Made by a program: the position numbers and the translations under genes
Part shown: one piece after another, positions 1 to 58,070 of the stretch
Layout: every line of letters starts with the position of its first letter
Position numbering within the stretch: position 1 is the stretch's first letter
The notes under the pieces: generated by a model
The model's database searches: none
Told to the model about the DNA's origin: nothing
What the model saw: only the letters and a program-made list of their open reading frames with translations
Assembly: GCA_022750295.1 (NCBI GenBank)
Contig: JAKIVZ010000013.1
Span: forward strand, 1-58,070
Direction: 5' to 3'
Origin: Candidatus Lutacidiplasma silvani
GTDB lineage: Archaea; Thermoplasmatota; Thermoplasmata; Lutacidiplasmatales; UBA184
Length of the DNA: 58,070 bases

Positions 1-1389
1 GTCGTCACGCCGATCTTCGGCAAGCTCGGCGACCTGTACGGCAAGAAGCGGATGCTGGTCCTCGTGATGGCGGTCTACGCCGTCGCCGTCACCCTCGCCG
101 GATTTACCCCGAACCTCGGGGCCGCGTTCGGCATCGCGCGTCCGAACCAGATCTACGTCCTGATCGCGGTGCGCGCGGTCCAGGGCGTCGGGATCGCGAT
201 GTTCCCGCTCGCGTTCTCGATGATCCCCGAGGTGTTCCCGGCCCGCCGGGTCGGCCAAGCGCAAGGGATCGTCAGCGCGATGTTCGCCGCGGGGGCGTCC
301 GGGGGCCTCGTCGGGGGTGGGTACCTCGCCCAGACGTACGGCTGGCAGGCCACGTACCACACGATCATCCCGGTCGCGATCCTGGTCGTCATCCTCGCCA
401 TCGTTCTCCTGAAGGAGTCGAACCGCCACGCGAACCCATCGATCGACGTGCCGGGGATCGCGTCGCTCGGGTTCGGCCTCGCGATGCTGATGTTCGGCAT
501 CAGCCAAGGATCGGTGTGGGGCTGGACGAGCTGGACCAGTGGGAGCCTCGGCTCGGTCGCCTTCGGGGTCCCCGAGTTCTTCGTCCTCGCCGCCGTCGGC
601 TTCGGCGCGTTCATCCTGTGGGAGCCGCACGCCAAGAACCCGATCGTGCACTTCGCCGCCCTCCGGCCCCGGAACATCTGGGTCTCGGACGTCAACGCCG
701 TGATCGCCGGGCTGCTGATGTTCCTCACGTTCACGACGATGACGGTCTTGATCGAGTTCCCGTACGGGCCGGGGTTCCACCAGACGGAGCTCGAGATGGG
801 GCTCATCGCCCTTCCTTCGACCATCTCGATGCTGATCTTCGGCCCCTTCCTGGGCCGGGCGGTCGGCACCCGGGGGCCGAAGCCGATCATGATCCTCGGC
901 TTCGTCCTCTCGACGATCGGCGGCCTCGCGCTCGTGTTCGTGCACGGCCAGCTGGTCGACCTCGCCGTCTTCCCGATCTTCCTCCTGGTCGGCAACGTCG
1001 GGGTCCTGATCGCGATGACGAACGCGATCGTCCTCACCGCCGACCGCAGCGAGTTCGGGATGCAGACCGGGATGAACCAGACGTTCCGGAACCTGGGCAG
1101 CGCGATCGCGCCCGTCCTGGTCACCTCGGTTCTCGGCAGCTTCCTCGTGACGTACTACGTCTCGACCCCGGTCGGCCCAGTGCCGTTCCAGGGGTACGGT
1201 GGGACCGGGTTCGAGGTCGTGTTCGCGATCATCGCGGTCCTCTCGATCATCGGCCTCCTGTGCACCGTCGCGATGCGGAACTTCCGGTACCTCGCGGACG
1301 GGACCCGCCAAGCGGGCGGCGCCCCGGCTCCCGGCTCGGCCCCGGCCGAGGGCGCCCCGAGGCCGACCCCGACGACGTCGACCCACTGA
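1..1389 (+). CDS. MFS drug-exporter-type transporter, 5'-truncated
   Basis: Integral membrane transporter of the major facilitator superfamily, probably a proton-coupled exporter of the DHA2 type. The reading frame is open from base 1, so the N-terminus (about the first two membrane helices) lies outside the window. The first visible residues contain the MFS motif A, GKLGDLYGKKR, which sits in the loop between helices 2 and 3. Many hydrophobic segments follow, and the protein ends in a Pro/Ala/Gly-rich cytoplasmic tail. The visible part is 462 residues. Substrate cannot be deduced. A second DHA2-like transporter lies at 53692-55308 in this window, so two related exporters are present. Confidence 0.9.
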   Translation, partial: VVTPIFGKLGDLYGKKRMLVLVMAVYAVAVTLAGFTPNLGAAFGIARPNQIYVLIAVRAVQGVGIAMFPLAFSMIPEVFPARRVGQAQGIVSAMFAAGASGGLVGGGYLAQTYGWQATYHTIIPVAILVVILAIVLLKESNRHANPSIDVPGIASLGFGLAMLMFGISQGSVWGWTSWTSGSLGSVAFGVPEFFVLAAVGFGAFILWEPHAKNPIVHFAALRPRNIWVSDVNAVIAGLLMFLTFTTMTVLIEFPYGPGFHQTELEMGLIALPSTISMLIFGPFLGRAVGTRGPKPIMILGFVLSTIGGLALVFVHGQLVDLAVFPIFLLVGNVGVLIAMTNAIVLTADRSEFGMQTGMNQTFRNLGSAIAPVLVTSVLGSFLVTYYVSTPVGPVPFQGYGGTGFEVVFAIIAVLSIIGLLCTVAMRNFRYLADGTRQAGGAPAPGSAPAEGAPRPTPTTSTH

Positions 1390-1429
1390 GCCGGGTCCCC
1401 CGGGCGGCCCGCCCGTCGCATCGGGACGT

Positions 1430-1441
1430 TCCCGCGCGGGA
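1430..1441. repeat. 12-bp perfect palindrome after the MFS gene
   Basis: TCCCGCGCGGGA is self-complementary and lies 40 nt after the MFS stop codon and 15 nt before the TATA-like box of the next gene. It could be a 3'-end structure or an operator, but in DNA this GC-rich such palindromes also arise by chance. Confidence 0.3.
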
Positions 1442-1455
1442 CGTCCGACCGTGTC

Positions 1456-1462
1456 GTATATC
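1456..1462 (+). promoter_or_regulatory. TATA-like box for the thermopsin-family gene
   Basis: GTATATC is an isolated AT-rich core centred 28 nt upstream of the ATG at 1487. This spacing would place transcription initiation at or next to the start codon, giving a leaderless mRNA. It supports that ATG over the upstream in-frame codons. Confidence 0.6.
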
Positions 1463-1486
1463 CGCCCCCCGGGCGTCGCGCGGCCC

Positions 1487-4000
1487 ATGAACGCCGTCCG
1501 CCCGCTCGTGATCGGCGCCGCTGCCCTCTTCGTGGCCGTCTTGATGCTCTCCCCGGTGGGCGGACTCGCCCCTGCGGGGACCGCCTCCCATGCCGGCTCC
1601 CCGAGCGCCTCGTCCGCGCTCGCCTCGGAGGGGGCGCGGATCAGCTCGGGGCTCCGCGAGTCGAACGTCCCGAGGACGGACGTGTTCCTGCCGAACCTCG
1701 ACCCGCACCTCACGTTGCGGAACGGGACGATCTCCCCGGATTACGCGCAGGCGCCCGCCCCGATGGGGATCGGCGACCTCGGGGTCCAGGACGTCCATGG
1801 CGCGGACGTCGGCACCGTCTCCTACACCTCGAGCGTCGAAGCGACCGTCGCGGTCACGTCCCTCAACTCCACGTACGTCGACGGGTTCGGACCGGACTCG
1901 GTCTCGATGCAGCTGAACACGGTCCTGACGAACGTGGACCTGTTCAACACTACCGGGAACCAGTTCTGGATCCAGAACGTCCCGGTGTACGTCGAGACGA
2001 CCCACACGCTGTACCTCGTCGACAACATCTGGAACTTCTCGAGCCCGTCGTTCGACCTGACCGCCAACTCGTTCTGGTCGTACCACGGCTTCCCGGTCCC
2101 CCCGATCTTCTACTATGGCAACGGCCCCACCTGGTCCACGGGTCTGCCGTTCACCGTCCACGTCTACAACAACGCGACCGTGCTGAACGACCGCCCGACG
2201 GTGTTCCTGAACTATTCGATCACGCTCTCGAGCGGCCGGATCGTCTCCGGGTCGTACGACCGGGTCGAGTTCAACTCGACCGGGAACGCCCGACCGACCC
2301 ACCGGGCGCCCTCCCCGACGTTCCAGATTGACGGCCAACAGCTCGGCGCCAACGGCCAGTTGCCGAACGACGCCGAGATCATGCTCGGCGGCTCGGACGA
2401 CGGCTGCACGACCTCCATCAGCAACATCAACGCGACGATGGAGCTCTCGACGCTCCCGAACGGCTCCGTGACCTATCTCCCGGTCCCGTCGGCGTTCGAC
2501 TTCGGGTTCGACACGGGCGAGACGTCCGAGGGGATCTCGGAGTGGGCCAGCACGACCCCGAGCCCGGTCGCCCACCTCGCCGCGGGACCGTCGCTCCTGC
2601 ACGCGCTCTGGGGCATGGTCGGGTCCGTGTCGGGATTCATTCCGGTGAGTCTGCACGTGAGCCCGGCGAACGCGTTCGTCTTCGCGTCGACCGGTTCGAC
2701 ATTCGACCCGAACACGGCGGCGTGGGCGCCGCTCGTGGTGTCCGGGCTCGGCAAGTATCAGCTGCCCCCCGGCACCTACTCGTTCGAGGTCCTCCTCGCC
2801 GACCACACCACCCAGGTCGTCCACGCGAGCGGGCCGTTCAACACATTCGTCCACCTCGCCGCGAACGCCGCGGTGGGGATCGACACGCCGCTCTACGCGT
2901 GGGGGAACGCCCAGCTCGCGAACATTTCCGAACCCGGCGGCCACGGCACGATCGGCCACCCGTACGTGCTGCTGAACGGCGGCCCGGCGGCGATCGACCC
3001 GCTGTTCGGCGAGTTCAACGACTTCTTCTTCCCGGTGTTCTCGGGGGTGTTCCTCGCCCACACGACCGACTACGTGACGATCACGAACGCGCCGACGTTC
3101 TCGATCACGTACACGCTGCCGGCCGAGGCGAACGCGGTCTACGAGTTCGGGGCGCCGAGCACGAACTTCCTCCAGCAGGTGTTCCTGAACGTCCAGCACG
3201 TCTCGATCGTGAACAACCCGGTGATCTCCGGGTGGTTCTCGTCGTTCGACGCCGGGACGATGCTCGCGAACGTGGTGTTCTGGAACTCGTCGAACAACCT
3301 GATCGCCGACAACTCGTTCGAGGACATGAGCGTCGCCATCAACATCTACGGCGGGACGAACACCGTCGTCTCCGGGAACACGATCTCGGTGTCGTACCCC
3401 GTCGCGACCGCGCCGTCCTCCGTCCTGAACGACCCCGGGAACGAGACCGGGATGTTCCTCTCGGCGAACGGGGACCTCGTGTACAACAACATCTTCGACG
3501 CGCCGATCCCGGCCGAGACGCCGACGACGAACCTCCTCACGTTCGTCTCGTCGTCGTACGTCGATACCTGGAACGTCACCCCGGCGCCCGCCTCCCACGT
3601 CCGGATGGTCAATGGGTTCTCGCTCTCGGGGAACATCCTCGGCGGCGCGCGGGAGCTCGGGAACTTCTGGTCGACGTACGGGAACGCGACGAACCCGTAC
3701 GGGGTCCTGCCGTTCAACGCGAGCGGCCTCCTCTCGACCGGCGGAGACTACCATCCGCTCGTGTCGGCGATCCTCCACCGGGTCACGTTCACGGAGTCCG
3801 GGCTCCCGTCCGGGACCACGTGGTCGGTGACGCTGAACGGGACGACGATGACGAGCACGACGTCCACGGTCGCCTTCCTCGACCCGAACGGGGCGTACGG
3901 CTACTCGGTCGGCGGGATCGCCGGATTCACGGCCAGCCCAACCTCCGGTGCGGTCCTCGTCCACGGGGGCCCGACCGGCGCGACGATCCACTGGACGTAG
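1487..4000 (+). CDS. Secreted thermopsin-family (A5) protease-like protein with beta-helix region
   Basis: Predicted extracellular or cell-surface protein of 837 residues. A signal peptide (MNAVRPLVIGAAALFVAVLM) is followed by a Ser/Ala-rich linker. From about residue 88 the PAPMGIGDLGV segment and the following Asn/Ser/Thr/aromatic-rich region resemble thermopsin, the acid protease family A5 of acidophilic archaea. Residues of roughly 575-640 show short Asn-rich repeats such as SSNNLIADNSF and TNTVVSGNTISV, typical of NosD-like right-handed beta-helices. The C-terminus from about 764 carries the FTESGLPSGTTWSVTLNG module common in archaeal secreted proteins. Thermopsin itself is about 340 residues, so this is an extended multidomain form. 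Many N-x-S/T sites suggest glycosylation. The start was chosen for the signal peptide and the TATA-like box at 1456. Confidence 0.8.
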   Translation: MNAVRPLVIGAAALFVAVLMLSPVGGLAPAGTASHAGSPSASSALASEGARISSGLRESNVPRTDVFLPNLDPHLTLRNGTISPDYAQAPAPMGIGDLGVQDVHGADVGTVSYTSSVEATVAVTSLNSTYVDGFGPDSVSMQLNTVLTNVDLFNTTGNQFWIQNVPVYVETTHTLYLVDNIWNFSSPSFDLTANSFWSYHGFPVPPIFYYGNGPTWSTGLPFTVHVYNNATVLNDRPTVFLNYSITLSSGRIVSGSYDRVEFNSTGNARPTHRAPSPTFQIDGQQLGANGQLPNDAEIMLGGSDDGCTTSISNINATMELSTLPNGSVTYLPVPSAFDFGFDTGETSEGISEWASTTPSPVAHLAAGPSLLHALWGMVGSVSGFIPVSLHVSPANAFVFASTGSTFDPNTAAWAPLVVSGLGKYQLPPGTYSFEVLLADHTTQVVHASGPFNTFVHLAANAAVGIDTPLYAWGNAQLANISEPGGHGTIGHPYVLLNGGPAAIDPLFGEFNDFFFPVFSGVFLAHTTDYVTITNAPTFSITYTLPAEANAVYEFGAPSTNFLQQVFLNVQHVSIVNNPVISGWFSSFDAGTMLANVVFWNSSNNLIADNSFEDMSVAINIYGGTNTVVSGNTISVSYPVATAPSSVLNDPGNETGMFLSANGDLVYNNIFDAPIPAETPTTNLLTFVSSSYVDTWNVTPAPASHVRMVNGFSLSGNILGGARELGNFWSTYGNATNPYGVLPFNASGLLSTGGDYHPLVSAILHRVTFTESGLPSGTTWSVTLNGTTMTSTTSTVAFLDPNGAYGYSVGGIAGFTASPTSGAVLVHGGPTGATIHWT

Positions 4001-4084
4001 GGTCGGAATTCCAGCGTCCGGGCCCCCGGTCGGCCGCGCCGCGGGTCGACCGGTCGAGTCCGACCCGTCCCGGCGACCGAGGTC

Positions 4085-4089
4085 TTAAA
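4085..4089 (+). promoter_or_regulatory. TATA-like box for the DP2 gene
   Basis: TTAAA, the only AT-rich core in this intergenic stretch, is centred 26 nt upstream of the GTG at 4113, consistent with leaderless transcription of polC. Confidence 0.55.
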
Positions 4090-4112
4090 CCGCCGACCTC
4101 CGTCCGGCGGCC

Positions 4113-7100
4113 GTGGACTCGTACCACCGTGCCATCGAGTCCCTCGTCGACCGCGCGTACGCCGCCGCGGAAGGCGCCCGCCGCCAGGGGCTCGACCCCG
4201 AGGTCGTCCCCGAGATCCCCCGCGCCCAGGACATGGCGATGCGGGTCGAGAAGCTTCTCGCCCACCTCCACCTCGACGGGATCGCGGTCGAGATCCGCGC
4301 CCTCTGCCAGAAGATGCCCCGGGAGGACGTCGCGGTCGCGATTGCTCGCCGCCTCGCGAACGACCCGGCGCGGGGGGCCGACCTTGAGTCGCGGCTCGAC
4401 GCCGCGCTCCGGGTCGGCCTCGCGGTCCTGACCGAGGGGATCCTGGTGGCGCCCCTCGAGGGGCTCGCCGAGGTCCACCTGAGGCCGGGCCGGAACGGCC
4501 CCTACGTCGAACTGTACTACGCGGGCCCGATCCGGGCCGCGGGCGGAACGGCCCAGGCGCTCTCCGTCCTCCTCGCCGACGTGATCCGTCGGGACCTCGG
4601 TCTCGCGGCGTACGAGCCGACCGACCTCGAGGTCGGACGGTACCAGGAGGAGATCCCGCTCTACAAGCACCTCCAGCACCTCCAATACGTTCCGAGCGCC
4701 GGGGAGATCGAGGCGGTGGTCCGGCACGTCCCGGTCTGCATCTCCGGGGAAGCGACGGAAGGGGACGCGGAGGTCAGCGCGTTCCGCAACGTCCCGCGGA
4801 TCCCCACGAACGGGGTCCGGGGGGGTGCGTGCCTCGTCATCGCGGAGGGGCTCTGCCAGAAGGCAACGAAGCTCCGGAAGGTCGTCGAGAAGCTCCACGT
4901 ACCCGGCTGGGAGTTCCTCGGCGAGCTCGGCCACCACGGCGCGAGCGACGCCGACCAGGGGCCCCCCAAGTACCTGCGGGAGGCGCTCGGCGGCCGGCCC
5001 GTCCTCGCGTACCCCGGGCGGGCCGGCGGGTTCCGGCTCGCCTACGGGCGGGCGCGGACCGCGGGGCTCGCGGCGTGCGCGGTCAACCCGGCGACGATGG
5101 TCCTGCTCCGCGACTTCGTCGCGGTCGGGACCCAGCTGAAGCTCGAGTACCCCGGCAAGGCGTCGGCGATGGCCGTCTGCGACACCGTCGAGGGGCCGAT
5201 CGTCGAGCTCACCGACGGGACGCTCACCGCGGTGAACGACGTTGTGCGGGCCCGCGAGGTGCTGCCGAAGGTCCGGCGGCTCGTCGACCTGGGGGAGCTC
5301 CTCGTCCCGTTCGGCGAGTTCCTCGAGAACAACCGAGCGCTCGTCCCCGGGGCGTACACCCTCGCCTGGCACCTGGAGGAGCTCGCCGCCGTCGGGGCGC
5401 CGACCGACCGGGCGTACCGGCCGTCGTACTCGGAGGCGGTCGAGGTCGCCGCCGGGTACGGGGTCCCGCTCCACCCCCGGTTCTCCCTCTTCTGGCACGA
5501 CCTCACGCCCGGGGCCGTCGCGGAGCTCTCGGCGTGGGTCGAGGCGGAGGGCCGGGGGGTCGCGGGGACGCTCGACCTCCCCTGGTCCCCGGAACGGAAG
5601 GAGCAACTGGTCGTGCTCGGGGCCCTCCACACCCCGGCGGGGGAGGGGCGCCTCCGGCTCGAGCCGGCGAGCTCCGAAGCGCTCCTCGGGGGTCTCGGCC
5701 TCGCGACCCTCGGCGAACACCTCGTCCGGCGGGTCGCCGTCGGCCGTCCCGAGGCCGACGTCCTCGCACTAGTCTCCCGTCTCACGGGCTGCCCCGTCCG
5801 GGCCAAGGCGCCGTCCCGGGTCGGCGCGCGGGTCGGCCGACCCGAGAAGGCCCGGCAGCGCCAGATGAGCCCGAACGTCCACGTCCTCTTCCCGGTCGGG
5901 GCGGCGGGAGGGCCGCACCGTTCGGTCTCCACGGCCGCGCGGGCAACGCTCAACGACGCCGTCCCGATCGCGCTCGGACTCCGGGCCTGTCCCGCGTGCG
6001 CCCGGTCGACGGTCTGGCTCCGGTGCCCGTGCGGCACCCACACGCTCCCGACCGGCAAGGTCGTGCAGCAGCCGCTCCCCGTCGCGACGATTTGGGCCGA
6101 CGCGGTCCAGCGGCTCGGGCTCCGGCGCCCGCCCGAGGTGAAGGGGGTCAAGGGGCTCACCTCGCGCGGCAAGGTCCCCGAGATGCTCGAGAAGGGGCTC
6201 CTGCGGGCCCGGCACGGGATCTCCGTCTACCAGGACGGAACGGCCCGGTTCGACCTCACCGACCTCCCCCTCACCCACTTCCGACCGCGGGAGATCGGGA
6301 TCTCCGTCGAGCGGGCGAACGCGCTCGGCTACCTGGTCGACTGGTCGGGAGCGCCGCTCGTCGCCGACGACCAGCTCGTCGAGCTCGCTCCGCAGGACGT
6401 CATCGTCTCGAAGAGCTGCGGGGCGTACCTCTGGCAGCTCTCGAAGTTCGTCGACGAGGAACTCGTCGCCCTCTACAACCTCGAACCGTTCTACGGCGCG
6501 GTCCGGGCCGACGACCTCGTGGGGTCGCTCGTCATCGCGCTCGCCCCCCACACGTCCGGCGGGGTCGTCGGGCGCGTGATCGGGTACACCGACGCCGAGG
6601 CGTGCTTCGCCCACCCGGTGTTCCACGCGGCAAAGCGACGGAACTGCGACGGGGACGAGGACTCGGTGACCCTCCTGATGGACGGCCTCCTCAACTTCTC
6701 CCGCTCCTACCTCCCGGAAAATCGCGGCGCCCTGATGGACAAACCCCTCGTGCTGACGACCCGCCTCGACCCGACCGAGGTCGACAAGGAGGCGCACAAC
6801 GTCGACATCGTGGCCCGGTACCCGCTCGCCCTCTACCGGGCAGCGGCCGAGGGCCGGAACGCGAAGGAGGTCGAGGCCCAGGTCGAGACCCTGGCGCGCC
6901 GACTCGCCCGCGACGACCCGCTCGTCGGCTTCGCGTTCACCCACGACACGACCGATATCGCGGGCGGGCCGGTCCGCTCGGCGTACCGACAGTCGGAATC
7001 GATGGAGCGGATCGTCGAGCAGTCGCTCGTCCTCACCTCCCAGATCCGGGCCGTCGACGTCGCGGACGCGGTGACGCTCGTCCTCAACTCCCACTTCCTT

Positions 7101-7457
7101 CCGGACCTGATGGGGAACCTGAAGAGCTACGCGACGCAGAAGTTCCGCTGCAAGGTGTGCAACACGTCGTACCGTCGGCCGCCGCTCGCCGGCAAGTGCT
7201 CCGCCCCAACCGCCCGGGGGGCCGTGTGCGGGGGCGCCCTCACCCCCACCGTGTTCGAGGGGGCGGTCCGCAAGTACCTCGGCCTCTCCCAGCGGCTCGC
7301 GGCGACCCCGGGGGTGACGCCGTACGTCCGGCAGCGGGTCGAGCTCCTCGAGTCGTCGCTCTCGACCCTCTTCCCCGGGACCCCGCAGCAGGCCACGCTC
7401 GACCGGTTCACCCCGACGCCGCCACCGGCCGCCGACGCGGCGGCAACCCCCTTATAG
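4113..7457 (+). CDS. polC: DNA polymerase II (family D) large subunit DP2
   Basis: Catalytic large subunit of the archaeal replicative polymerase PolD, which pairs with the exonuclease subunit DP1 (not in this window). The protein has 1114 residues, normal for an intein-free DP2. The active-site segment NCDGDEDSV is at about residue 843, followed by a typical LLMDGLLNFSRSYLP stretch. Zinc-binding modules are visible as CPACARSTVWLRCPC near residue 626 and CKVCNTSY plus later cysteines near 1012. DP2 genes of other Euryarchaeota often carry an intein at the NCDGDED site; here it is uninterrupted. Translation starts at GTG 26 nt after a TTAAA box. The C-terminal codons overlap the promoter of the downstream tRNA. 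Confidence 0.97.
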   Translation: MDSYHRAIESLVDRAYAAAEGARRQGLDPEVVPEIPRAQDMAMRVEKLLAHLHLDGIAVEIRALCQKMPREDVAVAIARRLANDPARGADLESRLDAALRVGLAVLTEGILVAPLEGLAEVHLRPGRNGPYVELYYAGPIRAAGGTAQALSVLLADVIRRDLGLAAYEPTDLEVGRYQEEIPLYKHLQHLQYVPSAGEIEAVVRHVPVCISGEATEGDAEVSAFRNVPRIPTNGVRGGACLVIAEGLCQKATKLRKVVEKLHVPGWEFLGELGHHGASDADQGPPKYLREALGGRPVLAYPGRAGGFRLAYGRARTAGLAACAVNPATMVLLRDFVAVGTQLKLEYPGKASAMAVCDTVEGPIVELTDGTLTAVNDVVRAREVLPKVRRLVDLGELLVPFGEFLENNRALVPGAYTLAWHLEELAAVGAPTDRAYRPSYSEAVEVAAGYGVPLHPRFSLFWHDLTPGAVAELSAWVEAEGRGVAGTLDLPWSPERKEQLVVLGALHTPAGEGRLRLEPASSEALLGGLGLATLGEHLVRRVAVGRPEADVLALVSRLTGCPVRAKAPSRVGARVGRPEKARQRQMSPNVHVLFPVGAAGGPHRSVSTAARATLNDAVPIALGLRACPACARSTVWLRCPCGTHTLPTGKVVQQPLPVATIWADAVQRLGLRRPPEVKGVKGLTSRGKVPEMLEKGLLRARHGISVYQDGTARFDLTDLPLTHFRPREIGISVERANALGYLVDWSGAPLVADDQLVELAPQDVIVSKSCGAYLWQLSKFVDEELVALYNLEPFYGAVRADDLVGSLVIALAPHTSGGVVGRVIGYTDAEACFAHPVFHAAKRRNCDGDEDSVTLLMDGLLNFSRSYLPENRGALMDKPLVLTTRLDPTEVDKEAHNVDIVARYPLALYRAAAEGRNAKEVEAQVETLARRLARDDPLVGFAFTHDTTDIAGGPVRSAYRQSESMERIVEQSLVLTSQIRAVDVADAVTLVLNSHFLPDLMGNLKSYATQKFRCKVCNTSYRRPPLAGKCSAPTARGAVCGGALTPTVFEGAVRKYLGLSQRLAATPGVTPYVRQRVELLESSLSTLFPGTPQQATLDRFTPTPPPAADAAATPL
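7451..7457 (+). promoter_or_regulatory. TATA-like box for tRNA-Arg, inside the end of polC
   Basis: CTTATAG overlaps the TAG stop of polC and is centred 29 nt upstream of the tRNA 5' end at 7483, the expected position of a TATA element for this RNA. Confidence 0.6.
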
Positions 7458-7482
7458 CGCGACCGACCTCCGCCCCGTCGGC

Positions 7483-7595
7483 GGGCTTGTGGGGTAGTCT
7501 GGACTATCCTGTTGGCCTTCGAAGCCAACGACCTGGGTTCGAAGGACCCGCGCGACCGGACCCGTCGCGCGGGTGCGAAACTCCCAGCAAGCCCG
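7483..7595 (+). tRNA. tRNA-Arg (anticodon TCG) with a T-loop intron
   Basis: The acceptor arms GGGCTTG (7483-7489) and CAAGCCC (7588-7594) pair perfectly, with discriminator G at 7595 and no encoded CCA. The D arm follows T8-G9. The anticodon stem TTGGC/GCCAA encloses the loop CTTCGAA (7517-7523), giving anticodon TCG at 7519-7521, which reads CGA (Arg). The T stem CTGGG (7533-7537) pairs with CCCAG (7583-7587), but the T loop is interrupted. Removing 7544-7581 restores a normal loop TTCGAAT. The intron is therefore at position 59/60, a non-canonical site. The mature tRNA would be 75 nt before CCA addition. The D stem is weaker than the other arms. Confidence 0.88.
7544..7581 (+). other. 38-nt tRNA intron at position 59/60 with bulge-helix-bulge
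   Basis: The intron folds into an 11-bp perfect stem, 7546-7556 with 7564-7574, and a 7-nt loop. At the exon junctions TTCG (7538-7541) pairs with CGAA (7576-7579) as a 4-bp central helix. A 3-nt bulge ACT (7580-7582) lies on the 3' side and AAG (7542-7544) on the 5' side, next to a G-G mismatch. Cleavage after the second base of each bulge yields exactly the proposed exon ends. The 5' bulge is slightly relaxed, as is common for non-canonical archaeal introns. Confidence 0.8.
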
Positions 7596-7677
7596 TTCGG
7601 GTCCGAACGGCCCCTCGCGCCCGGACCGGAGCGTTATCGTCGGCGCCGGGTTCTCACCCTCCGCTGGGGTCGACACC

Positions 7678-8160
7678 ATGGTCTTCGTGCAGGACGAGGG
7701 GAGTCTGTTCGACGCGCCGATCGAGGTCGTCTGGGAGTACATCTTCGGCGGGGGGGACCACGACCAGCAGCACCCGACGACGAGGAACGCCAAGATCGAG
7801 AGCGTCTCCGAGGTCACGCTCCTCTACAACGCGGAGCGGAAGTTTCGCGGGAAGTGGGGACCGGACCGGCTGCGGATCTCGATGTTCCGCCCCGTGTCGG
7901 TGGTGACCGAGTGGCTCGCGGGCCCCCTCGAGGGCTCGAAGCTCGTGTACCTGTACTCGCCGCTCGGGCCGAAGACCCGGATCGACGTCTACGGGGAGTT
8001 CACCTCGAAGACGCTCCCCGAGGGCGAGGTCGAGGCGGCCGCCCGCGAGTGGCTCGCGGGAGAGTTCCGCGACGACGCCCCCGCGGTCCGCGCGCTCGCG
8101 GAGACCAAGCCGAAGGCCAAGGCGAAGCCCACGTCGAAGCCGAAGAAGGCCCGACGGTAG
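7678..8160 (+). CDS. SRPBCC/START-like domain protein
   Basis: A 160-residue soluble protein. The N-terminal part (DEGSLFDAPIEVVWEYIF) and the beta-rich middle resemble SRPBCC helix-grip proteins, which bind hydrophobic ligands in a deep cavity. The ligand is unknown. The C-terminal 20 or so residues are a Lys/Ala/Pro-rich tail, probably disordered. The ATG at 7678 was chosen because the domain begins immediately after it; the in-frame GTG further upstream would overlap the tRNA. The gene stands alone downstream of tRNA-Arg and no operon partner is evident. Confidence 0.75.
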   Translation: MVFVQDEGSLFDAPIEVVWEYIFGGGDHDQQHPTTRNAKIESVSEVTLLYNAERKFRGKWGPDRLRISMFRPVSVVTEWLAGPLEGSKLVYLYSPLGPKTRIDVYGEFTSKTLPEGEVEAAAREWLAGEFRDDAPAVRALAETKPKAKAKPTSKPKKARR

Positions 8161-8310
8161 CGTCGGGACCCGGCCAGGGGGCCCGGGGGGCGCGAGCCCG
8201 GGGTCGGCCCGCCCGACCTGGGGGCCGATCCTCGCGGAGCTCCGGGCCCGAGCGGAAGTGCGACGAGAGGAACGTCCGCCTCGCCCGGTCCCCCCACGCC
8301 CCCTATCCAT

Positions 8311-8365
8311 TTTTAGTACTCTAACCATATGTTTAGTAACTAATTTAGAATACTAAATTAACTAG
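8311..8365. promoter_or_regulatory. AT-rich island with inverted repeats (probable promoter/operator)
   Basis: About 55 bp of very AT-rich sequence in otherwise roughly 70% GC DNA. It contains a perfect inverted repeat TAATTTAG-AATA-CTAAATTA (8341-8360; 8-bp arms, 4-bp spacer). Further TTTAGTA half-sites occur at 8312 and 8332. A TATA-like AAATTAAC lies about 40 nt before the ATG at 8399. The arrangement suggests a strongly regulated promoter with several binding sites for a dimeric repressor. The palindrome at 9032-9049 has the same spacer length. Confidence 0.5.
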
Positions 8366-8398
8366 TGGTTAAGTACGGCATCCCCCCTCGCTTTCTCC

Positions 8399-8710
8399 AT
8401 GTGCGCCAACGACCGAACCCCGATCGGACCCGAGCTGGCCCTGCTGAGCCAACGAACTCCCCTCTCTCTCCAGGACGCGCAGATCCGGGGAGTCCTCTAC
8501 GACGAACTCGACGGAGCCTCGGCCGAGTGGACGTTCGACCGGGAGCGTACGCCGGCTCCCCGACCCCCGCGGTTCCCTCGTTGGATGCGGCTCTTCGGTC
8601 GAGGGGACCCCCCGCCCTGCGTGAGCCGGTCGGAGGCTCGGGTCGACGGACCCGACCCGCTCGGGTTCCCCGGCCCGACCCCCGGACGTCCGACGGGGGT
8701 CCGGCCGTGA
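8399..8710 (+). CDS. Small hypothetical protein
   Basis: A possible 103-residue protein with no recognised domain. The N-terminal half has ordinary composition with predicted helical stretches; the C-terminal half is Pro/Arg/Gly-rich and may be disordered or may reflect high-GC noise. The main support is position: the ATG lies a short distance downstream of the AT-rich promoter-like island at 8311-8365, and no other reading frame there begins as well. It ends 32 nt before the convergent AbrB-like gene. It could still be spurious. Confidence 0.4.
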   Translation: MCANDRTPIGPELALLSQRTPLSLQDAQIRGVLYDELDGASAEWTFDRERTPAPRPPRFPRWMRLFGRGDPPPCVSRSEARVDGPDPLGFPGPTPGRPTGVRP

Positions 8711-8742
8711 GGAACCGCGCGACCTCCCGCCGGCAGCGCCGA

Positions 8743-9009
8743 TCAGCGTCGAGCGACGCTCTTGCCCTGGACCCCTTCCTCGAGGGCGCCGGCCGCTCGC
8801 CCGCGGCGCGCGGGCTGGCGATGGAGGGAGGGAGCGATCGACAGGACCGAACCCCGGACCGTCGCCTCGAGCTCCTGGCCGTCCACCCAGCCAAGTTCCC
8901 GCACGTCGCGCGGAGGGACGGAGAGGACCCAGCGGTAGTAGGTCGTACCCTCGTAGACTCGGTTCACGACCTTGTGGATTCGCACCGGCTCTCCCTCCTG
9001 GTCCCGCAT
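8743..9009 (-). CDS. AbrB/SpoVT-like DNA-binding protein
   Basis: An 88-residue protein. Its first 50 residues (for example TTYYRWVLSVPPRDVRELGW followed by VDGQELEATVRGSVLSI) match the swapped-hairpin AbrB/SpoVT pattern: short beta strands, a P-x-x-V/L-R-E-L-G-W segment, then D/G-Q-E-L. Such proteins are dimeric transcriptional regulators or antitoxins. The C-terminal tail is Arg/Gly/Ala-rich. The gene is divergent from the M29-like peptidase gene, and a perfect palindrome lies between the two starts, so autoregulation is plausible. No toxin partner of a known type is adjacent. Confidence 0.65.
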   Translation of the reverse strand: MRDQEGEPVRIHKVVNRVYEGTTYYRWVLSVPPRDVRELGWVDGQELEATVRGSVLSIAPSLHRQPARRGRAAGALEEGVQGKSVARR

Positions 9010-9031
9010 CCCCGGGGTCGGATTAGGCTGC

Positions 9032-9053
9032 TAACTCGCGTACGAGTTAAATA
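9032..9053. promoter_or_regulatory. Divergent promoter with palindromic operator
   Basis: TAACTCG-CGTA-CGAGTTA (9032-9049) is a perfect inverted repeat with 7-bp arms and a 4-bp spacer. It overlaps the TATA-like TTAAATA (9047-9053), so a bound dimer would block the basal factors. It sits between the AbrB-like gene (minus) and the M29-like gene (plus). The TATA centre is 28 nt before the ATG at 9078, the fifth codon of the latter. Confidence 0.6.
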
Positions 9054-9065
9054 GCTACTCTCGCG

Positions 9066-10199
9066 ATGCCGCCGACGATGCTCCCGAGCTACCCCGAGCC
9101 CCAGATGCGGGAGCTCGCCCGGAACATCCTCCGCCACACGCTGCGGATGAAGCGCGGGGAGAACCTCCTCATCGAAACGTGGAGTTCGACCCTCCCCTGG
9201 GCGTCGAGCATGGTCGTCGAGGCGCGGATCCTCGGAGTTCGCCCGATGCTGGTCGTCGAGCCCGAGGAGGCGTACTGGACGAGCGTGGCCGACGCGCCGC
9301 CCGCCAACGTCGGTCAGGTCGGGAGCCACGATTGGGCCGCCCTGAAGGCCGCGGACGCGCACATGTACTTCTACGGACCGCTGGACACCGCGCGGGAGGA
9401 GACCCTCCCGGAGCCGATCGTCGGGCGGATCGAGGCGAACGACCACGAGTGGTTCCGCCTCGTCGAGAAGAACGGCGTCCGGTCGGCCCGCTGGGACCTC
9501 GGTCGGACGAGCGAGGTCTCCGCCCGCCGCTACGGAGTCGACCTCGAGCGATGGCGCAACGAACTGATCGACGCCGCCTCCCTCGACCCGCGGACGCTCC
9601 AGAAGGACGGGGCCCGGGTCGGCGAACTCCTCCGACGGGGCCGGGAGGCCCGGGTCACCCACCCGAACGGGACCGACCTCACCCTGCGGCTGACCGGCCG
9701 TCGGCCGAAGATCGACGATGGGGTCATCGACGACGCCGACGTGAAGGCGGGGAACGTCGTCGCGGTCGTTCCGAGCGGCGTCACCGCCGTCGCGGTCGAC
9801 GAGACGTACGCGGAGGGGACGTTCGTCGGCAACCTCATCGGGGTGATGTTCGCGCGGGGCGTCGAAACTCCGCTCCGCGGCGGGGTCCTCACGTTCCGTA
9901 AGGGCCGTCTCGCCGAGTCGTCGTTCGAGTCCGGCGGCGAGGCGTTCCGGCGGGAGTTCGCCAAGATGGGCAAGGGGAAGGACCGGCCCGGCATCCTCTC
10001 GGTCGGACTCAACCCCCGGATCTCCTCGATCCCGCTCCTGTTCGACCAGGCGCGAGGGGTGATCACCGTCTCCATCGGCCGGAACTCGTGGGCCGGCGGA
10101 GCGACCCGCACCCCCCACTTCGCCGCCTTCCAGTCGCTCAAGGGCGGGACGCTGCAGATCGACGGAACGACCGTCGTCGACGCCGGCACGCTCGCGTAG
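9066..10199 (+). CDS. M29-family aminopeptidase-like protein
   Basis: A 377-residue cytoplasmic protein resembling the M29 (AmpS/PepS, thermophilic) metallo-aminopeptidases in length and overall pattern. It has an N-terminal helical part (RELARNILRHTLRMKRGENL), an internal VVAVVPSGVTAVAVDETYAEG segment, and a C-terminal SVGLNP followed by GVITVSIGRNSWAGGATRTP and HFAAF. In typical M29 enzymes the corresponding regions carry Glu and His/Asp metal ligands, such as GEV after the PSG motif and a final H-x-D. Here GEV is replaced by GVT and the last motif reads HFA, so metal binding may be altered or lost. Translation could begin at ATG 9066 or at ATG 9078, which is better spaced from the TATA box. 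Confidence 0.75.
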   Translation: MPPTMLPSYPEPQMRELARNILRHTLRMKRGENLLIETWSSTLPWASSMVVEARILGVRPMLVVEPEEAYWTSVADAPPANVGQVGSHDWAALKAADAHMYFYGPLDTAREETLPEPIVGRIEANDHEWFRLVEKNGVRSARWDLGRTSEVSARRYGVDLERWRNELIDAASLDPRTLQKDGARVGELLRRGREARVTHPNGTDLTLRLTGRRPKIDDGVIDDADVKAGNVVAVVPSGVTAVAVDETYAEGTFVGNLIGVMFARGVETPLRGGVLTFRKGRLAESSFESGGEAFRREFAKMGKGKDRPGILSVGLNPRISSIPLLFDQARGVITVSIGRNSWAGGATRTPHFAAFQSLKGGTLQIDGTTVVDAGTLA

Positions 10200-10244
10200 G
10201 GCCCTCCCGGGGACTCCGGGGGTCGGTCCCCCGTCCCCCGCAAC

Positions 10245-10556
10245 CTACCGGAAGTAGGCGGAAGCGCCCGAGTCGGCCGCCGCGCGCTTCTCCTCTTCGG
10301 CCTTCGCCGCCTCGAGGACGTCGAGGGCGAGCATCGCATTGAGCGGGATCAGCCGGATCCGACCGGATTCCTCGGGGACCGTCCCGTCGAGCTCGATGGC
10401 GAGGGAGTTGTCCCCGCCGACCGAAACGAGTCCGCGGAAGACCCCGGACGAAACCAGGGCGTCGTCGCGGGTCCCCGCCGAGCGGATCCGGACGCGGGAG
10501 CCGACGGTGAGCGCGATCGCCGGCTTCTTGGCCGACGGGGTGGCGTCGGCAGTCAC
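10245..10556 (-). CDS. Small beta-barrel (SH3/Sm-like) hypothetical protein
   Basis: A 103-residue protein translated from a GTG that overlaps the stop of the winged-helix gene (GTGA), so the two are co-translated. The central part (VGSRVRIRSAGTRDDALVSS, then VFRGLVSVGGDNSLAIELDG and RIRLIPLNAMLALDVLEA) has the alternating beta pattern of small barrels such as SH3, Tudor or Sm folds. It ends in a charged helical tail. No named family could be assigned. The tight coupling to a DNA-binding protein suggests the two work together, perhaps in nucleic-acid binding or transcriptional control. Confidence 0.7.
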   Translation of the reverse strand: MTADATPSAKKPAIALTVGSRVRIRSAGTRDDALVSSGVFRGLVSVGGDNSLAIELDGTVPEESGRIRLIPLNAMLALDVLEAAKAEEEKRAAADSGASAYFR

Positions 10557-11074
10557 GGGCGGGCTCCCTTCGTCCGCGCGGCCTTCGGCGTCGGTGGGGG
10601 CGCTTCCTGGAGCTTCTCGGCGCTCCACTTCTCGGCCAGTGCTTGCACGTGGTTCACGGTCTCCCGATATCGCTTGAGGGCGTTTTGGGCGTTGGCCTCG
10701 GTAAAGTCCCAGGCACGCGCGAGGTTCCCGTAGCGGATCCGGTACCCCTTGCGTCCCTTGCCGTCCTGCGCGCCCCCGACCTCCTCCAAAAGGTCGAGGG
10801 ACTTGAGTTTGTTGATGTGCCGGTAGATCGACGACTTCGGCGTCCCGAGCGTGGTGGCGAGCTCCTCGGCGTACCACGCGCGGGCCGGGTCGCGCAGGAG
10901 GCAGTCCTTCATCAGCCGATACGCGATCGACTCGCCGACGGGCCCGTCCCCCCCGCGGCCGTCGTCGCTCGGCGGGAGGTACCCGACGAGCCGGAGGAAT
11001 TCGACCAACACCTCGTCGAAGTCGGCGATCGGGGTCAGCGGGGTCGCGTAGCGAAGCTGCAGCTCGAACGGCAT
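10553..11074 (-). CDS. Winged helix-turn-helix regulator
   Basis: A 173-residue DNA-binding protein. The stretch WYAEELATTLGTPKSSIYRH followed by INKLKSLDLLEEVG and the wing RKGYRIRYG is a clear winged-helix motif of the ArsR/TrmB-like type. The start at ATG 11074 begins the conserved-looking MPFELQLRYATPLTPIADFD; an upstream in-frame ATG (11152) would add an unlikely Arg-rich leader. The C-terminus has a helical segment followed by a Pro/Lys tail. It forms a two-gene operon with the small-barrel gene at 10245 and is divergent from the molybdenum hydroxylase genes, which it could regulate. Confidence 0.85.
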   Translation of the reverse strand: MPFELQLRYATPLTPIADFDEVLVEFLRLVGYLPPSDDGRGGDGPVGESIAYRLMKDCLLRDPARAWYAEELATTLGTPKSSIYRHINKLKSLDLLEEVGGAQDGKGRKGYRIRYGNLARAWDFTEANAQNALKRYRETVNHVQALAEKWSAEKLQEAPPPTPKAARTKGARP

Positions 11075-11172
11075 CCGGTTCCACCGGCGGCAGGGCTTCC
11101 CCCCAAAAAAGGCGACCCCGTCGGCGGACCTGTCGCCCAAACGCTTTGACACGCCGGTCGGTCGGGGGGACG

Positions 11173-12018
11173 ATGACGTTCTCCCTCGAGCGACCCGAGA
11201 CGGTGGGGGAGGCGATCCGGATCCTCTCCGACCCGTCGTACGCCCCCGCGGTCCCGCTCGCGGGAGGGACCGACCTCCTCCTCGACGTCGACGAGGGGCG
11301 AATCCCGGCCCGCACGGTCGTCTCCCTCGCCCGGCTTCCCTGGAGGACGCTCCATTGGGAGGGCGACACCCTCGTCGTCGGGGCCACGCTGCCGTTCGCG
11401 AAGCTCCCCGCGGAGGCTGGGGTCCGGACCCGACTCCCCGGGCTCGTCGACGCGGTCGAGGCGGTCGGCAGCCTCGCGCTCCGGCACCGGGCCACGCTCG
11501 GGGGGAACCTCGGGCGGGCGGCCCCGGCGTCGGACGTCCTCCCGATCCTGCTCGCGGTCGGCGCGGTCGTCCGGCTCGTCTCGGCGTCGGGGGAACGGGA
11601 GGTCCCGATCGGCCAGTTCGTCCGCGGCTCGCGGGAAACCTCGCTCGCGCGGGCGGAGCTGATCGAGTCGGTCGCGATCCCGTCGGCGCCGCGCTCGGCG
11701 TACGTCTGGCAACGGGTCCGGCCGGCGAACGACGTCAGCCAGGTCGGCGTCGCGGTGGCCTGGGCCGGCGCGCCCGGAGCCTGGCAGGTCGCCCTCGGCG
11801 GTGTGTTGCCGACCCCCGTCCGGGTCGCCGAAGCGGAGGCGCAGTTGCCGAACGATCCTCCGACCGCGGCCGAGATCGACCTCGCCGCCCGGGCCGCCGC
11901 CGCCGGGGCCGCATTCACGACCGACAAGCGGGCGACCGAATCGTACCGACGACGCCTCGTGTCGACGCTGGTCCGGCGCGGGTTCGCCCGGGCGATGGCC
12001 GCCGGGGGAGTCCCATGA
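11173..12018 (+). CDS. Molybdenum hydroxylase FAD-binding (medium) subunit
   Basis: FAD subunit of a xanthine dehydrogenase/CO dehydrogenase-family enzyme that passes electrons from the 2Fe-2S subunit to an acceptor. It has 281 residues, normal for CoxM/CutM-type subunits. The pattern AVPLAGGTDLLLDV and the later ATLGGNLGRAAPASDVLP are the two FAD-binding signatures of this family. The start at ATG 11173 matches the family N-terminus (FSLERPETVGEAIRIL). The stop overlaps the next start (ATGA), making an M-S-L gene order as in the cox operon. Confidence 0.93.
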   Translation: MTFSLERPETVGEAIRILSDPSYAPAVPLAGGTDLLLDVDEGRIPARTVVSLARLPWRTLHWEGDTLVVGATLPFAKLPAEAGVRTRLPGLVDAVEAVGSLALRHRATLGGNLGRAAPASDVLPILLAVGAVVRLVSASGEREVPIGQFVRGSRETSLARAELIESVAIPSAPRSAYVWQRVRPANDVSQVGVAVAWAGAPGAWQVALGGVLPTPVRVAEAEAQLPNDPPTAAEIDLAARAAAAGAAFTTDKRATESYRRRLVSTLVRRGFARAMAAGGVP

Positions 12019-12488
12019 CCGGTCCCGTGGCGCTCGTCGTCAACGGTGTCCCGGCCCCGGCGACCGACGTCCCGGACGACGAACGGTTGCTCGACACCCT
12101 CCGATGGCGGCTCGGCCGGAAGGGGACGAAGGAGGGGTGCCGGACCGGCGACTGCGGGGCGTGCACCGTCCTCGTGGACGGCGAGACGACCCTCTCGTGC
12201 CTCACTCTCACCCACGAGGTCGCGGGGGCCGCGATCACGACGATCGAAGGGATCGCCGACGACGGCCTCGGACGACGGGTCCAGTCGGCGTTCGCCGAGG
12301 AGGACGCGCTCCAGTGCGGGTACTGCACCCCGGGCTTCATCGTCGCCGTGACCGGGGTCCTCGCCGAACTCGGCCCGAACGCGACGCGCGAATCGATCCT
12401 CGACGCGCTCCAGGGCAACCTCTGCCGGTGCACCGGCTACCTCGCGATCCAACGGGCCGTCGAGCGGGTCCGGGGGGGGACCCCGTGA
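12015..12488 (+). CDS. Molybdenum hydroxylase 2Fe-2S (small) subunit
   Basis: Electron-transfer subunit with two 2Fe-2S clusters, 157 residues. The plant-ferredoxin-type cluster ligands are in EGCRTGDCGACTVLVDG with a further Cys about 13 residues later (LSC). The second, alpha-helical domain binds its cluster through CGYC and CRC (LQCGYCTPGF, GNLCRCTGY). All eight cysteines are present. Both ends overlap neighbours by 4 nt (ATGA upstream, GTGA downstream), so the three subunits are probably translated in a coupled way. Confidence 0.96.
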   Translation: MTGPVALVVNGVPAPATDVPDDERLLDTLRWRLGRKGTKEGCRTGDCGACTVLVDGETTLSCLTLTHEVAGAAITTIEGIADDGLGRRVQSAFAEEDALQCGYCTPGFIVAVTGVLAELGPNATRESILDALQGNLCRCTGYLAIQRAVERVRGGTP

Positions 12489-14677
12489 TCCGGAGCGACG
12501 CGGCCCTCAAGTCCCGCGGCGGGGCGTCGTACGGTCTCGACCTCGAGACCCCGGGAATGCTCCACGGAGTCCTCGTTCCCGCCCCGGTCGCCTCGGGGAC
12601 GATCCGTTCGGTCGACCTCTCGGCCGCCCGACGGGCCCCCGGGGTCGTGGTCGCCGTCGGAGCGGGCGAGCTGGCCGCGCTCCTCCCCCACGGCGGCGAC
12701 CGGGACCGTCCGGTGTTCCCCTCGACCCAGGTCCTCTATCGGAACCAGCCGGTCGCGGCGGTCGCCGCGACCACGCTGGCCGAAGCCCGGGCCGCGGCCC
12801 GCCTCGTCCGGGTCGACGTCGCTCCCGCAGCCCCGCTCCTCGACATCGAGGACCGGTACCCGGAGTGGCCCACCGACCTCGCGACGAACGCCCCCGGGGT
12901 CGTCGCCCACGTCCTCGCCCGCCACGGGGACCTCGACCGGGCGTTCCGGTCGGCCGAGTTCGTCCATCGGGAGACGTACCGGACGAACGGGGTCCAGCAC
13001 GTGGCCCTCGAGCCGCACGCGTGCCTTGCCGAGGTGACCGACGGGACCTGGCGCGTTCGGACCACGACGCAGACCCCGTTCGGGGTCCGGGAGGACGCCG
13101 CCGAGATCCTCGGGATCCCGCCCGAGTCGCTCGTCGTGGAGGGGACGTGGGTGGGCGGAGGGTTCGGCTCGAAGGGGGCCGCCTTCCTCGAGCCGTTCGC
13201 CCTCGTCCTCGCCGCCGCGTCCGGACGGCCCGTCCGGGTCGCGTTCGGCTACCGGGACGAGTTCCTCCAGGACCGGACCACGCTCCCGGCGGTGCTCCGG
13301 TTCGAGACGGCGGTGGCGAAGGGAGTCATCACCGCCCGCCGGGTCCGGATGATGCTCGACACGGGCGCCTCGCTGCCCGGCCGGGACTTCGCGACCGGGT
13401 ATGCGATCGGGTTCCTCCTCGGCCCGTACCGGATCCCGGTCTTCGAGATGGAGGGGTACGCGATCCGGACGAACAAGCCCCCGTTCGGACCCCACCGGGC
13501 CCCGTTCGCCCCCCAGTGCGTGTTCGCGGTCGAGTCCCACACCGACAGCCTCGCCCGCCGGCTCGGGGTCGACCCGGTCGAGTTCCGGCTCCGTCACGTC
13601 TGGCGGGAGGGCGACCGGACCGCGCTCCATCAGGAAGTCGGACCGTTCGGCGCCACCGCAGCCCTCGAGCGGGCGCAGGGGACGATCGCCGATTGGCGTC
13701 GGACCCTCCCCGCGGGGACCGGCATCGGGGTCGGACTCGGGTTCTGGTCGACGTCGACCGGCGCCGGCGGCGAGGTCCGCCTGCGTCTCACGCCGGCGGA
13801 GCTCGTCATCGAACAAGCGGAGCACGAGATCGGAAGCGGGAGCATCGTCCGGGGCCTCGTGGCGGTCGCCGAGCGATACTTCGGGATCCCGGCCGACCGG
13901 ATCCGCGTCACCAACTCCCCGACGTCGACCGCCCCGTTCGACTCCGGGGTGTTCGGGAGCCGCACCGCGGGGGCGTTGGGACGTGCGATCGAGGCGGCGG
14001 GCGACCGGCTGTTGACCGAGCTCCGGTCGCGGTCAGGGGCGACCGACCCGGTCCGCCTGGAATCCGGTCCGGGGGGGTTCCTCGTCGTCGGCGGGTCGTC
14101 GCGGCGGCCGCTCGCCGACCTCCTGACCGTCGAGGAACGGCGGGACGGACTCGTCGCCGAGGGGCGCCACTACGGCCGGTCCGGGGCGATCGACACCTCC
14201 CGGGTCGTCGAGGGGTCGTTCTACCCGTACACCGATTTCACCGCGGCGGTCCAGGTGGCCGCGGTCCGCGTCGACCGTGAGACCGGCAGCGTGAAGGTGA
14301 TCCGATACGCCGCGTTCCACGACGTCGGGACGAGCCTCGACCCCCGAATGGTCCGCGGGCAGGTGGAGGGGGGGGTCGCGATGGGGCTCGGCACCGCGCT
14401 CACGGAGGAGACGCTCTGGGGCGCGGACGGACGGATGCTGAACCCGGGGCTCCTCGACTACCGGGTCCCGACGATCGCCGAGATCCCTCCGACCGAGGTC
14501 GTCGCGATCGAAGGGTTCCTCGGTGCCGGACCGTTCGGAGCGAAGGGGCTCGGGGAGCCCCCGATCATCCCCGTTCCGGCGGCGGTCGCGAACGCCGTGA
14601 CCGACGCCACCGGGGTCCGGGTCACCGAGTTGCCGTTGACCCCGGAGCGCGTGGCCCGAGCCCTTATGCTCCTGTAG
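12485..14677 (+). CDS. Molybdenum hydroxylase Mo-cofactor (large) subunit
   Basis: Catalytic subunit carrying molybdopterin, 730 residues, GTG start overlapping the previous stop. The cofactor-binding segment TWVGGGFGSKG is near residue 220, and the C-terminal GAGPFGAKGLGEPP near 677-691 holds the active-site glutamate. The substrate-loop region at about 331 reads PFGPHRAPFAPQ. It lacks the form I CO dehydrogenase signature AYxCSFR and the form II signature AYRGAGR. The enzyme is therefore likely an aldehyde, purine or other hydroxylase rather than a CO dehydrogenase; the true substrate is unknown. No cofactor-maturation genes are adjacent. purP follows, but it appears to have its own promoter. 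Confidence 0.92.
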   Translation: MIRSDAALKSRGGASYGLDLETPGMLHGVLVPAPVASGTIRSVDLSAARRAPGVVVAVGAGELAALLPHGGDRDRPVFPSTQVLYRNQPVAAVAATTLAEARAAARLVRVDVAPAAPLLDIEDRYPEWPTDLATNAPGVVAHVLARHGDLDRAFRSAEFVHRETYRTNGVQHVALEPHACLAEVTDGTWRVRTTTQTPFGVREDAAEILGIPPESLVVEGTWVGGGFGSKGAAFLEPFALVLAAASGRPVRVAFGYRDEFLQDRTTLPAVLRFETAVAKGVITARRVRMMLDTGASLPGRDFATGYAIGFLLGPYRIPVFEMEGYAIRTNKPPFGPHRAPFAPQCVFAVESHTDSLARRLGVDPVEFRLRHVWREGDRTALHQEVGPFGATAALERAQGTIADWRRTLPAGTGIGVGLGFWSTSTGAGGEVRLRLTPAELVIEQAEHEIGSGSIVRGLVAVAERYFGIPADRIRVTNSPTSTAPFDSGVFGSRTAGALGRAIEAAGDRLLTELRSRSGATDPVRLESGPGGFLVVGGSSRRPLADLLTVEERRDGLVAEGRHYGRSGAIDTSRVVEGSFYPYTDFTAAVQVAAVRVDRETGSVKVIRYAAFHDVGTSLDPRMVRGQVEGGVAMGLGTALTEETLWGADGRMLNPGLLDYRVPTIAEIPPTEVVAIEGFLGAGPFGAKGLGEPPIIPVPAAVANAVTDATGVRVTELPLTPERVARALMLL
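14663..14668 (+). promoter_or_regulatory. TATA-like box for purP, inside the end of the Mo-subunit gene
   Basis: CTTATG is centred 28 nt before the ATG at 14694 and lies within the last codons of the upstream gene, indicating that purP-gcvT can be transcribed separately. Confidence 0.45.
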
Positions 14678-14693
14678 CGTCCGCGCGGCTCCG

Positions 14694-15848
14694 ATGCTCG
14701 ACCGGGGGGAGATCGTCGACCTGCTGGCCGACTACCCGAAGCCCCCCATCGTGGCGTCGGTCGGCTCCCACTCGGCGCTCGACATCGCCGACGGTGCCGT
14801 CACCGAGGGGTTCCGGACGCTGGTCCTCGCCCAAGCGGGGCGGGAGGCGACGTATGCGCAGTACTACCGGACGCGACGCGACGCCACGGGACGGGCGATC
14901 CGGGGGTGCGTCGACGAGGTCTGGACGTACCCGAGGTTCGCCGACCTCGCGAAGTTCGCCACCCAGGAACGGCTCCGCTCGGTGGGCGCGCTCCTCGTCC
15001 CGAACCGGGCGCTCAGCTCGTACGTTCCGCTCGACACGATCGAGTCGGAGTTCCGCGTGCCGCTCGTCGGGTCCCGCTCGCTCCTGCGGATCGAGGAGCG
15101 GACCGAGCGGGAGAACTACTACACCCTCCTCGAGGCCGCCGGGATCCCGACCCCGACGAAGATCCCCGACCCGAGGTCGATCGACGGCCTCGCCATCGTG
15201 AAGCTCCCCCACGCGCAGAAGCGGCTCGAGCGCGGGTTCTTCACGGTCGCGAGCTCCGCGGAGTACGAGCGGAAGAGTCGGTTCCTCCTCGACCAGGGGA
15301 CGATCCGGGCCGAGGACCTCGCGACCGCGCGGATCGAGCGGTACGTCATCGGTCCGGTCTTCAACTTCAATTTCTTCTTCTCCCCCTTGTTCCCCCGGGC
15401 CGAGGGGCTCGAGCTCCTCGGGGTCGACGAGCGCCGCGAGAGCTCGCTGGACGGACTGGTCCGGCTCCCCGCCGCCCAGCAGCTCGAACTCGAACAGGCC
15501 GGTCGCGTGCCCGAGTACACCGTCGTCGGCCACGGGACGCTGACGGTCCGGGAATCGATCCTCGAGGACGTGTTCCGGCTCGGCGAGAAGTTCGTCCACG
15601 CCTCCCAGGGTCGGTATCCGCCGGGGATCCTCGGACCGTTCTGCCTCCAGACGTGCCTCGACAAGGACGGTCGGCCGACGGTCTTCGACGTCGCCGCCCG
15701 GATCGGCGGGGGGACGAACATCCACCTCGGTCTCGGCCACCCGTACGGCAACGCGCTCTGGCGGGAACCGATGAGCTCCGGACGCCGGCTGGCCCGCGAG
15801 ATCCGGCTCGCGATGGACGACGGGCGGCTCGCGGAGATCGTGACGTGA
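14694..15848 (+). CDS. purP: Formate-dependent IMP biosynthesis enzyme PurP (FAICAR synthetase)
   Basis: ATP- and formate-dependent ligase of archaeal purine synthesis that converts AICAR to FAICAR. The protein has 384 residues, close to the usual size. It shows the family N-terminus (VASVGSHSALDIADGAVTEG), the conserved ERENYYTLLEAAG segment at the start of the ATP-grasp region, the FNFNFFFSPL segment, and the C-terminal RIGGGTNIHLG pattern. It replaces the folate-dependent PurH step. The stop overlaps the start of gcvT (GTGA), linking the two one-carbon enzymes in one transcript. Confidence 0.95.
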   Translation: MLDRGEIVDLLADYPKPPIVASVGSHSALDIADGAVTEGFRTLVLAQAGREATYAQYYRTRRDATGRAIRGCVDEVWTYPRFADLAKFATQERLRSVGALLVPNRALSSYVPLDTIESEFRVPLVGSRSLLRIEERTERENYYTLLEAAGIPTPTKIPDPRSIDGLAIVKLPHAQKRLERGFFTVASSAEYERKSRFLLDQGTIRAEDLATARIERYVIGPVFNFNFFFSPLFPRAEGLELLGVDERRESSLDGLVRLPAAQQLELEQAGRVPEYTVVGHGTLTVRESILEDVFRLGEKFVHASQGRYPPGILGPFCLQTCLDKDGRPTVFDVAARIGGGTNIHLGLGHPYGNALWREPMSSGRRLAREIRLAMDDGRLAEIVT

Positions 15849-17062
15849 GCGCCCCCGTCGCCCCTCTCGCCGCCGTCGCGCCGGCGCTCCGGACGAGCCC
15901 GCTCGCGCCGTACCACGCGGCCCATCACGGCCACCTCGTGCCGTTCGCGGGCTGGGAGCTCCCCCTCTACTACGAAGGGATCCTGGCCGAGCACGCCGCG
16001 GTCCGCACCTCGGTCGGGCTCTTCGACGTCTCCCACATGGGGATCGTCACGGTCGACGGGGCGACCGCGCCGGCGCTCCTCTCCCGCCGGACCACCGCCG
16101 ACGTCGCCCGCCTCGCCCCCGGCCAGTGCCGGTACACGTTCCTCCTCGATGCCACCGGTCGGATCGTCGACGACCTGCTCGTCACCCGCCTCGACGCCGG
16201 CGGGCCGGAGGGGCCGCGGCTCCTCGCGGTCCCGAACGCCGCGAAGGCGGCCCGGATCGTCGAGCTCCTCCGGCAGCACCGGAAGCCCGACACGACGATC
16301 GACGTTCACAACGGGTCGGCCGCCATCCTCGCGGTCCAGGGGCCCAGGTCGACCGAGACGCTCGAGCGGGTGTTCGGCTGGTCGCTCGCCGGGCTCGGCG
16401 CCTACCACGGCGCCTGGTTCCCCGCCGACCGCCCGTCGGGCGCCCCCGCGGAGGGTCGTCTCGGTCCCTCGTTCGTCGAAGGGCTCGTCCACGGCACCTG
16501 GGTGAGTCGCACCGGCTACACCGGGGAGACCGGGTACGAGCTCTTCGTGCCGGCGGCCCGGGCCGTCGCCACGGCCGACGCCCTCGTCGCCGCCGGGGTC
16601 GTCCCGTGCGGGCTCGGGGCGCGGGACACCCTGCGGCTCGAGAAGGGGTACCTCCTCTCCGGCCAGGACTTCGACGGCGACCGGACCCCGCTCGAGGCGC
16701 GTCAGGACCGGTTCGTCGAGTTCGACCACCCGTTCGTCGGACGGGAGGCACTCCAACAGCAGAAGACGGCGGGGACGTACGCCCGCCTCTCGGGCCTCTC
16801 GATCGCCGACCCGTCGGCGATCCCCCGGCACGGGACGCCGGTCCGGTCGGCCGACGCCGTCGTCGCGACCATCACGAGCGGCGGTCGCTCCCCGACGCTC
16901 GGCCGCGGGATCGCCCTCGCCTTCCTCCCGCCGGAGCTCGCCGCCCCCGGGACCGCCCTGTCGGTCGCCGTCCGCGACCGGACCGCCCCCGCGGAGGTCG
17001 TCCGTCTCCCGTTCCTCGCCTCCGGGGTCGCGCGACGGGACTATACGGCCCCCCCGACCTAA
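15845..17062 (+). CDS. gcvT: Aminomethyltransferase (glycine cleavage T protein)
   Basis: Folate-binding T protein that releases ammonia from the aminomethyl group on GcvH and makes methylene-tetrahydropterin. It has 405 residues. Typical motifs are FDVSHMGIVTVDG, the GRIVDDLLVTRL segment with the conserved Asp, RTGYTGETGYELFVP, and the C-terminal RDTLRLEKGYLLSGQDFD. GTG start overlapping purP. GcvH and GcvP are not in the window, so partners must be encoded elsewhere; a stand-alone GcvT-like role on another methyl donor cannot be ruled out. Confidence 0.9.
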   Translation: MSAPVAPLAAVAPALRTSPLAPYHAAHHGHLVPFAGWELPLYYEGILAEHAAVRTSVGLFDVSHMGIVTVDGATAPALLSRRTTADVARLAPGQCRYTFLLDATGRIVDDLLVTRLDAGGPEGPRLLAVPNAAKAARIVELLRQHRKPDTTIDVHNGSAAILAVQGPRSTETLERVFGWSLAGLGAYHGAWFPADRPSGAPAEGRLGPSFVEGLVHGTWVSRTGYTGETGYELFVPAARAVATADALVAAGVVPCGLGARDTLRLEKGYLLSGQDFDGDRTPLEARQDRFVEFDHPFVGREALQQQKTAGTYARLSGLSIADPSAIPRHGTPVRSADAVVATITSGGRSPTLGRGIALAFLPPELAAPGTALSVAVRDRTAPAEVVRLPFLASGVARRDYTAPPT

Positions 17063-17071
17063 GGCAGGGGG

Positions 17072-19492
17072 ATGGCGGCCCCCGGCGTCGCGCGACCGTT
17101 CGTGGGTCGCCCGGACGCGCTCGACGCCCTCCGCCGGCGGAGGGACCAGGCCCGGGACGGCCACGGCGGCCTCACGCTGGTCGAGGGGAACGCCGGCGTC
17201 GGAAAGTCCACCCTGATCGGGCAGCTCGGGGCGGAGGCCCGCGCGAAGGGGCTTCGGGTGATCGTCACCCGGACGCTCGCCCTGGAGAGCCCGCCCCCGC
17301 TCCACCTCCTGCGCGAACTCCTCGCGCAGGCGAAGGTGGTCGTGGAGAACCCCCCCACGGACGACGACGACTCGGCGTCGGGATTCCTGAGCGTCGTCGC
17401 CGTCCCGTCGTCCGAATCGATGCTCCTCGGGTTCGCCCCCGGAAAGGACGGCCGCAGCCACGATGCGCGGGACCGGCTCCTCGACGTCGTGAGCCAGCCG
17501 GTCGAATCGGCCGACCAGGGGAAGGTCCGGCTCTTCGCCCAGCTCGCCGACGAGTTCCTCGACCTCGCCCGGGGCGGCCCGACGCTCGTGATCCTCGAAG
17601 ACCTCCACCTCGCCGACGAGGCGTCGCTCGACGCGTTCGCCGCCCTCGCCCCCCGGCTCTCGGACCGGCCGCTCTGGCTCGTCGTCACCTCGCTCCCGGT
17701 CACGACGCTCCGCGAGCCCCAACGGGGGCTGATCGAGCGGATCCTCCGGAACGGGGCCGGGGAGTCGGTGACCGTCCGGCCGTTCACGTCCGGCGAGACC
17801 CTCGATTTCGTGCGGAGCCTCGCCATCGGCCAAGGGGCCGGGGCCGAGGACGTCACCCGGTGGCACTCGCAGTCCGGCGGCAACCCGCAGTTCCTCGAGC
17901 AGCTGATCCGGACCCGGGCCCCGGCGCCAACCGAGGCTCCGGCGGAGCCGGGGCCGCCCGGCGAACTCGCCGAGTACCTCGCGCGCCGGCTCCCCGAGCT
18001 CGACGACGAGTCGCGGCGGGTCCTGACCGTCGCGAGCGTCCTCGGCCGGGAGTTCTCGTTCGACCTCCTGCTGCGCGCCTCCGAAGAGGACGAGGAGCAC
18101 CTCACCGAAGTCGTCGAGCGGCTGGTCCGGATGGGCGCGCTCCGCGAGCGGGAAGGGGAGCACCTCGAGCTCGTCCGGGACGACCTACGGGCCCACATCT
18201 ACGCCGGGTTGACCGAGGCGCACCGGCGGGTCCTCCACAGGCGGGCCGGGGAGGCGCTCGAGGCGACCGGGTCGGCCGATGCGGCCACGGTGTTCGCCCT
18301 CGCCCGGCACTTCTCGCTCGGCCGGGTCGAGGACCGGGCCGAGCTGTACAACCGGTTCGCCGCCGACTTCGCCATCCGGTCGTCGAGCGCAAGCGTCGCC
18401 CGACTGCACCTCGAGCGGGCGCTCGAGGCGCACCGGCGGTCCCGGCCGAACGACCCGGCCGGCGAGATCGAGCTTCTCCTCGACCTCGCGGTCCAGCTCG
18501 ACCGGCTCGGGGAATTGAAGCCGGCCGAGCAGCTGCTGCGCACCCTCGACGACAAGCCGCACGTGATGCACCTCGCCTCGCCCGAGCAGCGGGCGATGCT
18601 GAAGATCTACCTCGCCCGGATCCTGACCGACCAGGGCCGGTGGGACGAGGCCGACCGGTCGACCGCCGAACTCCTCGGGTCGGCCGACGTCGCCGCCACC
18701 GCCGAGACGCGGATCGCCGTCCATCGCCTCCGCGGGGAGGTCCTCTACTACCGGGGCGAGTACACCGAGTCGCTCCAGCACCACGACACCGCGCTCGCGA
18801 TCGCCCGCGAGCTCGGCCGGCGCCGCGAGATCGCCCTCGAGATGGTCCGGCGCGCGAACGTCCTCGGGATGATCCCCGGCCGGCTCGACGAGGCGGTCCG
18901 GGACTACCGGTCGAGCGTCGCCGAGCTCCGGCTCCTCGGCGACGACGCGGAGGCGGCGTACGCGCTCGTCTACCTCGGCGTCGTGGTCGCCCAACACGGA
19001 CGGCTCGACGAGTCGATCGCCGCGCTCCGGGAGTCGGTGACCCTCGCCGAGAAGGCGCACGACCTCCGGCGGGTCGGCTGGGCGCTGTTCAACATCGGCG
19101 ACGTCGAGCGGGAACGGGGGAACCTCGAGGAGGCGAGCACGTCGAACGAACGGGCCCGCGAGATCCTCGCCCGGATCGGCGACCGGTTCGGGCTCGTCCA
19201 GACGTACATCACGGAGGCGAAGATCGCCCGGGACCGCCGGCAGTTCGTGGAGGCGGAGCTCCCGCTCCTCGAGGCGTACCGGATCGTCCGCGAACTCCGG
19301 CTCCGGGCCGACGAGCTCGAGGTCGTCCTCCGGCTCGCCGAGGTCGCCCTCGGCCGGGGCGACGTCGCCACCGCGAAGGCCCGCGCCGACCAGCTCGAGC
19401 AGGAGGAGGTCGGCCGGTTCCGCCCGGACCTCGCCGACGATTTCCGCCGGCTGCGGGACGCGGTCCGGGAGCGTGCGGGCGACGCCGCGTAG
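17072..19492 (+). CDS. STAND-type ATPase with TPR-like helical repeats
   Basis: An 806-residue signalling-type ATPase. The N-terminus FVGRPDALDALRRRRDQA is the usual entry to such domains. Walker A NAGVGKST is at residues 39-46 and Walker B TLVILEDLHLADE at about 170-182. A winged-helix-like region follows near 300 (RRVLTVASVLGREFSFDLLL). Roughly residue 400 to the end consists of tandem TPR-like helical pairs (for example RWDEADRSTAELL, YYRGEYTESLQHHDTAL, GNLEEASTSNERAREIL). The architecture resembles MalT/PknK-type regulators, but there is no C-terminal DNA-binding domain. Such proteins switch on ligand binding; the signal is unknown. The 3' end overlaps nadC by 20 nt. Confidence 0.85.
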   Translation: MAAPGVARPFVGRPDALDALRRRRDQARDGHGGLTLVEGNAGVGKSTLIGQLGAEARAKGLRVIVTRTLALESPPPLHLLRELLAQAKVVVENPPTDDDDSASGFLSVVAVPSSESMLLGFAPGKDGRSHDARDRLLDVVSQPVESADQGKVRLFAQLADEFLDLARGGPTLVILEDLHLADEASLDAFAALAPRLSDRPLWLVVTSLPVTTLREPQRGLIERILRNGAGESVTVRPFTSGETLDFVRSLAIGQGAGAEDVTRWHSQSGGNPQFLEQLIRTRAPAPTEAPAEPGPPGELAEYLARRLPELDDESRRVLTVASVLGREFSFDLLLRASEEDEEHLTEVVERLVRMGALREREGEHLELVRDDLRAHIYAGLTEAHRRVLHRRAGEALEATGSADAATVFALARHFSLGRVEDRAELYNRFAADFAIRSSSASVARLHLERALEAHRRSRPNDPAGEIELLLDLAVQLDRLGELKPAEQLLRTLDDKPHVMHLASPEQRAMLKIYLARILTDQGRWDEADRSTAELLGSADVAATAETRIAVHRLRGEVLYYRGEYTESLQHHDTALAIARELGRRREIALEMVRRANVLGMIPGRLDEAVRDYRSSVAELRLLGDDAEAAYALVYLGVVVAQHGRLDESIAALRESVTLAEKAHDLRRVGWALFNIGDVERERGNLEEASTSNERAREILARIGDRFGLVQTYITEAKIARDRRQFVEAELPLLEAYRIVRELRLRADELEVVLRLAEVALGRGDVATAKARADQLEQEEVGRFRPDLADDFRRLRDAVRERAGDAA

Positions 19493-20351
19493 CGCCCGCC
19501 GGTCGACGGGGTCCGCCGAATGGCGGCGGCTCGCGCGGGCCGCGCTCGCCGAGGACCGGGTCGACCGCGACGTCACGAGCGCGTCGGTCGTGCCGGCCGG
19601 GGCGCGGGCGTCCGCCCGGATCACCGCCCAGGCGCCCGGGGTCGTCTCCGGCGTCGCGTTCGCGGCGACGGTCGCCGAGGTCGCCGGGCTCTCGGCCCGG
19701 ACCCGGGTGGCCGATGGGGACCGGGTCCGGGCCGGCACCCTCGTCCTCGAGCTCCGGGGTCCGGCCCGTGCGCTCCTCGGGGCCGAACGGACGATCCTCA
19801 ACGCCGTGATGCATCTCTCGGGGATCGCGACGGCGACCGCGGCGACCCGGCGGGCCGTCGGTTCGGCCGGGCCCGAGGTCTGGGGAACCCGCAAGACCCA
19901 CCTCGGCCTCCGCGACCTCGAGAAGGACGCGATCCGGCACGGAGGAGGGCGTCCGCACCGCCGCGACCTCTCCGATGGGATCCTCGTCAAGACCAACCAT
20001 CTCGCCCTCGTTCCCCTCCCGGTCGCCGTGGGGCGGGCCAAGTCCCGGGCCCGGGGCCGGCGGGTCCAGGTCGAGGTCCGGTCGCTCGCGGACGCGGTCG
20101 CGGCGCTTGACGCCGGCGCCGATTCGCTCCTGATCGACAACGCGTCCCCGGCGGAGGCCACCCGGATCGTGCGCGGTCTCACGCGGGCCGGGCGCCGCCG
20201 GGGCGTCCACATCGAGCTCTCCGGCGGGATCACGCCCGCCAACGCGGCCGCCTACCGGAGGACGGGAGCCGACGCGATCAGCCTCGGGGCGCTGACCCAT
20301 TCGGCCCCCGCCCTCCCGTTCCACCTCACGGTCGTCCCCCGGCGACGGTAG
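19473..20351 (+). CDS. nadC: Nicotinate-nucleotide pyrophosphorylase (carboxylating)
   Basis: Quinolinate phosphoribosyltransferase that converts quinolinate and PRPP to nicotinate mononucleotide in de novo NAD synthesis. It has 292 residues. Conserved features are LLGAERTILNAVMHLSGIAT, the substrate-binding GTRKTHLGLRDLEKDAIRHG with GGGRPHRRDLSDG, the ILVKTNH lysine segment, and the C-terminal IELSGGITPANA. The GTG start lies within the end of the STAND ATPase gene. nadA follows after 61 nt. Confidence 0.95.
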   Translation: MRATPRSARRSTGSAEWRRLARAALAEDRVDRDVTSASVVPAGARASARITAQAPGVVSGVAFAATVAEVAGLSARTRVADGDRVRAGTLVLELRGPARALLGAERTILNAVMHLSGIATATAATRRAVGSAGPEVWGTRKTHLGLRDLEKDAIRHGGGRPHRRDLSDGILVKTNHLALVPLPVAVGRAKSRARGRRVQVEVRSLADAVAALDAGADSLLIDNASPAEATRIVRGLTRAGRRRGVHIELSGGITPANAAAYRRTGADAISLGALTHSAPALPFHLTVVPRRR

Positions 20352-20412
20352 CGGGCCCGCCAGCGTCCGCTTATGAACGCCGGCCCCCTCGTACGGGTGG
20401 GAGGGTCCGACG

Positions 20413-21318
20413 GTGTCGCTCGAGGGGGAGATCCGCACGCTCCGGGACGAGCGGGGGGCCGTGATCCTCGCCCACAACTACCAGCGACCCGAGGTCCAGG
20501 ACGTCGCCGACTTCGTCGGCGACTCGCTCTACCTTTCGCGGAAGGCGGTCGAGTCCGACCGGCCGATCCTCGTCTTCGCAGGGGTCCGGTTCATGGCCGA
20601 GACCGCGAAGATCCTCAACCCGTCGAAGACGGTGCTCCTTCCCGACCCCCGGGCCGGGTGCGGCCTCGCCGACTCGATCACGGCCGAGCAGCTCCGGACC
20701 TGGAAGTCGGAGCACCCGGGCGCCGTCGTCGTCGCGTACATCAACACCTCGGCCGAGGTGAAGGCCGAGGCCGACTACTGCTGCACGAGCTCGAACGCGG
20801 AGGCGATCGTCCGCAAGGTCCCCGCGGACAAGGAGATCCTGTTCCTCCCGGACGTGTTCCTCGGCGAGTACGTCCGCAAGCGGACCGGACGGAAGATCCA
20901 CCTGTGGATGGGCGACTGCCCCGTCCACGCGAAGCTCCGGCCGGAAGACCTCGAGCACGCCCGCGCCGCCCACCCCGGTGCGCCGATCCTCGCCCATCCG
21001 GAGTGCGGGTGCTCGACCCAGGCGATGGAGCACGTCGACAAGGTCCTCTCGACCGACGGGATGGTCCGGTTCGCCGAAGAGACCCGGGCCCCCGAGGTCG
21101 TCGTCGCGACCGAGGTCGGGATCCTCCACCGGATGCGACTCCTGAACCCGACGACCAAGTTCACTCCGCTCAGCGAGGGGGCGATCTGTCCGTTCATGAA
21201 GGAGATCGACCTCGTCGACGTCCGGGACTCGCTCGCCCAGACCCGGTACGTCATCGACGTCCCCCTCGAGACGGCGGCGAAGGCGCGGCTCGCCCTCGAG
21301 CGGATGATCGCCGCGTAA
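20413..21318 (+). CDS. nadA: Quinolinate synthase
   Basis: 4Fe-4S enzyme that condenses iminoaspartate with dihydroxyacetone phosphate to quinolinate. It has 301 residues. The family motif AHNYQRPEVQDVADFVGDS is near the N-terminus. The three cluster cysteines are visible in GCGLADS (about residue 83), ECGCSTQA (about 198) and ICPFMKE (about 259). The GTG start is preceded by a purine-rich GGGAGGG about 10 nt upstream. It is adjacent to nadC; neither L-aspartate oxidase nor aspartate dehydrogenase is in the window. Confidence 0.97.
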   Translation: MSLEGEIRTLRDERGAVILAHNYQRPEVQDVADFVGDSLYLSRKAVESDRPILVFAGVRFMAETAKILNPSKTVLLPDPRAGCGLADSITAEQLRTWKSEHPGAVVVAYINTSAEVKAEADYCCTSSNAEAIVRKVPADKEILFLPDVFLGEYVRKRTGRKIHLWMGDCPVHAKLRPEDLEHARAAHPGAPILAHPECGCSTQAMEHVDKVLSTDGMVRFAEETRAPEVVVATEVGILHRMRLLNPTTKFTPLSEGAICPFMKEIDLVDVRDSLAQTRYVIDVPLETAAKARLALERMIAA

Positions 21319-21338
21319 CGAAGGGGCCGCGCCGCCGG

Positions 21339-21716
21339 CTACGGCTTCGGGACCCGGACCCCCGGCACGAGCTGCGCGGTCCCGTGGACCCACGCGAGGT
21401 ACACCGTGGCGAACAGCACGAGGCCGCCGAGCGCGACCACTCCGATCGCCGACCACGACGGCTTGACGGGAAGGTAGAATCCGACGGAGAGCGGGTTCAG
21501 CCGCGTCGAAAGGAACGAGAGGGCGGCCCCGAGGAGGGCGAGGCCGAGGAACACCGCGAGGAGGACCGAGTCGCTGGCGAGGACGAGGCCGACGACCATC
21601 ACCCCGAGCGCCACCGGGATCGCGGCGTGGGAACGTCGCCGCACCAGGGGCGACGCCACGGCCCGGCGGGGGGGCCGAAGGACCGTCCGGGGGGCGTACG
21701 CGGGGCGGGTCGCCAC
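21339..21716 (-). CDS. Small membrane protein, three helices
   Basis: A 125-residue predicted membrane protein of unknown function. A basic N-terminal 30 residues is followed by hydrophobic segments at about 32-50 and 52-67 and a third at about 85-107 (IGVVALGGLVLFATVYLAWV). The GTG start at 21716 is 26 nt from a TATA-like CTTATT, which supports a leaderless start here and excludes the much longer upstream open frame. It is divergent from the membrane/zinc-ribbon protein at 21846. Confidence 0.65.
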   Translation of the reverse strand: MATRPAYAPRTVLRPPRRAVASPLVRRRSHAAIPVALGVMVVGLVLASDSVLLAVFLGLALLGAALSFLSTRLNPLSVGFYLPVKPSWSAIGVVALGGLVLFATVYLAWVHGTAQLVPGVRVPKP

Positions 21717-21736
21717 GGAACGACGCCCCCCGTTCC

Positions 21737-21746
21737 GGAATAAGAG
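21737..21746 (-). promoter_or_regulatory. TATA-like box for the small membrane protein
   Basis: On the minus strand CTCTTATTCC is centred 26 nt before the GTG at 21716. Confidence 0.5.
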
Positions 21747-21845
21747 AGGTCGGTTCCACGGGCACCCGGAGTCCCGACGTCGCCGCTCCGAGAGAACCCG
21801 AGGGAGCTTACTTAGGCCGGAAGCGGCATCGGCCGCCGTCCAACG

Positions 21846-22811
21846 ATGCGCCCGATCGACCGTCGTGCCACCCCGCTCGCCCCCGCCGCGCTGGCGGGGC
21901 TCGTCCTCCTCGTGGAGGGCGTTACGCTCCTCGCGACCGGGGGCGCCGTTTCGCTCGGCACCCCGGCCCAGGTCGACCTTTGGTTCGTGGGGATCGGCTT
22001 GATCGTCCTCCTCGGGGCGCTCCTCGCCACGATCGCCGGGATCGGGGAAGCGCCCGCGGAGACCCCGGTCCCGAGCGTCTCCCGTGCCCGGAACCGGTCC
22101 ACGCCGGGCCTCTCCGCCTCGGCGACCCGGGGTTCCGACCCGACCCCTGGCCCGGCGCCGTCCCGTTCCCCGCTCTCCCGTGCCCCCCGACCGGCGTTCT
22201 CGGTCGCCTCCTCCATCCCGGCGCAGTTCGATGGAGCGGCCCGGGCGTCCGGCGTCCCGTCCGGACGCGCGGCGGCCTGGGACGAGGGGACGGGTCCCGG
22301 GATCTCCCTCCCCTTTTCGGCGGTGGGCCGGGTGGAGGGCCCGGTCCTGGGCCGGGGGTACGCCGAGGTCGACCCCGACTCGTCCCCCGGGCCGATGGTG
22401 TACCTGGCCCAGGAGGTCGAGCGGCTCCGCGAGCGGGTCCGCGAGCTCGAGGCTCCCGACCCGGACCGTCGGAACGGGCTCTCCGCGATGTCCGCCCCGC
22501 CCGCGACGACCCGCCCCGCCGGCCCCCGCCCTCCCGAACCCCCGAGCCTCGACGGGCGAACCGCGGGCCGCCTCTGCGCCGGTTGCGGGAGCGGGCTTCC
22601 GGGCGGGACCACCGACCCGCTTTGCTGGGGATGCGGTCGACCGCTCTGTGCGACGTGCTACTGGCGCACGAAGGAGGGCGTCAGCGCCCACACCTGCCCG
22701 GCGTGCTTCGCCCGGACGGGGGGGACGGCGACGTCCGGGGGACGGGCTCCGCCGGTGGCGCCCGGCCCGGCGTCTTCCAGGGTCACGGCCCCGGCCACGC
22801 CGCCGCGTTGA
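21846..22811 (+). CDS. Membrane protein with C-terminal zinc-ribbon-like cluster
   Basis: A 321-residue protein of unknown function. Two hydrophobic helices occupy about residues 12-33 and 45-66. A long Pro/Ser/Ala-rich, probably disordered linker follows, with a short charged helix near 190 (YLAQEVERLRERVRELEA). Residues of about 246-291 carry a dense Cys cluster, CAGCGSGL, CWGCGRPLCATCYW and HTCPAC, that could bind two zinc ions in a RING- or B-box-like arrangement. The 3' end overlaps the convergent polX gene by 29 bp. Confidence 0.75.
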   Translation: MRPIDRRATPLAPAALAGLVLLVEGVTLLATGGAVSLGTPAQVDLWFVGIGLIVLLGALLATIAGIGEAPAETPVPSVSRARNRSTPGLSASATRGSDPTPGPAPSRSPLSRAPRPAFSVASSIPAQFDGAARASGVPSGRAAAWDEGTGPGISLPFSAVGRVEGPVLGRGYAEVDPDSSPGPMVYLAQEVERLRERVRELEAPDPDRRNGLSAMSAPPATTRPAGPRPPEPPSLDGRTAGRLCAGCGSGLPGGTTDPLCWGCGRPLCATCYWRTKEGVSAHTCPACFARTGGTATSGGRAPPVAPGPASSRVTAPATPPR

Positions 22812-24381
22812 GCACGCTCGAGCGGGTGATCCAGGCGCGCCGCGCCGTTCCGACCGCCAGCGCCCGGGGACGTTCGGGCCCCACCCCCAGTTCGGAGACC
22901 ACCACCGCCCCGCCCCCCTCGACGAGGCGTCGGGCGGAGACCGCGTCGAGACCGTCGTACCCCGGCGAGGGAGTGAGCTCGAGGGGACACTTCGCGGCCA
23001 CCGCCCACCGGGACCACGCGGCGAGACGCTCCGGACCCGCCGGCGTGTCCGGGTCGCTGCCGAAGTGGCCCACCCACGACCCCGGGTCGAGCGGCTCCGA
23101 GTCGGCCTGGGCCGGAGGCTCGAGACCGTTCGCCGAAAGCACGTGGAACGCCGGTGCGGTCGAGAACTTGGGGAGCTCGGCGCCGTACGGCCGCTCCCAG
23201 CCGACCCGGATCGACGGGGACGATCGTCCGTGGGCCCAGGCGACGAGCCGGTCGAACTCTTCGTGCGACCCCGGGATCAGTCCGAGGGTCCGAAGTCCCG
23301 CATCGCCCGCGGACCGGGCCAGCGCGGCGAGCTCCGCGGCCCCGTCCGATGGCCGCACGTGGAGGTGGAGTTCGGCGACGAGGTCCCCGGGCTCGAGGAG
23401 GACCGGCAACGTACCGGCCCGCGCCGCCTCGATCTCCCCCCGGGCCTCCCGGATCTCGGGCGGGATCCACGGGAGTCCGATCGACCGGTAGATCTCGGCC
23501 TCGGTCGAGCTCGGGAGCCGCTCCTCGCCGCGGACGACGAAGTACTCGTTGATCTTCAGGCCGCGGTCGCGCGCAAGCGAACGGGTGGCGACGTTGTGGT
23601 CCTTCGATCCGGTGAAGTACTGGAGCGCCGCCCCGAACGACTCCGGGGCGAGGACCCGGAGGTCGACCTGGAGGCCGTCGCGGGTGCGGATCGTCTCCTT
23701 GGTCGGTCCCCGGAGGACGATCGTCGCGCCTTCCAGGGCCGCGAACGCATCGAGGACCTTCTCCGGCTCCGACGAGGTCACCAGGATGTCGAGGTCACCG
23801 ACGGTCTCGCGCCGGCGCCGGAAGCTCCCGGCGATCTCGATCTGGGTGACGGGCGACCGCTCTTTCAGCGTCGCGACGATCTGCTCGGCGACGAGCGCGG
23901 CCTGGAGCAGCGGGCGCCGGCTCTGGCTCGACGCGGCCGCGCCGAGGGCGGTCCGGATCTTCGCGATCTTGACCGGGCCGAACCCCTTCACCCCGGCGAG
24001 GCGTCCGGCGTCGATCGCCTCGAGGAGCGCGTTCGGGCTCTCGACCCCGAGGTCGGTCCAGAACTTCCGCGCGGTCTTGGGACCCAACCCCTCGACCCGC
24101 ATCATCGCGACCACGCCGGCGGGGATCTCGGCCCGGAGCTTCTCGAGGTACGGGATCGTCCCGTCCCGGAGGAACTCGCGGATCTTCTCCTCGATCGCCT
24201 GGCCGACGCCCGGGATCTCCCGGAGCTGGTCGCGGGCCGCCACCGCGCCGAGGTCCTCGGTCAGCGACTCGATCGAGCGGGCGGCCCGCCGGTACGCCTC
24301 CGGCTTGAACTTTTCGCCCAGGACGTCGAGGAGGTCCGCGATCTCGTGGAACGCGGCGGCGGCCGCGGCGTTGCTCTTCAT
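22783..24381 (-). CDS. polX: Family X DNA polymerase with degenerate PHP domain
   Basis: Repair polymerase of the bacterial/archaeal PolX type, 532 residues. The N-terminal 8-kDa-like helical region contains helix-hairpin-helix motifs (REIPGVGQAIEEKI near 54, VEGLGPKTARKF near 96). The palm motif GSFRRRRETVGDLDIL gives Asp196 and Asp198, with Asp240 in LQVDLRV as the third metal ligand, so polymerase activity is expected. The C-terminal PHP region keeps H339-x-H341 (ELHLHVRPSDG). The usual TDHS motif is IPGSHE and the terminal S-D-A-H motif reads SELG, so its 3'-5' exonuclease/phosphoesterase activity is doubtful. Its last codons overlap the convergent gene. Confidence 0.92.
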   Translation of the reverse strand: MKSNAAAAAAFHEIADLLDVLGEKFKPEAYRRAARSIESLTEDLGAVAARDQLREIPGVGQAIEEKIREFLRDGTIPYLEKLRAEIPAGVVAMMRVEGLGPKTARKFWTDLGVESPNALLEAIDAGRLAGVKGFGPVKIAKIRTALGAAASSQSRRPLLQAALVAEQIVATLKERSPVTQIEIAGSFRRRRETVGDLDILVTSSEPEKVLDAFAALEGATIVLRGPTKETIRTRDGLQVDLRVLAPESFGAALQYFTGSKDHNVATRSLARDRGLKINEYFVVRGEERLPSSTEAEIYRSIGLPWIPPEIREARGEIEAARAGTLPVLLEPGDLVAELHLHVRPSDGAAELAALARSAGDAGLRTLGLIPGSHEEFDRLVAWAHGRSSPSIRVGWERPYGAELPKFSTAPAFHVLSANGLEPPAQADSEPLDPGSWVGHFGSDPDTPAGPERLAAWSRWAVAAKCPLELTPSPGYDGLDAVSARRLVEGGGAVVVSELGVGPERPRALAVGTARRAWITRSSVLNAAAWPGP

Positions 24382-24472
24382 GCCCGGGAACCGAGTACGC
24401 GCGCGTCGAAAAACCGTTGGTCCCCCCGGAACGGTCGCGGACCCCGCCGCTCCCGGGGGTCGTGCGGGGGTC

Positions 24473-25249
24473 CTACGCCACCGCGGTCCCCGGCTGCTCG
24501 AACCAGAATTTCCGTCCGACGGTCGCGAACCCCAGCTTCTCGTAGGCCCGCAGGGCCGGGGCGTTCTCTTCCCGGACGAAGAGGGTCGCGACCGCCCCCC
24601 GGGCCTCGGCGGCCCGGCAAACGGCCGCGGTGACCGCCTGGGCGACGCCCCGTCCCCGGTACTCGGGGCGGGTGTAGACCCCGGCGATCACCCAGGCGAA
24701 CGGGAGCGTGACGGACGCGTGCGCGACGCCCACGAGCCGTTCCCCGTCGAACGCCCCCCAGACCGGCTCGATTTCGGGGTCGAGACGCCGGTACCCGGCG
24801 TGGAACGGAGACCCCGCCTCGACGACGCCGGGAAGGAGCCCCCGGTCGCGGCCGGTCAGCCGGCGAACCCCGGTCGATTCGGGTGGGAGCGGAGGCGCGC
24901 CGGCTCGGCTCATCATCCGGGTCGGGGCCGCCGGGACCCCCGGACGGGCCGCCCGGACCAGGTCGACCGCCCGCTCCGGAACGAGGAGGATGCACGGGGC
25001 CGGAGGGAGCGAGGCCAGGAGTTCGGGGTCGGCGTCTCCGACCCAATGCACGATCACCGACGCCGGGTTCCCGTGCCAGAACAGGAGGTAGGCCCGGGGG
25101 ACCCCGCCCCGGAGGAGGGAGACGAATCTCGTCCGGTCCGGGGCCTGGACGAGGTCCCAGAGGGCGTACGCGTGCTCGGCCGGGGCGGCGCGGGCCGCCT
25201 GCTCCAGCCACCGGGCGTCGATTCCGGGTCGGAGGCCGTCGGGCGCCAT
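24473..25249 (-). CDS. GNAT-family N-acetyltransferase
   Basis: A 258-residue acetyltransferase. The acetyl-CoA site is in the C-terminal third: VIAGVYTRPEYRGRGVAQAV matches GNAT motif A (R/Q-x-x-G-x-G/A), and FVREENAPALRAYEKLGF is the typical motif B end. The N-terminal half has no clear signature and may supply the acceptor specificity. Substrate unknown. A TATA-like box is centred 25 nt upstream of the ATG, divergent from the TIGR02757-like gene. Confidence 0.88.
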   Translation of the reverse strand: MAPDGLRPGIDARWLEQAARAAPAEHAYALWDLVQAPDRTRFVSLLRGGVPRAYLLFWHGNPASVIVHWVGDADPELLASLPPAPCILLVPERAVDLVRAARPGVPAAPTRMMSRAGAPPLPPESTGVRRLTGRDRGLLPGVVEAGSPFHAGYRRLDPEIEPVWGAFDGERLVGVAHASVTLPFAWVIAGVYTRPEYRGRGVAQAVTAAVCRAAEARGAVATLFVREENAPALRAYEKLGFATVGRKFWFEQPGTAVA

Positions 25250-25269
25250 CGCCCGTCGAGCGCCGCCGT

Positions 25270-25277
25270 CTACATAC
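25270..25277 (-). promoter_or_regulatory. TATA-like box for the GNAT gene
   Basis: Minus-strand GTATGTAG centred 25 nt before the ATG at 25249, within an 80-bp divergent intergenic region. Confidence 0.5.
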
Positions 25278-25300
25278 CCGCGCGCCCGGCCCCCGACAAC

Positions 25301-25307
25301 CCTATGG
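25301..25307 (+). promoter_or_regulatory. TATA-like box for the TIGR02757-family gene
   Basis: CCTATGG centred 26 nt before the GTG at 25330. It is the only AT-containing core in the plus-strand half of this divergent region. Confidence 0.45.
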
Positions 25308-25329
25308 CCCGTGCCCGGGTCCGACCGGC

Positions 25330-26205
25330 GTGGCCGCGGCCCACCGGCCCACGCCGGAACTCCCCGAACATCTGCGGGCGCTCTACGACCGGTTCCCGTT
25401 CGACCGGTCGGTCGCCGACGACCCGATCTCGGGGGTCCGACAGTTTCGCTCCGACCCGAAGGCGGCCGAGGTCGCCGGGATCTTCGCGGCGACCCTCGCG
25501 ATCGGGAACACGACGTCGATCCGGGGCGCGTTCGCCGAGCTGGTGCGGAGGGCCGACGGCGACCTCGTCACGAACCTCGTGGACGCCGCTCCTCGGGAAC
25601 GACGACGGAGACTGGAGGGATTCCGGCACCGTTGGATCCGGGCCGACCAGATGGCGTACCTGGCCTGTCGGCTTCACGAACAGTACGCGACCGGCGGCAC
25701 CCTCGAGACCGCGTTCGCGGCCGGGCTCCGAGTCGGCGGGTTCGCGGCGGGGCTCGACGCGCTCGCCACCGTCCTCCGCGGCCCGGACCCCGCCGACGCT
25801 CCGCCGGGGTACCGGGTCCTCTTCCCGAGCCCGCTCGACGGCCCGGAGAGCGCCTGCAAGCGGATGACCCTCTTCGTCCGGTGGATGGTCCGAACCGAAC
25901 CGCCGGACCTCGGGATCTGGACGACCGTTCCGGCGTCGGAGCTCCGGATCCCGCTCGACCAGCACACGTACTGGATCGCGTATCACCTCGGCCTGACGTC
26001 CCGCCGCACGCGGAGCTGGCGGACCGTCGAGGAGGTCACGGCCGCGCTCCAGCTCGTGGACGCGCTCGACCCGGTCAAGTACGACTTCGTCCTCTGCCAC
26101 ACCGGGATCTCGGGCGACTGCCCGAAGCATCGCGACCTCGCGGTCTGCGGCCCGTGCGTCGTCCGGCCGGACTGTCGGCTCTGGCGCGGTCGGAGGGCGG
26201 CATGA
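25330..26205 (+). CDS. TIGR02757/DUF2400-family protein
   Basis: A 291-residue protein of a conserved family of unknown function distantly related to HhH-GPD DNA glycosylases. Recognisable parts are the N-terminal LYDRFPFDRSVADDPISGVR, the KRMTLFVRWMVR segment in the middle, and the C-terminal cysteine group CHTGISGDCPKHRDLAVCGP with two more Cys (CVVRPDC), which looks like an Fe-S or zinc site. The GTG start was chosen from the TATA spacing and because the family N-terminus begins just after it. The stop overlaps the next ATG (ATGA). Confidence 0.85.
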   Translation: MAAAHRPTPELPEHLRALYDRFPFDRSVADDPISGVRQFRSDPKAAEVAGIFAATLAIGNTTSIRGAFAELVRRADGDLVTNLVDAAPRERRRRLEGFRHRWIRADQMAYLACRLHEQYATGGTLETAFAAGLRVGGFAAGLDALATVLRGPDPADAPPGYRVLFPSPLDGPESACKRMTLFVRWMVRTEPPDLGIWTTVPASELRIPLDQHTYWIAYHLGLTSRRTRSWRTVEEVTAALQLVDALDPVKYDFVLCHTGISGDCPKHRDLAVCGPCVVRPDCRLWRGRRAA

Positions 26206-26609
26206 CGGGGCCGACCCCGCTCGGGATCGACCCGGGCCTCCTGGGTCGATTCCGGGCCGCGGGAGGCCGGATCGCATGGCGGGAGGCGCCCGCGTCCAAG
26301 AAGGGACGAGCGCGGTCCGGGACCGCCCGGATCGCGCACCTGAACGACGAGGAAGCTCGCGTGGAGGAACGCTCCGAGGGTCCGTCGTCGATCCTGACCG
26401 TCGACAGCGGCCCGGTCGGGGCGCTCGTCCTCCTGCTCCGGTGGGACGAGCGGGGGGAACCGGTCCGGCTCGTCACCCACGAGGCCGGCGCGCTCGCCGC
26501 GTTCCCGTCCGGCGCCCTCGAGGCCGGCTGGACCGACGGCTCGACCGAGCGGTCGCTTGCGGTCCCGTTGGCGGACCTGGTCGGGCTCGCGCGCTATGCG
26601 CTCGCCTGA
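26202..26609 (+). CDS. Hypothetical protein co-transcribed with TIGR02757 protein
   Basis: A 135-residue soluble protein of unknown function translated from an ATG that overlaps the upstream stop by 4 nt. Its sequence alternates basic and beta-prone segments (SILTVDSGPVGALVLLLRW, EPVRLVTHEAGALAAFP) and has no Cys/His metal site. The coupling suggests a role with the TIGR02757 protein. Its last 137 bp overlap the convergent HAD gene, so one of the two C-termini could be shorter than drawn. Confidence 0.65.
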   Translation: MTGPTPLGIDPGLLGRFRAAGGRIAWREAPASKKGRARSGTARIAHLNDEEARVEERSEGPSSILTVDSGPVGALVLLLRWDERGEPVRLVTHEAGALAAFPSGALEAGWTDGSTERSLAVPLADLVGLARYALA

Positions 26610-27396
26610 TCGCCCGGTCCCGGGCCGCCGCGGCCGCGACCCAGACCTCGTCGAACCGGTCCGCGAGCTCCAACCAGCTCGAGACCGCCGGGTACCGGAC
26701 GCGCGGGAACCGGACCGGGACGACCGGCGGGGGGGTGTGCGGGCGGCCCGTGAACCGAACGAAGGCGACGCCGGCCCGGTGGGCGGCGAGGAGGTCGGCG
26801 GGGCTGTCGCCGATGTGGAGGAGCCGCCCCGGTGGGACCCCGAGGGCCCGGGCGGCCCGCCGGAGGATCGCCGGCGACGGTTTCGCGTCCGGCCCGTCGG
26901 AGGAGATCACGATCGCGTCGAAGAACCCCGGGCCCCCGAGCCGTCGCAGGAGGCCGCGGGCCGCTTCGGGGGGCTCGTAGAGGATGTTCGAGACGACCCC
27001 GATCTTCAGTCCGCGCCGGCGGAGCTTCGCCAGGGTCCGGTGGATGCCGGGGTGCCACCGGAGGTTGGCCGACGCGATCGCGAACGCGATCGAGTGGCCG
27101 ACCCGTCCCGGGTCGGGCCGGATCCGCGTGAGGCGCGCGAGCTCGCCCGCCTGCGCGACGAGCGAGACCGAACGACCGGCCCCCTCCCGCTCGCTCGCCC
27201 ACTCCTCCATCGCGCGGACCGCCCGCTCGGCGATCCGGACCGGGAGCCCCCCCGCCACGAGGGGCTCGACCCACGCCGTACGGCGGGACCGTTCGTACAC
27301 CCGTGGCCCGGACCGGCTGAACGCGAGGAGCGTGAACCAGAGGTCGATGGTGACGGCGAGCGGTTCGGGGGGGAGCTCGGAGCGGCGGGTCGTCAC
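26473..27396 (-). CDS. HAD-superfamily hydrolase
   Basis: A 307-residue haloacid dehalogenase-type phosphatase. Motif I is TIDLWFTLL, with the nucleophile Asp followed by W-F-T rather than the common D-x-D-x-T. Motif II is VVSN, motif III the Lys in AKPSPAILRRA, and motif IV IGDSPADLLAAHRAG. The GTG start overlaps the stop of the glycosyltransferase gene (GTGA). The recognisable domain ends near residue 240; the last 50 residues are Arg/Pro-rich and antisense to the end of the gene at 26202, so the true terminus needs care. In this operon it may remove phosphate from a sugar, but that is inference. Confidence 0.8.
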   Translation of the reverse strand: MTTRRSELPPEPLAVTIDLWFTLLAFSRSGPRVYERSRRTAWVEPLVAGGLPVRIAERAVRAMEEWASEREGAGRSVSLVAQAGELARLTRIRPDPGRVGHSIAFAIASANLRWHPGIHRTLAKLRRRGLKIGVVSNILYEPPEAARGLLRRLGGPGFFDAIVISSDGPDAKPSPAILRRAARALGVPPGRLLHIGDSPADLLAAHRAGVAFVRFTGRPHTPPPVVPVRFPRVRYPAVSSWLELADRFDEVWVAAAAARDRAIRRAHSARARPGPPTGPQATARSSRRSSRPRGRRTGTRRARRPRG

Positions 27397-28766
27397 GGGC
27401 GCCGCCCCCCGAACGCCCGTCGTCGGCGGGGCGGGCGTCGCTCGTAGAGCTCGACGGTCCGACGGAAGATCTCCTTGAGCCGGGGGGCGGCCCGGTCGAC
27501 GTGGCACCGGCGGGCGGTGATCGCGCCGTTCGCCCCGATCCGCTCCGCGTCCGGCGTCCGGTCGAGCAGGGTCGTCAGCTTCTGGGCGATGTCGGTCGTC
27601 GACCCCGGCCGGGTCAAGAACCCGTTCACCCCGTCGTCGACGAGCTCGCCCGCGCCCGCGCCCCGGCTCACGACGACGGGGATCCCGTGGGTCCACGCCT
27701 CGACGATGACGAGGCCGAACCCCTCCCACGGGGCCGGGTGGACGAACGCATCGGTGAGGCCGTACATCGCCCGGAGCTCCTCGTCCGGGAGCGCGCCGGC
27801 GAGGACGACCCGGTTCTGGAGGCGGAGGGCCCGGATCTGGACCTCGAGCTTCGACCTCCACGAGCTCGCCTTGCCGACGCCGAGACCGGCCGAGCTCGTC
27901 GAGAAGCTCTCGCCGCCGACGAGCACGAGCTTCGCGCCCGGGAACCGTCGCGCGACGCGCGCGAACGCCTCGATCGCGAGGTCCTGGCGCTTCACGGGGT
28001 CCATCCGGCCGACGCAGAGCACGACGGGCCCGTCGCCGAGATGGAACTGGGTGCGGACCCGCTCGCGGACCGCCGCCGACGCGGCCCGCTGCTCGCGCGG
28101 GTCGAAGTAGGGGTACACCTGGAACGCGCGGCCCTGGAACCCGGCCTGGATCAGGTCCTCGAGGCCGGCCCGGGTGCTGACGACGATCCCGTCGAACCCC
28201 TCCATCGCCTTGAGGAAGAATCGCCGGACCGGCTCCGGGTACCCCCGGAAATCGAGCGGGATGTGCCAGCGGAGCAGCGCCGGCGCCGACGAGCCGATGA
28301 GGCCGCCGACGAGGACCTGCTGGAAGTCGTTGACGTAGAGGAGGTCGTGGTCGACGACCTTCGGCAAGAGCGCGAGCGCCGTCCGGGCGCTGTAGTCGAC
28401 GAACCCGGGATAGTCGGAGAGCGACGGACGGAACCCCCGCGGCCCGTGGAACGACCGCCAGATCGTCTCCTTGAACCGGGCGTACCGCCGTCGCGTCTCC
28501 TCCGGGACCGGGAACGTCTCGAGCGAGAACCCCTCGTTCGTGCGGACCCGGGGCGGGAGCCCGGCGCTCCCGAGGGCGACCCAGGTGGTCTCGCCGGTCA
28601 ACCCGGCGCCCCGCCCGGAGCCGATGAGGGCCCGCATCATCGGGACGACGCCGCCCAGGTTCGGCTCGTACTCCTCGCGGAGCCGCCAGACCGGCCGGGA
28701 CCGGTCCGCCCCGGGGAGGGGCCGGATCGGGGGCGTCTGGGTGTTCACGCAAAGCCGGATTCCCAT
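27393..28766 (-). CDS. GT4-family glycosyltransferase
   Basis: A 457-residue retaining glycosyltransferase with the GT-B fold. The C-terminal donor-binding half shows VVLCVGRMDPVKRQDLAIEA, RVVLAGALPDEELRAMYG and the EX7E motif in WEGFGLVIVEAWTHG near residue 345. The N-terminal half has the glycine-rich NLGGVVPMMRALIGSG. Start at ATG 28766. It is followed by a HAD phosphatase and preceded by a GH15 hydrolase on the same strand. The set would fit trehalose or glycan metabolism, but donor and acceptor cannot be read from the sequence. Confidence 0.9.
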   Translation of the reverse strand: MGIRLCVNTQTPPIRPLPGADRSRPVWRLREEYEPNLGGVVPMMRALIGSGRGAGLTGETTWVALGSAGLPPRVRTNEGFSLETFPVPEETRRRYARFKETIWRSFHGPRGFRPSLSDYPGFVDYSARTALALLPKVVDHDLLYVNDFQQVLVGGLIGSSAPALLRWHIPLDFRGYPEPVRRFFLKAMEGFDGIVVSTRAGLEDLIQAGFQGRAFQVYPYFDPREQRAASAAVRERVRTQFHLGDGPVVLCVGRMDPVKRQDLAIEAFARVARRFPGAKLVLVGGESFSTSSAGLGVGKASSWRSKLEVQIRALRLQNRVVLAGALPDEELRAMYGLTDAFVHPAPWEGFGLVIVEAWTHGIPVVVSRGAGAGELVDDGVNGFLTRPGSTTDIAQKLTTLLDRTPDAERIGANGAITARRCHVDRAAPRLKEIFRRTVELYERRPPRRRRAFGGRRP

Positions 28767-28801
28767 CGCAGCGTCCCGCGCCTCCCGCCCCGCGAGCGGC
28801 C

Positions 28802-30859
28802 CTACGGTCGGGGGCGCCGACGGGGCGCCCCCGGTGTTCGACCCGGCGGTCTCGCGGTCGCGCGGGAGGTCGTCCGGGAGAGGGCCCGGCGGGTCAATAG
28901 GGGTTCCGTCGGAGGGGTCGGGGGGGCCCCGGGAACTCCGGCGACCCCCGGAAGGTACGGGGCGAGGGCGGCGATCCGGGCCCGCTCGGCCCGACCGGCC
29001 CCCGCGAGCCCGAGGGCGAGGGCGGCGCGCAGCAGCGCGACGTGCGTGAACGCCTGCGGATAGTTGCCGAGCGCCTGGCCGCCCCCGGCCGGGTCCCACT
29101 CTTCGCTGAACAGTCCGTGCGGGCTCGCGCTCTGCAGGAGCTCGGCGAACGCCCGGCGGGCCCGGACGAGCTGGCCCGCCCGCGCCCGGCACTCGACGAG
29201 CCAGAACGCGCAGGGAAGGAACGAGCCGTCCCGGCCGCCGACCCCGTCCGACGCTTCGTACCGCCAGACGAACGCCCCCCTCGTGAGGTCGGCCGCCACC
29301 CGTTCGACGGTCCCGAGGACCCGCGGGTCGTCGAACGGGAGGAAGCCGACCAGCGGGATCCGGAGGTTCGCCGCGTCGACCCCCGGTTCGCCGAACGACC
29401 GGAGGAACGTGTGCCGCCGCTCGTCCCATCCGTGCTCCAGGATCGCGGCCCGGATCGCCTCGGCCGTCGTCCGCCACCGGGCCTCGCGCCGGTCGCCCCC
29501 GTACCGCTCGGCGAGATGGCTCGCCCGGTCCATCGCGACCCACGCCATCAGCTTCGAGTGGACGAAGTGCCGCGGCGGGCCGCGCACCTCCCAGATCCCC
29601 TGGTCGGGCGCCGTCCACCGTCGGCCGACCTCGTCGGCGAGGTCGAGGAGGGCGGAGAGCGACTCCCGGGGGATCCCGTCCGGGTCGATCGCCGCGAGGA
29701 GGTTCGCCGCGTCGAGGAGCTCGCCGTAGATGTCGAGCTGGAACTGCGTGTAGGCCGCGTTGCCGATCCGGACCGGGCGCGAGCCGAGGAACCCCGGGAG
29801 GTGGGACAGACGATGCTCCGCGAGGTCGCTCTCCCCGTGGACCCCATAGAGGACGTGCAGGTCGGCCCGCTTGCCCCGCCGGCTGGGACCCAGGCGCGCC
29901 ACGACCCACCCGAGGAACGCCCGGGCCTCCGGGACGTGGCCGAGGAGGAGCATCTCCTGCGCGACGAACGCCGCATCGCGGATCCAGGCGTACCGGTAGT
30001 CCCAGTTCCGTCGGCCGCCCGGCCATTCGGGGAGGGACGTTGTCGGGGCGGCCACGAACGCCCCGGTCGTCGGGTTCGACAGGAGCTTCAGGACGAGCTC
30101 GGACCGCTCGATCGGCTCGTGCCAGCGGGCCGCGAGCCGGTGGAGCGGGGCGTCCGGACCGTGGACCCATCCGCGCCAGAACTGCTCGGTCTGCGTCAGG
30201 AGCGCCCGGACCCCCGACCCCCGCCGGGGCGCCGCCCCCCACGAGAGGTCGAACGCCACCGACGCGTCGGCGGCGAGGGAGACCGACGCGGTCGCCCTCC
30301 CGTGGCCGACCTCGAACGGACCGGGCCCTCGCAGGGCGACCGCGGTCGAGCCGGATTCGGCGACGACCCCGCCGGGGGTCAGTTCGAGCTCGGCGGTGAC
30401 CCGGCCGTACTCGAATCTCGGCTCGAACCACACCTCGAGCTCGGCCGCGGCGGAGTCGGACTCCACGATCCGGACGATCCGCGCCGCGTCCTCGTCGCTT
30501 CCCCCCTCGGGGACGGGCATGAAATCGACGAGGGTCACCGTGCCCCCCTCCGTACCCTCGAACACCGTCTCGAGGACGTTCGTCGAAGGACGGTACCGCT
30601 GGAATCCCGGCGCCGCGCCCACCGGTCGGAGGAGGAACGTCCCGCCCCGGAGCGGGTCGAGGATCCGGCCGAAGACGCTCGGGCTCGCGAACCTCGGAAG
30701 GCACGCCCAGTCGATCGCGCCGGCCCGGTGGACAAGGGCGGCGGTCCGGAGGTTGCCGATCACCCCGTAGTCGTGGAGGGCGGTCGGCGGGCCGAGGGGG
30801 AACCGCTCGGGCCGGGCCGGCGGACGCTCCGGCGACCCCGAACGGCGGCTCCGGGCCAT
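28802..30859 (-). CDS. Glycoside hydrolase family 15 (glucoamylase/trehalase-like)
   Basis: A 685-residue inverting glycosidase. The N-terminal beta-sandwich begins with ALHDYGVIGNLRTAALVHRA and DWACLPRFASPSVFGRI, a typical GH15 opening. The (alpha/alpha)6 barrel has RRNWDYRYAWIRDAAF near 288, the catalytic-acid region GIWEVRG near 420, and the catalytic-base region LFSEEWDP near 586. No signal peptide is seen, so it is probably cytoplasmic. Related Thermoplasma GH15 enzymes include trehalases; glucoamylase activity is the alternative. The C-terminal 45 residues are Pro/Arg/Thr-rich. Operon with GT4 and HAD genes. Confidence 0.93.
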   Translation of the reverse strand: MARSRRSGSPERPPARPERFPLGPPTALHDYGVIGNLRTAALVHRAGAIDWACLPRFASPSVFGRILDPLRGGTFLLRPVGAAPGFQRYRPSTNVLETVFEGTEGGTVTLVDFMPVPEGGSDEDAARIVRIVESDSAAAELEVWFEPRFEYGRVTAELELTPGGVVAESGSTAVALRGPGPFEVGHGRATASVSLAADASVAFDLSWGAAPRRGSGVRALLTQTEQFWRGWVHGPDAPLHRLAARWHEPIERSELVLKLLSNPTTGAFVAAPTTSLPEWPGGRRNWDYRYAWIRDAAFVAQEMLLLGHVPEARAFLGWVVARLGPSRRGKRADLHVLYGVHGESDLAEHRLSHLPGFLGSRPVRIGNAAYTQFQLDIYGELLDAANLLAAIDPDGIPRESLSALLDLADEVGRRWTAPDQGIWEVRGPPRHFVHSKLMAWVAMDRASHLAERYGGDRREARWRTTAEAIRAAILEHGWDERRHTFLRSFGEPGVDAANLRIPLVGFLPFDDPRVLGTVERVAADLTRGAFVWRYEASDGVGGRDGSFLPCAFWLVECRARAGQLVRARRAFAELLQSASPHGLFSEEWDPAGGGQALGNYPQAFTHVALLRAALALGLAGAGRAERARIAALAPYLPGVAGVPGAPPTPPTEPLLTRRALSRTTSRATARPPGRTPGAPRRRPRP

Positions 30860-30866
30860 CCGGGCC

Positions 30867-33626
30867 CTACGAGCACCCGCTCGTCGCGCCGCAGACGGTG
30901 CAGGCGTAGCAGGTGCCCGACCGGACCATGATCCCGCCGCAGATGTGGCACGACGGAGCGTCCTCGCTCACGCCCCGGGCGGCGCCCGGGTCGAACGTGT
31001 CGAGCGACTTCGCCGCGAACGTCTGGGACTTGGCCGACGTCGCGGGGGCGCCGTGGCCGTTCCCCTCGGCGGGCGCCTCGAGGCCGATCGCCCGGCGGTC
31101 GTCCTCGGTGAGGAACTCGATCGCGAGCCACCGGGCGACGTAGTCGGGGATCGACTTCGCGAACCGGACCTTCGGGTTGTTCGTCGCGCCCGCCGGCTCG
31201 AACCGGAGGTGGGCGAGCTTCCGGACGAGGTCCTTCAGCGGCACCCCGTGCTGGAGCGCCATCGACATCGAGATCCCGAGCGAATCCATCAGGCCGTTGA
31301 CCGTCGAACCTTCCTTCGTCACGCGGAAGAACACCTCGCCGGGCCGACCGTCCGGGTAGAGCCCGACGGTGACGTACCCGTCGTGGCCGCCGACGGAGAA
31401 GTGGTGGGTGATCGCCTTCCGTTCGTCGGGGAGCCGCTCGCGGACCGGGCCGCGGGGGCCGGTGACGCCGGCCTTTCCCTTCCCGGTCTCGTACGGCTGG
31501 GACGCCTTGCAGCCGTCCCGGTAGAGGGCGACCGACTTGATCCCGAGCTTCCAGGCTTCGAGGTAGATCGCCTCGATCTCCTCGACGGTCGCGTCGTTCG
31601 GGAGGTTGATCGTCTTCGACGCCCCGCCGGAGAGGAACGGTTGGACCGCGCCGAGCATGTGGAGGTGGCCGAGCGCGGAGATCGTCCGCTTCCCCTGACC
31701 CGGCGCGAGGGCGCAGTCGAAGACGGGGAGGTGCTCCGGCTTCAGGTCCGGGGCGCCCTCGATCGTGCCGTGCGCCTCGATGTAGGCCGTGATCCGGCCG
31801 ACCGCGTCCTTCGGGTAACCGAGGCTGCGGAGCGCGTCCTCGGCGGTGTGATTGACCATCCGCATCGCGCCGCCCCCGACGAGGTTCTTCACCTTCACGA
31901 GGGAGAGCTCGGGCTCGAGTCCGAGGGTGTCGCATCCCATCAGGAGCCCGATCGTCCCGGTCGGGGCGATGACGGAGATCTGGGCGTTCCGGTACCCCCA
32001 CATCTCGCCGGCCCGGACCGTCTCCCGCCACGACTCGGCGGCGGCCTTGACGAGCTCGGCGAGCCGCGGGTCGGCGTTCGGGATCTTCTCCGACGCCGCG
32101 CGGTGCTTTTCCATCACGCGGAGCATCGGCGAGCGGTTCCGGTCGAAGCCGGGGAACGACCCGACCCGCCGGGAGATCTCCGCCGACATCCGATATCCCT
32201 CCGCCGACAGGACGGCAGAGATCGAGGCGGCGAGCGAGCGGCCGGCGTCCGAGTCGTAGGCGAGGCCGTAGTGCATGAGGAGCGAACCGAGGTTCGCATA
32301 CCCGAGGCCGAGGGGCCGGAAGTCGTGGGAGTTCTGCGCGATCGGCGCCGTCGGGTAGCTCGAGGCGTCGACGAGGATCTCCATCGCGAAGATCATCGTG
32401 CGGACCGCTTCGCGGAAGAGCGGGAGGTCGAACCCGCCGTCCGCGTCGAGGAACTTCATCAGGTTGATCGACGAGAGGTTGCACGCCGTGTCGTCGAGGA
32501 ACAGGTACTCCGAGCACGGGTTCGAGGCGTTGATCCGACCGGACATCGGCGAGGTGTGCCAGTCGTTCGTGACGTCGTCGAACTGGACGCCGGGGTCGCC
32601 GCACCGCCAGGCCGCGTAGGCCAGCTTCCGCCAGAGGTCCTTCGCCTTGTACGTGGTGGCGACCGAGTGGTCGGTCCGGTTGTACGTCTTCCAGTCGCCG
32701 TCCTTGACGACGGCGTCGATGAACGAATCCGGGATCCGGACCGAGTGGTTCGCGTTCTGGTAGGCGATCGAGGCGTACGCGGAGTCGGGGTCGGTCCCGT
32801 CGAAGTTCGACGAGTACCCCTCCCGGATCAGGGCCATCGCCTTGTCTTCCTCGCGGACCTTGCAGTCGATGAAATCGAGGATGTCGGGGTGGTCCATGTT
32901 GAGGATCACCATCTTCGCGGCCCGGCGGGTCGTCCCGCCGGACTTGATCACGCCGGCGAGCGCGTCGAACGCGCGCATGAACGACACCGGACCGCTCGCG
33001 ATCCCGCCGCCGCTCAACCGCTCGTGGCTGCCGCGGAGGGCGGAGAGGTTCGAGCCGGTGCCGCTGCCGCCCTTGAACAGTCGTCCTTCGCTCGTCGCGA
33101 GGCCGAGGATCGAGTCCATGTCGTCGGTGACCGACTGGATGAAGCACGCCGAGCACTGGGGCGGCTCGCGGACGCCGACGTTGAACCAGACGGGGCTGTT
33201 GAACGCCGCCATCCGGTGGACCATGAGGTACGAGAGGCTCTCCTCGAGACGGGTCGCCTCTTCGGCGGTGTCGACGTAGCCGAGGTCGAGTCCGCGCTGC
33301 GCGATCCAGTGCGTGACGCGCCGGATCATTCCGTCAATCGAGGTCTCGCGCCGCCCGTCGATGACGCGGAAATATTTCGACGCCGCGATGTTGATCGACG
33401 TCTCCGACCAGTCGGCCGGCGCCTTGATCCCCTTCTGGTCGAAGATCACCTTGCCGTCGGCCGCCTTGATCACCGCGTCGTGGCTCTTCCACTCGACGGT
33501 GTCGAACGCCGTCTTGCCCCGCGGTACGAGGCGGGGGATCGTGATCGGCTCGCGACCGGACCGGCTCGGGGGCCGGGCGATCGCCTCGTCGGGAATCGTC
33601 GGTGCGCGGCGTTTTGGAACAGCCAT
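30867..33626 (-). CDS. nrdJ: Adenosylcobalamin-dependent (class II) ribonucleotide reductase
   Basis: Makes deoxyribonucleotides from ribonucleotides with a B12-generated thiyl radical. 919 residues. Visible features include the redox Cys in PQCSACFIQSV, KGGSGTGSNLSALRGSHERL, the active-site ASNPCSEYLFLDDTACNLSS near residue 369, APTGTIGLLMGCDTLGLEPE, and a C-terminal zinc-ribbon CHICGG with CYACTVCG and a last Cys before the end. The start has a purine-rich GAGGAGT shortly upstream of the ATG, so it is not leaderless. A 190-nt leader region without a recognisable riboswitch separates it from the zinc-ribbon gene. Confidence 0.97.
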   Translation of the reverse strand: MAVPKRRAPTIPDEAIARPPSRSGREPITIPRLVPRGKTAFDTVEWKSHDAVIKAADGKVIFDQKGIKAPADWSETSINIAASKYFRVIDGRRETSIDGMIRRVTHWIAQRGLDLGYVDTAEEATRLEESLSYLMVHRMAAFNSPVWFNVGVREPPQCSACFIQSVTDDMDSILGLATSEGRLFKGGSGTGSNLSALRGSHERLSGGGIASGPVSFMRAFDALAGVIKSGGTTRRAAKMVILNMDHPDILDFIDCKVREEDKAMALIREGYSSNFDGTDPDSAYASIAYQNANHSVRIPDSFIDAVVKDGDWKTYNRTDHSVATTYKAKDLWRKLAYAAWRCGDPGVQFDDVTNDWHTSPMSGRINASNPCSEYLFLDDTACNLSSINLMKFLDADGGFDLPLFREAVRTMIFAMEILVDASSYPTAPIAQNSHDFRPLGLGYANLGSLLMHYGLAYDSDAGRSLAASISAVLSAEGYRMSAEISRRVGSFPGFDRNRSPMLRVMEKHRAASEKIPNADPRLAELVKAAAESWRETVRAGEMWGYRNAQISVIAPTGTIGLLMGCDTLGLEPELSLVKVKNLVGGGAMRMVNHTAEDALRSLGYPKDAVGRITAYIEAHGTIEGAPDLKPEHLPVFDCALAPGQGKRTISALGHLHMLGAVQPFLSGGASKTINLPNDATVEEIEAIYLEAWKLGIKSVALYRDGCKASQPYETGKGKAGVTGPRGPVRERLPDERKAITHHFSVGGHDGYVTVGLYPDGRPGEVFFRVTKEGSTVNGLMDSLGISMSMALQHGVPLKDLVRKLAHLRFEPAGATNNPKVRFAKSIPDYVARWLAIEFLTEDDRRAIGLEAPAEGNGHGAPATSAKSQTFAAKSLDTFDPGAARGVSEDAPSCHICGGIMVRSGTCYACTVCGATSGCS

Positions 33627-33816
33627 TGGGGGTTACTCCTCGGACGGTGCGCGGGCCACGCGGCCCTCGGGAGCGACGGGTAGGCGCTCAGGTGCCGTAG
33701 CGACGGCGGTTAGCCCGAGGAACGCCCTTGATGGGCGCCCGTTCCACGGGAGAACCGGATGCACGGAACCCGCGCCGCGTCCCGAAGACGCGTGTCGCGG
33801 ACCCTCCGGGCGAGGC
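33627..33816 (-). other. 190-nt upstream region of nrdJ, no gene seen
   Basis: Contains several GC-rich inverted segments but no ORF with support. A cobalamin riboswitch was looked for because the downstream enzyme needs B12; no clear B12-box could be recognised. A TATA-like TCTATATC at about 33829-33836, inside the preceding gene, could drive nrdJ with a long leader. Confidence 0.3.
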
Positions 33817-34038
33817 CTATCGTGTAGGTCTATATCTTCGCTCGGTCGAACTGAGTCCCACCGTTCGTTCCGGGCGCCCGAAATCGTGCGCCGGACCGAT
33901 CGCGACCGGTAAGACTCGCATCGTGCACGGCATCGTCACGCCGCACTCGCCGCAGTAGAGGCCCTCCTCGGCGACCCAGAGAAACTCGCCGCACCGCTCG
34001 CACTTGCGTGGGTCGTCCGGGTCGTTCCGACAGCCCAT
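33817..34038 (-). CDS. Small zinc-ribbon protein
   Basis: A 73-residue protein with a C-x2-C (KCERCGEFLWV) and a second C-x2-C (YCGECGV) 13 residues apart, a compact zinc ribbon, plus additional Cys at 3 and 38. The C-terminal half lacks recognisable structure. The ATG at 34038 is 26 nt downstream of a TATA-like GAAATA (34061-34066), good evidence for a real leaderless gene. It lies upstream of nrdJ on the same strand. Function unknown; a nucleic-acid or protein contact role is typical for such modules. Confidence 0.65.
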   Translation of the reverse strand: MGCRNDPDDPRKCERCGEFLWVAEEGLYCGECGVTMPCTMRVLPVAIGPAHDFGRPERTVGLSSTERRYRPTR

Positions 34039-34060
34039 TGGACGGACGAGGCGGCGGGGG

Positions 34061-34066
34061 TATTTC
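34061..34066 (-). promoter_or_regulatory. TATA-like box for the small zinc-ribbon gene
   Basis: Minus-strand GAAATA centred 26 nt before the ATG at 34038. Confidence 0.5.
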
Positions 34067-34534
34067 GTTCCGACGCTCGGTCGGCACCGGACGTGCGCTC
34101 GAGCGGGGGAAGATCCTCCCCGCTGCGACCTCCGTTGCGTCCCGGCCCAGGCGGAGCGCGGTCTCCCCGTCACGCCCCGTTGGTCGATGGCGGCAGGGTG
34201 AGCCGAGTTCGAGCGGTGAACGTGAAAAGACCCGAACCGTGCCGTCGACGATGGAGGAGGCTCCTGCTTCGGCACTCTCCGCAGGGACGATGTTGGGCCG
34301 GATCTGGCTCGCTCCGGATCCGGGGCCTCAGGACCCGAGGGTCCTGGTCGTAGTTGGTCGACAGCTCCATCGAGGCCGGCCGGGACTCGCCGTCGTCGGC
34401 GCGATGTTCCCACTGAGGAGCGTCACCTCGAGCGGCCGGCGCTCGGCGACTGGGGACCGGCACGCGACCCCGGCACATCGCGCTGCCCCCGGGCGGGGTT
34501 CCCCCGGCCGCGGCGTCCGGCCACCGGGGAGGTC
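34067..34534. other. About 470 bp without a supported gene
   Basis: Divergent region between the zinc-ribbon gene and the ClC gene. Several short overlapping frames exist but none has a domain, a promoter or a convincing composition. It contains an almost perfect 18-bp palindrome, CAGGACCC-GA-GGGTCCTG, at 34329-34346. It may hold the ClC promoter and possibly an unrecognised RNA. Confidence 0.4.
34329..34346. repeat. 18-bp inverted repeat
   Basis: Arms CAGGACCC and GGGTCCTG with a 2-bp centre, about 190 bp upstream of the ClC start. It could be an operator or an RNA hairpin; there is no second copy nearby. Confidence 0.35.
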
Positions 34535-36364
34535 GTGACGGTCGAGAACGCGGGTGCCGCGGGACCCCACCCGCCGGTCGCGGAGATCGGGGACTTCACG
34601 AGCGCGAACGTTCGGATGCTCGCCTTGGTGCCGTGGGCCGTGGCGATCGGTCTGGTCGCCGCGCTCGTCGCGGTCGCGCTGCTCGACCTGATCGGGTTCT
34701 TCACGAACCTGTTCTACTACGGCCGGGTCTCCTTTTCCTTCGCCTCGCCGGCGGGAAACTCGCTCGGCCTCCTCGCCGTCGGAGTCCCGATCCTCGGGGG
34801 CCTGATCGTCGGCGGGATGGCCCGGTTCGGCTCGGAACGAATCCGGGGTCACGGGATTCCAGAGGCCCTCGAGGCGATCCTGATCCACAAGAGCAAGATC
34901 GAGCCGAAGGTCGCCGTCCTGAAGCCGGTCGCCACGGCGATCTCGATCGGCTCGGGCGGTCCGTTCGGCGCCGAGGGCCCGATCATCATGACCGCCGGGG
35001 CCCTCGGCTCGGTGGTCGGCCAGCTCGTCCGCGTGACGGCGATGGAGCGGAAGACGCTCCTGGTCGCGGGCGCCGCGGCCGGCATGGCCGCGACCTTCAA
35101 CAGCCCGCTCGCCGCCGTACTCCTTTCGGTCGAGCTGCTCCTGTTCGAGTGGAAGCCGCGGAGCCTGATCCCGGTCGGGGTCGCCGTCGCGGCGGCCACG
35201 GTCCTGCGATGGCAACTGATCGGGACGAACCCGTTGTTCCCGATACCGCTCAGCGCCTCGCCGACGACCCTCACCATCCTCGCGGTGCTCGTCGTCGGCC
35301 TCGTGGCCGGGGTCGCCTCCACGCTCCTGACGCAGGCGGTCTACGCCTCCGAGGACGCCTTCCGCAAGCTCCCGATCCACTGGATGTGGTGGCCCGCCCT
35401 CGGCGGTCTCGCGATCGGGCTCGGGGGCCTGCTTCAGGCACGGGCGCTCGGGGTCGGGTACAACTCGATCGACGCCCTCCTCCTCGCGCAGCTCGGGTTC
35501 GCGGTCGTCGTCTCCCTCCTGGTCGTGAAAGCGGCGATCTGGGCGATCTCGCTCGGCTCCGGCACCTCGGGCGGCGTCCTCGCCCCGCTCCTGATCCTGG
35601 GGGGGTCGATCGGGGCGCTGCTCGCCCTCGTCCTCCCCGGCGGCTCCCCCGGTCTGTTCGTCCTCGTCGGAATGGGCGCGATGATCGGGGGCACGATGCG
35701 CGCCCCATTCACGGGCGTCGTCTTCTCCCTCGAGCTGACCCACGACCTACCGGCGGTGCTGCCCCTCCTGGTCGCGGCACTGGCGGCCGACGCGGTCACG
35801 GTGCTCCTGATGAAGCGGTCGATCCTGACGGAGAAGATTGCCCGGCGGGGCGTCCACGTCGCTCGCGAGTACTCCGTCGACCCGCTCGAGCAAATCCCGG
35901 TCCTCGCGGTGATGCGCACGCACGTCCGAACCGTCTCGGGAGACCTCTCCATCGACGGGGTGCTGCGGATGACGTCGCAGCCGGACGCCGGCGAGATCGG
36001 GATTGTGCTTCTCGACGAGGGCGGCGCATACCAGGGGTTCGTCTCGCGCTCGGACCTGCGGAAGATCGTTGACCTCGGCGGGGACTCGACCCGCCCGGTC
36101 GCCTCGGTGACCCCGGACCTCGACCTCGCGACCTACCCGGACGAACCGACCCGCGTGGGGGCCGAGCGGCTCGCCGAGGTCGACGGGATGGCGCTCCCGG
36201 TGTTCGAGCGGGGCGAGCGATCCCACGTCGTCGGGTTCATCACCCGCGAGACTCCGTTCGAGGCGCGCGTCCTCTGGACCGAGGGGGAGGAGCGGAGGGA
36301 GCGGATCCTCGGCTGGCCGGTCGATCGGTTCTGGGCCGCCGTCCGCGACCGCCGGCGGCCTTGA
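34535..36364 (+). CDS. ClC-family chloride channel/antiporter with CBS domains
   Basis: A 609-residue membrane protein. The channel part spans about residues 25-440 with many helices. The selectivity segments are recognisable: GSGGPFGAEGP near 138, carrying the gating glutamate position of the usual GKEGP, and GSGTSGGVLAPLL near 345, the GxFxP equivalent. Lys in the GKEGP motif is replaced by Ala. A pair of CBS-like domains from about 470 (VMRTHVRTVSGDLSIDGVLR) to about 580 likely regulates the channel by nucleotide or ionic strength. GTG start. The 3' end overlaps the convergent DUF488 gene by 125 bp. Confidence 0.92.
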   Translation: MTVENAGAAGPHPPVAEIGDFTSANVRMLALVPWAVAIGLVAALVAVALLDLIGFFTNLFYYGRVSFSFASPAGNSLGLLAVGVPILGGLIVGGMARFGSERIRGHGIPEALEAILIHKSKIEPKVAVLKPVATAISIGSGGPFGAEGPIIMTAGALGSVVGQLVRVTAMERKTLLVAGAAAGMAATFNSPLAAVLLSVELLLFEWKPRSLIPVGVAVAAATVLRWQLIGTNPLFPIPLSASPTTLTILAVLVVGLVAGVASTLLTQAVYASEDAFRKLPIHWMWWPALGGLAIGLGGLLQARALGVGYNSIDALLLAQLGFAVVVSLLVVKAAIWAISLGSGTSGGVLAPLLILGGSIGALLALVLPGGSPGLFVLVGMGAMIGGTMRAPFTGVVFSLELTHDLPAVLPLLVAALAADAVTVLLMKRSILTEKIARRGVHVAREYSVDPLEQIPVLAVMRTHVRTVSGDLSIDGVLRMTSQPDAGEIGIVLLDEGGAYQGFVSRSDLRKIVDLGGDSTRPVASVTPDLDLATYPDEPTRVGAERLAEVDGMALPVFERGERSHVVGFITRETPFEARVLWTEGEERRERILGWPVDRFWAAVRDRRRP

Positions 36365-36839
36365 CACCGGGCCGGCGTGTCCGACGGGCCCCCCCCGGGA
36401 CCTTCGGGGCCGCCGCGCGGGCGCCGTTCGAGTCACGAGGGCGTGTCGAGAGCGGCGGACGAGCGGGGTCCACCGCCGATTTGGGTTCGGCCAGCCGACG
36501 CTCGAGCAGTTCGCGGAGGACGGAGGCGTTGCATCGCTTGCCGTCGCGGGCGGCGAATACGAGCGTCACCGTGCCCCGTCTCGCCTCCCGAACGAGCGGA
36601 GCAAGGAGCGGGTCGTGCGCCCGGAGCTCCTCGAGGTAACGGCGTCGGAATTCGCCAAACCGAGTCGGATCGTGCCCGAACCATGCCCGGAGTTCCGCCG
36701 AAGGGGCGAGGCCCTTCAACCAGCCGGTGAGTCGCAACTCGTCCCGCCCGATTCCCCTCGGCCAGAGTCGGTCGACCAGGTACCGGGCTCCATCCTCGTC
36801 GGACGGAGGCTCGTACGCGCGTTTCGCACGGACGCCCAT
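36240..36839 (-). CDS. DUF488-family protein
   Basis: A 199-residue protein. Residues 1-120 match DUF488: KRAYEPPSDEDGARYLVDRL followed by WPRGI, FGHDPTRFGEFRRRYLEEL, and the core GTVTLVFAARDGKRCNASVLRELLERRL. Typical members are about 115-120 residues, so the remaining Arg/Pro/Gly-rich tail is an unusual extension and lies antisense to the ClC C-terminus. Start at the ATG of MGVRAKRAYEPP; an upstream in-frame ATG at 36902 would add an atypical leader. Function of the family is poorly defined. Confidence 0.82.
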   Translation of the reverse strand: MGVRAKRAYEPPSDEDGARYLVDRLWPRGIGRDELRLTGWLKGLAPSAELRAWFGHDPTRFGEFRRRYLEELRAHDPLLAPLVREARRGTVTLVFAARDGKRCNASVLRELLERRLAEPKSAVDPARPPLSTRPRDSNGARAAAPKVPGGARRTRRPGVKAAGGRGRRPRTDRPASRGSAPSAPPPRSRGRAPRTESRG

Positions 36840-36934
36840 GGTTCCGACGAGACGAAGGGAGCGTCGCCTTTCACGTACGACGAGCCGGCCCTCCGCCCAC
36901 ACGCCGCGAACAAAACACGGGAGAACGACTGGGG

Positions 36935-36960
36935 CCGAACCCCTCCTCAGAGGGGTTCGG
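36935..36960 (-). terminator. Hairpin after the small repeat-protein gene
   Basis: A perfect stem of 11 bp, CCGAACCCCTC/GAGGGGTTCGG, with loop CTCA, beginning 27 nt past the stop of the minus-strand gene at 36987. On that strand it is followed by a T-richer run containing GTTTTG. It is likely a transcription terminator or 3'-end stabilising structure. Confidence 0.6.
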
Positions 36961-36986
36961 GGAAAGGGTGGACGAAGTAGCGCCGT

Positions 36987-37226
36987 TCAGGCGTTCTTCA
37001 TCTTGGCGCGGGAAACGAACCCCTTCTTGTCCAGGAAGTACATGTAGCCATCCTGGCGGGTGATCTTTTCCGTGCCAACCTTCGCTTTCTTGCCCGACTT
37101 GTTCAGCTTTGTGGGGGTTTTCCACAGATACCCGTCCTTCCCGAGGTAGTACAGGTAACCCTTCTCACGCTTGATCTGCTCCTTGCCGACCTTCTCCGCC
37201 ATTTGAGGCGACCTCGTCGGCGACAT
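36987..37226 (-). CDS. Small basic protein with two GYLYYL/GYMYFL repeats
   Basis: A 79-residue lysine-rich protein (or 71 residues if it starts at the ATG at 37202). It consists of two copies of a 20-25-residue unit: KREKGYLYYLGKDGYLWKTP and RQDGYMYFLDKKGFVSRAKM, each preceded by K-V-G-x-E-x-I. Similar small proteins with this repeat occur widely in archaea and some bacteria, without known function. Its codons are less GC-rich than the neighbours. TATA-like TTCAAATA lies about 19 nt before the ATG at 37226. A strong hairpin follows the stop. Confidence 0.8.
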   Translation of the reverse strand: MSPTRSPQMAEKVGKEQIKREKGYLYYLGKDGYLWKTPTKLNKSGKKAKVGTEKITRQDGYMYFLDKKGFVSRAKMKNA

Positions 37227-37255
37227 GGAAACCGCTCCTATTTGAATGTAGGGTC

Positions 37256-38515
37256 CTACTTCGTCGGAGAAACGCGGTTTCCCCGACGGTAAATCGCGAC
37301 CGGAAGCGAGCCGATCCGGTGCGCGATCCGGTCGGCCGAAGGGAGGTCGAAGAGCACGAAATCGGCGCTCCGGCCGGCCGCGATCGTCCCCGCCCGGTCG
37401 GCGGCACCCACGGCGTGGGCCGCGTTGACCGTGGCGGCGGTGAGCGCCTCCGCCGGCGTGAGGCGCGCCGAGTACACGGCGTGCGCCATCACGATCGGCA
37501 TCGACTCGACGGGCGAGTTCGGCGAGACGTCGGAGCCGAGCGCGACCGGCACGCCGGCGTCGACCATCTCGCGGCCGGGACTTTGGAGCGGGGACATCGA
37601 GGCGAACGGCGTGACGGGAAGAAGGACCGCGGTCACCCCCGCCCGCGCCAGCTTCGCCCGGTCGTCGGCCGGCGCCGTCAGCAGGTGCTCCGCGCTGTGC
37701 GTCGCGAGATGGGCGGCGAGCGCCGCCCCGCCAGAGTAGACGAACTCGTCGGCGTGGATCTTCGTCCCGAGGTGCGCGGCCATCGCGGCGCGGAGGATCC
37801 GTTCCGACTGGGACGGCGTGAAGAATCCCGGCTCGCAAAAGACGTCGACGAACTGCGCGAGCCCCCGTCGGGCCACCTCGGGGATCGTCCGTTCGACGAC
37901 CTCGTCGACGTACCGGTCGGGCGTGGTGGCCCGCTCCGGAGGAACGGCGTGGGCGCCGAGGTAGGTCGGGACGAGATCGAGTCCCGCCCGCTCGGCGAGG
38001 AGCGGAATCGATTCGAGGAGCCGGATCTCGCCGGCGTGCGTGAGCGCGTAGCCGCTCTTCACCTCGGCCGTCGTCGTTCCGGCTTCGAGCATCCGGCGGA
38101 GCCTTGGGACGGTCTCCCTCAGAAGTTGGGGCTTCGTGGCCCGCCGGGTGAGCCGGACCGTTCGGTAGAGCCCTCCTCCCGCCGCCGCGATCTCGAGGTA
38201 CGTGGCGCCGCGGATCTTCTCCTCGAGCTCGTTCGCCCGGTCGCCGGCGTAGAGGACGTGCGTGTGGGCATCGACGAACCCTGGTACGACGACCCCTCCT
38301 CCCGCGTCGACCTCGGTCCCTCCCTTCCGCAGGTGGACTGAGCGTCGGACGAGCCGCTCGGGACCTACGCTCGCGAAGACCCCGTTCCGCACGGCGAGCG
38401 CGGCATTTTGGACGCGGCCGAGCTCGCTCGCGGCGCTCCCGACCCGAGGGATCGGCCCAGTCCGCAGCGTGGCCAACTCGCCGATCCCGATGACCAGGAG
38501 GTCGACGCCGGTCAT
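37256..38515 (-). CDS. hutI: Imidazolonepropionase
   Basis: Amidohydrolase that opens 4-imidazolone-5-propionate to N-formimino-glutamate in histidine degradation. 419 residues. Features are GFVDAHTHVLYAGDRANELEE with the metal-binding HxH, GTTTAEVKSGYAL, the substrate histidines in THSAEHLL, and GSDVSPNSPVESMP with the metal Asp. The ATG overlaps the stop of the RNase Z gene (ATGA). No hutH, hutU or hutG lies in the window, so either the pathway is dispersed or the enzyme has another imidazolone-type substrate. Confidence 0.92.
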   Translation of the reverse strand: MTGVDLLVIGIGELATLRTGPIPRVGSAASELGRVQNAALAVRNGVFASVGPERLVRRSVHLRKGGTEVDAGGGVVVPGFVDAHTHVLYAGDRANELEEKIRGATYLEIAAAGGGLYRTVRLTRRATKPQLLRETVPRLRRMLEAGTTTAEVKSGYALTHAGEIRLLESIPLLAERAGLDLVPTYLGAHAVPPERATTPDRYVDEVVERTIPEVARRGLAQFVDVFCEPGFFTPSQSERILRAAMAAHLGTKIHADEFVYSGGAALAAHLATHSAEHLLTAPADDRAKLARAGVTAVLLPVTPFASMSPLQSPGREMVDAGVPVALGSDVSPNSPVESMPIVMAHAVYSARLTPAEALTAATVNAAHAVGAADRAGTIAAGRSADFVLFDLPSADRIAHRIGSLPVAIYRRGNRVSPTK

Positions 38516-39414
38516 GGCTGGCGGATGAGGTGGTCGAGGAGGTCCTTGGCCGCGTGGGAGGCGGCGAATCCGGCCCTCGCCTCGGTCTCGAGCGGCTCGA
38601 CCTCCTTGTACCGGCTCGAGAAGTGGGTCAGGAACAGCTCCTGCACCTCGGCGGCCCGGGCCAGCTCGGCGGCCTGGCGGGCCGACGAATGGCCCCACTG
38701 GTTCGCCTCGGCCTCGAGCTCGGCGCCGACCGTCGCCTCGTGGATGAGCAGCGTCGCCCGGTGCGCCAACTTCTCGATCTCGCGGGTCGGGGCGGTGTCG
38801 CCGGAGTAGACGATGGCGCGGCCCGGTCGGGGGGGGCCCATCACCTCGTCCGGCCGCACGACCCGGTCGCCGACCCGAACGGTCTGCCCCGCTTCGAGTT
38901 GGGCGAAGTCGGAGCCGCGGATCCCGAGGGACCGGGCGAGCGCGCCATCGAATCGGCCCCGCTTCGGCCCTTCCTCCAGCCGGTAGGCAAGCGTCGGGAC
39001 CGGATGGTCGGCGGCCGCGGACCGAACGGAGTAGCCGTCGAGCTCGACCGAGTGGCCCGGCGCGAGCGCGTGGACCTCGACCGGGAACCGGAGCGTGAAG
39101 TAGCCGAGCTTGAGGACCTGGTCGAAGATCTCCTTCGCGTCCGGCGGACCGTAGAGGTCGAGCGGCTCGGTCCGGTGGTTCAGGCACATGCTCTGGATGA
39201 GCCCGGGGAGGCCGAGGAAGTGGTCCCCGTGGAAGTGGGTGATGAACACCCGGCGGACGCGCATGAACGACGCGCTCGACTGGAAGAACTGCCGCTGGGT
39301 CCCTTCGCCGCAGTCGAACAGGACGAGCTCTTTCTCCGTGTCGAGCGCGATCGCGCTCGCCGACCGCTCCTTGGTCGGCCACGACCCGGCCGTGCCGAGG
39401 AACGTGAGTCGCAT
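38512..39414 (-). CDS. rnz: Ribonuclease Z
   Basis: Metallo-beta-lactamase-fold endonuclease that removes 3' trailers from pre-tRNAs. 300 residues, normal for the short form. The start MRLTFLGTAGSWPTKERSAS, the FDCGEGTQRQF segment, the metal motif THFHGDHFLGLPGL, YSGDTAP, and the C-terminal LTHFSSRY are all typical. Leaderless start 26 nt after ATTAAGC. Encoded upstream of hutI with a 4-nt overlap. Confidence 0.97.
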   Translation of the reverse strand: MRLTFLGTAGSWPTKERSASAIALDTEKELVLFDCGEGTQRQFFQSSASFMRVRRVFITHFHGDHFLGLPGLIQSMCLNHRTEPLDLYGPPDAKEIFDQVLKLGYFTLRFPVEVHALAPGHSVELDGYSVRSAAADHPVPTLAYRLEEGPKRGRFDGALARSLGIRGSDFAQLEAGQTVRVGDRVVRPDEVMGPPRPGRAIVYSGDTAPTREIEKLAHRATLLIHEATVGAELEAEANQWGHSSARQAAELARAAEVQELFLTHFSSRYKEVEPLETEARAGFAASHAAKDLLDHLIRQP

Positions 39415-39436
39415 CGGGGGAGGGAGGGTCGGGGCG

Positions 39437-39443
39437 GCTTAAT
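39437..39443 (-). promoter_or_regulatory. TATA-like box for rnz-hutI
   Basis: Minus-strand ATTAAGC centred 26 nt before the ATG at 39414. Confidence 0.5.
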
Positions 39444-39500
39444 GGCGGCCCCGCCCGCGGGCCCCCTCCCCCGGTTCCTGCGAGAGCAGGGTCAAAGGAG

Positions 39501-40640
39501 ATGTACCTCCCGCGGCGTTCCAAATCGGGCATGGTCGACTGGGACCTCGTGGAACGCCGCCGCTCCAAGGGCTGGGACTGGGAGCGGATCGCGGAGGACC
39601 CCAAAGTCGGGTTCCAGGCCGACGAGGCCGCGGGGGACCCCGGGCGGGCGCTCCGGGCGCTGTACTACCAGCGGAAGTCGAAGACCAAGCGGCGGTCGTC
39701 GTCCGACTCGCAGGCCGACGCCGATGCCGCCGACCCCGACAAGCGTTGGACCCTCGAGCGGGTGGCCGCCATCCTCGCCCCGCTGTTTGCGATCTGGTTC
39801 GTGGTCGCGCTCATCGTCCCTTCCCCCGTCGGAACGTTCCTCCCGGCGATCCCGTGGCTTGTGATCCTGCTCCTCCTCTCGGTCGGCCTCCTCGCGTTCG
39901 CCCTCCTCCGCTCGGCGAGCCGCTGGAACACGGCGATCCGCAACAGCCTGATTGCCGGCGTCGTCCTCGGTCTGGTCTTCTCCGGGGCGTTCGGAGTCGC
40001 GGCGCTCGTTAGCGGGTGCCCGACCCTGTCGCCCTCGACCTCGGGCGAGCCGAGTTCGTTCGTGAAGGCGTCCGACCCCGTCTGGAGCCAGAACGGCGCC
40101 TCGGTGTTCTTCTTCTACGGGTCGGCGGCGTGCCCGTACTGCTCGGCGTCGAGCTGGGCGATGATGGTCGCGCTCGAGGCGTTCGGTACGTTATCGAATA
40201 CGTACTTCGACCGTTCGAACCCGTCCGACGTCTACCCGAACACGCCGGAAGTGGTCCTCGCCAACGCGATCCTGCAGAGCAAGTACGTCAGCCTCCAGGT
40301 CGCCGAGTCGACCGACGACAACGAGATCCTGGCGGCGTCGACGAACGGTTGCTACCAGTCGTCGTACGTGAGCACGTACGATTCGGTGGGGAGCATCCCC
40401 TTCGTGGTGGTGGGCGGGCAGTACCTCCACGTCGGCGCGATGGTCAATCCGGCCGACCTGGAAGGGCTCACCGCGGCCGACGTCCAGGGCCAGATCAACA
40501 ACCAGTCCGGGGCGGCGTGGAACGCGATCAGCCCGACCGCGTACCTCCTCGAGGCGTTCCTGGTGAAAACCGACGGCGGCCAACCGGCGAGCGTCGCCAA
40601 TAATCCCTCGGTCGCCGCCTTGCTCGCCCAGATCCACTGA
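39501..40640 (+). CDS. DUF929-like membrane-anchored thioredoxin-fold protein
   Basis: A 379-residue protein. The first 60 residues are soluble and basic (DWDLVERRRSKGWDWERIAE). Two hydrophobic segments follow at about 88-107 and 112-133, and a third near 148-172. The C-terminal domain lies outside the membrane and carries a thioredoxin-like CPYC at about residues 211-214 (YGSAACPYCSASSWA), with a later cis-Pro region SIPFVVVGG. This fits DUF929 proteins of acidophilic archaea. Translation may begin at 39501, where an AAAGGAG abuts the ATG, or at ATG 39531. With the VKOR gene 15 nt downstream it likely forms a DsbA/DsbB-type oxidative folding pair. Confidence 0.85.
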   Translation: MYLPRRSKSGMVDWDLVERRRSKGWDWERIAEDPKVGFQADEAAGDPGRALRALYYQRKSKTKRRSSSDSQADADAADPDKRWTLERVAAILAPLFAIWFVVALIVPSPVGTFLPAIPWLVILLLLSVGLLAFALLRSASRWNTAIRNSLIAGVVLGLVFSGAFGVAALVSGCPTLSPSTSGEPSSFVKASDPVWSQNGASVFFFYGSAACPYCSASSWAMMVALEAFGTLSNTYFDRSNPSDVYPNTPEVVLANAILQSKYVSLQVAESTDDNEILAASTNGCYQSSYVSTYDSVGSIPFVVVGGQYLHVGAMVNPADLEGLTAADVQGQINNQSGAAWNAISPTAYLLEAFLVKTDGGQPASVANNPSVAALLAQIH

Positions 40641-40655
40641 GCCCGCCGGGGCCCG

Positions 40656-41132
40656 ATGAAGGCGGAATCGGTCCACGCCGCGCTGCTGCTCCTCGTGATT
40701 GCCGGGCTCGGGCTCGCGACGTTCGCCGCGCTCGAAACGGTCATTCCCGCCCTCCAGAACAGTTGCTCGGTTTCCCAGTTCTTTTCCTGCCATGCGGTGG
40801 ACGCGAGCGGCCACACCACGATCCTCATGGTCCAGGATTGGGCCATCGGCATCGCCGGGTTCGTCGTCCTCCTAGGCCTCGAAATCCCGTTGTTTCGGAC
40901 CTGGCGGCGGGACCTTCTGACGGGGGTCCTCGCCGTTTCGGGGCTCGGGGTGGTCGTCGCCGTCTACTTGGGGTATGTCGAGCTCGACATCATCCACGCC
41001 CTCTGCCCGATCTGTTTCTCGACCTACGTCGTCGATGGCCTGGTGTTCCTCCTCTCCCTCTGGCTCTTCCTGGCGGGCCGGACCAAACCCGGGACGGCTC
41101 CCGGCGAGGAAGCTGCGTCCGCGACCGCCTGA
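40656..41132 (+). CDS. VKOR-family disulfide-generating membrane protein
   Basis: A 158-residue four-helix protein of the vitamin K epoxide reductase family, which reoxidises a thioredoxin-like partner with quinone as acceptor. Four cysteines are visible: C37 and C45 in the loop (SCSVSQFFSC) and C117-P-I-C120 in the active helix. The loop serine and the spacing fit microbial VKOR homologues. It is the immediate downstream partner of the CPYC protein, giving a complete electron relay from extracytoplasmic substrates to quinone. Confidence 0.92.
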   Translation: MKAESVHAALLLLVIAGLGLATFAALETVIPALQNSCSVSQFFSCHAVDASGHTTILMVQDWAIGIAGFVVLLGLEIPLFRTWRRDLLTGVLAVSGLGVVVAVYLGYVELDIIHALCPICFSTYVVDGLVFLLSLWLFLAGRTKPGTAPGEEAASATA

Positions 41133-41163
41133 CCGGACCGCCCCCGGCGGGTCCTCGGGTCGC

Positions 41164-41871
41164 CTACTTGACGAACGGGTGGGCCGATCCGTCGCGGCGG
41201 CGCTGATCCTCGGCGCCGACGAGCTTGTTCGCGCGGACGATCTTCTGGACCGAGGCGTGGAACGCGTCGAGGTGGTCGCCCCGGACGCCGACGAGCATCC
41301 GGTCGTCGGCCATCTGGGTGAACACCCGGGAGCCGACGCATCCCATCGACACCGCGACCCCGGCGCCCTGGTTGAGCGTCGGGACGATCGCGCACATCGG
41401 GCGTCCGTTCATCGGGATCGGACCCGGGGCGGCCTCCATCGCGAGCATCGCCGACTTCGGCTTCGCGAAGAACAGGACGTTGGTCGGGGGCATCGGCAGC
41501 GAACCGAGCGGCCCGTAGGCGACGTACTTCGGCGCCGTGGCGTTCCGGGGGATCTTCCCCTCGTCGCCGGGTTGGAGGTACCCCTCCTTCTGCATCATCC
41601 CGACCGTCGCCATCAGGCGGGCTCCGAGCTCCCCTTCCGGGGCTGCGCCGAGGACGAACGCCCCGATCTCGCACGCCTCGTGGGCGGGGAGGGCCGCGTA
41701 GAACGCATGCTTCTGGCCTTCGGCAAAGAACGTGCAGACCGACGGGACCCCGCCGGGGTGTTCGGCGACGCCCTTCGGGGGCGCGTCGAGGTACGTCACC
41801 TGGACCGGGGTCTGGTCGAGTTCGAGGTCGTGGGAGAGTTCGGTCGCGATCTGGCGGAGATGGTCGGTCAT
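41164..41871 (-). CDS. DUF169-family protein
   Basis: A 235-residue protein. The features LELDQTPVQVTYLDAPP near the start, a C-rich PSVCTFFAEGQKHAF segment, CEIGAFVLGAAPEGE, and the C-terminal GCVGSRVFTQMADDRMLVGVRG are those of DUF169, a conserved archaeal/bacterial family of unknown function often found in anaerobes. The start MTDHLRQIATEL at 41871 was preferred to the ATG at 41904, but both are possible because TATA-like elements exist at appropriate distances from each. It converges with VKOR and is divergent from the ATPase K gene. Confidence 0.82.
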   Translation of the reverse strand: MTDHLRQIATELSHDLELDQTPVQVTYLDAPPKGVAEHPGGVPSVCTFFAEGQKHAFYAALPAHEACEIGAFVLGAAPEGELGARLMATVGMMQKEGYLQPGDEGKIPRNATAPKYVAYGPLGSLPMPPTNVLFFAKPKSAMLAMEAAPGPIPMNGRPMCAIVPTLNQGAGVAVSMGCVGSRVFTQMADDRMLVGVRGDHLDAFHASVQKIVRANKLVGAEDQRRRDGSAHPFVK

Positions 41872-42026
41872 GGAGCGCCGACCCCCCAATCCCTCGGGGT
41901 CCATATGGTTTCCAGATGGAAAGTAAACGGCCGGAGCCCTCCCAGGGGCCCGAGGTCGGTCCGGCCGGTCGGCGGGGGGCGGGGGCGAGCCACCGTCGGT
42001 GGCGTCGTCGGCGCGGGGGCTTCGAG

Positions 42027-42035
42027 TTAAATAAG
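42027..42035 (+). promoter_or_regulatory. TATA-like box for atpK-E-C
   Basis: TTAAATAAG, the strongest AT-rich element in this region, about 37 nt before the ATG at 42068. It implies a short leader of roughly 10-15 nt. Confidence 0.6.
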
Positions 42036-42067
42036 GCTCGTTTTTCGGCGCCCCCGGGACCCCTCAC

Positions 42068-42286
42068 ATGGTAGACCCGTACGCGACGCTCGCCGCTGGC
42101 ATCGCCATCGCCGGAGGACTTATCGGAACGGGGATGGCCCAGTCCGGGATCGGCGCCGCCGGAATGGGGATCATCGCCGAGAAGCCGGAGAAGTTCGGGA
42201 ACGTCCTGTTCTTCTTCGTCATTCCCGAAACCCTCTGGATCATCGGGTTCGTCCTGGGGATCGTCCTCATCCTCGGCGTCATCTAG
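42068..42286 (+). CDS. atpK: A-type ATP synthase proteolipid subunit K (c)
   Basis: Rotor-ring subunit of the membrane domain, 72 residues with two membrane helices. The first helix is glycine-rich (GIAIAGGLIGTGMAQSGIGA), and the second carries the ion-binding glutamate E54 in VIPETLWII. A single hairpin with one carboxylate implies one ion per subunit. No Na+-site signature (Q and second E pattern) is evident, which favours proton coupling, although this is not decisive. First gene of the plus-strand K-E-C operon. Confidence 0.95.
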   Translation: MVDPYATLAAGIAIAGGLIGTGMAQSGIGAAGMGIIAEKPEKFGNVLFFFVIPETLWIIGFVLGIVLILGVI

Positions 42287-42309
42287 GCGGCGTCGCCGGC
42301 CCCCGTACC

Positions 42310-42864
42310 ATGAGCCTGGACCGCCTCGTCGAGGAAATCCGCCAGCGCGCCGAGGCCGACCTGCGCGCGCAGGCGACCCAGCAGGCGGCCGACGAGGCCG
42401 CGGTCGTGGCCGACCGGGACGCCCGCGTCCAGGCGGTCGGCGAGCAGACCCGGCGCGCCGCCGAGCTCGAGATCGCCCGGGAGCGGGCCCAGAAGCTCGC
42501 GAGCGCGAAGCTCCAGTCCCGCAAGCTTGTCTACGAGGCCCAGGAGTCCCGGATGGCGACGGCGCTCGGGGAGACCCAGAAGCTCCTCTCCGACTACACC
42601 GACTCCGACGAGTACCCGAAGGTCGTCAAGCGGATGGTCGCGTACGCGACCGATGTCCTCGGCAAGTCGACGAAGGTGATGGGCCGCTCGGAGGACGCCG
42701 CCCTCCTGAAGAAGGTCGCCGGCGCCGGGTTCGACCCGACGCCGCAGTCCATCCTCGGGGGGATCGTCGCCGAGAGCGCGAACGGCTCCCGCCGGCTGAA
42801 CCTCTCGTTCGACGAGCTCCTGCGGTTGCGCGAGGACCAGGTCCGCCAGCTGCTCACCGCGTAG
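42310..42864 (+). CDS. atpE: A-type ATP synthase subunit E
   Basis: Peripheral stalk subunit, 184 residues. The N-terminal 100 residues are a long charged coiled coil; the C-terminal globular part includes LGGIVAESANGSRRLNLSFD, the typical end of E subunits (GG-x-V near a region with N/T-F). It would pair with subunit H, encoded on the opposite strand 3.2 kb away. Confidence 0.93.
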   Translation: MSLDRLVEEIRQRAEADLRAQATQQAADEAAVVADRDARVQAVGEQTRRAAELEIARERAQKLASAKLQSRKLVYEAQESRMATALGETQKLLSDYTDSDEYPKVVKRMVAYATDVLGKSTKVMGRSEDAALLKKVAGAGFDPTPQSILGGIVAESANGSRRLNLSFDELLRLREDQVRQLLTA

Positions 42865-42877
42865 GGAGCGAGGCGAG

Positions 42878-43954
42878 GTGGCCGGCTCTCCGTACGCCAG
42901 CGCGCTCGGCCGTCTGAAATCGTACCAGCCGACGCTCCTGCCGAAGGAGGCGTACGGCCCGCTCGTCGCGGCGAAGGACCTGGTCGAGGTCTCGAAGCTC
43001 CTCGAGGCGACCCCGTACGGCCCCGAGATCGCCCAATCGGCCGCGAGCTACCACGGAGCGCCGCTCTTGGAGCTCGCCGTCAACCACGTCCTCGTCGTCC
43101 GGAACCGGCTCGCCTACGAGGCGACCCCGTTCGCGGGGCGCGCGCTCGTCGGCGCCTACCTGCGCCGCTGGGACCTCCAGAACATCGGGATCATCCTCTC
43201 GGCGAAGTCGCAGGGCCGCCCGGTCGCGGAGACCGAGACGGCGCTCGTCTCGAGCCGCGACATCCCGGCCGGTCTCTTCGCGGGCACGATGACGCTCGAC
43301 GACTTCCGGCTCCTCCTCCAGCAGCCGAACGTCGACGCGATCGCCCAAGGGCTCGTGAAGTTCGGGTACGGCGGCGTCCTCCTCCCCCGGATGGAGGCGT
43401 ACAACCGGACCCACGACATCTTCCCGCTCCTCTCCGCCCTCGACCGGTTCTACTACGAGGACCTCCTGAGCTCGGCCCGGTTCTACCAGGGCGACGAGTG
43501 GGTCGTCCGGCTCCTCATCCAGAGCGAGATCGACGTCCGGAACGCCGTCCTCCTCCTGAAGGGAAAGGACGCCGGGCTCCCGGTCGAGGCGGTCCAGGAC
43601 CGGTTCCTCGACGGAGGCGCGATGCTGCGCGCCACGGTCCCCGAGCTCTATGGGGGCCGGTCGGTCGCCGAGGTCGTGGGCGCGCTCGAGCCGAGGTTCC
43701 CCGCGCTCCCCGAGGGGAACGACCTCTACCAGGCCGGCCGGAGCCTCGCCGGGTACGAGGCGGCGCTCGTCCGGGAGCGGTCGGTTCGGGAGTTGAAGCG
43801 GCTCCGCGCCTACCCGCTCAGCGTCGCGATCATCTTCGGGTTCCTGCTCCTCACCGAGCTCGAGCGCTCCGACCTCCGCCGGATCATCTACGGGAAGCTG
43901 TACGGGGTCCCGCCCGCCGACATCGAGCGGGACCTGATCGTCCCGCGGCTCTGA
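42878..43954 (+). CDS. atpC: A-type ATP synthase subunit C
   Basis: Central-stalk socket between the F/D rotor and the K ring, 358 residues. Pattern typical for subunit C/d: an all-helical protein with YASALGRLKSYQPTLLPKEAY, YLRRWDLQNIGIILSAKSQG, and the C-terminal NDLYQAGRSLAGYEAALVRER. GTG start preceded by a GAGGCGAGG purine tract. It ends 25 bp from the convergent stop of subunit I. Confidence 0.93.
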   Translation: MAGSPYASALGRLKSYQPTLLPKEAYGPLVAAKDLVEVSKLLEATPYGPEIAQSAASYHGAPLLELAVNHVLVVRNRLAYEATPFAGRALVGAYLRRWDLQNIGIILSAKSQGRPVAETETALVSSRDIPAGLFAGTMTLDDFRLLLQQPNVDAIAQGLVKFGYGGVLLPRMEAYNRTHDIFPLLSALDRFYYEDLLSSARFYQGDEWVVRLLIQSEIDVRNAVLLLKGKDAGLPVEAVQDRFLDGGAMLRATVPELYGGRSVAEVVGALEPRFPALPEGNDLYQAGRSLAGYEAALVRERSVRELKRLRAYPLSVAIIFGFLLLTELERSDLRRIIYGKLYGVPPADIERDLIVPRL

Positions 43955-43979
43955 GCCCGACGGGCCGGGTCGCCGGTCC

Positions 43980-46013
43980 CTACGGGGCCGGCGGAGGGGC
44001 CGGGTAGAGCGGCGCGGTGTACACCCGCTTCGTCTTCAGCGGGTGGAACTCCTTCCCGTTCCCCTCGTAGAACTTCGAGAAGTACTCGACGAAGATCAGC
44101 CGCGCCCCTTGGATCCCGGGCTCGAAGACGCCGAGGACGAGGTTGAACACCTGGCCGACGACCAGGATGACCAGCCCGAGGATCACGAAGAGGACCGCCT
44201 TCAGGGCGACCGACGCCGACCCGCTCGCGATCATTCCGGCCCCGCCGACGATGAGCCCGGAGTGGCCGTTCGGCCCGAGGGTGACCGTGTTGATCACGGT
44301 CGCGAGGATGATCGAGGCGAGGAGGATCCCGATGAGCCGCGTGTAGGAGAGGACGTGGCTCAGCATCTCCATCACGCCCATGAGCCCGTTCTGGGCCCCT
44401 TCCCCGTACGCCACGAGGATCGCCCCCGCGACGAGCAGGGTGAGGGGTCCGAAGAACGACAGCGTGGTGGGGCCCCCGAGGGTTTTCGAGAGGAGGCCGT
44501 AGCCGAACACCGAGAGTCCGACCGTCGCGACGATCCCGCCGACCTTCGCGATCGCGTGGCGGATCCGGTGGTGGAAGTACTCCTTCAGGGCGCCAAGGAA
44601 GAAGCCGAAGACGACCATCCCGATGCCGATGAGCCCGGCGACCTTCAGGTAGGTCCCGACGTGATGCAACGGGTCGACGGGAGAGTTGTACCCGGGGATG
44701 ACCTGCGCCCCGAAGAACGAGTTGAACAGGAGCCCCAGGCCGATGGCAATGAGGCAACCGGGGACGAGCGCGAACGCGAGCGAGCGCATCCCGTTGGGGC
44801 TCACGATGCTCGTCAGGAACTTTTTGAGCCCGTTCGGCAGGTGCTGCCGTCCGGGGAACCCGCCGATCATCCACAGGCAGATCCCGAGGATGACGAGCCC
44901 GTACCCCCAGTCGGCGAGCATCAGACCATAGAAGATCGGGAAGACGAACGCGAACACCCAGGTCGGGTCGAACTCGGTCGCCTGGGGGAGGGAATAGAAC
45001 CGGACGAGGAACTCGAACCGCCGGATCCCGTGCGGGTTCTCGATGTACGTCGGCGGTTCCTCGTGGGTCGGGATCGGGTAGATCTCGGCCCGGTCGTGGA
45101 CGGCGGCGAGGATGGTGGTGCGGAGGGCCGCGATGTCCCGGTTCGGCACCCACCCCTGGAGGACGAACCCGCGGTCGCTCGAACCGAGCCGGCTGTACGT
45201 GTCGAACTTGCGGTTCTCGATCTCGAGCGCCTCGGCGAGCGCCGCGAGGCGGGGATACCACTCGTTGGAAATCGCCTGGAGCCGACCCGCGATCTCGCCC
45301 CGGCGCCGGTCGATCGCCGCGACGCGGGCCGTCAATCGAGGGAGTTCCTCGGCGGCCGTCCCGGAGACCCCGCTCGGCACTCCGTAGAGCTGGATCCGGT
45401 GGACGGCCGCGAGCCGGGTCACCGACTCGGAGTCGGCCAGCGGTACGGCGAACAGGAACCGGACCCGGCCGTCCCCGGCCGGCCGGAGCTCGATCGGGAG
45501 GTTGCGAACGGCGGGGAGTTGGGCCTTCCATTCGCCGACGTCGTCGGCGTCCCCCTCGCCGAACAGCGCGACCCCGTTCCGGGCCCGCAGTTCGTCGTAG
45601 CGCCCGGTGAAGTGGGCGAACTGCTGGAGGAGGGCGACCGTCTGCTCGAGCCCCTTCCGCTCGGTGATGAGCTGGTCGTCCTCGCGCTTCAGCTTCCCGA
45701 CCTCGTCGTCGATCGGGACCGTCTCGGTCGCGCGGAGGATCTGGTCGAGACCCGAGAACGCGATCGGGGACGGCGGCGCCCCGCCGGACTTCGGGAGCGC
45801 GGCGAGAAGCCCGCGGAACCGGACGAGACGGTCGGCGACCTCCCGCTGGCGCTCGTTCATCCGCCCGGGGCCGAGCTGGGCGAGCGACTCCTTGTCGACG
45901 GGTTCGACCTGGATCGTCCCGAGGTCGTGAAGGACGGAGAGGACCGTGTCCTTGTCGTCGTTCAGGCCGACGATCGCGACCTTCGTGAACGGGAGCGGTC
46001 GCAGGAACGGCAC
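43980..46013 (-). CDS. atpI: A-type ATP synthase subunit I (a)
   Basis: Stator membrane subunit that forms the ion half-channels, 677 residues. The N-terminal 340 residues are soluble with long helices (HERQ-type coiled coil, EVGKLKREDDQLITERKGLE). From about 345 the membrane part has seven to eight helices (VFAFVFPIFYGLMLADWGYG, SHVLSYTRLIGILLA). The conserved Arg of the R-L-I segment in the penultimate helix region, required for ion translocation, is present (YTRLIGI). Last gene of the minus-strand operon. Confidence 0.96.
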   Translation of the reverse strand: MPFLRPLPFTKVAIVGLNDDKDTVLSVLHDLGTIQVEPVDKESLAQLGPGRMNERQREVADRLVRFRGLLAALPKSGGAPPSPIAFSGLDQILRATETVPIDDEVGKLKREDDQLITERKGLEQTVALLQQFAHFTGRYDELRARNGVALFGEGDADDVGEWKAQLPAVRNLPIELRPAGDGRVRFLFAVPLADSESVTRLAAVHRIQLYGVPSGVSGTAAEELPRLTARVAAIDRRRGEIAGRLQAISNEWYPRLAALAEALEIENRKFDTYSRLGSSDRGFVLQGWVPNRDIAALRTTILAAVHDRAEIYPIPTHEEPPTYIENPHGIRRFEFLVRFYSLPQATEFDPTWVFAFVFPIFYGLMLADWGYGLVILGICLWMIGGFPGRQHLPNGLKKFLTSIVSPNGMRSLAFALVPGCLIAIGLGLLFNSFFGAQVIPGYNSPVDPLHHVGTYLKVAGLIGIGMVVFGFFLGALKEYFHHRIRHAIAKVGGIVATVGLSVFGYGLLSKTLGGPTTLSFFGPLTLLVAGAILVAYGEGAQNGLMGVMEMLSHVLSYTRLIGILLASIILATVINTVTLGPNGHSGLIVGGAGMIASGSASVALKAVLFVILGLVILVVGQVFNLVLGVFEPGIQGARLIFVEYFSKFYEGNGKEFHPLKTKRVYTAPLYPAPPPAP

Positions 46014-46027
46014 GCCAACGCTCCCGG

Positions 46028-46390
46028 TCAGTCCGAACGGAACTGGCCCACGACGGCGTCGATCAGCTTCGGCTTGAGCGCGGCGACGGCGACCTGCGAG
46101 CCGCTCGCGACCTTCGCCGCCTCGGTCTCGCCGGCCTTGACGAGCGAGGCGACCTCGTTCGTGAGCTCGGCCCGGGCGGCCTCGATCGCGGCGGCCGCTT
46201 TCCGCTCCGCCTCGGCCTTCGCCACGCGGAACGCCTCGTTGGCCTCGGCGCGGACCGTCTTCAGCCGCTCCGCCCCCGACGCTTCGGCGGCCTTCCGCTT
46301 CGCCTCCATCTCGTCCTCGGTCGCCTTCAGGCGGCGGAGCGCCTCGATCGATTCGCCGGCGATGGGCCCCGGATTCGGTGCGTCGGACAT
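46028..46390 (-). CDS. atpH: A-type ATP synthase subunit H
   Basis: Peripheral stalk coiled-coil partner of subunit E, 120 residues. Nearly the whole sequence is Ala/Glu/Lys/Arg-rich helix without Pro after the first dozen residues. The start has a GGAGTG Shine-Dalgarno-like element located in the last codons of the upstream 43-codon gene, so its translation probably depends on that gene. Confidence 0.88.
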   Translation of the reverse strand: MSDAPNPGPIAGESIEALRRLKATEDEMEAKRKAAEASGAERLKTVRAEANEAFRVAKAEAERKAAAAIEAARAELTNEVASLVKAGETEAAKVASGSQVAVAALKPKLIDAVVGQFRSD

Positions 46391-46392
46391 CG

Positions 46393-46524
46393 TTACACTC
46401 CTTTCACGTAGGTCAGAACCAGGTAGAGGCCGACGAAGAGGACCAGCATCCGGACGGCGAGCGACAGCACCTGGACCTGGCGGAACCGGACGACCGCCGG
46501 GTTCGCGTTACGCAGCGGCGACAT
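46393..46524 (-). CDS. 43-residue single-helix membrane protein in the ATPase operon
   Basis: Short gene between atpD and atpH. Its product is MSPLRNANPAVVRFRQVQVL followed by SLAVRMLVLFVGLYLVLTYV and KGV. The first 19 residues are basic; residues 20-40 form one hydrophobic helix. It overlaps the end of atpD by 17 bp, has its own GGAGG about 10 nt before the ATG, and its final codons contain the ribosome-binding site of atpH, so it is embedded in the translation chain of the operon. No known ATP synthase subunit of this kind was recognised; it could be an accessory membrane subunit or assembly factor. Confidence 0.72.
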   Translation of the reverse strand: MSPLRNANPAVVRFRQVQVLSLAVRMLVLFVGLYLVLTYVKGV

Positions 46525-47158
46525 TGGCGGCCGCCTCCGCGGCTTCCATCTTCCGCTTGACGGTCTTCAGCATGCTGAAGGCGTCCCGCTCGAGCTCGTC
46601 GAATTGGAACTTGATGTACCGGACCGTCGCCTGGAGCCGGGGGATCAGGACGTTCTCGATCGCGCTCGCGCGGCGCTTGGTCTTCTCGATCTCCCGGAGC
46701 AGCCGACGGAGCGCGTTCTCCTTCTCGGCGATGTCGAGGACGACCTGGTAGATCCCCTGGAATTGGCCGATCGATTCCATGATCGACGTCGGCAGGTCGA
46801 GGAGCGAGGCGCTCTGCACGGCGTCGTAGCCGCCCGCGTCGACGCGGGGGGTCTTGACGCCCATCACGTTCTTCGTGGTGACCGAGACCGGGAGGACGTC
46901 GGGGAGGAGCATCGAGATCGACTCGAGGCGGGTCGGCCCTTCCATCATGTCGGCCTGCCGGATCGACGCGTACCCGCGCGCGATCTTCGTCTGGAGGTCG
47001 CCGCGGAGGGCGAGCGCCTGCTGGGAGAGCTTGAAGAACTCGGCGATGAGCGCGGACCGCTTCAGCTTCAGGAGGTTGAGCCCCTTCTTCGCGAGGACGA
47101 TCCGCCGGCGGGTCCGGAGCAGTTCGAGGCGGGTCGGGCGGATGTTCTCCTGGGCCAT
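46508..47158 (-). CDS. atpD: A-type ATP synthase subunit D
   Basis: Central rotor shaft subunit, 216 residues. The family N-terminus RPTRLELLRTRRRIVLAKKG and the C-terminal helix RRASAIENVLIPRLQATVRY with IKFQFDELERDAFSMLKTVK are clear; these two helices form the antiparallel coiled coil inside the A3B3 ring. It follows atpB with a 26-bp gap and overlaps the 43-codon gene. Confidence 0.96.
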   Translation of the reverse strand: MAQENIRPTRLELLRTRRRIVLAKKGLNLLKLKRSALIAEFFKLSQQALALRGDLQTKIARGYASIRQADMMEGPTRLESISMLLPDVLPVSVTTKNVMGVKTPRVDAGGYDAVQSASLLDLPTSIMESIGQFQGIYQVVLDIAEKENALRRLLREIEKTKRRASAIENVLIPRLQATVRYIKFQFDELERDAFSMLKTVKRKMEAAEAAANVAAA

Positions 47159-47184
47159 GGCTCGGTCCTCCGGCTCCCAGTCGC

Positions 47185-48606
47185 CTACGCCGCCTTCTTG
47201 GTCCGGTACTTCGCGATGAACTCGGGTTTGATCCGCTTCAGTTCCGCCTCGGGAAGCTCGGAGAGGATGTCCCAGGCGATCGCGAGGCTGTCGTCGATCG
47301 AGCGGTCCTCGTCGGGCCGCTGGTTGACGAACTCGTTCTCGAACCGCTCGGCGATCCGGAGGTAGATCCGGTCGACAGCGCTCAGCGAGTCCTCGCCGAC
47401 GATCGCCGAGAGGGCGCGCTGGTCCTTCCCCGTCGCGTAGCTCGCGTAGAGCTGGTCGGCGACGCCGCGGTGGTCTTCCCGGGTCCGGCCCTTGCCGATC
47501 CCCTGGTTCATCAACCGCGAGAGCGAGGTGAGCACGTCAATCGGAGGGTAGACGCCCCGGCGCTGCAGGTCGCGGCTCGCGACGATCTGGCCCTCGGTGA
47601 TGTACCCGGTCAGGTCCGGGATCGGGTGGGTGATGTCGTCGGCGGGCATCGTCAGGATCGGGAGCTGGGTGATCGACCCCTTGCGGCCCTTGATCTTCCC
47701 CGCGCGCTCGTACAGCGTCGCCAGGTCGGTGTAGAGGTATCCCGGGTACCCACGGCGACCGGGAACCTCTTCCCGCGCGCTCGCGATCTCCCGAAGCGCC
47801 TCACAATAGTTCGTCATGTCGGTCATGACGACCAGGATGTGCATGTCCCGCTCGTAGGCGAGGAACTCGGCGGTGGTGAGCGCCATCCGCGGCGTGATGA
47901 CGCGTTCCATCGAGGGGTCGCTCGAGAGGTTCAGGAAGACGACGGTCCGTTCGAGGGCGCCGGTCGACTCGAACTCCTTCAGGAAGAAGTTCGCCTCCTC
48001 GCTCGTGATCCCCATCGCGGCGAAGACGACCGCGAAGCTCTCGGTCGAGTCGCGGAGCTTCGCCTGGCGGACGATCTGGGCGGCGAGCTGGTTGTGCGGA
48101 AGTCCGGCGCCGGAGAAGATCGGGAGCTTCTGACCCCGCACGAGCGTGTTCATCACGTCGATGTTCGACAGCCCCGTCTGGATGAACTCGCTCGGCTCTT
48201 CCCGGCTGTACGGGTTCATCGCGTTCCCGACGATCTCGAGTTTCTTGTCGGAAACGATCTTGGGGCCGCCGTCGCGCGGCTCACCGAGGCCGGTGAAGAC
48301 GCGGCCGAGCATCGCGTCGGAGACGGGGAGCTGGGCCACCTCACCGAGGAACTTGACGCTCGTCTCGTTGACGTTCATCCCCATCGTGGGGCCGAACACC
48401 TGGACGATCGCGAGCCCCTTCCGGGAGTCGAGGACCTGGCCCTGCCGACGGGTCCCGTCGGGGAGGCCGATCTCGACGATTTCGCCGTACGCGGCGTTGG
48501 CGACGTCCTGGACGAAGAGAAGTGGTCCGGAGATGCGGTCGATGGTCCGGTAGGCGACGGGGATCGTTGGAGCGGGAGCTTTCGCGGGCGCCTTGGTGCT
48601 CGCCAT
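47185..48606 (-). CDS. atpB: A-type ATP synthase subunit B
   Basis: Non-catalytic nucleotide-binding subunit, 473 residues. As usual for B it lacks a normal P-loop: the corresponding region reads [19 protein letters not shown]. Other conserved parts are [20 protein letters not shown], the [12 protein letters not shown] segment, and [18 protein letters not shown]. It lies 3 nt after the stop of atpA. Confidence 0.98.
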
Positions 48607-48609
48607 GGC

Positions 48610-51600
48610 CTACGCTCCCCCGGCGGTGGCCGCGACGGAACTGATCATCTCGGTCTCCATGGCGTCGAACTGCGCCTTCAGCTCGGCCTCCGGGATCCAT
48701 TTCATCCGACTGAGCTTCTGGCGGACGGGGAGTTTCTGGATGTCGGCCACGAGGGCGCCCTTTCCGATCGCATCCTGCTCGCGGTCACCGAAATTGAGGA
48801 TGGCGCGGAGCATCCGGTACTGCTTGCCGATCGACGTGTACGTGTCGACGTCGTCATACGCCGACTGCTGGAGGTAGTCCTCCCGCAGCATCCGGGCGAC
48901 GTCGAGGATTCCCTTTTCGCGTTCCGGAAGGGCGTCGACGCCGACGAGCTGGACAATCTCCTGGAGTTCCGACTCCTTCTGGAGCGTTTCGAGGGCTTTC
49001 TGGCGGAGTTGCACGAAGTCCCCCGCGAGCTCGGCCTTGTACCACGGCTCGAGGTCCCCGACGTAGAGCGAGTAGCTCTGCAGCCAGTTGATCGATGGGA
49101 AGTGGCGGCGCGACGCAAGGTTCGCGTCGAGCGCCCAGAAGACCCGAGCGACGCGAAGCGTGTTCTGGCTGACCGGTTCGGAGAAGTCCCCGCCCGGAGG
49201 GCTGACAGCGCCGACGACGGTGACGGATCCCGAGCGGCCCTCGGGGGAAATCGTGATGACCCGCCCGGCGCGCTCGTAGAATTCGGCGACGCGGCGACCG
49301 AGGTACGCCGGATATCCCTCTTCTCCGGGCATCTCCTCGAGTCGACCGGAGATTTCCCGCATCGCTTCGGCCCACCGGCTGGTCGAGTCGGCCATCAGGG
49401 CGACGTCGTACCCCATGTCGCGGTAGTACTCGGCGATGGTGATCCCCGTGTAGACGCTCGCCTCCCGGGCCGCGACGGGCATGTTTGAGGTGTTGGCGAT
49501 GAGGATCGTTCGTTCCATCAACGGTCGCTTGGTCTTCGGGTCCTGTAGGTTCGGGAACGTGGCGAGGACTTCCGTCATTTCGTTGCCGCGCTCGCCGCAG
49601 CCGACGTACACCACGACGTCCGAGTCGGCCCACTTCGCGAGCTGCTGTTGGGCCACGGTATTGTGTAGGAGGATCGCGCCGTGACCGCCGACAAAGTTCG
49701 CCCCGTACTCGGGCACGGCGACGTCGAACACGTCGTACGGTCCGTTGGTCTCGGCCGTGACATCGACGATTTCGTCGCAGTAGAGCGTCTCGAGAAGTTC
49801 CGCGAGTCGCACCGCGACCGGCTCCAGCGCTTCGAGGCTAGGGCCTCCTCCAACTTGGGGAGCCGCCATGAACGTTTGCAACGTCGAGGCTCCCATCCGT
49901 TCGCGATTTCCGATGTAGTTGTGGATCTCGATTCCGGCGTTCAGGAGGGTCGAGTACCGGAAGTGGGAGCCGTAGATTCGCCGAATCACCTCGGGGATGA
50001 TAGGGACCACGTCGACCGCGGAGTAGGTCGATCGTGAGGCCAGCGCGTAATCCGACAGTTTCGCCACCTTCGGCCAGCGAGTGTCGAGCGTAGCGGCGAG
50101 CCGCACGAGGTTCGGACGTCCTCGGACGTAGACCCGGTAGTAGGTCGTGCCATCAATTCGTCGGGAGGCCATCGTGGAAGTGACCCCGAATCGTGAGAGC
50201 GCGTAGACCAAGTCGAGGTGGAGCCCGCGGCTCGCGGTGCACAATTCGACGTCTCCTTTGCTAAATCCGCCGTCTCCGAGGTAGTATCCGAGGAGGAAAC
50301 CTCCGAGCACCGCGTTGCTGGAGGCCAGGACGACCGGCGGAATCCGCTTCTCGGCCGGGGCCCGACCCGTGCCTAGCTGGTCCAACGTCGCGACCAGCTG
50401 GACGCTGTGGACGAGCACGTTCGGAGTCTTGGTCGCTTGTCGCTCAATGTGCCCCTCGAGTCCGAAAAGGGTGCGGGTCAGGTCGAGGAATCGCGCCAGC
50501 ATCGCGGGTTCCTGGTTCGTGAACACGACCGTTCCCTTGCCGCGAACGTAGCCTTCGGAAACGAACAGGCCGAGCCACTCGCCAAATTCGGGAGTCGTTC
50601 GCTCGGGGAGCTGAATGTGGTGGCCGTGCCGCTGGAGTTTGGGAACGCGGACGCCGAGGGCCGGATTCCGACTGGGGCCCGGGAGGGCCCGTACCGAAGC
50701 GAGGTACTGCCCCGGTCGCAGGTTCTCGGCACGGATCGTCCGAAGATCGCCCGCAGGTCCGAACGTGAATAGGGGGTGGATGGGGGTGACGCGAACCGAA
50801 CGACCGCTACGAGTCCGGACGCGAATCAGAGTGTCGCTCTTTCCTTTGTAGAACGTTCGAGCTTCGCTGCGAACGATTCGGTTCTCGACCAGAGAGCGGA
50901 GCCCGATCGGTTGGTCGAGTTGGTACCATTCGTCCGCGCCATCGGTGGTTCGGACGCCGTCTCGCTGCGCGTGCTCGTAGAGCCGGTCCATCGTCGTGAG
51001 CGTTCCATCGTCCAGCTGGACCGGAGTGTCCCCCGCGACACACTTCCCCGACCCGAACGGCCCGGGAATGCACGCGGTTCCACCCTTGGCCACCGGGTAG
51101 AACGTATCGATTACCCGTTGACCCGTGATGAGCGGAATTCCGGGGGCCAGTTTTTGCTGGACGGGGCGCGGGATCCGGACGACCCACTTCTGACTGAGGA
51201 AGAGCGGCTGCTTGCCGGAGGCCGCGCGGATCGAACCGATCGACTCCCGGATGGTGAAGGTGCCGGCCTTGAGGTCGTCGAGCGTGCCGGAGACGCCCGG
51301 CGGGACCATGATCTTGTGGAGGATGAGCGGGGTCTCCTGGACCGTGCCCAGGATGGTCCCAGGGGTGACCTCGGAGCCGACCTTCGCCGTGGGGGTGAAC
51401 TCCCACTTCTTGGTCTCGTCGAGGGCGGGCGCGACGAAGCCACGCGTGATGAAGTCCCCGAGGTTCTGCTGCAGAACGTCGAGCGGACGCTGAACTCCGT
51501 CGTAGATGGACTTGAGAAGCCCCGGTCCGAGCTCGACGGAGAGCGCCTGGCCGGTCGTCTCGACCTTGTCGCCGGGCCGGATGCCGGTCGTGTCCTCGTA

Positions 51601-51747
51601 GACCTGGACGGTCGCGGTGTCGCCGACGAGCCGGATGATCTCGCCGACGAGCCCGAGGTCGCCGACGCGGACGACGTCGAACATCTTGGCGCCCGTGAGA
51701 CCTTCGGCGACGACGACCGGACCGGAGACCCGTGCAACTGTTCCCAT
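48610..51747 (-). CDS. atpA: A-type ATP synthase catalytic subunit A, intein-containing precursor
   Basis: Catalytic ATPase subunit, 1045 residues as encoded and 584 after intein removal. The N-extein (235 residues) begins MGTVARVSGPVVVAEGLTGA and ends in the P-loop GPFGSGK. The intein interrupts immediately before the P-loop threonine, so the unspliced protein cannot bind ATP normally. The C-extein resumes TVAQQQLAKWADSDVVVYVG with CGERGNEMTEVL (catalytic Glu region) and ends with the helical C-domain. ATG 51747 lies 7 nt after the F stop; the upstream in-frame ATG at 51771 overlaps atpF and adds only eight residues, so it was not used. Confidence 0.97.
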   Translation of the reverse strand: MGTVARVSGPVVVAEGLTGAKMFDVVRVGDLGLVGEIIRLVGDTATVQVYEDTTGIRPGDKVETTGQALSVELGPGLLKSIYDGVQRPLDVLQQNLGDFITRGFVAPALDETKKWEFTPTAKVGSEVTPGTILGTVQETPLILHKIMVPPGVSGTLDDLKAGTFTIRESIGSIRAASGKQPLFLSQKWVVRIPRPVQQKLAPGIPLITGQRVIDTFYPVAKGGTACIPGPFGSGKCVAGDTPVQLDDGTLTTMDRLYEHAQRDGVRTTDGADEWYQLDQPIGLRSLVENRIVRSEARTFYKGKSDTLIRVRTRSGRSVRVTPIHPLFTFGPAGDLRTIRAENLRPGQYLASVRALPGPSRNPALGVRVPKLQRHGHHIQLPERTTPEFGEWLGLFVSEGYVRGKGTVVFTNQEPAMLARFLDLTRTLFGLEGHIERQATKTPNVLVHSVQLVATLDQLGTGRAPAEKRIPPVVLASSNAVLGGFLLGYYLGDGGFSKGDVELCTASRGLHLDLVYALSRFGVTSTMASRRIDGTTYYRVYVRGRPNLVRLAATLDTRWPKVAKLSDYALASRSTYSAVDVVPIIPEVIRRIYGSHFRYSTLLNAGIEIHNYIGNRERMGASTLQTFMAAPQVGGGPSLEALEPVAVRLAELLETLYCDEIVDVTAETNGPYDVFDVAVPEYGANFVGGHGAILLHNTVAQQQLAKWADSDVVVYVGCGERGNEMTEVLATFPNLQDPKTKRPLMERTILIANTSNMPVAAREASVYTGITIAEYYRDMGYDVALMADSTSRWAEAMREISGRLEEMPGEEGYPAYLGRRVAEFYERAGRVITISPEGRSGSVTVVGAVSPPGGDFSEPVSQNTLRVARVFWALDANLASRRHFPSINWLQSYSLYVGDLEPWYKAELAGDFVQLRQKALETLQKESELQEIVQLVGVDALPEREKGILDVARMLREDYLQQSAYDDVDTYTSIGKQYRMLRAILNFGDREQDAIGKGALVADIQKLPVRQKLSRMKWIPEAELKAQFDAMETEMISSVAATAGGA
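49660..51042 (-). other. Intein (VMA P-loop site) with LAGLIDADG homing endonuclease
   Basis: 461 residues. It begins with Cys (precursor residue 236, CVAGDTPVQLDDGTLTTMDR) and ends with VGGHGAILLHN, the His-Asn pair needed for splicing; the +1 residue is Thr. Splicing block B is visible as TPIHPLFTF. Two endonuclease motifs are present, EWLGLFVSEGY and LLGYYLGDGG, with the acidic residues E and D in place, so the endonuclease may be active. The insertion site after GPFGSGK is the one used in other archaeal VMA inteins, including Thermoplasma and Pyrococcus. No strong base-composition difference from the extein is seen by eye. Confidence 0.95.
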
Positions 51748-51754
51748 CGATTCC

Positions 51755-52093
51755 TCACTTCGGCATCGCAAGCGTAACGCCGAGCACCCGTTTCGCGAGC
51801 GCTTCGACGCTCTCGACCTCGTATTCCCCGGTCGGGCCGGGGACGAAGACGACGAGCGGGGAGAGGGACGATTCGGCCGCGTTGCGCTGGCCGTCGGTGA
51901 GCGATTTCCGAACGGACTGGCTCGCCACGACGAGGCTGTGCCGGCCGTCGTTCATCGCTTTCTGGAACTCGTGGGACGCCGTTTCCGGGGTGACTTCCAC
52001 GACGTCCTTCATGCCGATGAGGCGGAACCCGATCGCGAGTTCGCGCTCGCCGAGGACGACGGTCCCACCGTCGCCCGGTGGCGCTTCCGGCAT
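51755..52093 (-). CDS. atpF: A-type ATP synthase subunit F
   Basis: Small regulatory rotor subunit, 112 residues, with a Rossmann-like fold. Typical pattern: VVLGERELAIGFRLIGMKDV near the N-terminus, the middle SLVVASQSVRKSL, and LSPLVVFVPGPTGEYEVESVEALAKRVLG. First gene of the minus-strand operon, with a TATA-like CTATTTAA centred 27 nt before its ATG. Confidence 0.92.
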   Translation of the reverse strand: MPEAPPGDGGTVVLGERELAIGFRLIGMKDVVEVTPETASHEFQKAMNDGRHSLVVASQSVRKSLTDGQRNAAESSLSPLVVFVPGPTGEYEVESVEALAKRVLGVTLAMPK

Positions 52094-52116
52094 GGCGGCC
52101 CCGGCGGGGAGTCGTC

Positions 52117-52124
52117 CTATTTAA
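52117..52124 (-). promoter_or_regulatory. TATA-like box for the atpF-A-B-D-H-I operon
   Basis: Minus-strand TTAAATAG centred 27 nt before the atpF ATG, predicting a leaderless start. It matches the TTAAATA core seen upstream of atpK, so the two ATPase operons have near-identical promoter cores. Confidence 0.65.
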
Positions 52125-52196
52125 CGGCTCCCCCGGCGGAACGATTCTACCGTCGGAGAGTGGCCCGGATCGAGGCAAAAATCGGGCCGCGCGGCC

Positions 52197-52475
52197 CTAC
52201 TTGTACGTCGAGTTGTGCACGTGCCCTTCGTCGTCCGTGATCGTGATGCATTCCCCTTCGCACTCGAACAGGCACGCTTCGCACACGATGCATTCGGGGC
52301 CGTTCACGGCGAGGGACTTCTCGCCGCGGTACTGGAACTTCGCCCCGATCGCGGGGTCGTCGACGATCTCCGGGAACTGGTCCCGGGGCTTGAGCTCAAA
52401 GACGTTGACGGGGCAGACGTCGCGGCAGTGCGCGCATCCCGTGCACTTCTCGAGCGCGATATCGACCTGGACCAT
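52197..52475 (-). CDS. Ferredoxin with two 4Fe-4S clusters
   Basis: A 92-residue electron carrier. The first cluster is bound by C11-x2-C14-x2-C17-x3-C21-P (EKCTGCAHCRDVCP), the second by C62-x2-C65-x2-C68-x3-C72 (ECIVCEACLFEC), with an additional C76. The 41-residue segment between the clusters is longer than in small clostridial ferredoxins. The start at ATG 52475, with GAGG 6 nt upstream, was preferred; the longer open frame begins at a GTG that overlaps a TATA-like CTAAATATC (about 52512-52520). Partner enzyme unknown. Confidence 0.9.
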   Translation of the reverse strand: MVQVDIALEKCTGCAHCRDVCPVNVFELKPRDQFPEIVDDPAIGAKFQYRGEKSLAVNGPECIVCEACLFECEGECITITDDEGHVHNSTYK

Positions 52476-52520
52476 CTCGCGCCTCAGCGAGCGATTGACG
52501 GGTCGTTTGATATTTAGGGT

Positions 52521-52794
52521 TTGGCGCACCGACGGCGTCGGCCGCGAATCCCGACCCGGAACCGGCTCGGCCCGTGGGTCGACGACGTCGGGGAATCGGT
52601 CGCTCCCGCGGCACGAGGCGGGGGCAACGCTCCCCCTCGACGCACGATCCCCGGGAGGACCCTACGACGATCCTCCGTCGCCCCCGGGATTTGGGAGGGT
52701 CTCCGACCGGCGGGCCGCGGACGCGACCCCGTCCCTCTCGCGTTGGAGCGGCGGCCGACGGATCCGGCGCGGCCGGCCGGGTCCGCTCGGGGAG
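52521..52794. other. About 270 bp without a supported gene
   Basis: Divergent region between the ferredoxin and the DUF72 gene. It holds the two promoters at its ends; nothing else was recognised. Confidence 0.4.
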
Positions 52795-52801
52795 CCTATT
52801 T
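52795..52801 (+). promoter_or_regulatory. TATA-like box for the DUF72 gene
   Basis: CCTATTT centred 29 nt before the GTG at 52827; it defines that GTG as the likely leaderless start. Confidence 0.5.
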
Positions 52802-52826
52802 CCCCTTCCTCCCCGTCGGACCGACA

Positions 52827-53591
52827 GTGGGGACGGTCCTCCTCGGCACGAGCGGGTGGGACTACCCGGAATGGGTCGGGCGGGTGTACCCCCCGCATGG
52901 GGTTCGCGACCGCCTTCGGTACTATGCGACCCGGTTCACCACGGTCGAGGTCAACTCGACGTTCTACCGGTTGCCCCCCGTCGCCGTCGCCGAGTCGTGG
53001 GCGCGGCGTACGCCGTCGGGGTTCCGTTTCGCCGCGAAGTTTCCGCAGACGATCACCCACGACCGCCGCCTCGTCGGGACCGCGGAGGAGATGCGGAGGT
53101 TCCTCGCGGTGCTCCAGCCGCTGCGGACCGCCGGAAAGTTCGCCGCGGCGCTCCTCCAGCTCCCCCCGTCGCTGAAGTTCGAGCCAGGGACGGTCCGGGC
53201 CTTCTACGAGAGCCTCCCGGCCGACCTTCCCGTCGCGGTCGAATTCCGCGAACCGTCCTGGCTCGACCCGGCGTCGTTCGACTTGTTGCGGGAGTTCCAT
53301 CTCGCCTACACGATCGTCGACGAACCGATGCTACCGATCCAGCTCGAGACGACCGCGCCGTTCGCCTACGTCCGATGGCATGGGCACGGTCGGGAGGTCT
53401 GGTACGACTACACGTACTCCGCCGATGAGCTCGCAGCGTGGGTCCCGAGGGTCCAACAGCTCGCCGACCGGGTTCCCGAGGTGTACGGGTTCTTCAACAA
53501 CCATTTCCGCGGCGACGCGGCGCTGAACGCGGAGACGCTCCGCGTGCGGCTCGGCGTCGGACCGCCCCCGTGGGCGCCACGCCTCGGGTGA
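52827..53591 (+). CDS. DUF72-family TIM-barrel protein
   Basis: A 254-residue protein of a widespread family (YecE-like) with a TIM-barrel fold and undetermined function. Recognisable parts are the start VLLGTSGWDYPEWVGRVYP, TVEVNSTFYRLP, PSGFRFAAKFPQTITHDRRL, LLQLPPSLKFEPG, VEFREPSWLD, YVRWHGHGR, and the C-terminal GFFNNHFRGDAALNA. GTG 52827 places the family N-terminus directly after the start. The longer upstream frame is unlikely. Confidence 0.92.
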   Translation: MGTVLLGTSGWDYPEWVGRVYPPHGVRDRLRYYATRFTTVEVNSTFYRLPPVAVAESWARRTPSGFRFAAKFPQTITHDRRLVGTAEEMRRFLAVLQPLRTAGKFAAALLQLPPSLKFEPGTVRAFYESLPADLPVAVEFREPSWLDPASFDLLREFHLAYTIVDEPMLPIQLETTAPFAYVRWHGHGREVWYDYTYSADELAAWVPRVQQLADRVPEVYGFFNNHFRGDAALNAETLRVRLGVGPPPWAPRLG

Positions 53592-53691
53592 CCGCCGGAC
53601 CCCCGGTGTGCGCCACCGTGGCACGAGGTAGCGCCCGGGTTCGCGAAACCTAATAGGTGCCGGGCCGGCACCGGCGCTCGAGCGAATCCCC

Positions 53692-55308
53692 ATGCCCGAA
53701 CCGACCGTACCCGACGCGCCGGAGGTCCCCCTCCCGACGGCCTCGCCCCTCGCTCCGGCGAATGGCATCTCGACCCCGGCGGCGCTGACGGGGACGCTCG
53801 TCGTGGTGGGGATCCTCGCCGCGCTCCTGATGGGGGCGCTCGACAACTTCGTCGTCCTCACCGCCCTCCCCCAGATCGTCACGGAGCTCGGCCAGCCGAA
53901 CGGCGTGACGTTCGTCGTCAGCGCCTACCTAATCAGCTCGACCGTCGCGATCCCGATCTTCGCGAAACTGTCGGACCTCTACAGCCGCCGGAACGTCTTC
54001 GTCCTCGGTCTCGTCATCTTCATCCTCGGCTCGCTCGCCTCCGGGATCAGCCAGAACCTGAACGAGTTGATCGCGTTCCGCGCGATCCAGGGGTTCGGGA
54101 GCGGCGACTTCTTCCCCGTCGGGCTCTCGATCGTCGCGGTCATTTTCCCCCCCGAGACCCGGGCCCGGATCATCGGCCTCCTCTCCGGGGTGTTCGGCAT
54201 CGCGACCGTGGCGGGCCCCCTCCTCGGGAGCTACATCGTCGACAACCTGAGCTGGCGCTGGGTGTTCTACGTGAACATCCCGGTCGGTCTCGTCGGGATG
54301 GTCATCCTCCTCGCGACCCTCGACGCGCTCCCCCCGACCGTGAAACGGTCGTTCGACGTCCCGGGGGCGGCGCTCCTCGCCGGATGGGTCGGGACGCTGA
54401 TGTTCGCCCTGATCCAGGTCTCCGACTCGGGGTGGGCCTGGACCGACCCCCGGATCCTCGCGCTCCTCGTCGCGACGGTCGTCCTGTTCGCGGGGTTCGT
54501 CGCGTGGGAGATCCGGACCGAGCAGCCGCTCGTCCCGCTCCGCCTCTTCGCGCGGCGGGTCGTCGCCGGCGCCGGAGGGACGTCGTTCTTCGTCGGGTTC
54601 TCGGTGTTCTCCCTCGCCACGTTCGTCTCGGTCCTCGTGGGACTCGTCCTTCTCACCCCGGGCCAGTCGTCGGCGAACGTGGTGCGGGACGTCCTCTACG
54701 CGCTCATCGGGCCGCTGGTCATCGGCGCCGCGCTCGGAGGCCAGCTCCTGACCCGGACCTCCTACCGGAAGCTCACAGCGGCCGGGGCCCTCATCTCCGC
54801 CGCCGGGTTCTTCTTCCTCGCCCAGACGACCGTGACGACGCCGGTGTGGAACGTCGTCGACGGGTTCGTCCCGGTGGGCGGGATCGTCCTTCCGTTGATC
54901 CCGATCGGGTTCGGGGCGGGGCTCACGCTGCCCGTCTTCATCCTCGCGGTCCAGAACGAGGTCGCGACGGCCGACGTGGGGGCGGCCAGCGGCCTCGTCC
55001 AGTTCCTCCAGTCGCTCGGCGCCTCGATGGGGGTCTCGCTCCTCGCCGTGTTCCAGGAGTGGCGGTTCAACTCGGCCGCTCCGGCCGTGCCGGCGGGCGG
55101 GTGCGCGGCGAGCGCCCTTCCCACCCCGGCGTGCGCCGCCTACGACGGCTCGACCCTGACCGCCCTGGTCCACTCGTACGACCAGCTGTTCACGCTGATG
55201 TTCGTCCTCATGCTGGTCACGTTCGCGGTGTCGTTCCTGCTCGTCGGGCGGCTGCCGACGGGGAAGGCGCCCACGGCCGCTGCCCCGGCGCCGGCCGAGC
55301 CGGCCTAA
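53692..55308 (+). CDS. MFS multidrug exporter, DHA2 (14-helix) type
   Basis: A 538-residue integral membrane exporter. The first helix contains ALDNFVVLTALPQIV, the DHA2-type motif D1, and the helix 2-3 loop FAKLSDLYSRRNVF is motif A. The antiporter motif C region reads GIATVAGPLLGSYIVDNLSW. Fourteen hydrophobic segments can be counted. N- and C-terminal tails are Pro/Ala-rich. A TATA-like CTAATAG lies about 39 nt upstream of the ATG. No regulator is adjacent. Confidence 0.94.
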   Translation: MPEPTVPDAPEVPLPTASPLAPANGISTPAALTGTLVVVGILAALLMGALDNFVVLTALPQIVTELGQPNGVTFVVSAYLISSTVAIPIFAKLSDLYSRRNVFVLGLVIFILGSLASGISQNLNELIAFRAIQGFGSGDFFPVGLSIVAVIFPPETRARIIGLLSGVFGIATVAGPLLGSYIVDNLSWRWVFYVNIPVGLVGMVILLATLDALPPTVKRSFDVPGAALLAGWVGTLMFALIQVSDSGWAWTDPRILALLVATVVLFAGFVAWEIRTEQPLVPLRLFARRVVAGAGGTSFFVGFSVFSLATFVSVLVGLVLLTPGQSSANVVRDVLYALIGPLVIGAALGGQLLTRTSYRKLTAAGALISAAGFFFLAQTTVTTPVWNVVDGFVPVGGIVLPLIPIGFGAGLTLPVFILAVQNEVATADVGAASGLVQFLQSLGASMGVSLLAVFQEWRFNSAAPAVPAGGCAASALPTPACAAYDGSTLTALVHSYDQLFTLMFVLMLVTFAVSFLLVGRLPTGKAPTAAAPAPAEPA

Positions 55309-55338
55309 CGTTCCCCGCCCGACCCGGCGGGCCCCCGC

Positions 55339-55542
55339 TCAGTACTGCAGGAGCAGCGTCTTGCAATCCCGGCATCGGAAGCCGGCGATGTAGACCATCC
55401 CGTAGGTGTTGGGTTTCGAGATCTCGTCCCCGCCGAACGCGAGGCGGGTCCGTTCGAGGAACCATTTCGACCCGCCGATGAAGCTCTCGGACCCGAGGAA
55501 CCCCGGTGCCATCGGCTTCGAGCAGTTCGGACAGTTCGGCAT
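55339..55542 (-). CDS. Small zinc-ribbon-like protein
   Basis: A 67-residue protein with C4-P-N-C7 near the start (MPNCPNCSKPM) and C57-R-D-C60 near the end (GFRCRDCKTLLLQY), a paired-knuckle arrangement with a beta-rich middle (GFLGSESFIGGSKW). It resembles small DUF6487-type zinc ribbons. Function unknown. It sits between the exporter (convergent) and the secreted-like ORF on the same strand. Confidence 0.72.
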   Translation of the reverse strand: MPNCPNCSKPMAPGFLGSESFIGGSKWFLERTRLAFGGDEISKPNTYGMVYIAGFRCRDCKTLLLQY

Positions 55543-55614
55543 GGCGAGGGTACGAAGTAAGATGCCAGGAGGGGGGGAAGAGTTTGTCGGTGGCGGCGAA
55601 CGGCGGCGGCGGGC

Positions 55615-56067
55615 TCAGAGGACCCAGCCGACGTCGCCGGTCGTCGGCGCGTTCCCGACCAGCGTGACGCCGTTGCCCCCGACGTACGTGGTCGTCTCGA
55701 CCGTGAACGTGTCGCCGACGACGAGCGCGACCGATCCCCCGGTGGTCCAGGCGGAGGAGGCGAGGCTGGAGTTGGCGACGACCGCCCCGCTCGCGTTCGT
55801 CACGACGAACTCGAGGAGGTCCGCAGAAAGCTCCGCGACCGTGCGGTTCGAGAACGGACCCGGGAGAATCCCCGGGTGGAACGACGACGCCTCGATCGTT
55901 CCGGTGACGTGGACGATCCCCTCCACGAAGTCGAACGAGTGGACGAGGTCGACGACGGTGTCGGAGCCGTTCAGCTGGAGTGCCGCGCCTAAGGTTCCCG
56001 GGAGCGCACACTGGCCCAGCCCGGCGTGTCCGAGGTCGTAGAGCACGCGCGCGGCGGTGGCGTTCAC
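55615..56067 (-). pseudogene. Secreted-like ORF without a plausible start (possibly 5'-broken)
   Basis: From the only start codon, a GTG at 56067, the frame gives 150 residues of beta-rich, Gly/Thr/Val/Asn-rich sequence (for example VVDLVHSFDFVEGIVHVTGT) resembling archaeal exported proteins, but without a signal peptide. Upstream the same frame stays open for about 220 nt to a TGA near 56290 and still reads like protein (RRDAPFETSSISGTAAWGIE, then SGIGSPVYVGAVNATAARV). It contains no ATG, GTG or TTG, and it runs into the end of the aldo/keto reductase gene. The gene appears to have lost its N-terminus, or it starts at an unusual codon. Confidence 0.5.
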
Positions 56068-56236
56068 CGCCCCGACGTAGACCGGGCTCCCGATCCCGGA
56101 CGACCCGGCTTCCAGGCTTCCGGAGAAGCAGGGGGACGCCTCAATCCCCCACGCGGCGGTTCCCGAAATCGAACTCGTCTCGAACGGAGCGTCCCTCCGC
56201 GCACCGATCGCGAGCGAGTTCGGTCGGGCCCCCGGC

Positions 56237-57088
56237 TCACGGAACGGTGGAGGGATTCCACCCGCTGACCCGGCCCCCGTCGCTCAACGCGTCGAGCGTT
56301 CGGACCTCGTCCTCGGAGAGCGAGAAATCGAAGATCGCGCCGTTCTCCGCGATCCGCTCGCGGTGCACCGATTTCGGGATCTCGACGAACCCATGCTCGA
56401 TCCCCCACCGGAGCAGGACCTGCGCGGGGGTCCGATGGTGGGTGGTCGCGATTGCCTGGACCGTCGCGTCCTCGAACCGGCGCCCTCGCGTCAGCGGCGC
56501 CCACGCCTCGATCCGGATCCCGCGCCGGTCGCAGTAGGCGACGAGCTCCGGGTCGAACACGAACGGGTGGAACTCGACCTGGTTCACGGCGGGGACGATG
56601 TCGGCCGCGTCGGTGAGTTCCTCCATGTGCCGGATCCCGTAGTTGCTGACCCCGATGGCCCGGCAGAGCCCGTCCTTGTGCAGCTTCTCGAGGCCGCGCC
56701 ACGACGCCCGACGTTCGTCGGGGGAGTCGGCCCGGGGCGAGTGGATCAGGTAGAGGTCGACGTACTCGAGCCCGAGCCGGCGGAGGCTCGCGTGGGCCGC
56801 CTTCTGCGACTTCTCGAACCCGTGCTCGGACTGCCAGAGCTTGGTCGTGACGAAGAGCTCCTCCCGGGGGATCCCGCTCGCCCGGATCGCCGCTCCGACG
56901 TCGGCCTCGTTTTCGTAGAGGGCCGCGGTGTCGATGTGGCGATACCCGAGCTCGAGCGCCCACGTCACGGCTTGCTGGGTCTCGGCTCCCGGTTGGGACT
57001 GGTAGACCCCGAGGCCGAGGAGCGGGATCGAGTTCCCCTGGTTGAGGCGGACGCGGGTCGGGCCGAGCGGCTCCGGGGCGGTCGACAT
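56237..57088 (-). CDS. Aldo/keto reductase
   Basis: NAD(P)H-dependent oxidoreductase of 283 residues. The TIM-barrel signatures are IPLLGLGVYQ near the N-terminus, YRHIDTAALYENEADVG (catalytic Asp and Tyr), VTTKLW (catalytic Lys), YLIHSP (catalytic His), GVSNYG, and the coenzyme segment VEIPKSVHRERIAEN. All four catalytic residues are present. Leaderless start 27 nt after a TATA-like GATAAG. Substrate unknown; such enzymes reduce diverse aldehydes and ketones. Confidence 0.95.
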   Translation of the reverse strand: MSTAPEPLGPTRVRLNQGNSIPLLGLGVYQSQPGAETQQAVTWALELGYRHIDTAALYENEADVGAAIRASGIPREELFVTTKLWQSEHGFEKSQKAAHASLRRLGLEYVDLYLIHSPRADSPDERRASWRGLEKLHKDGLCRAIGVSNYGIRHMEELTDAADIVPAVNQVEFHPFVFDPELVAYCDRRGIRIEAWAPLTRGRRFEDATVQAIATTHHRTPAQVLLRWGIEHGFVEIPKSVHRERIAENGAIFDFSLSEDEVRTLDALSDGGRVSGWNPSTVP

Positions 57089-57111
57089 GCGGAGGACACG
57101 CCCCCTCGGGC

Positions 57112-57117
57112 CTTATC
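57112..57117 (-). promoter_or_regulatory. TATA-like box for the aldo/keto reductase
   Basis: Minus-strand GATAAG centred 27 nt before the ATG at 57088. Confidence 0.5.
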
Positions 57118-57202
57118 TCCGTCCGCCGGGCGAGAACGACGGCCCGTTCCGACCCGCGGGAAACGCTCTGCCCACGGCCGTTTCCGCTCCTCCGACCCGC
57201 CG

Positions 57203-57208
57203 CTTAAC
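57203..57208 (+). promoter_or_regulatory. TATA-like box for the RecA-fold gene
   Basis: CTTAAC centred 30 nt before the ATG at 57236; the two opposite promoters share a 147-bp divergent region. Confidence 0.45.
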
Positions 57209-57235
57209 GGACGGCGGCGAGGTTCCGACGCTCCC

Positions 57236-58070
57236 ATGGCGTCCGCGGCGGTCCCTCCGATCTCGATCGACCGGTGGCGGTCGACCCGGTTCGGCCCTTC
57301 GGCGCCGGTCCGGCCGGGCCGTCCGGTCCGACCGCGCGCGCCCCCGCGTCCGCCGACGCTCCCGCTTCCGGAGGCGCCGGCGATCTTCCCGTGGCTCGCC
57401 CCGACGCTCGCGCCGGGCGAGGCGACCGTCTGGGTCGGCGACCCCCGGATCGTCGAATCGATGCTCGAACTGCTGTACGCCGGCGTCGCCGCCCGGGGCG
57501 GCCGGATCTCGCTCATCGAGGGGTCGAACCGGTTCCTGCCGTACCGGATCGGGGAGCTCGGCCGCGCCCTCGGCGCCGACCCGGGCGAGCTCCTCGAGCG
57601 GATCCGTCTCGCGCGCGCGTTCACCGCCTACCAGATGGTCACGATGGTCGACGGCTGGGCGGCCGAGGCTCGCGCCCACCGGCCGCACCTCCTCGTCGCC
57701 CATGAGGTCCCCGAGCTGTTCCACGATGCGGAGGAACTCCCGGTCGAGGAGCGGCGCCCGCTCCTCGCCCACGTCGCCCGGACGCTCGGCGCCGTCGCCC
57801 ACCGGACCGGGCTCCCCATGCTCCTCGTCCTCTCCGACGGGCTCGGACGGTTCCCCGGGCTCACCGACGGCGGCCCCCGCCTCCACGACCTCGTCCGCGC
57901 CCGGTCGCGGGGCGACGGGGCGGTCCTCGAGGCGTACCGCGACGGCCGCCGGCTCTCGACGGTCCGGCGCCCGCCGGGCCAGCTCGGGCTCGAATCGTTC
58001 GGCGCCACGACCGATCGGGAGGTGATCGCATGGGACGGACCGTCCCGACCTACCGGCAGGCGCTCGAGGA
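57236..58070 (+). CDS. RecA/RadA-fold protein lacking a P-loop, 3'-truncated
   Basis: At least 278 residues, open to the window end. After a Pro/Arg-rich N-terminus the sequence follows a RecA-like core: ATVWVGDPRIVESMLELLYA, then RISLIEGSNRFLPYRIGELG where a Walker A would lie but no GxxGxGK[ST] is present. It continues with the RadA-like IRLARAFTAYQMVTMVDGWA, a hydrophobic strand HLLVAHEV in the Walker B position, and LPMLLVLSDG. It is probably a non-catalytic paralogue of a RadA/RadB-type recombinase, with a structural or loader role. Confidence 0.7.
   Translation, partial: MASAAVPPISIDRWRSTRFGPSAPVRPGRPVRPRAPPRPPTLPLPEAPAIFPWLAPTLAPGEATVWVGDPRIVESMLELLYAGVAARGGRISLIEGSNRFLPYRIGELGRALGADPGELLERIRLARAFTAYQMVTMVDGWAAEARAHRPHLLVAHEVPELFHDAEELPVEERRPLLAHVARTLGAVAHRTGLPMLLVLSDGLGRFPGLTDGGPRLHDLVRARSRGDGAVLEAYRDGRRLSTVRRPPGQLGLESFGATTDREVIAWDGPSRPTGRRSR
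58030..58070 (+). CDS. Start of a conserved archaeal protein (MGRTVPTYRQALE), truncated
   Basis: Only 13 codons are visible: ATG followed by GRTVPTYRQALE. This opening matches a family of small conserved archaeal proteins that begin MGRTxPTYR. It starts inside the RecA-fold gene in another frame, so the two would overlap by at least 41 bp and may be co-translated. The assignment rests on this short N-terminus only. Confidence 0.45.
   Translation, partial: MGRTVPTYRQALE

Follow-up and report, generated by a model that had tools for sequence, protein, structure and literature searches.

The nearest described system to the gene reported here is AhaG of Methanosarcina. In those parts of the earlier literature that deal with it, AhaG is a 6.3 kDa protein with one very hydrophobic tryptic peptide and is absent from several archaea (PMC4350412). 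The same passages consider AhaG authentic because a matching band appeared after expression in E. coli, and state its participation in the ATPase as open (PMC4350412). They also describe subcomplexes from E. coli expressing ahaA-ahaG, which contained subunits A, B, C, D and F without G, and proteomic work in which AhaG was not recovered, an outcome ascribed to peptide size and hydrophobicity with AhaG not ruled out (PMC4350412). Part of a second source reports acid-mine archaeal genomes and T. acidophilum to be without AhaG (PMC3750248).

The gene itself, here called X, is a 43-codon single-transmembrane (TM) open reading frame (ORF) adjoining atpD in the Candidatus Lutacidiplasma silvani window, by which we mean the whole stretch of 58,070 nucleotides that was analysed. 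Among the titles and abstract openings listed by searches of open-licence PMC papers, none described this ORF. A preliminary description of the locus had likened X to the tiny membrane subunits of the eukaryotic V-ATPase, and e, f and Vma21 are likewise very small membrane proteins of a rotary enzyme related to this one; subunit e and Vma21, however, have two TM helices, a feature that X, with one helix in its AlphaFold2 model, does not share. AhaG, encoded after ahaD, is nearer in position and size and replaces them as the closest comparison. Like AhaG, X is encoded directly after the D gene on the same strand, is small (43 aa), has one predicted hydrophobic helix (near the C-terminus in AhaG) and is missing from several archaea. 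The two differ in what follows, since X is succeeded by atpH-atpI, whereas ahaG presumably closes the Methanosarcina cluster, and in sequence, the AhaG consensus P-E-N-L-A-R-I-L-R-W-A-W-L-I-S-L-L-M-L-V-L-G contrasting with A-V-R-R-F...S-x-A-x-K in X.

Table 1. Position of X, its translation signals and adjoining ATP synthase genes in the window.
Feature	Position	Strand	Remarks
X, gene for a predicted 43-aa single-TM protein	46393..46524	-	ATG at 46524, TAA at 46395-46393
GGAGG Shine-Dalgarno of X, within the atpD 3' end	46534..46538	-	9 nt 5' of the X ATG
atpD/X overlap	46508..46524	-	17 bp; atpD end = 46508
Last codons of X, AAA GGA GTG TAA, bearing the GGAG of the next gene	46393..46404	-	
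atpD	46508..47158	-	PF01813, E 3.3e-48
putative atpH, 120 aa	46028..46390	-	weak NCBIfam subunit H match, E 0.079; position before atpI
atpI (subunit a)	43980..46013	-	PF01496, E 3.5e-21
atpB	47185..48606	-	closest solved chain 2c61, A-type ATP synthase subunit B, E 1.8e-188

The minus strand of the window carries, in order, atpF, atpA (with an intein), atpB, atpD, X, a putative atpH and atpI. The coordinates first given for a 43-codon ORF with one predicted helix, its own GGAGG and a 17-bp overlap with atpD are exact, and the ribosome site of the next gene does lie in the last codons of X, as GGAG inside AAA GGA GTG followed by TAA; a 2 bp gap separates the X stop from the next ATG (46390). 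The name AtpH rests on position, because the 120-aa protein had no match in a Pfam scan and its match to subunit H is weak. We take the solved chain 2c61 to be subunit B from M. mazei. Rotary ATPases have been studied more thoroughly than most enzymes, yet the solved chains matched by the D and I proteins of the window are V- or V/A-type entries, presumably bacterial or eukaryotic, and we recognised no whole archaeal enzyme among them. The X-bearing genes form one of two convergent ATP synthase clusters, K-E-C at 42068-43954 (+) and F-A-B-D-X-H-I at 43980-52093 (-), which meet at about 43954-43980. The intein of atpA (48610-51771, -) shows Intein_splicing and LAGLIDADG_3 matches between the barrel-sandwich and nucleotide-binding domains.

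Open frames as long as X are common in GC-rich DNA, and relatives were therefore used as the test. The 43-aa query found partners in a search of 106 genomes of the order, the stronger ones mostly between atpD and atpH/atpI (tblastn). Loci were then anchored on atpD, which was found in 94 of the 106 genomes. The window's family supplied 92 distinct ones (de-duplicated by sequence, with genomes G057, G078 and G105 possibly counted twice), and 86 of these had a one-TM ORF at the X slot. Calls were limited to ORFs of 26-85 residues that contain a hydrophobic stretch and start between -40 and +75 relative to the atpD stop, so their TM character is partly the result of selection. Loci without a recovered atpD C-terminus were excluded before this and the two later denominators (90 and 77) were counted, which kept 272 of 285 loci. 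Starts lay between -23 and +28 of the atpD stop in the 86 ORFs, with -17 the commonest offset (32/86) and -14 found in 20, and the length was 36-63 codons in 84. The two short calls among the 86 (L038 and L054) were dropped from the window-family profiles and from the dN/dS and Shine-Dalgarno analyses, and a locus from outside the family (L154) was also dropped from the latter two.

The slot was empty in six loci of the family. At one (L090) the contig stops 195 bp after atpD, and at the other five, one in genome G085 (L093) and four in genus g2 (L109, L110, L111, L114), atpD is followed directly by an atpH-like frame. Since g2 and G085 join D straight to H without the gene, X is dispensable. 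A relocated copy was sought in g2 (five genomes), G085 and family f3 and not found, the best match (E 0.0075) lying inside a 372-aa frame. An extra AtpI helix compensating for the loss was considered and rejected: in a comparison that leaves out L369 and L372, AtpI shows seven hydrophobic segments where X is present (the window, L370, L371, L373 and L374; six in L375) and seven where it is absent (L366-L368), so no compensation is visible.

A family profile, itself built from atpD-adjacent loci, was also searched over the 106 genomes without regard to position. It gave 84 matches at E<=1e-4 in 79 genomes, of which 81 lay immediately 3' of atpD in the same orientation. Of the remaining three, two were at contig starts (G027 C120 and G044 C139), and one was a weak match in G000 (E 7.3e-5) within a 311-aa frame. 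The profile matched nothing in 27 of the 106 genomes, 11 of which were also without an atpD match. The X gene is thus linked to ATPase genes and nearly absent elsewhere, with one weak match away from them among 84. In family f3 of the same order (L116 and L117; G002 and G003), a frame for a 240-aa multi-helix membrane protein stands after atpD in place of the small ORF.

The idea that X is a chance ORF in GC-rich DNA draws on how cheap open frames are there: 76 of the 84 homologous loci keep one particular antisense frame open, and 22 a second sense frame, so the open frame of X is by itself little proof. At none of the 84 loci is any of the other five frames TM-like as well as open, in a comparison where the X frame alone had been selected as TM-like. 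In 21 disjoint close pairs, chosen by an atpD amino-acid-changing difference of at most 0.05 and scored with the atpD-overlapping codons excluded, dN/dS of X was 0.43 (p=2e-13); a looser cut gave 0.45 (28 pairs), and the value for X is far above that of atpD in the same 21 pairs (0.06). Two other pairing schemes were set aside. The first, by low ORF dS, gave 1.35 from a biased choice of pairs; the second, by atpD synonymous difference, gave 0.77 (p=3e-4, 41 pairs) and is saturated in this GC-rich group, and elsewhere this second scheme gave 0.24 in the Methanosarcinales set (22 pairs) and 0.45 in other loci of the class (9 pairs). GGAGG occurs within 20 nt upstream of the start in 79 of 84 loci, against 3% of 20-nt windows inside atpD. 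Conservation in 86 of 92 loci, purifying selection, the conserved Shine-Dalgarno sequence and the 81 of 84 position-blind matches at atpD together refute the chance reading, to which we give practically no credence. X is a real, conserved coding gene under purifying selection, and the two points on which the preliminary description had staked its proposal beforehand, a conserved ORF at this position in relatives and unequal synonymous and non-synonymous rates (here a ratio below 1), both went in its favour.

A further possibility is that the gene is translated merely as a spacer, its reading bringing ribosomes to the atpH start and the peptide being irrelevant. The end of X does serve the next gene in part. 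Gly-Gly falls in the last six residues at 47 loci, 31 of which encode it as GGAGGN, so this conserved-looking C-terminal pair probably reflects the ribosome site of the next gene rather than a protein motif. A complete GGAGG falls within the final 18 nt of X plus 8 nt at 37 of 84 loci, and four bases of the motif at another 26, such a four-base match alone being present in 27% of background windows. A spacer does not, however, call for a dN/dS of 0.43 or for a Lys or Arg kept at position 25 in 72 of 73 aligned sequences, and AhaG-type ORFs follow atpD where no atpH-like gene is seen next; we regard this reading as disfavoured and very improbable. Antisense to atpI-atpH-X-atpD in the window runs a 902-codon open frame (44043-46751, +), which is probably a by-product of GC-rich codon usage, since antisense frames are often open at such loci.

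A small ORF at this slot extends well past the window's family. In the class sample atpD was found in 275 of 300 genomes, and 90 loci were read outside the family, three of them from its order; 72 of the 90 carry a small one-TM ORF, though that of L154 looks spurious. Such an ORF is present in at least one locus of 25 of the 32 sampled families, f1 included, the seven without it being f3, f6, f17, f18, f20, f24 and f26. An atpH-like gene comes after the small ORF (the order D-X-H) in f1, f11, f19, f27 and f31, and in many other families the small ORF has no such gene next to it; the slot ORF is present in D-X-H families of the class to which T. acidophilum belongs. An atpI after atpH was seen only in f1, the stretches read elsewhere not having been checked for atpI. 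The placement between rotor and peripheral-stalk genes, on which the first proposal leaned, is accordingly not constant: one-TM ORFs follow atpD with or without an atpH-like gene next. Frames of about 310-470 residues with a hydrophobic stretch were also seen after atpD, either behind the small ORF (L169, L205) or without one (L168, L187).

Methanosarcina-type loci were collected with the 2c61 subunit B sequence (99% identical to Methanosarcina records) as the query, and the 80 best of 237 loci, most of them with Methanosarcinales in the title, were read. Among these, 53 of the 77 loci with a readable atpD have a small one-TM ORF after it. We take the Methanosarcina ORF directly after ahaD to be AhaG, a name given here on the known gene order and matching size, with no annotation used; the ORFs so named have 46-62 residues in most loci, with one call of 80. 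The slot ORF was absent from all 15 readable loci titled Methanoperedens or Methanoperedenaceae and also from two whole genomes so titled. Across the Methanosarcina phylum atpD was found in 96 of 100 genomes, and the 70 atpD loci read there gave 25 candidate ORFs, of which that in L300 is apparently spurious.

Many of the slot ORFs of the window's own class are of the AhaG type. The profile of the AhaG-like class ORFs (set A5) matches AhaG with an hhalign probability of 98.8% (E 1.3e-16), and an AhaG-type profile searched without regard to position over the 300 class genomes had matches in 104. Of the 94 matches whose place relative to atpD is known, 93 adjoin it, the exception being in G159; ten more could not be checked in this way. 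Family f2, in the same order as the window, has an AhaG-type ORF at the slot (G001, E 2.0e-6). Two AhaG-type matches lie inside 162-codon frames (G159:C6:22832-22960 and G281:C235:3489-3617), and the one in G159, away from the listed atpD, is possibly a relocated or fused copy.

Whether X belongs with these ORFs was approached through profile comparison. With near-identical sequences removed, 73 of 84 rows were kept in A2, 20 of 53 in A4 and 30 of 31 in A5; L154, L115, L148, L149, L171 and L172 were dropped from the AhaG-like group, and 15 f9/f15-type loci formed a separate set B. With the D-X-H type of other families (A3: f11, f19, f27 and f31) the window type has a match probability of 91% (E 1.1e-6). 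These A3 ORFs share the D-X-H order with X; they differ from it in having Asn most commonly where X has Lys or Arg, a longer N-terminus as a rule and a different C-terminus. Compared directly, the window type reaches 3.8% with AhaG (E 0.011, not significant) and 1.5% with A5, ORFs that share with X the slot, the single TM helix and the class, yet sit at 98.8% with AhaG. A direct equation of X with AhaG is therefore unproven. Against a null of column permutations that preserve hydrophobicity, the score of the window type was reached by 0 of 60 for AhaG (narrowly, 13.76 vs 13.7), 0 of 60 for set A, 10 of 60 for set B and 0 of 80 for a broad AhaG set; for the D-X-H type of other families the corresponding numbers were 22, 9 and 13 of 60 (AhaG, A and B).

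A small set of AhaG-like ORFs from the Methanosarcina phylum (L299, L304, L305, L311 and L323) bridges the two. Its members match the AhaG profile at E 2e-12 to 8e-5 in a 12-sequence search, and the combined window and D-X-H profile matches the bridging group at 47% (E 1.9e-4), with a score of 19.05 against a permuted maximum of 11.6 (0/80); the corresponding values are 4.5% for the window type alone and 29% for the D-X-H type alone (0/80 each). When the window type is aligned with the bridging group, an Arg of the latter stands opposite the conserved Lys/Arg of X. In a scoring of single AhaG-type peptides, the window profile placed 19 of 109 above the 99th percentile of a shuffled set and the D-X-H profile 2 of 109; the reverse direction gave 2/104 and 0/104.

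These comparisons suggest that X is distantly homologous to AhaG, which we consider likely but unproven; the link of X itself to AhaG is suggestive only, and X is possibly a divergent form. The competing view, that the slot was filled independently by unrelated small membrane proteins and X is not homologous to AhaG, we rate as the lesser possibility, though one of some weight. It gains from the direct hhalign probabilities of 1.5-4%, from the permutations that reach the scores of the window profile against set B (10/60) and from those that reach the D-X-H scores (22, 9 and 13 of 60 for AhaG, A and B). It has more difficulty with the absence of any permutation reaching the window-type score for AhaG (narrowly), set A, the broad AhaG set and the bridging group, with a bridging group that matches both AhaG and the window type, and with the occurrence of both ORF types at the same slot within one order.

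AlphaFold2, run on the 73-sequence alignment, models X as one helix spanning residues 9-41 (mean pLDDT 80.5, pTM 0.43). Besides the Lys or Arg at position 25, the aligned sequences have R13 or K13 in 65 of 73, F14 in 63 and S21 in 50. The N-terminal side is more positive than the C-terminal side in 81 of 84 X loci, a bias that is weaker in AhaG (36/53). By the positive-inside rule the basic side of a membrane protein faces the cytoplasm, and from the basic N-terminal side we infer a cytoplasmic N-terminus for X. The X protein of the window matched no Pfam or NCBIfam family up to E 1, and among the 73 aligned members two matched DUF3742 in Pfam (best E 0.0042). Up to E 10 no solved chain matched the X profile, and matches of the AhaG-like profile in the PDB stayed at chance level (best E 0.27); Pfam and NCBIfam scans caught nothing among 20 AhaG members.

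We suggest that X is probably a translated single-pass membrane protein in the AhaG position, and most likely a small subunit with an accessory or assembly role in the Ao membrane sector. It would be made from the same message as AtpD, from its own Shine-Dalgarno sequence and a start inside atpD, as a protein whose N-terminal segment is basic and cytoplasmic and whose single hydrophobic helix leads to a very short C-terminus outside, the near-invariant Lys/Arg lying at the start of the helix or inside it. A role in the Ao sector fits the strict linkage to atpD, the single helix, the basic N-terminus and the occasional clean absence. Within that sector X may belong to the rotor side (the c-ring and the foot of the central stalk) rather than to the peripheral stalk, since ORFs of this kind are found at atpD both with and without a following atpH. 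The accessory or assembly subunit first proposed thus remains the best reading: the conserved gene at atpD with a dN/dS of 0.43 is what stood, and association with the enzyme is the part that we infer.

One half of this explanation might also be taken alone, X helping to insert or assemble the c-ring or subunit a and being absent from the finished enzyme. Vma21 and bacterial AtpI have such assembly roles, and the small size, the absence from several lineages and the operon position would suit one. In the passages on AhaG cited above, that protein is missing from proteomics and from the subunits of purified subcomplexes, which would also agree with a pure assembly factor, but those passages ascribe its non-recovery to peptide size and hydrophobicity and do not rule AhaG out (PMC4350412). 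We think it rather unlikely that X acts in assembly only.

Beyond the accessory or assembly subunit proposed for X itself, we put forward tentatively, as slightly less than an even prospect, that most Thermoplasmata and several other archaeal groups have an overlooked one-helix subunit of the A-type ATP synthase encoded after atpD, of which AhaG would be one branch and X another, with the Lys/Arg of X contacting the proton path or the lumen of the c-ring. The spread of the slot ORFs and AhaG-type matches over the class makes the question of whether AhaG is a true subunit directly testable. Next to the atpK-E-C cluster of the window, a gene for a VKOR-family protein (40656-41132, +) lies beside one for a DUF929 protein (39501-40640, +), and the two are perhaps a disulfide-forming pair.
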